In this document: one piece after another, positions 1 through 33,641 of the stretch
Layout of the letters: the number at the start of each line of letters is the position of its first letter
How positions within the stretch are numbered: position 1 is the stretch's first letter
NCBI GenBank assembly: GCA_905236865.1
Contig: CAJOQX010000250.1
Location: 1 to 33,641, forward strand
Length of the DNA stretch: 33,641 nucleotides
Reading direction: 5' to 3'
From: Candidatus Rifleibacteriota bacterium
GTDB lineage: Bacteria; Muiribacteriota; Ozemobacteria; Ozemobacterales; Ozemobacteraceae
The notes under the pieces: model-generated
The model's input: only the letters and a program-made list of their open reading frames with translations
What the model was told of the DNA's origin: nothing
The model's database searches: none
Position numbers and translations under genes: made by a program

Positions 1-210
1 AAGACCGCCTTTTATTTTAAAATACTCATTATCGCAATCTATTGTCATGGAATCAGCAGTGTAGGTTTGAATTTTAAGGCAGTCTGCTCCCGCTTTAGCC
101 GCTTGTCTTACTAATTCTAATGCATTATTTAAACTGCCTCCATGATTGGCACTCATTTCTGCAATAACATAAACCTCATTATTGTTAATCTTTTCATATA
201 AATGAAACAT
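1..210 (-). CDS. Pseudaminic acid synthase-like (NeuB/PseI family), N-terminal part
   Basis: This gene runs off the left edge; only the first 70 codons are present. It begins at the ATG at 210 behind a GGAGG ribosome site seven bases upstream. The readable stretch has VIAEMSANHGGS, a run of Ala/Lys helix residues, then KIQTYTADSMTIDCDNEYF, which is the hallmark start of the NeuB-type TIM-barrel synthases. The pairing of 'SANH' with 'TIDCDNEYF' is more like pseudaminic acid synthase (PseI) than N-acetylneuraminate synthase. The family condenses phosphoenolpyruvate with a deoxy-amino hexose to form a nonulosonic acid used on glycans or flagella. The family assignment is firm; the exact substrate cannot be settled from 70 residues. 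Confidence 0.85.
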   Translation of the reverse strand, partial: MFHLYEKINNNEVYVIAEMSANHGGSLNNALELVRQAAKAGADCLKIQTYTADSMTIDCDNEYFKIKGGL

Positions 211-240
211 TCTGATTCCTCCAAAAATTTTATCTTTGTT

Positions 241-270
241 ATTATAATATAACATTTGTGTTCAAAACAA
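241..270 (-). promoter_or_regulatory. Sigma70-type promoter of the PseI-like gene
   Basis: On the minus strand TTGTTT (270-265) and TATAAT (246-241) are separated by 18 bases. Transcription would start near 234, leaving a leader of about 24 nt that contains the GGAGG ribosome site. The -10 is a perfect match and the -35 is partial. Confidence 0.6.
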
Positions 271-450
271 TTATTAGCAATTACAATAAAAAGTAATAAA
301 AAACTACTATACAATTTCCTTGTTTTTTTTATATTTTTGATTAGGTTATAGAAATATAACAAAATAGGATACTTTTATGCATTTCTAAATGCAGTTATGT
401 CCTGTTAAACAATTGGTGTAGTTTATTAGAGCCTCTCGTTCTTGATGTTA

Positions 451-479
451 TTGTACAAAATAAAATGCCTTAGTATAGT
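451..479 (+). promoter_or_regulatory. Sigma70-type promoter of the DUF2993-like gene
   Basis: TTGTAC at 451-456 and TATAGT at 474-479 are separated by exactly 17 bases. This places the transcription start about 13 bases before the ATG at 499, with AAAGGGA between as a short ribosome site. The rest of the 211-498 gap is AT-rich; it also holds a GTTATA-GAAA-TATAAC hairpin near 344-360 with no assigned role. Confidence 0.6.
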
Positions 480-498
480 TATTTATTAAAGGGAAAAT

Positions 499-1269
499 AT
501 GAAAAGAGTTCTTAGAATATTTTTATTTGTTGCGATTTTATCAATATTATCTTCTATTGATTTATTTGCTAAACCTGTAGAAATAGAAGAAAATTATGTA
601 CCAGATGACGCTATTACAGCTATGATAGCTTCTAATCCTCAAATAATTGATGACAAATTAAAAGCAGCTATGCTTAAAGAACTTGAAGATCCAGGTTCTA
701 TAACTATAGACATTTCTCATATTTCCCCTAGTGATACAGCTTTGGGTAAGTTTAATAAAATTTATGTCTACGCCTATAGAAGTAAAATTGAAAACGTAGT
801 TATAGAAAGTGCAAAAATAGAATTTATTAATGTATGTTTAAATACAAAAAGGTTAATCGAAGAAGAAAAAATTAGACCTGTTAATAAATGTACTATAAAT
901 GTAGACATTATAGTTAAAGAAAATGATTTAAATACATTTTTGACAAATAAATCAAAAAAAATAAAGGTAGATAATCCTAAAGTTAGATTTGACAAAAACA
1001 ATATTGAACTTTCTGGCTCAACAAAATATGGTTTTGTTAAAGTAGAGTTTTGGGGAAAAGGTAATTTTGAAGTAAAAGACGAAAAAGAAATATGGTTTCA
1101 TGCGAGTAAATTGAAAGTTAATCGCGTTTCGATGCCAAGAAATTTCGTTGGAACTATAATAAAAAAGATTAATCCTTTAATGAATTTCGAAAAATTTTCT
1201 TTCAATGTCAATATCAAACAGATAAAAATAACTGATGGGCAACTACGCATAACAAGCTACGAAGACTAG
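499..1269 (+). CDS. Secreted DUF2993/LmeA-like protein
   Basis: A 256-residue protein with a clear signal peptide (MKRVLRIFLFVAILSILSSI, cleavage near LFA-KP). The mature part alternates beta-strands such as KIYVYAYRSKIENVVIESAKIEF, NVDIIVKENDLNTFL, VRFDKNNIELSGS and VKVEFWGKGNFEV. This matches the pattern of the DUF2993/LmeA family, in which tubular lipid-binding proteins repeat 'I..v.l.g..v..G.' strands. Some actinobacterial members act on envelope lipids. The call rests on the pattern of strands and the 'L..FL....i.v....v.f....i.l.g' signature, not on catalytic residues. The gene stands alone with its own promoter and converges on the giant gene. A specific biochemical role cannot be given. 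Confidence 0.55.
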   Translation: MKRVLRIFLFVAILSILSSIDLFAKPVEIEENYVPDDAITAMIASNPQIIDDKLKAAMLKELEDPGSITIDISHISPSDTALGKFNKIYVYAYRSKIENVVIESAKIEFINVCLNTKRLIEEEKIRPVNKCTINVDIIVKENDLNTFLTNKSKKIKVDNPKVRFDKNNIELSGSTKYGFVKVEFWGKGNFEVKDEKEIWFHASKLKVNRVSMPRNFVGTIIKKINPLMNFEKFSFNVNIKQIKITDGQLRITSYED

Positions 1270-1314
1270 TTGGCTTGTTGATCATTCAATAGGTTATTTT
1301 TGTAGTTAGTGTTT

Positions 1315-1351
1315 AATAAACAAAACGCTTTTAATAAGCGTTTTGTTTATT
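1315..1351. terminator. Bidirectional intrinsic terminator
   Basis: A perfect 16-bp inverted repeat (arms 1315-1330 and 1336-1351, loop TTAAT) has the core AAACGCTT/AAGCGTTT and a T-rich 3' side on each strand. It lies between two convergent genes and its right arm touches the stop codon of the giant gene at 1351, so it can end transcription from both sides. Confidence 0.9.
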
Positions 1352-4300
1352 TATTTTAATACGGCTATCTTTAAGGTTGATTTTACTTTTTTACCAGTTT
1401 CAGGATTTATTGCTTCAAGTTTAGCAATATAAGTGCCATTAGCAACTTTCTTCCCTTTTTTATTTCTTAAATCCCATCTAACTTCATAGTTTCCATCATT
1501 CTTGTCTAACACATCTGACTCATCAAAATCTGCAACTTTGTGACCTGCAACATCATAAATTTTAATTCTAATGTTGCAGTTTATTCCTGTGCTATTGGTT
1601 CTTATTCTTATAGTAACATTGTTTCTAGCTGGGTTTGGATATTGAATAATCTGTTTAAACTCAAAAGGAAGAACCAACACAAATCTCATATTGCCTGTTG
1701 ACGCAATATTTCCTGTTCTGTCTTTTGCTGTAATAGTAAGCTCATGATTACCATTAATCAATTCAGATAAAGGTTTGAATTTAAAACTACCATCAGTATC
1801 TAAACTTATTTTCTGATTAAAGTTATCTATTTTTGCTTCAATGGCATTAGTGTCAAGACCTGAACCATAATCTTTTATATTTCCTAAAAACTCTGGTCTA
1901 GCAGTTTCAAATTTTTTAGATAAATCCATTGAATCATCTAACTTGATTGACGGGGCAACATTATCACGCATAATAGCAAAGACTTTATTAGAAGTTATTC
2001 TTGCTTTGATTTTTTTATCAGTAGTGATATTAGCAGAAATAAAGTTCCATGAACCATTTTTCTGATAGAACAAACCAATTCCCGATGTTTGACTTGCTGT
2101 TTCTGGAACTTTCATCGAGGCTATTATCCCTTTGTTCACCTTTGATGAATTGATAGAGGCTTCATAAGCATCTGTAAGTGGAGTTAATTCTGAATTATTT
2201 GCTTCTTCTTCCTCTGTAGTAACAGCTGTTACACCTCTAATAGAAGCATATTCTTTTTGCAACTGAGTTTGTATTGTTCCTGTAGCCGTTTCATCTTTTA
2301 CAATAGGTCTTTGTAATATTTTTATTGTTGCTTCAGATTTTAAGCTTTTTTCATCTACAATTAAAGTGAAGTTGTCGTCTTTAGAAGAAAGTTTTAAATT
2401 AGTATTAGGTTTAGCTGTTGCAATAGCAAAACTTGCCGTATTGCTACCTTTATTCCTATTTAAATCTTCACCTTCAACCTTTAAAGTTCCAGATTGACCA
2501 TTTGATGCTTTGAGTGAAGCAGCTGCCATATATGCAAGATTGCTTGCGGTACTCTTTTGCATTGTCATTGTTATAGGAGAAGCATATCCATGAAGAATAG
2601 TAAGTGTTGGAACTTCTATCAATTCTTCATTAGATATAACTACAACAATAATATCATTTTCATTCCCTGCATTGGAGAATGCAGAAATTGTAAAACTCGG
2701 CGGAGTAACGTCACGTCCTTGGAAAGAAATACCAGCAACAGAAGTTCCACAGCCTATATTGCCAAGTTCATCTGTTACTCCAGGAGCTTTGATAGTATAA
2801 TAGGCATTTTCAATAAATGTATATGAAGCACATAGCATTACACTTGAATTATCAGATTGTAGAATAGCAGAAACGATTGGAATAATGTTTCCTGAAGCAT
2901 CTTGAACTATATAAGAAGATGGGGTTTGTGCAGATGTTTGTTCTAACTGCTGGTCAAATAATACAAGAACTTCATTTTGAGAATTTACATTTTCAAAACT
3001 AGTTCCAGTTATTGCAGGACCTCTTACATCGGCATACAAAATAGCAGTATTTGAAGTTATGGTCGAACCATAAATATTAGATAAGCTACTAGTTATCGTG
3101 AATGTATAAGAAGCTCCATCGTCCATATTTTTAGCTATAAAGGCAAGAGCTCTATCGTCTTCTATATGGATGTCACTCAATTCAATAGCTGGTTCGCAAA
3201 CAATAGGTGTCAAACCCAAAGAAGAAGGTTCTATACTATGATTAAGCCATATTTTAACAGTAGTTGATGCAGTTTGAACAGCTGGCGGCATAACTCTGAA
3301 TGGTGAAGTTACAGCCGTTGTACTAGCAATATTTTCAGAAGCATTTCCACAAATGTCTGCTACTCTAAATGTATAAACTCCATCTGCCGCTGTTTCATTA
3401 TTGGCGTTTTGTCCATTCCAATATGCTTCTAGAGTTCCACCATTATCATTTAATCCTAAACGGTTAATTCTTGTTCCGCCAATATTATAAATATCAAGAT
3501 AATAAGCACCTGTAGCAGTTAAAGGTTCTGTGGTGTCTAATGCTATAGTTAGTGGATGGGCTTCACTTGGAGCACAGTAAGTAGTTACATTAATTCCGTT
3601 GATTTTTAAAGTATATGAAGTAATTTCAGGACTTAGTGTGTCTATAATCAACTTATATAAATCTTCTGTATCTGATGCGGCAGTATTACCAGCCTGATCT
3701 ACAAGGCCTAAATAATAAACACCATCAGGCATTAAATCATCTGGATTGCCAGTGTCCCTACTATATTTACCTCTAAATGAAGTTTTCCAAGAATTACCAC
3801 TGATTGAAGTAAGAGGATAAGTGTCTGTAGATACTTCGCTTCTTACTCTTAATCTAGGATTCATATCAATAAGGTTTTTGAAAGTTACTTCAAAATTAGT
3901 ATGTCTATACGGATTCAAATAAACTACTTCAGAAGCCGTGAAATTAACACCGCCATTAATCAGCATTGATGTGTATGTTGGAATTTCACAATCAACCAAC
4001 CATTCATAACTCTTATAAGAATAATCACCGTTTATATCTGACAATCTTATTAAATAATTTGCAGAAGTAGCAACTGTAGGTTCAGTTAATGCATCCCAAG
4101 TGAATGTTGCCATTAAGTTTTCATCAATAGTTAATGGATAAGAAGCAACAAAAACTTCTTGCGGTAACTGGTCAACTGTTATTTTTTTCAAGAAATTCAA
4201 GTAAATTGTTGTAGTCGCTCCATCTGGTTCTTCTGCTAGTATAATACTCATTGTAGCAGCGTTAGGTTCAACATTAAAACTAAATACTTCATTGTAATGA

Positions 4301-7300
4301 TATTCTTCACCACTTTCTAATGTTGCACTTGCTGTAGTTTGCTGATAAGAAAAAGTATTAATTGAACTAATCTGAGGACCGCCAGATTTAACCAATATTT
4401 CACCAAAATCTGTTTCATTTCTATTTCCAGTAAGGTCTGTTCCTATAATATGGTATACGTAAGGCCCTTGGGGAATTAGGTTTTCTACTGCAACAGCCGT
4501 TTCAAATATTGCTGTATCGCTAGCTATAGTCGTTGTTGTTATATCTACAAGTCTACAAACAATTTTGTAAGAATCAGTTGCTAGTTCGAGATACTGATAA
4601 CCTTTATCAAACAATGTTTCGTCAAATTGAATGGTAAATGTCGCCATTCCAGCTTCACCAGAACTCAAATATATTTCATCTGACAAGGTGGCAACTAATA
4701 TGTTTGGTATAGTTTTGTCTATAATAAGTGTTGCACTAGCTTCAATAGCATTATCAGAAGATAAAACACTTAAATTTCCAGCCAAATCCACAGCTTCAAT
4801 ACAATAAGTTCCTTCAGGCAAATCTTCATTTAAATCATTGATTAAAACTCCATTATAAGAGTATTTATAATCACTAGATTTATCCATATCATAAGTTCTA
4901 GTCGCAATTACATCGCCTGTAGAACTAGCTATTCCAAAAGCGATTAGTCTTATTGAATCACTTGCAGTTAGATTAACATTAGCGGTTAAGCTTCCTGTTA
5001 AATCTGGATTATAGTAATATATTAATTCTGTTGAAGCACTAGAAATATCTGTCAATGTAAAACTAGATACTTTTGGAGAAACACTATCGTAAATCAAAAC
5101 AAAATTATTTGTATCTGTAGCTGTATTGTTTACAGCATCGGTAATCTTAACTGTAAATGTTCCAGAATATTCGTTTGGAGCAGCTATGGCAGCTGAAATA
5201 TCTCCAAAGAAATCAGAATCTACAGTTAATTCTGATATTCCGTCAATCACAGTAGTTATAGTTTGAGTTGCTATCTGTGTTTCAGTTCCATCAAACAATT
5301 TCAATATGTGATTTAAAGCATAAGGACCTTTATTATACTGAATTGTCATTGTTGCTACATTAGGTATAACTCTTAAACTTAAAGGAATATTTTCTAGACT
5401 ATTATCGTTAATTAAGCTTTGCTGACTTGTTAATTTAACTTCAAATTCAGGACTCTTAGAAATAACTTCAACATTTCCATAAGTTGCTGTAGCTATAAAA
5501 TTACCAGCTAAGTCTCTTGCTCCACTAACTATGATACTTGCAGTTCCAACAGGGAAATCAGTGGTATCAAATACGCCATTAGTTATGAAATAACACTTTT
5601 GATAGCCATCCCAAGTATCGAATGTTAGAGTTGCTACTTCTCCTGTATCTGTTGCCAAAAGCACTATCGGTGTAGCAGTGTTTATATTCATTATTTCATT
5701 AAATTCTACTAAAATCCTAGCATCTTTGCCTATTGTTGTTAATACGTTATCTATTTCATCTACAGCTTGAGCTGAACTTACCAAAGGTTCAACGTTATCA
5801 ACCATAAGTGTTATGGAAGCTGCTGTATTGATGTTGCCTGCCAAATCTGAAATATTAATAGTATTAGTTCCATTATTTAAATCGTTACCAAAGCTAATAA
5901 TAAAACTGCTAGTAGCTGGTATAAGGTAAGTGCTGGTTGCTGTCGAAGAAGCTATCAATACTAAATCTGTAGTTTCATCTGTAGTTATACTGAATGTGGC
6001 TGGAATAGACGGACTGTAGTATTTTATTCCATCATAGATTTGTCCAATTTCTCCATCATCGAAATCTATTGATGTGATTTCTGGAACAGTTGTATCTGTG
6101 CTGAAAGTCCATGAAAGATAACCATCTTCTGAACCATAATTACCCAAAGTATCTATAATATTGAAATGGTAAGTGTTATTACCAGCTGGTATATCTCCAG
6201 CATTCCAAGTTACATAACCAGGATTACCTACTGTTACAGCAAAAGTTGCTATATTTTCATCATTTGAATCGTAAACTAATAGTTGATGAGGCGTATTGAA
6301 AGGTCCGCTAACATAATCTAGTTTAATAGTTACTGAAGCGGCATCTCCTGTATTGTATTTCGTTGGATTGAAATCTCTGTTTTCAAGGACATCAACACCG
6401 CTAATATCTGGCTGTAAAGTAAGTATTGTAAAATCAATTACTCCAGGACCTTCAGGATGTATATATGTAGTACAAGTTGCTGGAGTTTCCCAAATTTCGT
6501 TTCCTGCTAAGTCTCTTGCATAGCTTACATAATACCTATAAATACCTACTGGGAATGTTGAAACAATATTTACAGAGTTCGTAAACGAAGCTGTCATTCT
6601 ATCTTCGTTCCAACCCATAAATTTCATATCGATGGTAACATTTCTTGTTGAAGTTGCAAGAATAAGCATAGCATCTCTTGTTGTATCCATTAGTTCATTA
6701 AACTTAACAGAGAAAGTTGCCATTCCTATTTTTGTATTGCCAGTCAAATCATCAGGACCTGGTATAATTGATTCAACTGTTGGTTGGGTATTGTCTACAA
6801 CCAAAGTTAAAGGTTCTGCTAGTATATGTAAGTTACCTGCATCGTCTGCAACATAAATTTTATATGTATTTTCTTTTAAACTAGTTCCAAATATACAACG
6901 ATAAACGTTATCATAAACATAATCATTATTTACCGTCATAGTAGCAACATCTGTAGATGAAGCTATTAAAAGATTTAACGGATTGTTGATTGTTCCATTT
7001 AAGTTACCAACAAAAACCATATCGCTATATACTGTTGTGTAATAATATATTCCTTGACTTAATGTTGCTACACCATAAAGAGTCATATCATTAACTTCAG
7101 GAGCTGTAGCAAAATAATTTATTCTTCCGATCTCTCCAGTTAAATTTTCTGCATTATCAATTATTTTAACCTTTATATAAGTATTTGTTGTAGGCACATA
7201 ACTGAAATCTCCAACGTTAAATGTTGCAGTAGCATTTACTCCGTTATGAACAATAGGAGCACTACCTATTTGTTCATCAGCCGAATTATAAAAACATAGT

Positions 7301-10300
7301 GTATGAGGAAGATTTTCTATGTTAGTGTTTAAATATTTAAATGTTATTTTAGTATAATCAGGTGAGGCTTCAAAATTAAGAGGTTTATCTACTACAACAG
7401 TATTGTTGTCTATATTTTTCCTTATAGTATTAAGATGCATTGAACCACTAACTATTTTTGGAGCTTTTGATAATAAAAGCACTTCTGTATTTGAAGTAAC
7501 ATAAGGATTACCCGCCAAGTCTTGACCGCCAGATAATATATAAGTCCAAGTTCCATTCATTGTTTCTGTCGTAATAGCTTGATTATTGGTAAACACAGCT
7601 TTGGTATTATTGTTTTCCCAACGGTTTAAGGTTAGACTTATAACAGTTGAGCCTGTAGCCAGAGTAAGACTAGGAACAAAATTAGTATCCATTTCTTCAG
7701 AGTATTCAACTTCAAATTTATCTTTTCCAACAGGTGTATTTCCTAATAGTATTGGTGTAACTGTTGCCAATGGTGCAACATTATCTATAATAAATGCTGC
7801 TGAAGCAGTAGCGAAACCTGTTTCATTAGTCGAGCTACGCATATTTCTATCATAAACATAAGATGCAATTAACACTGGATTTTCATACTCAAAAATATCT
7901 TTTAATCCATAAATTCTTAGTTCAGCTGGAACTCCGTCTACATCTTTAGTAAATTCTTCTGAAGTTTTGAATGTTACTATGGTTCGTTCAACATTTCTTA
8001 CTAATCTTGTGCTCCAGCTGTAAACTGTAGCTGAAGCAATTCTGTCACCAGTGGATATTTCAAAAATACCAGCTGTTGGAGAACTGATAGTAGAAAATGG
8101 TACCGTTATTTCATCAGCTTTTTCTTTGTTTAGTTCAAAATCGAAAGTAAAATTACCTACACTATCTTTTGTAGGTGGCATATCTGATACCGATACGGCA
8201 ATTAGAGTTGCATTTTCTGTTGGAACTGATTCTACTATTTCAACTGTTCCAGGATTATTTGGTTTATATTGAGTATTGGTATTACCCCATAAATCGAAGA
8301 AAGATCCAGCATTTACTTTAAGTGCCCAATTTATAGTTGAAGCAGTATTGTAGTAATCTAGTATCTTTTCTATATCACTCTCTGTTAAAACTATTCTTAC
8401 TGTAGAACTTGCATAGTCGTTTAATTCAGCGGTAATCGAAGCACATTCTAAACTTATAGTTTGATTATTTTCCAAATTGAACAAAGTTATATTATTAAGA
8501 TGATAACTAGCACCATTTTTATTTGTAGGTGTAGGCATCTTCATTAATGGGTCTGTTTCATTGACTGTTTCAAATTCATCAGAAAACAACAAAACTCTGT
8601 CTGTAAAATAAAGCGTTAAAGTAGATGCCGAAAGATTTATTATTGGTTGAGGATCAGAATAAATATTTAATGCAGGTAAAGGATTTACTTCTCTATTGTC
8701 AGAGATTATTATAGGTGAAGAAATCGTGTATAATTCCAACTCTTTATCATAAATATTCTTTATCATTCTATTGGCTGAGGATTTTTGAGCAAATTTAAGA
8801 GTTCTCCTTAAATTATTCGTAAGTTTTGTTGCTATCCAATCTCGTCCATTATCGCCCAGTGTAATTCTTAAATCTTTTCCATCTATCCATTGACAGGTAT
8901 CTTCTTTTTGAATTACATACCAAGAATCATAAGTTACATCATTAAATTCTGTTCTTCCAGCAGGTATATCAATAAAAATTACAGCATCAGAAGCAACTAA
9001 AGTATCTGGATCCATTTCAGCCGAGAACTTAATGTCAAAATAAATTTTGTTCGGCCAATCACGAGTCATAGCAAAATTAAGTATTGTTGGAGTTTCACGA
9101 CTACTATAATCTGTAATTGTTATAGGATAAGCAGCATAAGAAGCAATCCAGTTTTCATAAAGGTCTTTTGCGGCAGCTATATCAGAATCTCTTTTTACTT
9201 CAAGATATATGGGAGCCGATGCCCAGTTTGCAACTTCTTTTTTACCTTTTGTAGATAATTCTATTTCTACTTCTTCAAAATATTCTGTCCAACTTTCAAC
9301 CAATTCTGAAGTTTCAGATAAATTTAACTTTGCATTTGCCCCAATAGGAACAGAAGCACTTCCTAAAAGTGTCCACTGGTATTTTGCTATATCTTTTACT
9401 GTTTCAGAGAAAACAACTACTAGCTTTTCACCATTATAAGTAACATTTGTTATTTCTGGTATTTTGGTGTCTATTTCTAGGGATGCTGATTCTCCACAAG
9501 GATAACCTGCTTCATCATAAATTGTTATTGGTATCGGAACATTTAAATAATCTACTTTGGTAAAAGATGCTATATCTATTCCTGTGCCAGTATTATTTGC
9601 TATTGAATTTGTTATAGAAGCAAGATAATATTTTGAATCCCAACCTATATTACTAAAATCTAATGAAGCAGTTGCTATTATTGCTCCATCTGCCAATGTA
9701 GCACTTGCTACTAATACATCCCAAGTTGCTCTATTAGTTCCAGAAGCAACATTAAATATACCAACTGCTTCTATATCAGGTAATATAGTTAATGAATAGC
9801 TAGCTATTGTTGGATATATATTTTTCACAGCAAAACTAGTTACACCTGCTGTTGGCGTTGCTATATTGCCAGCGTCATCAGATGCACTTATAATATAAGC
9901 CAAATTTTCTTTGTTAATTCTGCCCCATTTTGCCCCATTTTCAACAACATTTGATGACTTTATAACTATATCTTTTTCTAGTCTTTTCGTTGTTCTGTTA
10001 TAAGTCATTTCATAAGTCAGAGTAGCTACGTCTGGGTCTATACCTAACTCTATAGTTGCTGTTGCATCCAATGCAGCCGACATACTTGCATAGACAGTTA
10101 TAGTATCACCTATTCTTACTATATTCTCATTTTTAGGAGAAGATAAATCAGGATTTCTTTCTTTAATTTCTATTCCACATAAAGTCTCATTAATAATAGG
10201 AACTTCGCAGTCTACTGTTCTTACCGCTTGAGTATATACTGTTGCTATATTTCCATTAGAATCTCTGATTGTAGCAGGAAATTTATAATCTTCAAACTCT

Positions 10301-13300
10301 TCAGACGTTTGTGCTGTATAAGCTGTATAAGAATATTTCCAGCTTCCACCAAGGTCTGTTTCTGTTGGAACTTGTTTTTTATCCCCTCCGATTGCACTAA
10401 GATCGAATGTTACTGTTAGTTGTTCAGCAGAAGTTAATTCTATAGTAACAGGTTCAGTATAATTTTCTGTGTAATTTAATCTTTGGTTTAAAGTAATGTT
10501 GTCTGCTGTTGCAAGGAACGATTGAGGTTCGGGTGGCTTATTATCTATTTTTATTTGTCTTGTATAACTAGTTATTGAGTTGTCTTTACCATCGTAAATT
10601 GTTACTGCCCATGACGCATTAATATTGTTAAACGTACCTGTACCAATAGTCGCATTATAAGAATATACTCCTGTAGATTCTTTTTCTAATGTGACTAATC
10701 CTAGTTCTGGATTTAGCGTTGTTAAGTCTATTGTTGGAGCAACATCATCGTTTTGAGATACGTAAGCTTTGAAAGAAACGGTATCTCCTATAATTAACGG
10801 ATCTCTTCCACTTGTTCCAACAACCAAAGAACTTAAAACTGGTGGATTAAAGTCTACTTGTGGAACAGAATAACTTTCTATTCTGGTTCTATTACCAGAT
10901 TTATCATACATTGTGAAAATAAATTGATATAAGCTTTTTTCCGCCAAACCAGGTGAAGAGGTTGCTACTATAGTTGTTGTATAATTGGTTGCACTTTTTG
11001 TAAGATTTATTAAATTAGATATGGTAGGAAGCGATAATTTATTTAAATTTGAATCCAAATATTGCATTGAGCCATCTTTTAGTTTTGGTAAATAAGTTAC
11101 ATCAAGTGTAGCTGTTGCCGAGTCTTCATTATTTGTTTCTCTAGTATATGGCAAAGTAAAAGTTATTGTTTTCTTTATATTTGCATATTCTGGATATTTA
11201 TCATCTGTATCTGTATGATTTTGTAGAGTTATCTCTGGCATATCAGGATCTGGTGGGTTTTGGTCTAAGTTTGGAAAAGAAAAATAGATATTAGATATTG
11301 TATCAGTTCCTGAATTAACAGCTTTATTACCAGCATTATCCATAATTGTTACATAGAAATTTGCACCATTATTTATTGAACCAGTAGCTATTTCAAATGA
11401 GTAATTAAATTCATCTATTCCGTCATTTGACATTTCCATTACGCCATAGTTACCAAGAGCAGAAAGATCTATTCTTGCATAAACCTCGTCTTCTAAATTA
11501 TTCACTTTTACTTTAGTTGTTATGCTATCACCAATAATAATATATGGTGGGTTCTGCTGTACTGGTATTGTATTACTTTTAGAAATATATTCTGGTGGTT
11601 CATTATCTACAAGCATATTAGCTGTTGATTCTGCTTTGTTGCCGTTAATGTCTTTTGCTACCAATACAAAATCAAAAAAGTCATCGTAATGGTATTTCTG
11701 TACAGTATGCTTATATGTCCAGTTATTTTCTGAAGTTCTAGTTAAATAATGAACCCCTGTGTTATCCATTCTGCTTAAATCTACAGATACAGCATTGCTG
11801 GTAGCGTTTGCCCCCGAAATTACAGCATCAATAGATATTCTATCTTTGTGAATAATAGTACCTGCCATACCAGTATTACCTGTTACAGTAAAACTTTGTA
11901 TTACTGGTGGAACATTATCTATTAGAATTGCTGGAGTTGTATAACGGTCTATGACGGTTTCATATTGGTCTTTTGCTGTTATTTTAAAGTTTACATACCG
12001 ACCATCTATTTGAGTAGTTATACCTGCCGTATAAGTTCCAATATATTTATTTCCAGAGCCGCTGTAAATCAAAGGGAAATCGACAGGTCCGCCTATTTCT
12101 GCTAAATCTACCGAAACTGTAGTTAAATCTGTTTTTCCAGTTATTACTTCTGTCTCAAAATAAAGTAGAGAAGTTGAAGTTGCTACACTAGCTTTTTTTA
12201 AGTGTTCTGAATATATCTCTATCTTTGCATTTTTATGTTCAAATTCGCTTAAATCTATTATGTCTGCATATATTACATCTGTTGATGCAGTATTACCAAC
12301 ATCATCTTTTGCTGTAAAAGTAAAAGACATATTGTTATAATAAACAGAATTATTCTTTGGTAGTACAAATGTTTTGCTAAAATTATTTCCACCTTGATAA
12401 TCTAGTGTCAATGGGAAAGAAAGACCTTTGTTTTTTAACTCGGTACAATTAACTGTTACAGTATCATTGTCGTAATTGGTAATGGTGCACGAAAAACTCA
12501 ATATATTATTAGGCCTTGCTACAGGATTTCCAGAGGTATTTGTTACTGTTGCATTTTGTATTGTTGGTGATCTAGAATCTACATTTAAAACTAAAGTATT
12601 GTCAGCCCCTTGATAATTAGTTCTTAAACCAGCTATACTTACCATAGTTATATTACATGGGAAAGCACCTTCCAAATTAATAGGAACACTATCTATCGTA
12701 TATGTGAAAGTAGTGCCTGATTTTGTCATTGCCACATTGTTTATATTTAAATTAGGAATATTTAATGTAATAGTTTCAACATTAGCTCCATTTGTCTGTT
12801 GGGTTAATACAATTTTTTGTCCACTTTTTATTTGCTGACCACCATAAGTTGAACCTGCAACAGTTGCTGTCATCATTCCATTTCTTGTCGGATTAACATT
12901 GTCAATATAAAAAGAAGTAGCTCTAGATAAAGAGCTTGTATTATTATCGCCGTCTGTAACAGTAAACCAACAAGTTGCTGTTGAATAAGCTAAAGTACCT
13001 TGTTGTATTTGTATATTTCCATTTGCTGTTACAAGACTACCTGTTTTATTTGCTACTAAATTTGCAGGTCCATTCATAGCACCTGGAATAAAAGCTGTAA
13101 CAGCAACTTGATTGTTGTTTGCCGTAGTATTACTATTAAATTGAACTGATATAGTTACTTGAGTCCCTACTGTAGGAACAGTAACAGGCGTTATAAAACC
13201 ACAATTATTTATACCAGATATCGTCCCAAATACTGCCCCACTCATCAACAAAACAAAAAATATAGATAAAAGCAGAAGCCTTGTTTTTCTAAAAAATACA

Positions 13301-13314
13301 GAAAGAAAATACAT
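1351..13314 (-). CDS. Giant secreted Ig-like repeat protein with FlgD-like C-terminal domain
   Basis: About 3987 residues from the ATG at 13314, chosen because AGGAG lies just upstream and a signal peptide follows at once (MYFLSVFFRKTRLLLLSIFF, ending near SGAVFG); the frame stays open 16 codons further up but without those signs. The body is a chain of beta-sandwich Ig-like domains joined by 'DNxPPxI' linkers and carrying 'AxDxxGN' turns. Residues about 1-1850 hold many such units. Residues about 1845-3225 form four long super-repeats of roughly 330-360 residues (starts near 1845, 2176, 2508 and 2868), each opening with a 'P-x-V...F-x-V-x-F-x-E-x-M' SbsA/Big_5-like domain. A FlgD-type Ig domain follows near 3230. 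The extreme C-terminus (from about 3889) is a YPNPARNNVTIRI...YDVAGHKV...GTYIAKLEA domain, resembling FlgD_ig and type IX secretion C-terminal domains. It is probably a surface or extracellular adhesin or fibre. No enzyme motif was seen. The frame is intact through all 12 kb. Confidence 0.85.
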   Translation of the reverse strand: MYFLSVFFRKTRLLLLSIFFVLLMSGAVFGTISGINNCGFITPVTVPTVGTQVTISVQFNSNTTANNNQVAVTAFIPGAMNGPANLVANKTGSLVTANGNIQIQQGTLAYSTATCWFTVTDGDNNTSSLSRATSFYIDNVNPTRNGMMTATVAGSTYGGQQIKSGQKIVLTQQTNGANVETITLNIPNLNINNVAMTKSGTTFTYTIDSVPINLEGAFPCNITMVSIAGLRTNYQGADNTLVLNVDSRSPTIQNATVTNTSGNPVARPNNILSFSCTITNYDNDTVTVNCTELKNKGLSFPLTLDYQGGNNFSKTFVLPKNNSVYYNNMSFTFTAKDDVGNTASTDVIYADIIDLSEFEHKNAKIEIYSEHLKKASVATSTSLLYFETEVITGKTDLTTVSVDLAEIGGPVDFPLIYSGSGNKYIGTYTAGITTQIDGRYVNFKITAKDQYETVIDRYTTPAILIDNVPPVIQSFTVTGNTGMAGTIIHKDRISIDAVISGANATSNAVSVDLSRMDNTGVHYLTRTSENNWTYKHTVQKYHYDDFFDFVLVAKDINGNKAESTANMLVDNEPPEYISKSNTIPVQQNPPYIIIGDSITTKVKVNNLEDEVYARIDLSALGNYGVMEMSNDGIDEFNYSFEIATGSINNGANFYVTIMDNAGNKAVNSGTDTISNIYFSFPNLDQNPPDPDMPEITLQNHTDTDDKYPEYANIKKTITFTLPYTRETNNEDSATATLDVTYLPKLKDGSMQYLDSNLNKLSLPTISNLINLTKSATNYTTTIVATSSPGLAEKSLYQFIFTMYDKSGNRTRIESYSVPQVDFNPPVLSSLVVGTSGRDPLIIGDTVSFKAYVSQNDDVAPTIDLTTLNPELGLVTLEKESTGVYSYNATIGTGTFNNINASWAVTIYDGKDNSITSYTRQIKIDNKPPEPQSFLATADNITLNQRLNYTENYTEPVTIELTSAEQLTVTFDLSAIGGDKKQVPTETDLGGSWKYSYTAYTAQTSEEFEDYKFPATIRDSNGNIATVYTQAVRTVDCEVPIINETLCGIEIKERNPDLSSPKNENIVRIGDTITVYASMSAALDATATIELGIDPDVATLTYEMTYNRTTKRLEKDIVIKSSNVVENGAKWGRINKENLAYIISASDDAGNIATPTAGVTSFAVKNIYPTIASYSLTILPDIEAVGIFNVASGTNRATWDVLVASATLADGAIIATASLDFSNIGWDSKYYLASITNSIANNTGTGIDIASFTKVDYLNVPIPITIYDEAGYPCGESASLEIDTKIPEITNVTYNGEKLVVVFSETVKDIAKYQWTLLGSASVPIGANAKLNLSETSELVESWTEYFEEVEIELSTKGKKEVANWASAPIYLEVKRDSDIAAAKDLYENWIASYAAYPITITDYSSRETPTILNFAMTRDWPNKIYFDIKFSAEMDPDTLVASDAVIFIDIPAGRTEFNDVTYDSWYVIQKEDTCQWIDGKDLRITLGDNGRDWIATKLTNNLRRTLKFAQKSSANRMIKNIYDKELELYTISSPIIISDNREVNPLPALNIYSDPQPIINLSASTLTLYFTDRVLLFSDEFETVNETDPLMKMPTPTNKNGASYHLNNITLFNLENNQTISLECASITAELNDYASSTVRIVLTESDIEKILDYYNTASTINWALKVNAGSFFDLWGNTNTQYKPNNPGTVEIVESVPTENATLIAVSVSDMPPTKDSVGNFTFDFELNKEKADEITVPFSTISSPTAGIFEISTGDRIASATVYSWSTRLVRNVERTIVTFKTSEEFTKDVDGVPAELRIYGLKDIFEYENPVLIASYVYDRNMRSSTNETGFATASAAFIIDNVAPLATVTPILLGNTPVGKDKFEVEYSEEMDTNFVPSLTLATGSTVISLTLNRWENNNTKAVFTNNQAITTETMNGTWTYILSGGQDLAGNPYVTSNTEVLLLSKAPKIVSGSMHLNTIRKNIDNNTVVVDKPLNFEASPDYTKITFKYLNTNIENLPHTLCFYNSADEQIGSAPIVHNGVNATATFNVGDFSYVPTTNTYIKVKIIDNAENLTGEIGRINYFATAPEVNDMTLYGVATLSQGIYYYTTVYSDMVFVGNLNGTINNPLNLLIASSTDVATMTVNNDYVYDNVYRCIFGTSLKENTYKIYVADDAGNLHILAEPLTLVVDNTQPTVESIIPGPDDLTGNTKIGMATFSVKFNELMDTTRDAMLILATSTRNVTIDMKFMGWNEDRMTASFTNSVNIVSTFPVGIYRYYVSYARDLAGNEIWETPATCTTYIHPEGPGVIDFTILTLQPDISGVDVLENRDFNPTKYNTGDAASVTIKLDYVSGPFNTPHQLLVYDSNDENIATFAVTVGNPGYVTWNAGDIPAGNNTYHFNIIDTLGNYGSEDGYLSWTFSTDTTVPEITSIDFDDGEIGQIYDGIKYYSPSIPATFSITTDETTDLVLIASSTATSTYLIPATSSFIISFGNDLNNGTNTINISDLAGNINTAASITLMVDNVEPLVSSAQAVDEIDNVLTTIGKDARILVEFNEIMNINTATPIVLLATDTGEVATLTFDTWDGYQKCYFITNGVFDTTDFPVGTASIIVSGARDLAGNFIATATYGNVEVISKSPEFEVKLTSQQSLINDNSLENIPLSLRVIPNVATMTIQYNKGPYALNHILKLFDGTETQIATQTITTVIDGISELTVDSDFFGDISAAIAAPNEYSGTFTVKITDAVNNTATDTNNFVLIYDSVSPKVSSFTLTDISSASTELIYYYNPDLTGSLTANVNLTASDSIRLIAFGIASSTGDVIATRTYDMDKSSDYKYSYNGVLINDLNEDLPEGTYCIEAVDLAGNLSVLSSDNAIEASATLIIDKTIPNILVATLSDEIYLSSGEAGMATFTIQFDETLFDKGYQYLELATDSYKIVCRLVDITTTTIASDTAIFETAVAVENLIPQGPYVYHIIGTDLTGNRNETDFGEILVKSGGPQISSINTFSYQQTTASATLESGEEYHYNEVFSFNVEPNAATMSIILAEEPDGATTTIYLNFLKKITVDQLPQEVFVASYPLTIDENLMATFTWDALTEPTVATSANYLIRLSDINGDYSYKSYEWLVDCEIPTYTSMLINGGVNFTASEVVYLNPYRHTNFEVTFKNLIDMNPRLRVRSEVSTDTYPLTSISGNSWKTSFRGKYSRDTGNPDDLMPDGVYYLGLVDQAGNTAASDTEDLYKLIIDTLSPEITSYTLKINGINVTTYCAPSEAHPLTIALDTTEPLTATGAYYLDIYNIGGTRINRLGLNDNGGTLEAYWNGQNANNETAADGVYTFRVADICGNASENIASTTAVTSPFRVMPPAVQTASTTVKIWLNHSIEPSSLGLTPIVCEPAIELSDIHIEDDRALAFIAKNMDDGASYTFTITSSLSNIYGSTITSNTAILYADVRGPAITGTSFENVNSQNEVLVLFDQQLEQTSAQTPSSYIVQDASGNIIPIVSAILQSDNSSVMLCASYTFIENAYYTIKAPGVTDELGNIGCGTSVAGISFQGRDVTPPSFTISAFSNAGNENDIIVVVISNEELIEVPTLTILHGYASPITMTMQKSTASNLAYMAAASLKASNGQSGTLKVEGEDLNRNKGSNTASFAIATAKPNTNLKLSSKDDNFTLIVDEKSLKSEATIKILQRPIVKDETATGTIQTQLQKEYASIRGVTAVTTEEEEANNSELTPLTDAYEASINSSKVNKGIIASMKVPETASQTSGIGLFYQKNGSWNFISANITTDKKIKARITSNKVFAIMRDNVAPSIKLDDSMDLSKKFETARPEFLGNIKDYGSGLDTNAIEAKIDNFNQKISLDTDGSFKFKPLSELINGNHELTITAKDRTGNIASTGNMRFVLVLPFEFKQIIQYPNPARNNVTIRIRTNSTGINCNIRIKIYDVAGHKVADFDESDVLDKNDGNYEVRWDLRNKKGKKVANGTYIAKLEAINPETGKKVKSTLKIAVLK

Positions 13315-13498
13315 CTTTTCTCCTATTATTAGAGTTTTGCAACTCTTGTGGCATAGATCCAACTATAATAAGGTGTAGAAACTTTTAAGGTAATAGTTGT
13401 TATCTACTACCATGCAAAGCTTCACTTTGCTTACCAAGACTGATAAGCTTTTGCCACACAAAACTTAGTTTGGTGTTACCACTTTAATATTGTTCTTG
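13315..13498 (-). ncRNA. Structured 5' leader of the giant gene (possible cis-regulatory RNA)
   Basis: From the predicted transcription start (~13498) to the ATG there are about 185 untranslated bases that fold convincingly on the minus strand. A 7-bp closing stem P1 (13452-13458 with 13347-13353, TGTGGCA/TGCCACA) encloses three hairpins. P2 is 13442-13448 with 13429-13435. P3 is 13425-13430 with 13414-13419 and competes with P2 for two bases. P4 is 13404-13411 with 13389-13396 (8 bp, one G-U). Directly after P1 comes P5 (13346-13331), a 6-bp stem with a GCAA tetraloop, six bases before the AGGAG ribosome site. I could not match it to a known riboswitch class. The stems are seen; regulation is inference. 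Confidence 0.45.
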
Positions 13499-13504
13499 AA
13501 TAAC

Positions 13505-13533
13505 ATATTAAATGATTATTGTCTAAAGTACAA
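13505..13533 (-). promoter_or_regulatory. Sigma70-type promoter of the giant gene
   Basis: On the minus strand TTGTAC (13533-13528) and TAATAT (13510-13505) are spaced by 17 bases. It is the best promoter in the 13315-13648 divergent gap and defines a long leader. The other half of the gap (13534-13648) holds a CGACATA/TATGTCG inverted repeat (near 13572-13578 and 13606-13612) and no clear promoter for the plus-strand gene. Confidence 0.55.
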
Positions 13534-13648
13534 TACCCTTTTATGAAAAAAATTTTTTCTGCCATAATAAACGACATAATGCAAAGAATTTAAAATTATG
13601 ATAAAGTATGTCGATAACTAAAAATAAACATAAATAGAGGCAAACAAA

Positions 13649-15322
13649 ATAAAAAGATTTTTTAAAATCTTAATCTTATTTCTTGTAGTCGGTCAACTCT
13701 TTCTAGTTGGTGCTTATATGCAGAGCAACGGCTACAAATTTGATAATCTTCCTGACTACGAAAGTTCGGAAGAAGCTTTTGATGATTTAAGAAGCACTGA
13801 AACTTACGAGTTTAGCGAGTTAGATTTATTGTCAGAAGACGAAATGCCTATTCCAGAAAATTGCGAAGATGAAGACAACTCTGATTTATCTGACCACTCA
13901 AATTTGCAAAAGCCTCAAAATGCTCCGCAATATAAACCTAACGCAAAAGAAATAGTTAAAAAAAATAAAGAAGAAGAAAAGAAAAAAGATGTAAACGTTA
14001 TTGATATCAAAATTAGACGTGAAGCCAGTTATGATATTGCAGAACTAACTATTTCAGAACCAGTTAAGATTCTTCGTAAAAATCAAGGCAATCAACTGTT
14101 GATGGTAAGAATTACTACACCTGTTAAATTGTCTGACTCAAAACTCAAGAAAAAACTAGAAGATAATTTTGAAAAAGCTTCAATCTATGAAACAGAAAAA
14201 TACACAGAAATGCTTTTCAGTTCAAATGGGAAAATTGGCAATCCTTATACTGCTTCTGATACCACTGGCATTTTCAAACTATGTATACCTTACCAAAGTA
14301 AAAAGAGCCGATTCTCTTTAAGAAAAGGTGAAGAAATTGCTGAAGGTCTAACTTACTACCATGACAGAGGAAAATCAGGAACAGGATGGTCAGATGTTCA
14401 TATTTTAAGAATCGAAGCTCTTTCAAACAATCTTCAGGTTATTCCTGCCCTTGCTAACGAAGGTTTTGCTCAAAGAGAAAGCCTATCTGCAATGGCAAGA
14501 AAAAATAAAGCTATTGCTGGAATCAACGGCAGTTATTTCACTTGGAGCGGTGATCCAATAGGAACTTTAATAATCAATAGAAAATTAATAAGTTCCCCTT
14601 TGTACAAAAGGTCAGTTTTTGGTATAACAGAAAATAATAAATTAATTTTTGGTAATCCAGACTTTTCAGGAACTCTAAGGTTTGGTAAAATATCACTAAA
14701 AATTGATGCTGTTAATCAACCAAGACGTGGAAGTTCATTGGTAGTATTTACACCAGAATATGCTGCAAGCACTCTTACTGATGAAAACGGCAAAGAGTTT
14801 GTTGTTGTAAAGGGTAAAGTGATAGGCATTTATTCTAGAAATGCTTCTATACCGCCAGATGGAGTTGTAGTTTCAGCTGGTGGACTAAAATCTTCTATGT
14901 TAAGTTCTTTGAAACTTGGTCAGACTGTCGAACTAGACTATTCTATAGACAAACCTTGGAATCGCATAAAGCATGCACTTTGTGGCGGTCCGAGACTCTT
15001 ATCTAATGGAAAAGTCAGTATAAATGGAAAAGAAGAAAAGTTTGACAACTCTATTATAAACGGAAGGCATCCTAGAACTGCTGTTGCAATGACTTTTGAC
15101 GGTGATTTATTATTAGTCGCTGTCGATGGTCGTAAAAAAGACAGTGTTGGAATGAAGCTTTCCGAACTTGCCGAATACTTACAAAGACTTGGTTGTATGC
15201 ACGCAATCAATCTTGACGGTGGTGGTTCGACAGCGATGTTTTTAAATGGTAAAATAATTAACAAACCTTCAGATGGAACGGAGCGTAGAATTTCTAATGG
15301 GATTCTCGTCACAAAAAAATAA
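13649..15322 (+). CDS. Membrane-anchored phosphodiester glycosidase-like (NAGPA/DUF2233) protein
   Basis: About 557 residues. The first in-frame ATG (13718) would cut off an obvious signal/anchor sequence (KRFFKILILFLVVGQLFLVG). The only start that keeps it is ATA at 13649, eight bases after AGAGG and shortly after an in-frame stop at 13631. Residues about 30-110 are acidic and low-complexity. A beta-rich segment follows, reminiscent of AMIN domains (IDIKIRREASYDIAELTISE). The C-terminal half is the phosphodiester glycosidase domain: GINGSYFTWSGDPIGTL, ALCGGPRLL, HPRTAVAM, LLLVAVDGR and INLDGGGSTAMFLNG. The family includes the lysosomal uncovering enzyme and bacterial exopolysaccharide/cell-wall glycosidases such as YngK/NagPA-like proteins. 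It likely acts outside the inner membrane on a sugar phosphodiester, but the substrate is unknown. It heads the plus-strand run. Confidence 0.8.
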   Translation: MKRFFKILILFLVVGQLFLVGAYMQSNGYKFDNLPDYESSEEAFDDLRSTETYEFSELDLLSEDEMPIPENCEDEDNSDLSDHSNLQKPQNAPQYKPNAKEIVKKNKEEEKKKDVNVIDIKIRREASYDIAELTISEPVKILRKNQGNQLLMVRITTPVKLSDSKLKKKLEDNFEKASIYETEKYTEMLFSSNGKIGNPYTASDTTGIFKLCIPYQSKKSRFSLRKGEEIAEGLTYYHDRGKSGTGWSDVHILRIEALSNNLQVIPALANEGFAQRESLSAMARKNKAIAGINGSYFTWSGDPIGTLIINRKLISSPLYKRSVFGITENNKLIFGNPDFSGTLRFGKISLKIDAVNQPRRGSSLVVFTPEYAASTLTDENGKEFVVVKGKVIGIYSRNASIPPDGVVVSAGGLKSSMLSSLKLGQTVELDYSIDKPWNRIKHALCGGPRLLSNGKVSINGKEEKFDNSIINGRHPRTAVAMTFDGDLLLVAVDGRKKDSVGMKLSELAEYLQRLGCMHAINLDGGGSTAMFLNGKIINKPSDGTERRISNGILVTKK

Positions 15323-15359
15323 AATAGCCACTAGGCTCATCTCTTTTATATATACAATT

Positions 15360-17264
15360 ATGGGTATATTTAAACGTCATTGCGAAACCGCAAGTTATAC
15401 GTCATTGCAAGAATATGTGGTAACGTGGCAATCCATAAAAGTTACCAATATTAAGGCAATACTCTTTGTTTTATCTTTGAGTATATCTCCTGCTTTTGCT
15501 GCCGAAGTAGAACTTTTTTCTTTAAAAGATTTGCAAATTGGTATGAAAGGCTATGGCAAAACCGTCATTTCTGGTAGAAAAATAGAAAAATTTGATGTTG
15601 AAGTTCTAGGCATTTGTGCAAATAACAAAATAAACGAAAGTAACCTTACTAATGGTAAATCAGTATTAGTAAGAGTCAGTGGTGATGTTATAAAAAGAGC
15701 TGGCGGAATTGCTGCTGGAATGAGCGGAAGCCCTGTATATATAGACAATAAACTTGTTGGTGGTATTAGTTCTGGATGGCTTATGACAGATCACACTGTC
15801 GGTTTGGTAACACCAATTGAAGAAATGCTTGAAATTTGGAATTACCCCAATCAAAATAAAAATGACAAACCCAAAAACGGTGTAAAAACGGGCAGTCTTC
15901 AAAAACATCGTTTGAAAGAACCTGTTAGAATGGGTTGCAACAAAATTGACACAATAATTGAAGCTCCTTTCGAGTTAGCAAAATCTATTATTCCCCAAAA
16001 AAATGAAGCTGTTTTCACACAAGCAGCAACTGAATTAAGAATAGATGACGTAAAAAATAGAGTTTCAGAAAGCTTAAAAGCTAGATTAAATCGTAAAAAT
16101 GTTGTTGTTTCAGATTCTAATAAAGATGAAGCTTCTGGATATTATGCCATTATTTCACCAGACTATTATGAACCTGGTTCGTCAATAGGCATACAATTAG
16201 CTAGAGGTGATATAAATGTTACCACAATAGGTACTCTTACTCATAGAGATGGAAACCGAATTTTAGGTTTAGCACATTCATTCTTAAAAAAAGGCAATGT
16301 TTCGTTTCTCTTGTCTGGTGCTTTCATTCATCATTCTTTTGGTAGCGTTCAAATGCCATTTAAAATTGGTGCTCCTACAGAAATGCTTGGAACTGTAGAA
16401 CAAGACAGAGAAAAAGGGATAAGTGCTGTAATAGGCAAATTACCAGCAATGATTCCTATCAAAATTGATATTAACGATAAAAATATTGGACAAGAAAGAA
16501 GTATCAATTATCAAGTTGTAAGAGATATTTCTGTTTTGAATACAGTTTTAGACACAACAATAATGCAAGCTTTAGAAGGTGGAATAGACAGAGAAGGACC
16601 TGGAACAGCTCTAATGAGTATATCAATGGATTGTGCAAGTAAGAGCGGTGAAAACTACAGCTTTAGACGAGAAAACCTTTTCTATTCTAAATCGGATATT
16701 TGCCAAGTAATTACAAACGAAGTTACAAGTCTTGTAGATATGATTTGCGAAAGCGAATATGATGAAGTTATGCCTACAAGAATCCTTCTAAAGATAGAAA
16801 TAGAAAAGAAACGCAGAACTTTATCTATAGAAAAAGTCGAAGTTAAAAATTCTTCTATTTCTAGTGGAGGAGTTTTAGACGTAGAAGTGACTTTAAAACC
16901 TTTTAGAGAACCAAAATTTATTAGAAAAGTCAAACTGCCTATTCCTCAAGATATAGGAAAAGAAACTTTGACTCTTTCAGTATTTGGCTTGAATAGCAAG
17001 ATTGAAGACCTAGATGCGACAGCAGAATCCAAAGATTCTAAAACTAGCTCCTTCAAATCTGAAGAAAACGTTGCTCTTGATTTTTCATCAGTTATAAGAA
17101 ATTGGGCTAGCTCACCGAAAAATTCTGATATACTATTTCAGATAACAATTGATGGTGATGAAAATAAAAAGCTTAAAATGAACAATAAAGATTATGAAAT
17201 TCAACCAACAAATCAAGTTGTTACAGGCAGAGTCGATACGACACTGACTTTAAGCGAGGAGTAA
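15360..17264 (+). CDS. SpoIVB-like peptidase S55 domain protein
   Basis: About 634 residues from the ATG at 15360; the frame stays open back to 15273, overlapping the preceding gene. The S55 signature is visible: GIAAGMSGSPVYIDNKLVGG (serine motif near residue 122) and RILGLAHSFL (histidine near residue 306). SpoIVB-type peptidases use such a Ser/His pair to cut secreted or membrane substrates. In this non-sporulating-looking context it is probably a periplasmic protease or a structural relative. A hydrophobic segment (ILFVLSLSISPAFA) forms the signal peptide. Codons 6-25 are foreign-looking: a 60-bp palindromic repeat inserted exactly in frame (see its entry). The stop is one base before the mlaE-like ATG, so the two are translationally linked. 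Confidence 0.8.
   Translation: MGIFKRHCETASYTSLQEYVVTWQSIKVTNIKAILFVLSLSISPAFAAEVELFSLKDLQIGMKGYGKTVISGRKIEKFDVEVLGICANNKINESNLTNGKSVLVRVSGDVIKRAGGIAAGMSGSPVYIDNKLVGGISSGWLMTDHTVGLVTPIEEMLEIWNYPNQNKNDKPKNGVKTGSLQKHRLKEPVRMGCNKIDTIIEAPFELAKSIIPQKNEAVFTQAATELRIDDVKNRVSESLKARLNRKNVVVSDSNKDEASGYYAIISPDYYEPGSSIGIQLARGDINVTTIGTLTHRDGNRILGLAHSFLKKGNVSFLLSGAFIHHSFGSVQMPFKIGAPTEMLGTVEQDREKGISAVIGKLPAMIPIKIDINDKNIGQERSINYQVVRDISVLNTVLDTTIMQALEGGIDREGPGTALMSISMDCASKSGENYSFRRENLFYSKSDICQVITNEVTSLVDMICESEYDEVMPTRILLKIEIEKKRRTLSIEKVEVKNSSISSGGVLDVEVTLKPFREPKFIRKVKLPIPQDIGKETLTLSVFGLNSKIEDLDATAESKDSKTSSFKSEENVALDFSSVIRNWASSPKNSDILFQITIDGDENKKLKMNNKDYEIQPTNQVVTGRVDTTLTLSEE
15375..15434 (+). repeat. In-frame palindromic repeat element inside the S55 gene
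   Basis: Sixty bases beginning CGTCATTGCG and ending GTGGCAATCC, the ends typical of dispersed palindromic repeats seen in many bacterial genomes. Inside, ACGTCATTGC occurs twice (15374-15383 and 15399-15408). TTGCG-AAAC-CGCAA forms one hairpin, and ATTGC pairs with the terminal GCAAT. The length is exactly 20 codons and it begins on a codon boundary. Removing it joins MGIFK directly to IKVTNIKAILF and restores an ordinary signal peptide. No second copy was found in the window. Confidence 0.7.
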
Positions 17265-17265
17265 G

Positions 17266-18042
17266 ATGATAAAATCCTTTATTGAGGCAGCAGGAGAACA
17301 GACGATTCTGCTAATGCAAACATTTTACTGGACTATTCAAAGCTTAAGAAATGGCAAATTCAGCTTTAAAAACCTGATTAACCAAATGTCTATAATTGGT
17401 GTAGATTCTTTTATGATGGTTGCTATAAGTGGTTTTGCACTAGGAGCTGTTTTAGTTGTTCAAATTGGTTTTCAGTTCGCAAATATGGGTGCTCAAAGCT
17501 ATGTTGGTGGTGTTGTTGCTCTCTCTATGACAAGAGAAATAGCTCCTTTGATGACTGCAATAGTAGTTGCAGGTCGTATAGGTAGCTCTATGGCGGCAGA
17601 AATAGGAACAATGAAAATTACAGAACAGATAGATGCTTTAGAAACAATGGCTACGAATCCTGTAGATTATTTAGTTGTTCCTCGCTTCTGGGCTTGCACA
17701 TTTATGCTTTTTTTGCTAACAGTTGTATCTAACGCTTTTGGAATGGTTGGTGGTTCAATTACTGCAGTTTATCAAGTTGGTCTAACATTTGAATCTTTTA
17801 AAGATTCTATTTTATATTTATTAAAAATTCAGGATTTGTTGGGAGGTCTTTTAAAAGCTGTAATATTCGGTGGAATAATATCGATTATTGGTTGTTATAA
17901 AGGCTTCACAACAGAAGGCGGTGCCGAAGGTGTTGGGAAAAGCACTACAAGTGCAGTTGTTATCGCTATTATGCTTATAATTGCTGTTAACTTCTTCTTA
18001 ACTGTTGGTATTACTAATTTTACATCAGCATATTTACAATAA
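17266..18042 (+). CDS. mlaE: MlaE-family lipid ABC transporter permease
   Basis: 258 residues, multi-pass membrane protein of the MlaE/YrbE family. Family landmarks: GFALGAVLVVQIGFQF, YVGGVVALSMTREIAPLMTAIVVAGRIGSSMAAEIGTMKI, the EQIDALETMATNPVDYLVVPRFWA coupling region, and a C-terminal GCYKGFTTEGGAEGVGKSTTSAVV. With MlaF it forms the inner-membrane engine that moves phospholipids between inner and outer membranes. The ribosome site GAGGAG lies just before the ATG and overlaps the end of the upstream gene. The stop and the next start overlap (TAATG). Confidence 0.93.
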   Translation: MIKSFIEAAGEQTILLMQTFYWTIQSLRNGKFSFKNLINQMSIIGVDSFMMVAISGFALGAVLVVQIGFQFANMGAQSYVGGVVALSMTREIAPLMTAIVVAGRIGSSMAAEIGTMKITEQIDALETMATNPVDYLVVPRFWACTFMLFLLTVVSNAFGMVGGSITAVYQVGLTFESFKDSILYLLKIQDLLGGLLKAVIFGGIISIIGCYKGFTTEGGAEGVGKSTTSAVVIAIMLIIAVNFFLTVGITNFTSAYLQ

Positions 18043-18788
18043 TGATTATAGTTTCTAACGTTCACAAAAGATTTGGTCCGAAACAGGTATTAAAAGGGGT
18101 TAACCTCAAAATATACGATGGCGAATCACTTGTAATACTTGGTCCTTCTGGCTGTGGAAAAAGTGTTTTGCTCAAACATATAATTGGACTTTTGAAACCA
18201 GATAGTGGTCAAGTCTTTATTGACGGAGAAGATATTACAACTTATAATGCTAATCAATTAGATTTGTTGAGAATGAGAATGGGTATGCTTTTCCAATCAG
18301 CAGCTTTATTTGACTCTTTAAATGTTGAGGATAATATTGCTTTTGCATTGAAACGTCATACTAAGCTTTCTAAGCTAGCTTTGCATCATCTAGTTTCAGA
18401 AAAACTTGAAATGGTCGGTTTGCCAGGCACAAACTATCTTATGCCCTCAGAGCTTTCTGGAGGTATGCGAAAAAGAGTCGGGCTTGCCAGAGCTATTGCC
18501 ATGGAACCTGAAATAATACTTTATGATGAACCAACAACAGGGCTAGACCCAATCATGACTTCAGCAATTGACGAACTTCATCTTAGTTTAAAAGAAAAAC
18601 TAGGTGTAACATCTATAGTAGTTACTCACGATATGAAATCCGCTTTCCGTATATGCGACAGAGTTGCATTGCATTATGGTGGGCAGATTGTAGAAATAGG
18701 AACAAAAGAAGAAATACTAAACTCACCGAATCCAATGGTTCAACAATTTATAAAAGGCGAATCACAAGGACCGATGACTTTGCTTTAA
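18042..18788 (+). CDS. mlaF: MlaF-family ABC transporter ATPase
   Basis: 248 residues, the usual length. Walker A is GPSGCGKS at residues 34-41; the Q-loop region is GMLFQSAALFDSL; the ABC signature LSGGMRKRVGLARA precedes Walker B (IILYDEPTTGLDP); and the switch histidine is in VVTHD. The 'GGMRKRVGLARA' and 'TTGLDPIMTSAID' wording is characteristic of MlaF rather than generic importers. It powers the MlaE permease on the cytoplasmic face. The start overlaps the mlaE stop, which implies fixed stoichiometry by translational coupling. Confidence 0.93.
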   Translation: MIIVSNVHKRFGPKQVLKGVNLKIYDGESLVILGPSGCGKSVLLKHIIGLLKPDSGQVFIDGEDITTYNANQLDLLRMRMGMLFQSAALFDSLNVEDNIAFALKRHTKLSKLALHHLVSEKLEMVGLPGTNYLMPSELSGGMRKRVGLARAIAMEPEIILYDEPTTGLDPIMTSAIDELHLSLKEKLGVTSIVVTHDMKSAFRICDRVALHYGGQIVEIGTKEEILNSPNPMVQQFIKGESQGPMTLL

Positions 18789-18813
18789 TAGACGTTAATA
18801 GGAGACAAAACAA

Positions 18814-20196
18814 ATGAATCAGAATTTAAAAGTCGGCTTAATGACATTACTAACAACAGCCGTCCTTATTTATATGGTCTACGTTATAGGCGATTTCAGC
18901 TTTACGGAAAGAGGCTATAATTTTACCATAAGTTTTTATGCTATTAACGGTTTAAGCAAAGGTTCAAATGTTTCTATGTCTGGTGTTAAAATAGGTAAAG
19001 TTACATCAATAGAAATAGTTGACGACCAAGTTTATGTTCACGCTTATATTTCAGACAAAAAACACCATATTAGAAGAAAAAGCACTTTCACAATTTCATC
19101 TGCAGGTCTAATGGGTGAAAAATATGTTGAAATTATGCCTACTCGTGACTATACATCTCCTTATGTCGCCGATGGTGAAATAATTGCTGGTACTGACCCT
19201 GTTCGAATGGATGAACTTATTGAACAGGGAAGTATGCTACTGAAACGTTTGCAAGAACTTACAAATTCTGCAAAAGACATAATTGGCGATCCTGACCTTA
19301 AAGAAGATACAAGAACTATGTTCAGAAATGCTAGAAATGCTTCTGATAACATAAACGAAATTACTGTTTCCCTTAGAAATAGAAGTGACCATATTATTGA
19401 AAGCTTAGATAAGATTCTAAATAACGTAAATGATGAAATAGAAAAGAATCGTCAAGATTTGTCTAAAATTGTTGAAAACTTCAAGAAAATTAGTGATAAC
19501 CTCAACAATATTACAGGTTCGAACAAACAGAATCTTCATGACATAGTTGCTAACATTAAATCTTCTACAGCAAAACTTGATGATATGATTGCTAAGTTGA
19601 GCGAAAATGACAAGTTGACTACAGATGTTCGCAAAACTGTAGAATCTCTTAAAGACGCTTCCGATAACGTTAAAGACATAACCAAAGAAGTTAAAGAAAT
19701 AGTAATAGATAAAGACATTAGAAAACAGATTAGCACAACTTTAGACGATGCTCACAAACTTACAAAAGCTGTCGATAAGGTATTCTTGAACATACAGCAA
19801 ACAAGAATCGACTTCAAATATTTGCTCAGATATCATAAGCCTACAGAAGATATGCTTTCTGATATTTATGTTGATATTTATCCAAATGAAACCTATTTCT
19901 TCAGACTCGGCTTAGAAGATGTTGGTAACGAAAGTGACACCAACGTTATGTTGGCACGAGATGCCAATACTAAGTTTATCAAGAGAGCAGGTTTAATCAG
20001 ATCTAAAGTAGGTCTTGGTGTCGATTATAAGTTGTCTAAAGATTTAGGTTTAAGTCTTGATGTTATCGACACAAAAGATACCCAAATAAGAGTTAAAGCT
20101 AGATATTTAATCAACGAACATATAACTTTCGAATTAAGAGTCGATGATGCAGCAGATCACGAAGAACTTAATTTTGGCTTAGAATACCTATTCTAA
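18814..20196 (+). CDS. Long MlaD/MCE-domain protein with coiled coil and beta-rich C-terminus
   Basis: 460 residues, far longer than E. coli MlaD (about 180). An N-terminal membrane anchor (LKVGLMTLLTTAVLIYMVYVI) is followed by one MCE domain (FYAINGLSKGSNVSMSGVKIGKV...SSAGLMGEKYVEI). Residues about 120-330 form a long helical, coiled-coil-like stretch rich in Asn, Lys, Asp and Ile. The last ~120 residues are amphipathic strands (YFFRLGLEDVG, KVGLGVDYKLSKDLGLSLDV, IRVKARYLINEHITFELRV) ending in LEYLF, with a terminal Phe as in outer-membrane beta-barrel proteins. The protein may therefore reach from the inner to the outer membrane, carrying lipids without separate MlaC/MlaA; no such genes are visible here. 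Ribosome site AGGAGA. Confidence 0.85.
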   Translation: MNQNLKVGLMTLLTTAVLIYMVYVIGDFSFTERGYNFTISFYAINGLSKGSNVSMSGVKIGKVTSIEIVDDQVYVHAYISDKKHHIRRKSTFTISSAGLMGEKYVEIMPTRDYTSPYVADGEIIAGTDPVRMDELIEQGSMLLKRLQELTNSAKDIIGDPDLKEDTRTMFRNARNASDNINEITVSLRNRSDHIIESLDKILNNVNDEIEKNRQDLSKIVENFKKISDNLNNITGSNKQNLHDIVANIKSSTAKLDDMIAKLSENDKLTTDVRKTVESLKDASDNVKDITKEVKEIVIDKDIRKQISTTLDDAHKLTKAVDKVFLNIQQTRIDFKYLLRYHKPTEDMLSDIYVDIYPNETYFFRLGLEDVGNESDTNVMLARDANTKFIKRAGLIRSKVGLGVDYKLSKDLGLSLDVIDTKDTQIRVKARYLINEHITFELRVDDAADHEELNFGLEYLF

Positions 20197-20207
20197 TAGA
20201 GAATGAA

Positions 20208-21233
20208 ATGTTAGAACAAAATAAAACAATAACAAAACCAAAAGTTCTTTTGCTTACAACTGGTGGCACTATTACTATGCTAAAAAATACAAATGGTGCT
20301 TTACAACCATGCGAAGATGCAGCAAGCTTGATAAAGGCTATTCCAGAACTTAGCTCACTTGCTGAAATAGAAATACTTCCTATTGTCAATATTGATTCAA
20401 GCAACTTTACACCTTCTGAATGGCTTAAAATAGCAAAGGCTATCTTCCAAAGAATGAAAGATTTTGATGGCTTTGTTGTCGCTCATGGCACAGATACAAT
20501 GTGTTACACGAGTGCAGCTCTTTCTTTTATGCTTCAAGAGCTAAACAAGCCTATTGTCATAACTGGGGCTCAAGTGCCACTAGAAGAAATAGGTTCAGAT
20601 GGGCGTTCTAATCTTATTAATGCTGTTAGAGTAGCTATTTCTAATCTTGCTGAAGTCGTAATTGTCTTTGGTTCTCAAATTATTAGAGGAACAAGGGCAA
20701 AAAAAGTATCCGCTTTCGATATGCAAGCTTTCGTTTCTGTAAACGAAAACCCTCTTGGAACTATAGGGCTTTCAATTAAATATGACGATTCTGCTCACTT
20801 TAGAAGTAAGAAGAAACCTTTGCTTAGAGCTTTTTTGAAAGATGATATAGCTATGATTCCTGTTTATCCTGGAATAAAGCCACAAATTATTGATTATCTT
20901 GCTCAAAGTCACTCTGGTATTGTCATTGAAGGCTATGGTGCTGGCAATCTACCTACTGATGACAATATAAATATTATACCTGCAATAAAATCTGCAATAG
21001 AAAGAAATGTTCCTGTTGTTGTCTGCACTCAATGTATCCTTGGTTCAACAGAAATGGAACTATATCAAGTAGGCAGAGCAGCTCTTGACGTTGGTGCAAT
21101 CCCTGCAATGGATATGACTCCTGAAACTACTATGGTTAAACTTATGTGGGTTTTAGGACAGACTGACGATTTGCAAAGCATAGATTCTATGATGCAAAAA
21201 AGCTTTGTTGGAGAACTTCACGAGGTAAAATAA
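20208..21233 (+). CDS. Type I-like L-asparaginase
   Basis: 341 residues of the asparaginase/glutaminase family. TTGGTI near residue 18-22 places the nucleophilic Thr at 21. VVAHGTDTMCYTSAALSFML carries the second catalytic Thr-Asp pair, followed by PIVITGAQVPLEEIGSDGRSNL and RGTRAKKVSAFDMQAF. There is no signal peptide, so it is cytoplasmic, as for type I enzymes that hydrolyse asparagine to aspartate and ammonia. It starts 11 bases after the MCE gene and ends 2 bases before the next, so it is co-transcribed. Its presence in an envelope operon is odd but the sequence itself is ordinary. Confidence 0.9.
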   Translation: MLEQNKTITKPKVLLLTTGGTITMLKNTNGALQPCEDAASLIKAIPELSSLAEIEILPIVNIDSSNFTPSEWLKIAKAIFQRMKDFDGFVVAHGTDTMCYTSAALSFMLQELNKPIVITGAQVPLEEIGSDGRSNLINAVRVAISNLAEVVIVFGSQIIRGTRAKKVSAFDMQAFVSVNENPLGTIGLSIKYDDSAHFRSKKKPLLRAFLKDDIAMIPVYPGIKPQIIDYLAQSHSGIVIEGYGAGNLPTDDNINIIPAIKSAIERNVPVVVCTQCILGSTEMELYQVGRAALDVGAIPAMDMTPETTMVKLMWVLGQTDDLQSIDSMMQKSFVGELHEVK

Positions 21234-21235
21234 CA

Positions 21236-22675
21236 TTGAAAAAATGTCCTGAATGTGGCTATGATTTGCCTGAAGATATAGTTTATTGTCTATATTGTGG
21301 CACTAAAACTAGCGTTTCCAAGCTGATAAAATATAATAGAAAGGTGTTTTTTCTCACCCCCATTTTTTTACTATTAATCAGCTTGGGGATTACTTATGAT
21401 TTAGGTTCTTCAAATTTTTTAGATTATGGAATAGGCACTTCAGGCATCTTAATATCAATTTACTTTTTTGGTGCTTTATTGTTTGGTGCTTTTATAATAT
21501 TTTTTAGAGTAAAACCTGCTCCAGATAGCTTTTTTAAAGCAAGTATCACGGCTGTTATAAATGCAATTATAACTTTATTTGCTGTTTTTGCCATAGAAAA
21601 CTTGTATTTAGAAGATTTCTATTACCAATCAGGCCCTACCAATATAATTAAAAATCATTTTATGTTGCTTTCATTTGTCTTCGCAGTTGTTCAATTAGTT
21701 GAAACAATAGCTATTTCAGCAAAAGCTAAAGTTTTTAATAATCCTCAACTATTTAAAAATATAACTAAAAATAGAATCTATTCTCATTTTTATCTTTGGT
21801 TTATATTTATATTTATGGTTATAACAGCTATCGGAGTCTATTATACCAAAATGTCAGATAAAACAGCTTTGGTAAGCGAATTATTAATTAGAATATCGGC
21901 AAAAGATAGAGCAAAAGCTTGTCTTGATAATGGCATAAAAAAATATCCAGATAGTGCAAAATTATACTATTTAAAATCTTGTCTTCTTACAGAAGGCGAT
22001 GATCAGCTTCTTACCACACTTTCTCCAGAAATAGAAACAGAAGCATTAAACTTAGCAGAAAAAGCTTCTACCCTAAAACCAGAATCACCTTTATATAAAT
22101 ATTATTTGAGTGTACAACATGATATAAACAGAAACTATGAACTTTCTATAAGAATGGCATCAGAAGCTGCATCTATAGCAAAAGACGATATGTATTTGTG
22201 GGAATATCTTGGAAATCTAAATTTAAAAAAGACCAACTACAAAGATTCTATAATTGCTTATAAAAAGGCATTAGAAATTAATCCAAATAACCCAACAATT
22301 TTAAATAATCTTGCTTACGTTTTATTGATTAACAATCAAGATTTGCTTATAGCAATGGAACTTGCAGAAAAAGCCTTTGCATTAATGCCTAATTCTGTAA
22401 GTCTTATAGATACACTCGCTTGGGCTTACTATAAAAACGAACGATTTCCAGAAGCTTTAGAAACTATTAATCGTTTATATGATGAAAAAAACGAAATGAT
22501 GCCTGAAATAGATTTTCATAGAGCAGCTATACTTAATGAAATGGATTTACTAAACAATCCGATAGAAACTTACGATAAAATGATTGTTAAACCAGAAGTG
22601 GCAATGAATAAAAGTCTTGTTCTGCAAATAACTGAAGCTCGAAAAAGAGCCGAAGAAAAAATGAAGATAAAATAA
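21236..22675 (+). CDS. Zinc-ribbon, multi-pass membrane protein with TPR C-terminus
   Basis: 479 residues starting with TTG at 21236, which is supported by GAGG about nine bases upstream and by the zinc ribbon that begins immediately (KKCPECGYDLPEDIVYCLYCGT, two CxxC pairs). Four to five hydrophobic segments follow between residues about 35 and 210. The C-terminal half holds tetratricopeptide repeats (DMYLWEYLGNLNLKKTNYKDSIIAYKKALEINPNNPTILNNLAYVL is the clearest pair). The arrangement suggests a membrane protein with a TPR scaffold for protein partners. No enzyme signature was seen and the role is unknown. It directly abuts the next gene. Confidence 0.75.
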   Translation: MKKCPECGYDLPEDIVYCLYCGTKTSVSKLIKYNRKVFFLTPIFLLLISLGITYDLGSSNFLDYGIGTSGILISIYFFGALLFGAFIIFFRVKPAPDSFFKASITAVINAIITLFAVFAIENLYLEDFYYQSGPTNIIKNHFMLLSFVFAVVQLVETIAISAKAKVFNNPQLFKNITKNRIYSHFYLWFIFIFMVITAIGVYYTKMSDKTALVSELLIRISAKDRAKACLDNGIKKYPDSAKLYYLKSCLLTEGDDQLLTTLSPEIETEALNLAEKASTLKPESPLYKYYLSVQHDINRNYELSIRMASEAASIAKDDMYLWEYLGNLNLKKTNYKDSIIAYKKALEINPNNPTILNNLAYVLLINNQDLLIAMELAEKAFALMPNSVSLIDTLAWAYYKNERFPEALETINRLYDEKNEMMPEIDFHRAAILNEMDLLNNPIETYDKMIVKPEVAMNKSLVLQITEARKRAEEKMKIK

Positions 22676-22684
22676 GTGGTCGGG

Positions 22685-23968
22685 ATGAACAATAAAAACA
22701 ATAACTACCAACTACAACAAAAACTATTTCTCATTTTAACTTTCTTCTTTCTTCTTTGTGTGTCCCCTGCTTTCGCTGTTTTACACATTGACACTAGCTA
22801 TAACGGACAATTTCGAAGTCATCCAGGTTTTGCAAAAATAATGGCTGATTTACCATTCGTCTATCAGGAATCATTTCTGAAAATTAACAGAGCATTAGGA
22901 ATTCCAGTAAGAGAACAAATGAACGTTGTTGTTTTATTCTCTGATAATCTAACTTATAAAGGTTTCAGACTTAGAGGTAAAAGACAATCTATTAGAACAG
23001 CAAACAAAACATTAGTTCATTATATTCACTTAGATTTAGATTTCCTCATTAACGGTCAGGCAACTTTGGCTGAAGAAATGACTCATGAAATGACTCATGC
23101 TATAATGGCTGACTGTATGGGACTTAGAGAGTATGATATACTTCCTATGTGGGTTAAAGAGGGTACGGCAGTACACACTGCTGACCAGGGTTTAGCAAGA
23201 ATTAAGGCTCTTACTCGTAAAGGCTTCGATATTAATGCTATTGGCGGTGAAGATGAAAACATTCACGGAAATCCTATCTCATTAGAAAAATATGTTGAAA
23301 ATTACTTAAAAGTAAGCTTCTTAGTTAAGACTTTTGGCGTAAACGCTTTTCATCGTTTTATAAAAAAGTTGATGAAATCTGGAAATGTAAATCAAGAACT
23401 TTCTGTTTGTTTTAACGGTTTGACAGAAGAAGTTATGAATCAGTATTCTAGCCAATTTATAAAAAATACTTTAATTGCCAATACACGCCCATCTACAGCT
23501 AGAGAAAATATGCTTAAAGGAGTTAAGTTCTTTGACGAAGGCGAATATCTTTCTGCAAGACTTGCTTTAACAGACGCTCTTTATGGTGGTTTAAGCAATA
23601 GCGAGTTTCAAAAAGCAGCTTATTTGCTAGCAGAATGTTATATTCAAGAGCGTAATCCCCAAGGAGCTTTATACTTATTAAAACAATTTAAACCAGACCC
23701 AAAGAATATTCCAGTGGATAGATACGAATTTTTAAGTGCCTACTCCCAATACGCAACAGGTCTTATTACTAGTGCTTATTTTGGTTTCAAAAAAACTTAT
23801 GAAACAACAAATAATCAAGCAGTAAAGGAAGGTTCGCTTTATTATCTCATTAGAATTCTTGCCGAACTAGGTAATCGCCTAGAAGCTGAACGTGTAGCCA
23901 AAATGCTTCAGCAACAGTTTCCCAAAAGTAGCTATATCAAACTTGTAAATATAATGTTAGCTCAATAA
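22685..23968 (+). CDS. Secreted gluzincin metallopeptidase (peptidase MA-like) with TPR-like tail
   Basis: 427 residues from the ATG at 22685; a GTG at 22676 directly after the previous stop is the alternative. The signal peptide is LFLILTFFFLLCVSPAFA. The zinc motif HEMTH lies at residues 134-138 (EEMTHEMTHAIMADC) and the third ligand is probably Glu159 in MWVKEGTAVH. This spacing is typical of the peptidase MA/gluzincin group. Residues about 280-420 are helical repeats (ARLALTDALYGGL, KAAYLLAECYIQERNPQGALYLL, NRLEAERVAKMLQQQFP). It probably works in the periplasm; the substrate is unknown. It is the last gene of the plus-strand run. Confidence 0.8.
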   Translation: MNNKNNNYQLQQKLFLILTFFFLLCVSPAFAVLHIDTSYNGQFRSHPGFAKIMADLPFVYQESFLKINRALGIPVREQMNVVVLFSDNLTYKGFRLRGKRQSIRTANKTLVHYIHLDLDFLINGQATLAEEMTHEMTHAIMADCMGLREYDILPMWVKEGTAVHTADQGLARIKALTRKGFDINAIGGEDENIHGNPISLEKYVENYLKVSFLVKTFGVNAFHRFIKKLMKSGNVNQELSVCFNGLTEEVMNQYSSQFIKNTLIANTRPSTARENMLKGVKFFDEGEYLSARLALTDALYGGLSNSEFQKAAYLLAECYIQERNPQGALYLLKQFKPDPKNIPVDRYEFLSAYSQYATGLITSAYFGFKKTYETTNNQAVKEGSLYYLIRILAELGNRLEAERVAKMLQQQFPKSSYIKLVNIMLAQ

Positions 23969-23984
23969 TTTTAGAAACAATGTC

Positions 23985-24022
23985 AAGTTTATTCTAATAG
24001 GGCAAACGCAAACTTTATTTTT
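23985..24022 (+). terminator. Weak candidate terminator after the plus-strand operon
   Basis: AAGTTT at 23985-23990 can pair with AAACTT at 24010-24015 and is followed by a T-rich run. The loop is long (19 bases) and the stem is all A-T but one pair, so this is only a candidate. Confidence 0.3.
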
Positions 24023-24044
24023 TACTAATAATTTTTTTGATGAT

Positions 24045-24088
24045 AGTAACTCAACTTTAGGAAAATCTCAATTTATTGAGCTGTTACT
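24045..24088. repeat. Inverted repeat between convergent genes
   Basis: AGTAAC-TCAA (24045-24054) pairs with TTGA and GTTACT (24076-24079 and 24083-24088) with a three-base bulge. Nested within it is CTCAA-TTTA-TTGAG (about 24067-24080). The position between converging genes suggests transcription termination, although neither side has a strong T-run. Confidence 0.4.
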
Positions 24089-24890
24089 AATTACGTTTTG
24101 TTTCTTGTTGAATTGTAGATATCTTTCTTACGAGCTCAAGTTTCACAGGAAACTTGCCTTCTATTTCTGCGTAGAGTCCTTCTATTTTCCCAGGTCCGCT
24201 AGCACATAAAAATTTTTCAGAATAACCAGTTATAAATCTTCCTATAACTGTATTTTTATCAACACCAATTACACCATTTAAAGCACCAGTCATTCCTAAA
24301 TCTGTTAAAACACCAGTATTTCCATTAGGCAATATCCTTTTGTCTGAAGTTTGAACATGAGTGTGAGTTCCATAGGCTATAGAAGCTCTTCCGTTTACAT
24401 ACCAAAAAAATGAAAGTTTCTCAGAAGTAGCTTCGCCATGAAAATCTACTATTAATGGAATGTCTTGTGGAATTGTGCTATAGAGTTTATCAAAAGTATT
24501 AAATGGACAAGAACAGTTTTCCATAAATACTCTTCCTGCAAGATTTATTACAGCAATACTTCCTTTATCTTTCTTGGTAAAAATCCTGCAACCTGTTCCT
24601 GCATCATTTTCTGATGCAAGATTGTGCGGTCTTAAAATATAATCATTATTAGTTAAAACTTCAGGCCAATCCAATCTTGAAAAGATATGATTTCCTGTTG
24701 TTAATATATCAATACCAGCTTCTTTTAATTGTTTCGCATGCTTTGCAGATAATCCATTTCCTGCAGTAACATTTTCTCCATTAGCAATTATCCAGTCAGG
24801 ATTATAAGTTTTCTTCAAATCAGGTAAAAGTTGAATTATTGCTTCACGACCTGTTTTTCCGTAAATATCACCAAGCATTAATAATTTCAT
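24087..24890 (-). CDS. ymdB: YmdB-type metallophosphoesterase (2',3'-cyclic nucleotide phosphodiesterase family)
   Basis: 267 residues, the normal length for the TIGR00282/YmdB family. Metal-binding residues are in place: Asp8 in MLGDIYGKTGR, Glu39-Asn40 in ANGENVTAGNG, Asn67-His68 in TTGNHIFSR, VDFHGEATSEK and GTHTHVQTSD. GVLTDLGMTGALNGVIG is a further family marker. B. subtilis YmdB hydrolyses cyclic nucleotides and affects biofilm and motility decisions; its gene is an rny neighbour there too. Here 253 bases with a strong inverted repeat separate it from RNase Y, so it probably has its own promoter: TTAACA-18-TATATA around 24904-24933. This promoter would leave almost no leader and there is no Shine-Dalgarno sequence, so the mRNA may be leaderless. 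Confidence 0.9.
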   Translation of the reverse strand: MKLLMLGDIYGKTGREAIIQLLPDLKKTYNPDWIIANGENVTAGNGLSAKHAKQLKEAGIDILTTGNHIFSRLDWPEVLTNNDYILRPHNLASENDAGTGCRIFTKKDKGSIAVINLAGRVFMENCSCPFNTFDKLYSTIPQDIPLIVDFHGEATSEKLSFFWYVNGRASIAYGTHTHVQTSDKRILPNGNTGVLTDLGMTGALNGVIGVDKNTVIGRFITGYSEKFLCASGPGKIEGLYAEIEGKFPVKLELVRKISTIQQETKRN

Positions 24891-24964
24891 AGTCTATAAT
24901 TAGTATATATAATATTTTAACTAATATTGTTAATCTTAATACAAAAAATTCTTTCAAAGATTAT

Positions 24965-25081
24965 AAAAAAAGAGACTAGAGGTTAGAGAATTGTTTGAAA
25001 AACAAACTAACAAAAAGTTAAATTATTCGATAGTTTGTAGACTAGCCAATCCTCTTAATTCTTACCTCTAATCTCTTTTTT
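24965..25081. terminator. Long inverted repeat with T-runs on both strands, downstream of RNase Y
   Basis: The outer arms 24965-24992 and 25057-25081 match over about 25 positions with one mismatch and a two-base bulge (core AAAAAAGAGA-TAGAGGT). An inner pair ACAAACTA/TAGTTTGT lies near 25000-25008 and 25030-25038. Read on the minus strand the hairpin ends in TTTTTTT, as an intrinsic terminator should; on the plus strand it ends in TTTTTT as well. The size and terminal repeats also fit a small mobile repeat used as a terminator. Confidence 0.65.
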
Positions 25082-25083
25082 CA

Positions 25084-25123
25084 GAAATAAACACATCTAC
25101 TTTTAAGAAATAATGTTTATTTC
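25084..25123. repeat. Competing short hairpins just after the RNase Y stop
   Basis: GAAATAAACA (25084-25093) is a perfect 10-bp complement of TGTTTATTTC (25114-25123). The latter can instead pair locally as GAAATAA-TGT-TTATTTC (25107-25123). The two folds exclude each other. Confidence 0.5.
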
Positions 25124-25143
25124 AGAACTTAATCCTAATAGTT

Positions 25144-26697
25144 TTAATGTGCTATTTCAACACTACGAGTTTCACGGATAAGAACAACCTTAACTTGGCC
25201 AGGATATTCCATATCACTTTCGATTTTCTTTACAATGTCACGGCAAAGTTTAGGTGCTGCTACATCGTCAACATCTTCAGGACTTACCATAACTCTTATT
25301 TCGCGACCAGCTTGAATAGCATAAGCAGAAGCTACACCATTAAATCCTTTAGCTATTGTTTCCAAATCAACAAGACGTTTGATATAAGCTTCCAAAGATT
25401 CACTTCTTGCTCCACGACGTGAAGCAGAAATAGCATCAGCGGCAGATATCAAAACAGCTTCTGGAGTTTCAAAAGGTACATCTTCATGGTGTGCAGCTAT
25501 ACAATTAACTACTTTGGGTGATTCTTGATATTTCTTTGCAAAATCAGCTCCAAGTTTAGCATGGTTGCCTTCATCGCTTTCGATTACTTTACCAATATCA
25601 TGTAATAAACCAGCTCTTCTTGCTAACTGAATATCTGCTCCTATTTCAGCAGCTAGATTCCCAGCCAAATTTGCAACTTCTATTGAATGTTGTAAAACAT
25701 TTTGACCGTAAGAAGTTCTGTAATTCAAACGACCTACAATTTCGATGAGTTCTTGATGAATACTCTGAATACCCAAAGCAAGCATCGTTTGTTCACCTGC
25801 TTCTTTTATTCTAAGCTGAACTTCTTTTTGAGCTTTTTCATACATTTCTTCAATCTTAGCTGGATGTATTCTGCCATCAAGAGTAAGATTTTCCAATGTA
25901 ACACGAGCTATTTCACGTTTAATAGGATCGAAAGATGAAAGAACAACTGCTTCTGGCGTATCGTCAATTATCACATCGACACCTGTAAGATTTTCAAAAG
26001 CCCTAATATTACGCCCTTCACGACCTATTATTCTGCCTTTCATTTCTTCACTTGGCAGTTCTACAACAGTTACTATTGGATCAATAGTATGATCTGTTGC
26101 ACATCGTTGAATTGATGTAGCTAATATTTCACGAGTCTTTTTATCTGCTTCTGTTTTAATTTTCTGATCAGCTTCATTTATTTTTAATGCAATTTCATAT
26201 TGAAGCTCATCTTCCAATTTTTTCATCAGAAGCTCTTTTGCTTGTTCTGGTGTCAGACAGGAAACTCTTTCTAGTTCCTTCTTTTGCTGTTCAATCAAAT
26301 CTTCGCTATCGCGTTTTAGTTTTTCAAGTTCTGCTTCTTTTTCACGAAGATCATCGGCACGCTTTTCAAGACTTTCAGACCTAGCATCAGCTTTCTCAAT
26401 CCTTGCATTAAGAGCAGATTCTTGTCTTTCTATCTCTTGTCGTTTTTTCTGAAGTTCACGTTCAGAATTTTTCCTATCACTTAATTCTTTATCTCTAAGT
26501 TCTTTTGCCTTTTTCTGGGCTTTTTGAACTTCTCGTAAAGCATTATTCTTGGCTTCTTCAAGAATATCTTTTTCTTGCTGCTTTGCCGCTGCGACTATCC
26601 CATCAGCTTTCTTTTTCTCGCTAGCTTTAGCAATAAAATAGCCAATAATTCCTGTTGCAATGGCAACCAATGCAGCTACTATATAATAAATCTGCAT
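25144..26697 (-). CDS. rny: Ribonuclease Y
   Basis: 517 residues from the ATG at 26697, chosen because GGAGG lies just upstream and the N-terminal membrane helix (MQIYYIVAALVAIATGIIGYF) follows; the 26 codons that remain open upstream lack any such signal. Domains in order are: membrane helix, charged coiled coil to about residue 190, KH RNA-binding domain (EEMKGRIIGREGRNIRAFE), and HD metal-dependent hydrolase domain (NVLQHSIEVANLAG...GLLHDIGK...HHEDVP). RNase Y is the membrane-bound endonuclease that starts mRNA decay in many Gram-positive and some diderm lineages. Length and motifs are those of the family. It follows the PPIase gene by 79 bases in the same direction. Confidence 0.95.
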   Translation of the reverse strand: MQIYYIVAALVAIATGIIGYFIAKASEKKKADGIVAAAKQQEKDILEEAKNNALREVQKAQKKAKELRDKELSDRKNSERELQKKRQEIERQESALNARIEKADARSESLEKRADDLREKEAELEKLKRDSEDLIEQQKKELERVSCLTPEQAKELLMKKLEDELQYEIALKINEADQKIKTEADKKTREILATSIQRCATDHTIDPIVTVVELPSEEMKGRIIGREGRNIRAFENLTGVDVIIDDTPEAVVLSSFDPIKREIARVTLENLTLDGRIHPAKIEEMYEKAQKEVQLRIKEAGEQTMLALGIQSIHQELIEIVGRLNYRTSYGQNVLQHSIEVANLAGNLAAEIGADIQLARRAGLLHDIGKVIESDEGNHAKLGADFAKKYQESPKVVNCIAAHHEDVPFETPEAVLISAADAISASRRGARSESLEAYIKRLVDLETIAKGFNGVASAYAIQAGREIRVMVSPEDVDDVAAPKLCRDIVKKIESDMEYPGQVKVVLIRETRSVEIAH

Positions 26698-26776
26698 GAG
26701 TCCTCCGAGAGATTTTTTTGATGATATTTTTTCCACTAGCCCTTCCACATTCTCGGGTTTAGAAATTTTACACATA

Positions 26777-28480
26777 TTATAAGTTTTCGATATATTCCTT
26801 TACATTAAATTCTTTACGTAAAGATTCAACATAAGCATCAAATACTTCTTTTTGCTTTTGAGGAAGCAATTGCTTTTTGATGTTTTCTTGAACTTTATCA
26901 AAAGGCATAGTACCTGCTGGAATACGATTATCAACTCTTATTAGGTGATAACCAAAATCAGTTTTTACTGGACCAACTACTTTACCTATTTCAGCTTTTT
27001 TACAAGCATCTTCAAACTCAGAAACCATTTGTCCATCGGTAAAATGTCCTAAATCACCACCATTTTCTTTGGAAGGACAAGTCGAAGAAGCTTTTGCTAC
27101 TTCTTCAAACTTAGTTGGATCTTTTTCTAATTTTGCTAGTAAATCTTTAGCTGTTTGTTCATCTTTCACAAGTATATGATGAGCATGAGTTTGAGCTGGT
27201 GAAGCAAAATTTGCTATATTTTTAATATAATAATCTTTTAGTTCGTTTTCAGAAACAAACACCTTGTCTGGACCGAGAACCTTATCGAACAACAATTTTA
27301 CAAGTGTTCTTCTTGCTATATCATCAGCAATTCTAGGATTTTCTTTCATATATGCGTCATAATTCTTTTCAGCATCAACAAGAGAAAGAACTCTAGCAAA
27401 ATGTTGTTCCAAGAAATCATTCAAACCTTCACCGCCTAATACTTGGGGTCTTATAAAACTTGGAATTTGTTCTAAATCTTTATATATATCTACTACTTTT
27501 ATTTCTCCACCGTCATATTTGGCAAGAACAGTATTCTTTTCTGCATCAGTTAGGCTTTCTTTACGAATAGTTTCTGCAGCCTTACTGTCAAAAGAAAAAT
27601 GATAAAGTTTCTTTAACCTATCTATTTCAGCTTTAAAAACTTCAATTTGTTTTGAACTTGCTATTTCTCGTCTAATTTGAGCGGCAACAGTATCATAAGA
27701 TTTTACATTACCAACTTTCTTTTCTGTATACTTCACTATTACATATAAATCATCCGCTATAGCAATAGGATTAGAAATTTTATCTGTCTTAAGGTTTTGT
27801 AATACTGAAGCAATTTCGGGTGCTAAATCATCGAGAACCACAAAACCTCTATCTCCACCATTATCTTTTGTATCATCAATAGAAGAAGCTTTAGCAATTT
27901 CAATAAAAGATTTGCCAGAATTTATATCTTTAGCAATAGCTTCAGCTTTTTCCTTTTTATCAGTAGATATTTGGAAATAGTGATACTGGTCTGGTTCTGT
28001 ATAATTTTTCTTGTTGTCTTCGTAGTATTTTTTTGAACTAGCTTCGTCAACAGTTACTCCGTCAAGAATTTTTCTCATTCTTTCCATAGAAAGAGCAACT
28101 ATTGCACCATTGCGTGAATCATTTTTAAATTCTGGAGTTTTATCTAAACCTTCAAGGACAGCTTTTTTCTGAAACATGGTAACTTCGACTAACTGGTCAA
28201 GAAAGTCTTGGCGTCCTTCTAAAGTAGATAATTGTGCAGCAGCTTGTTGATTAGCGACTTGTTTATAAGTTGCAATTTCACGGTCAAACATTTCTCTTGT
28301 AATCTTAATATCTGAAACTTCTGCTAAAATATCTTTTGGACTACCTTTAACTCCTGATGGTGTTGGAACTAATTCTGCATTAGGTGGCAACATTGGTTGT
28401 GCATAGCATTCTCCCATACTAAGCATTGAACATATTAGAATAACAAATAAAGCGCCGAAACGCTGATGTTCTAAAGTCAT
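26777..28480 (-). CDS. SurA/PrsA-like periplasmic peptidyl-prolyl isomerase with two parvulin domains
   Basis: 567 residues with a signal peptide (FGALFVILICSMLSMGECYA). An N-terminal SurA-like chaperone segment (EVSDIKITREMFDREIATY...) precedes a first, degenerate parvulin unit (YHYFQISTDKKEKAEAIAKDI...NGGDRGFVVLDDL). A middle helical part follows, then a canonical second parvulin unit (THAHHILVKDEQTAKDLLAKL...NGGDLGHFTDGQMVSEFE...GYHLIRVD). Such proteins help fold exported and outer-membrane proteins, which fits the barrel-like and giant exported products here. The first unit lacks the usual HILV motif, so only the second is likely to be an active isomerase, as in some SurA proteins. The ribosome site GGAGG lies four bases before the ATG. 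Confidence 0.88.
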   Translation of the reverse strand: MTLEHQRFGALFVILICSMLSMGECYAQPMLPPNAELVPTPSGVKGSPKDILAEVSDIKITREMFDREIATYKQVANQQAAAQLSTLEGRQDFLDQLVEVTMFQKKAVLEGLDKTPEFKNDSRNGAIVALSMERMRKILDGVTVDEASSKKYYEDNKKNYTEPDQYHYFQISTDKKEKAEAIAKDINSGKSFIEIAKASSIDDTKDNGGDRGFVVLDDLAPEIASVLQNLKTDKISNPIAIADDLYVIVKYTEKKVGNVKSYDTVAAQIRREIASSKQIEVFKAEIDRLKKLYHFSFDSKAAETIRKESLTDAEKNTVLAKYDGGEIKVVDIYKDLEQIPSFIRPQVLGGEGLNDFLEQHFARVLSLVDAEKNYDAYMKENPRIADDIARRTLVKLLFDKVLGPDKVFVSENELKDYYIKNIANFASPAQTHAHHILVKDEQTAKDLLAKLEKDPTKFEEVAKASSTCPSKENGGDLGHFTDGQMVSEFEDACKKAEIGKVVGPVKTDFGYHLIRVDNRIPAGTMPFDKVQENIKKQLLPQKQKEVFDAYVESLRKEFNVKEYIENL

Positions 28481-28509
28481 AAAGCCTCCAAATAAATTTG
28501 TGTCCCTAT

Positions 28510-28538
28510 ATTATATCATTGATATTTTTATTATTCAA
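28510..28538 (-). promoter_or_regulatory. Sigma70-type promoter of the PPIase-rny run
   Basis: On the minus strand TTGAAT (28538-28533) and TATAAT (28515-28510) are separated by 17 bases, one of the best promoters in the window. Transcription would begin near 28503, about 23 bases ahead of the PPIase ATG, and probably continues into RNase Y. Confidence 0.7.
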
Positions 28539-28617
28539 ATCTAATTATTATAATTAACAATATAACAATATCTTAATTTATATCTGTTTTATAAAATGTT
28601 ATTTGAAATCCTATAAA

Positions 28618-28632
28618 CAAGAATCATTCTTG
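28618..28632 (-). terminator. Weak hairpin at the end of the TPR gene
   Basis: CAAGAA and TTCTTG flank the TGA stop (the three-base loop), followed on the minus strand by TTTATAG. The stem is only six pairs, so its termination strength is doubtful. Confidence 0.3.
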
Positions 28633-29286
28633 AACTCGTTCTTCAAGTTCTTTTAACTGTGCTAGTGCGAGTTTATTGTTTGGATTTTTATGAACGGTAT
28701 GTCTAAGTGTATCAATCTCATTTCTACTGTATCTAAGTAACTTCCTTAATACCTCTATATCTCTTGCTAATGTTTTGTCATCATTTGGAAACTGATTTGC
28801 TTTTTCTAACATATTATAGGCTTTTCTGTATTGATTATGTTCAAAATATATTTGACCACATAATTTATAAGCAATGTAATTACTAGGGTCATATATTATA
28901 GCTCTTTCGAGTCTTCTAATAGCATCTTTGTATTCACCTTTATAATAATCATTCATAGCTGATTCAACAAACACGCTTGCTCTGCTTTCACTTACATATT
29001 TAGAACGTTCTTCTTGAATTTTTTTTAGCTTTTCTGTTTCTGAAGCAGTTTGAGGTATACCTGTCATAACATTTTTCGTATTGTTAGAACTAGTTTGTTT
29101 TATTCCATAATTGCTTACATTCTCTCTTAATGTAGCAAAATCGACAGAAGTAACATTTGGTAAATAAATTAAAAATATAAATATCGCAATAATTAGTACA
29201 ATAATGAGAATATTTCGTATTATTGGCCATATTTTCTTATTTGAAGTTGACGAATTAGATTTTGACGCTATTTTTTTTGCTTTCAT
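28624..29286 (-). CDS. Membrane-anchored TPR protein
   Basis: 220 residues from the ATG at 29286, which overlaps the stop of the upstream gene (TAATG); a TTG four codons earlier is less likely. A basic, serine/asparagine-rich N-terminus precedes one membrane helix (ILIIVLIIAIFIFLIYL). The rest is a short linker and TPR-like helices: MNDYYKGEYKDAIRRLERAI, NYIAYKLCGQIYFEHNQYRKAYNMLEKA, and a final charged helix with KLALAQLKELEERVQE. It is probably a periplasmic-facing scaffold working with its overlapping partner. No catalytic motif is present. Confidence 0.75.
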   Translation of the reverse strand: MKAKKIASKSNSSTSNKKIWPIIRNILIIVLIIAIFIFLIYLPNVTSVDFATLRENVSNYGIKQTSSNNTKNVMTGIPQTASETEKLKKIQEERSKYVSESRASVFVESAMNDYYKGEYKDAIRRLERAIIYDPSNYIAYKLCGQIYFEHNQYRKAYNMLEKANQFPNDDKTLARDIEVLRKLLRYSRNEIDTLRHTVHKNPNNKLALAQLKELEERVQE

Positions 29287-30116
29287 TATGGACACCAAGC
29301 ATTTTCAGTTGAAATACCTCTTGATTTTAAATAACGCAACCAAAAACTTTTAATTTTTTTGCCTGTATTTAAATTATTGTTATAAAAATAATCAAAATGA
29401 TAACCGTAAATAGCTATTTTCCTCTTTTGTTCTGGATTTCCATTTTTAAAAGCTTCGTTAAGCGTTTCCTTAAAAACTTTGTTTAAAGGAAAAGCATTTT
29501 CTTTTTTTAATTGTTCTTCTAAACTTTCAGCTACTAATGGTGAAAGCATTATTTTCCAAAGAGCACTTAATTTTATTATGCCTATATTTGCTTTTGTTTC
29601 AGAATCAATATCTGCGTCATTCGCTAACCTATACTTGGCCCAATTTAAAGTGTCTATTGGATGGACTGTAGGATTGGGATACCAACCTCTAGCAAGATAA
29701 TGCTTTAATTCAGAAGGAGTAAGTTTTGTTAATTCTTTCCAAAGCTCTGGTTTATTTGGACTTTTAGCTATCATCAAAGCAACTTTAGCTTCACTTGCAT
29801 CCATATCTGGTAATTCTAATGATAAACTTGCTATAGCGTTTTCTAGGTCTTTGCTTATAGAAATACGGTATGCTTCTGTTCTTGATTCGATAGATTTAGC
29901 CGATGCAAGAGTATGAAAATACAAAGCTTCGCTAAATTTTTCATGTTCTGGCCATAAATCCATAAAACGTTGCAGAATTTCTAAACTTTCTTCCCAATTA
30001 GCCAAATCATAAGCTCTTTTTCCATCTTCAAGCATCGCTAATGGATCTAGAGCATTAAGATTAGCACTAGCAAACAAGATAGCAATAAGAGTAAATGCAA
30101 ATATTCTTTTCAACAT
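29286..30116 (-). CDS. Secreted TPR-like protein of unknown function
   Basis: 276 residues with a clear signal peptide (MLKRIFAFTLIAILFASANLNA). The first mature segment, GKRAYDLANWEESLEILQRFMDLWPEHEKFSEALYFHTLASA, looks like one or two TPR units. The rest is helical with aromatic patches (HYLARGWYPNPTVHPIDTLNWAKYRLAN) that I do not recognise. It is translationally coupled to the membrane TPR gene by a TAATG overlap, so the two probably act together in the envelope. The ribosome site GGAT precedes the ATG by six bases. Confidence 0.65.
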   Translation of the reverse strand: MLKRIFAFTLIAILFASANLNALDPLAMLEDGKRAYDLANWEESLEILQRFMDLWPEHEKFSEALYFHTLASAKSIESRTEAYRISISKDLENAIASLSLELPDMDASEAKVALMIAKSPNKPELWKELTKLTPSELKHYLARGWYPNPTVHPIDTLNWAKYRLANDADIDSETKANIGIIKLSALWKIMLSPLVAESLEEQLKKENAFPLNKVFKETLNEAFKNGNPEQKRKIAIYGYHFDYFYNNNLNTGKKIKSFWLRYLKSRGISTENAWCP

Positions 30117-30397
30117 CTTTTTATCCTTACAATTAGAAACTCTGTTTATTGACTCTTCATTACAACAAAAACAATAATTATATAAAACTTAACTACAGCT
30201 AATTAATTAAACTATTTCTAACGAAAAGTTCTATAAAAAGCGTAGCAAGATAACTATTGATAAAGTACATCGTTCTGTGTTATCGACAATGGTTTAAGCT
30301 TTATTAACTAAAAAAGAAAACACAGCTAATTGACTATATATTTTGACTCTCTATTTAAAATTATAGATAAATTTTACCTAACTCGCCACCAAAGTCA
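30117..30397. other. 281-bp gene-free gap
   Basis: The gap is AT-rich, with no ORF of note. It contains a possible minus-strand -10 (TATAAT, 30182-30177) with a poor -35 at 18 bases. ACAGCTAATT occurs twice (near 30195 and 30330), and GATAAC/GTTATC form an inverted pair near 30249-30284. TTGATAAAGTACATCG near 30256-30271 resembles ATGATAAAGTATGTCG near 13598-13613. No clear terminator for the gene ending at 30398 was seen. Confidence 0.4.
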
Positions 30398-31117
30398 TTA
30401 AATTACCACAAACTCATCAACCCAACCATGTGCACCTTCTTCTATCCAGTGATTGTCGGTTCTCTCTAATTTTGAAATATTATTTGCTTTTAATTCAGGA
30501 TATTTTTCATAGACAGATTTATTAGATGGCTCCCCTCTAAAATTTGGTAAACAAAGCCAATCCGTATAAAAATATTTAACTCCTAATTGTTTCGCAATTC
30601 TTGCTAACCAAGTTCCGTAAGTTTTTCCACCATTCCAGTTTTTAGACCAAATATAAGCAATAGGGATTTTATTTGCCAAAAATATTTGAGAAATCAGATA
30701 TTCATTTTCACAAAGACAGAAAAAAAGAACAATTGGTTTTTCCTTTTCCCAAACTTTTATTTTATATTCAAAAATCTGACCACTAAATGGCAAATTGTTG
30801 TTGATTCTGTTAGGCTTTTTTATTGTTTCTAGTTGGTTAAATTCAAGTATTTTGTATTTGCTATTTATTCCATATTCGTTTAAATCTAATTCTTCGCCTG
30901 CTTCAAATTCCATATAGAAATTGACGTCACTATGTACAAATACTTCTGGTTCTAGAAAACTCTTATTCCAAGGTTCTGCTATAGCTGATTCTTTTTTCCT
31001 TTCTTCTCGTGGCAAACAACCAGAACAAAAATAATCTATATCGCTAAAATCAGTACCACAAGAAGGATAAAAACAGATGCTTTTATACTTTTTTAATTCT
31101 TCAATTATATTTCTCAT
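30398..31117 (-). CDS. Protein of unknown function with N-terminal CFYPSCGTDFSD motif
   Basis: 239 residues from the ATG at 31117, ten bases past the stop of the preceding gene; a TTG at 31159 would overlap that gene by 32 bases. I do not recognise the family. The start is a KSICFYPSCGTDFSDIDYFC segment with several cysteines, then a mixed alpha/beta body. One strand is strongly hydrophobic (PIVLFFCLCENEYLISQIFLA) and is followed by conserved-looking WSKNWNGGKTYGTWLARIAKQLGVKYFYTDWLCLP. The end is tryptophan-rich (DNHWIEEGAHGWVDEF). There is no signal peptide or helix bundle, so it is probably cytoplasmic. It is paired closely with the next gene upstream, also unrecognised. Confidence 0.6.
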   Translation of the reverse strand: MRNIIEELKKYKSICFYPSCGTDFSDIDYFCSGCLPREERKKESAIAEPWNKSFLEPEVFVHSDVNFYMEFEAGEELDLNEYGINSKYKILEFNQLETIKKPNRINNNLPFSGQIFEYKIKVWEKEKPIVLFFCLCENEYLISQIFLANKIPIAYIWSKNWNGGKTYGTWLARIAKQLGVKYFYTDWLCLPNFRGEPSNKSVYEKYPELKANNISKLERTDNHWIEEGAHGWVDEFVVI

Positions 31118-31127
31118 ATTTTCTAAT

Positions 31128-31874
31128 TTAGAATGGGGGTTTTTCAGAAGCTCCTTCAACTAATGTGTTTATTGGAGCTGGACCAGCATCGCTTGTTATT
31201 AAATCCATTATCCAATTCAAATTATCTCGATTAATAATAAGACCTTTCTTAACTCCTAAACCAACTTTGCCCTTTTTATCAACACTAAGTTTCATAGCTC
31301 CCAATGGAGTTTCTATAATTCCGCTAATTGAATTAATATCATAATTATTTGGTTCAACAATATTGTAAGATTCGTAGTCTTCCATGTGACCAGAAAGCCT
31401 AGCTCTACGGATTTCTTTGTCCTTTGGATTTTCTACTACTATCGATTTCATTACCGTTAATCTACTCTGAACCAAATTCATACATTGAGTATCAAATTCT
31501 ATTTTTTCTACGTGCTCACCTGTGGCGGCTGAAAGAGCCATTTCAATAAGTTTTGATGGACCTGGTTTGCCAAACAAATATATTCTTTCTGGAGTAATTA
31601 AAAATTCTACGCTCTCAATGCGTTTAAACTCCTCTTTTGTCATCAAGCCTTCTTTATAAAATTCCACATTAAAAGAAGCTAGATTAGAATAAAAACCTCT
31701 GATAACCCCTCTATCACAGTCACAATCATGGAATCCTGGTGTTCCAGCTTCAGTATCGAATATATCACCATTTTCCATAATAGTGTTGAAAGTTTTTTCT
31801 ATATCTTCAATTTTTAGACTAAGACATTTAAAAGAAAGCGAAGCACCTTGAACTTCTATTTCATCAATTAGCAT
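31128..31874 (-). CDS. Cytoplasmic protein of unknown function
   Basis: 248 residues from the ATG at 31874, which has GGAGG seven bases upstream; twelve further open codons upstream lack this support. I do not recognise the family. There is no signal peptide or membrane segment. A HDCDCDRGVIRGFYSN stretch with two cysteines lies near residue 50. The middle reads as a strand-rich domain (VEFLITPERIYLFGKPGPSKLIEMAL), and the C-terminus repeats strand-turn patterns (GIIETPLGAMKLSVDKKGKVGLGVKKGLIINRDNL). The next gene follows after 10 bases, so the two form a small unit, possibly read from the cysK-rrf2 transcript (74-base gap). Confidence 0.6.
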   Translation of the reverse strand: MLIDEIEVQGASLSFKCLSLKIEDIEKTFNTIMENGDIFDTEAGTPGFHDCDCDRGVIRGFYSNLASFNVEFYKEGLMTKEEFKRIESVEFLITPERIYLFGKPGPSKLIEMALSAATGEHVEKIEFDTQCMNLVQSRLTVMKSIVVENPKDKEIRRARLSGHMEDYESYNIVEPNNYDINSISGIIETPLGAMKLSVDKKGKVGLGVKKGLIINRDNLNWIMDLITSDAGPAPINTLVEGASEKPPF

Positions 31875-31948
31875 ATTATTTTTCCTCCAAAGGTTTAGAA
31901 AAAATAACACATAATATTAGTTTTGAGCAAGTGGAATTGTCCTTTTTA

Positions 31949-32353
31949 TTATTGGTTGACTAGATCCGCAATTGTCTTATTGTTAAAAAAATTGTTAATC
32001 AATAAACTCAGCTCTTTCCACATTGGCAAAGTCTTGCAAATATATTTCCTATCACAAGACTTTCCTTTGCAACTTAAACAAGCGACAGGTGCCAAATCTC
32101 CTTCTGTCAAAACAAGAATTTCACCTATAGAATATTCTTCTGGCTTTCTAGTTAATCTATAACCGCCACCTTTTCCCTGAATACCTTCGATAAGTTTGGC
32201 AGAAACAAGAACAGGCAAAATCCTCTCTAAATATTTAAGAGAAATCTGCTGGCGTTCTGCAACTTCTCTCATAGCAGTATAACCGCCATCGTTATGCTCT
32301 GCCAAATCTATCATTACTCTTATGGCATAACGTCCACGAGTAGAAATCTTCAT
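31949..32353 (-). CDS. Rrf2/IscR/CymR-family transcription regulator
   Basis: 134 residues from the ATG at 32353, one base after the cysK stop. The Rrf2 signature opens the protein (MKISTRGRYAIRVMIDLAEH). The winged-helix core has AERQQISLKYLERILPVLVSAKLIEGIQGKGGGYRL. Four cysteines cluster at 92, 95, 100 and 106 (CLSCKGKSCDRKYIC), in the region where IscR uses three cysteines to hold an Fe-S cluster; CymR-type cysteine-metabolism regulators lack such a set. Next to cysteine synthase, the regulator plausibly senses sulfur or Fe-S status and controls the pair. The target sites are inference; palindromes upstream of cysK are candidates. Confidence 0.88.
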   Translation of the reverse strand: MKISTRGRYAIRVMIDLAEHNDGGYTAMREVAERQQISLKYLERILPVLVSAKLIEGIQGKGGGYRLTRKPEEYSIGEILVLTEGDLAPVACLSCKGKSCDRKYICKTLPMWKELSLLINNFFNNKTIADLVNQ

Positions 32354-32354
32354 A

Positions 32355-33284
32355 TTAATCCGCAAACAAAGGTGTAGATAAATATCTATCACCAGTATCT
32401 GGTAAAAGAACAACTATGTTTTTACCTTGATTTTCAGAGCGTTTAGCTAATTGAATAGCAGCATAGGCTGCTGCTCCTGAAGATATACCGACTAAAATAC
32501 CTTCTGAACGTCCAATCAGCTTACCTGTAGCAAAAGCATTTTCGTTGGCAACAGCTATTACTTCATCATAAATCTTTGTATTCAAAACCTTTGGAACAAA
32601 ACCCGCACCAATACCTTGAATCTTATGAGGTCCTGAAACGCCTTTAGACAAAACAGGTGAAGTTTCTGGCTCAACTGCAACAATCTTTATTTCAGGATTC
32701 TTACTCTTTAAATATTCTCCAACACCTGTAAGAGTGCCACCTGTTCCAACACCAGCTACAAAAATATCAACTTTTCCATCAGTATCTCTGTATATTTCTG
32801 GACCAGTGCTATTAATATGAGCTTGGGGGTTTGCTGGATTATCAAATTGAGCAGGAATAAAGCTATGAGGATTATCTTTTGCTAGTTCTTCAGCTTTAGC
32901 TATTGCACCTTTCATGCCAAGCTTTCCATCAGATAAAACAATTTCTGCACCGTAAGCTTTCATTAACTGTCTGCGTTCTACAGACATAGTATCTGGCATG
33001 ACAAGAATCATTCTATAGCCACGAGCAGCAGCTACTGAAGCCAAACCAATACCTGTATTACCGCTTGTAGGTTCTATAATTACAGAATCAGCAGTAAGTT
33101 TTCCATTCGCTTCAGCATCGTCTATCATAGCTTTTGCGATTCTATCTTTTACAGAACCAGCAGGATTGAAATATTCTAATTTTGCGAAAACTTTTGCTTT
33201 TAAGTTTTCTTTTTTTTCTATGTTTGACAATTCAAGAAGTGGAGTATTTCCTATTAATTGGTCTGCAGAAGTATAAATTTGCAT
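32355..33284 (-). CDS. cysK: Cysteine synthase (O-acetylserine sulfhydrylase)
   Basis: 309 residues, the standard length for the PLP fold-type II family. Lys46 in NPAGSVKDR is the expected PLP Schiff-base lysine. [11 protein letters not shown] binds the substrate carboxylate, [15 protein letters not shown] holds the PLP phosphate, and [11 protein letters not shown] is the late family motif. It makes cysteine from O-acetylserine and sulfide. The start has AGGA about nine bases upstream. It leads directly into the Rrf2-type regulator. Confidence 0.95.
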
Positions 33285-33315
33285 TTATTTTTCCTTTCAT
33301 TTTCCATAATTAGAT

Positions 33316-33411
33316 AAACGCATAAATAAAAAGAATCTTTAAATTTATGGTCGCCATTATGGACTTTCAAAAATCATTGACTATCATATAAAATATTTAT
33401 TTATGCGGTTT
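33316..33411. repeat. Large inverted repeat upstream of cysK
   Basis: Left arm 33316-33330 (AAACGCATAAATAAA) and right arm 33396-33411 are complementary apart from one extra base, separated by 65 bases that contain the cysK promoter. One arm lies in the cysK leader. It may be a small repeat element or an extended operator. Confidence 0.6.
33342..33370 (-). promoter_or_regulatory. Candidate cysK promoter with spacer palindrome
   Basis: On the minus strand TTGAAA (33370-33365) and TAAATT (33347-33342) are spaced by 17 bases. The spacer carries ATGG-CGA-CCAT (33357-33347), a palindrome well placed to be an operator. The leader would be about 50 nt. Confidence 0.5.
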
Positions 33412-33456
33412 GTCGTAATATCTTATATAATTAGCATAGAGAATGCTATCATTAAT

Positions 33457-33477
33457 TACCTACCAAGTCAATAGGTA
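33457..33477. promoter_or_regulatory. TACCTA-N9-TAGGTA palindrome (candidate operator)
   Basis: A perfect 6+6 palindrome with a 9-base spacer lies about 175 bases upstream of cysK. Its size fits a dimeric regulator site such as that of an Rrf2-family protein, but this is not shown. The rest of 33412-33641 holds no gene: it has an AGCAT-AGAGA-ATGCT hairpin (33433-33447), a CAATTGACA direct repeat at 17-base spacing (33545-33553 and 33562-33570), and two CCGTTTTT-containing segments (33579 and 33629). Confidence 0.35.
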
Positions 33478-33641
33478 TTTGTTATTGAATTATTTTGTTA
33501 ATTTAAGAGGACGTAATTCAAAATCTATTAACTTTTCAATTAAGCAATTGACACTTTTCGTCAATTGACAAAGTAACTGCCGTTTTTAGTAAGATTAGCT
33601 ATAATTCCAAATTTTGCCAGACTAAGTTCCGTTTTTGTCAG

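Follow-up and report, generated by a model that had tools for sequence, protein, structure and literature searches.

CGTC-tagged REPs are old and widespread. Their superfamily, as given in the part of the description by Di Nocera, De Gregorio and Rocco (2013) used here, holds RPE-6 (CGTC-1) and RPE-4 (CGTC-4) of R. conorii together with dRS3 of Neisseria, and the published families 1 to 4 display a stem of 8 or 9 bp, a loop of 4 or 5 nt and, at one end, an unpaired CGTC tag or its variants TGTC and CCTC (PMC3733652). Members located within genes are already recorded there, and many of the N-terminal copies were suspected by the describers to be extragenic by reason of misannotated starts (PMC3733652). 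Fusion of a repeat to an export signal has a precedent in another kind of repeat, since a repeat unit fused into the predicted signal peptide was reported for YPO1552 of Y. pestis (Delihas 2007, PMC2759123).

The locus considered here is located in a window, i.e. the whole stretch of DNA analyzed, of 33,641 nucleotides. The host assembly is a MAG of 3.56 Mb, fragmented into 440 contigs and 79% complete. Among named genomes, its closest relatives are MAGs of Candidatus Riflebacteria obtained from the abomasum of reindeer and goat, along with RUG334, a MAG from the rumen. The explanation that we hold with good confidence is that a mobile hairpin repeat, a nested CGTC-tagged REP composite now decayed, was inserted in the coding sequence of an S55 peptidase between the conserved start and the core of the signal peptide.

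A repeat copy in the S55 peptidase gene

Read from the start conserved in congeners, the S55-peptidase gene (SpoIVB-like, Pfam PF05580, E=1e-9) extends from 15297 to 17264 on the forward strand, which also carries all the other features of the locus described in this section. A GGAG motif at 15280-15283, conserved in the congeners by alignment, is a possible ribosome-binding site for the ATG at 15297. The gene is bordered on one side by a phosphodiester glycosidase gene (NAGPA, 13718-15322, PF09992, E=5e-42), whose stop codon and the S55 start overlap in each of the four congeners, and on the other side by an mlaE-ATPase-mlaD block; the glycosidase and S55 genes follow each other in the same order in each of these four genomes. 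Elsewhere in the window, the reverse strand encodes at 1351-13362 a predicted protein of 4003 aa with a signal peptide and a C-terminal motif resembling FlgD-like or sorting domains.

In an earlier note on this DNA, the protein was read from the ATG at 15360-15362 (MGIFK). This codon is in frame but is not the start of the congeners, since the three congener orthologues begin at the codon corresponding to ATG 15297, where they overlap the upstream gene. The window retains both this ATG and its GGAG, and no stop interrupts the frame from there through the repeat to the hydrophobic core and signal-peptide end (AILFVLSLSISPAFA, 15456-15500), with no ATG between the repeat and the core.

The repeat claimed at 15375-15434 is indeed present. 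This sequence of 60 nt displays CGTCATTGCG...GTGGCAATCC ends, is in phase with the S55 ORF and codes for RHCETASYTSLQEYVVTWQS. Genome matches and comparison with other composites identify it as a decayed copy of a short hairpin family in its nested composite form of 69 nt, built from CGTCATTGCGAAACCGCAAGTTATA, a short element and an outer CGTGGCAATCC end. The left module of 25 nt (CGTCATTGCGAAACCGCAAGTTATA, 15375-15399) holds TTGCG-AAAC-CGCAA and is common to other composites of the genome (e.g. L002, L003 and L012). The remainder, 15400-15434, comprises the inner short element, whose hairpin is mutated, and the outer 3' end. Since intact composites elsewhere in the host genome measure 67-71 nt, mostly 69, about 9 nt are missing from this copy. 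The repeat had also been called palindromic, a description that is strongly backed by covariation for the family as a whole but applies only weakly to this particular copy: its folding z-score is -0.32 and 64 of 200 shuffles fold equally well, which marks it as a decayed family member. Whether the element begins on a codon boundary and is exactly 20 codons long, as had been proposed, hinges on where its end is drawn. After ...AATC[CT], family members nearly always run on with an A (98% of 110 copies) followed by G or T; of these 110 copies, 79 display CCA as tail triplet and 29 display CTA. In view of this conservation, the end of the element probably lies at or past 15435, which is the A of the conserved CCA tail, and the 60-bp boundary is approximate.

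The site of insertion was compared in the orthologues. The element and its 20 residues are absent from the three congener S55 genes, as the earlier note would predict. The congener site is nevertheless not a clean gap of 60 nt. Up to the conserved AE motif, 32-34 residues are counted in the congener signal peptides versus 70 in the window, i.e. a difference of 36-38 residues for which the element accounts for 20. The extra DNA amounts to approximately 110 nt, aligned as one 107-nt gap, so that once the element is subtracted about 48 nt adjoining it are left to account for. The ordinary signal peptide that had been obtained by in-silico deletion of 60 nt is therefore not supported in detail, since some 110 nt are extra relative to the congeners, and neither is the start at ATG 15360.

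Structure and distribution of the hairpin family

In the host genome, family members form a short hairpin laid out as CGTCATTGCGAG-(variable stem)-CGTGGCAATCCA. The whole 60-nt query produces 38 matches in this genome, of which 20 display E < 3e-4, and the exact pattern CGTCATTGCN{5,35}GCAATCC produces 35 matches versus 0 for the reversed control. At least 98 copies are retrieved there with a covariance model, a lower bound as 150 of 998 candidates were scored by the model, and 60, 19 and 84 copies are retrieved in the three congeners. The earlier note had called for further copies; about 100 are thus found in the host genome, several of them in frame in genes, and this agrees with its proposal just as the orthologues free of the 20 residues do.

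The stem is made of 5 outer pairs and an inner stem of 1 to 10 pairs with an unpaired stretch between them, and is closed by a loop usually of 2-4 nt; the length is 28-50 nt for short units and about 70 nt for composites. The CGTC tag starts all 24 elements of set A1 and most copies, TGTC variants being present as well, and the first two stem pairs (columns 5-34 and 6-33) are AU and UA, each in 26 of 27 cases. The letters of the stem vary freely yet stay paired, with 6 of 6 inner pairs changed on both sides. The covariation score of 0.494, compared to 0.184 for shuffles, is reached by none of 500 shuffles and drops to 0.10 or less when the partners are slid. Target-site duplications beyond chance-level effects were not detected at family copies, and a literature text search for CGTCATTGCGAG returned an unrelated plant microsatellite paper as its sole match. 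Two further arrangements were observed. An apparently triple-nested element (L015, 1501-1599), each layer having its own matching arms, suggests that repeats insert into repeats. At L004, L006, L007, L009 and L010, composites are embedded in a longer repeat common to these loci (ACGCAAACTTTTTT...GTGGCGTTGCTGAAAGCAAAACGAAGTCCATCCA); contig ends are often close by, and the longer repeat perhaps represents a larger mobile unit.

The family is spread through a group of rumen Riflebacteria. The exact pattern was found in 45 of the 287 searched genomes and 39 of the 248 genera, with 0 control matches. A complete-looking one-contig genome of 3.9 Mb belonging to another lineage (G101) contains 412 exact matches and no match to a Y1 transposase. 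A single Y1 transposase gene was found in the host genome, and its surroundings are free of elements; Y1 genes occur in 12 of 15 element-bearing genomes, and elements are found within the flanks at 2 of 30 loci, both in G226. RAYT or another Y1 transposase was rejected as the mover on the basis of these three observations. Carriage by plasmids was likewise rejected, the search having given only five weak plasmid hits, in Methylocystis, Methylosinus and Halomonas.

Copies in genes and before export signals

A survey was made of 162 distinct copies with their flanks, from listed places in four genomes. Intergenic copies are far commoner than in-gene copies; 27 ORFs of at least 140 aa hold a copy, some of these ORFs being doubtful. 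In-gene copies occur in several frames and several lengths, and are located inside or between Pfam domains of an HrpB-type helicase, a RecD-like helicase (two), a CoA-enzyme activase (two), a phosphopantetheinyl transferase, TsaB and others. Orthologues display the corresponding sites without the element or with its remains: the HrpB site is empty in G000 and reduced to a remnant (RHSEPLNE) in G002, both CoA activase sites are without element in the other genomes, the site is empty or partly empty in the phosphopantetheinyl transferase orthologues, and it is empty in the TsaB orthologue of G001. In tsaB, a short element lies in frame within the same internal loop in two species (L060, 1501-1536; L191, 1533-1568), a third species carries another insert and a fourth none. 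Sua5/TsaC (L225) was discarded as an in-gene case because a conserved Met downstream of the element places the latter in the 5' UTR, and two McrBC genes and a GspF-like gene (L134) were left out of the in-gene count.

Nine of the 162 copies are placed in frame at a distance of 1-17 codons ahead of a core resembling that of a signal peptide or membrane anchor. These are the S55 copy of the window and those of L044, L047, L057, L137 (two), L156, L205 and L214, so that what is seen in the S55 gene recurs in a further eight genes within the genus. Going upstream from the element, an ATG is reached without any stop in 9 of 9 cases, and an ATG between element and core is found in none of them, versus 23 of 24 among copies separated from such genes by a stop (Fisher p = 2.6e-7, for copies which are not all independent and were classified by a simple hydropathy rule, some possibly being membrane anchors). 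This contrast argues for the nine elements being located in the coding region, or having become the start, and not being part of a leader that is open by chance. In a paralogue of the L044 gene family (L158), the element is out of frame with a conserved MNNN start, maybe in a broken gene or one that restarts inside the element.

The cleanest case is L214, where a similar ribosome-binding site and start position are found in three species; in G003 the element is encountered after 10 codons of the gene, while G002 retains a shorter remnant (KPLWQSAKK) and G001 nothing. In two other genes the element offers a start of its own, namely GAGGAG-N9-GTG GCA ATC CAT in L057 and GTG GCA ATC CAG in L205, the latter leading to MAIQKLFLAILINLIFTSTAFA with a length close to that of its orthologues. 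Such comparisons suggest that these insertions are truly coding, and evidence of this kind appears to be new here. A broader proposal is put forward tentatively, as possible rather than probable: CGTC REPs may recurrently supply the front coding sequence of exported proteins, giving longer n-regions and some start codons (GTG GCA ATC CA.. in the repeat), so that a selfish hairpin would repeatedly rewrite the beginnings of signal peptides in the genus.

Interpretation and comparison with known systems

The proposed course of events can be summarized as follows. In the S55 gene, a CGTC-REP composite would insert after the conserved start codon and ahead of the hydrophobic core that belongs to the signal peptide. 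Such an insertion would survive given that the repeat, in the frame used, has no stop codons and that n-regions may tolerate extra residues, and the S55 protein would then either carry a lengthened n-region or begin at a new start located within the element or close to it. We infer that the residues of the element are translated, that export continues and that the effect is near neutral; the choice of start in the S55 gene and its effect on export are to be taken in the same sense.

Several other readings were weighed. The open frame and the intact upstream signals make it rather improbable that the start was displaced into the element, at the in-frame GTG 15417-15419 (forward strand), with a signal peptide of 28 aa, or at TTG 15405, most of the repeat then being leader RNA ahead of a normal signal peptide of 28-32 aa. 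Two sister cases, L057 and L205, where the element could also supply the start, speak for such a displacement, but the window has kept the conserved start undamaged together with the GGAG at 15280, no good SD lies upstream of GTG 15417 and, at 6.7% stops per codon, the 46 open codons would occur by chance with a frequency near 4%. The single 107-nt gap in congeners raises another reading, which we regard as unlikely, in which a block of about 110 nt, made of the element and an adjoining segment with a new core, came in as one unit in place of the original core, i.e. a replacement of the signal peptide instead of a simple insertion in its n-region. Remains of a first hydrophobic stretch (RLISFIYTIMGIF) are kept in the window before the element, which speaks for this reading; signal peptides nevertheless diverge fast and the alignment is weak in this area, a source for the extra segment was not found, and other composites end at the CCA tail.

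Domestication of the element, for example as a hairpin tuning the translation of the protease or its export, could be supported by the recurrence of elements before hydrophobic cores in nine genes. It is nonetheless very unlikely, in view of a decayed copy whose fold is no better than chance, of congeners that manage without it and of the far commoner intergenic copies. Finally, the MAG is fragmented and repeats are often near contig ends, so an artefact of assembly or binning at the repeat was considered. On both flanks, however, the genes follow the order seen in three congeners and the overlap of stop and start is preserved, which makes a misassembled join at the element unlikely, and the 60-nt copy is unique in the host genome, the next match being 95% over 39 nt; an artefact is thus hardly credible.

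Insertion of a mobile repeat within the S55 coding sequence accordingly remains the favored explanation. As the same genes provide filled, decayed and empty sites, the comparisons made here give counter-examples to the suspected misannotation of starts. The coding status of N-terminal copies, left open by the describers of the superfamily, becomes testable with four such congeneric genomes, and the n-regions of export signals are suggested to be a tolerated landing place.

The elements share short tagged hairpins and high copy number with the GTAG-tagged REPs associated with RAYT transposases, but their tag is CGTC, and the flanking of RAYT genes by REPs is not seen here as a rule. The enterobacterial RU-1/RU-2 (ERIC, YPAL) fusions differ by their larger units, of 127-168 bp, and by a repeat that itself gives the hydrophobic residues, whereas the Riflebacteria element precedes the hydrophobic core (PMC2759123). 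RPE-1 is similar as a palindromic repeat found in frame in unrelated protein genes and tolerated by its host (Ogata et al. 2000, reviewed in PMC2229807); compared by size, on the basis of the portion of that review used here, RPE-1 is larger, with 105-146 bp against units of 28-50 nt and composites of about 70 nt (PMC2229807). Judged from sequence and predicted pairing, the family matches the CGTC-tagged REPs, with which it shares a CGTC tag at one end of a hairpin, A-T and T-A as first stem pairs, a CCA tail, and tens to hundreds of copies, mostly intergenic and some in genes, without a dedicated transposase (PMC3733652). Relative to the available part of that description, the host lineage, Riflebacteria, is new, the inner stem varies widely in length and sequence, nested composites of 67-71 nt are formed, and coding insertions at signal peptides find support in a comparison of orthologues (PMC3733652). 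The resemblance to Rickettsia palindromic elements pointed out in the earlier note is consequently more than an analogy, as the superfamily that includes RPE-6 and RPE-4 agrees with the present elements in the tag, in the first pairs of the stem and in the CCA tail (PMC3733652).
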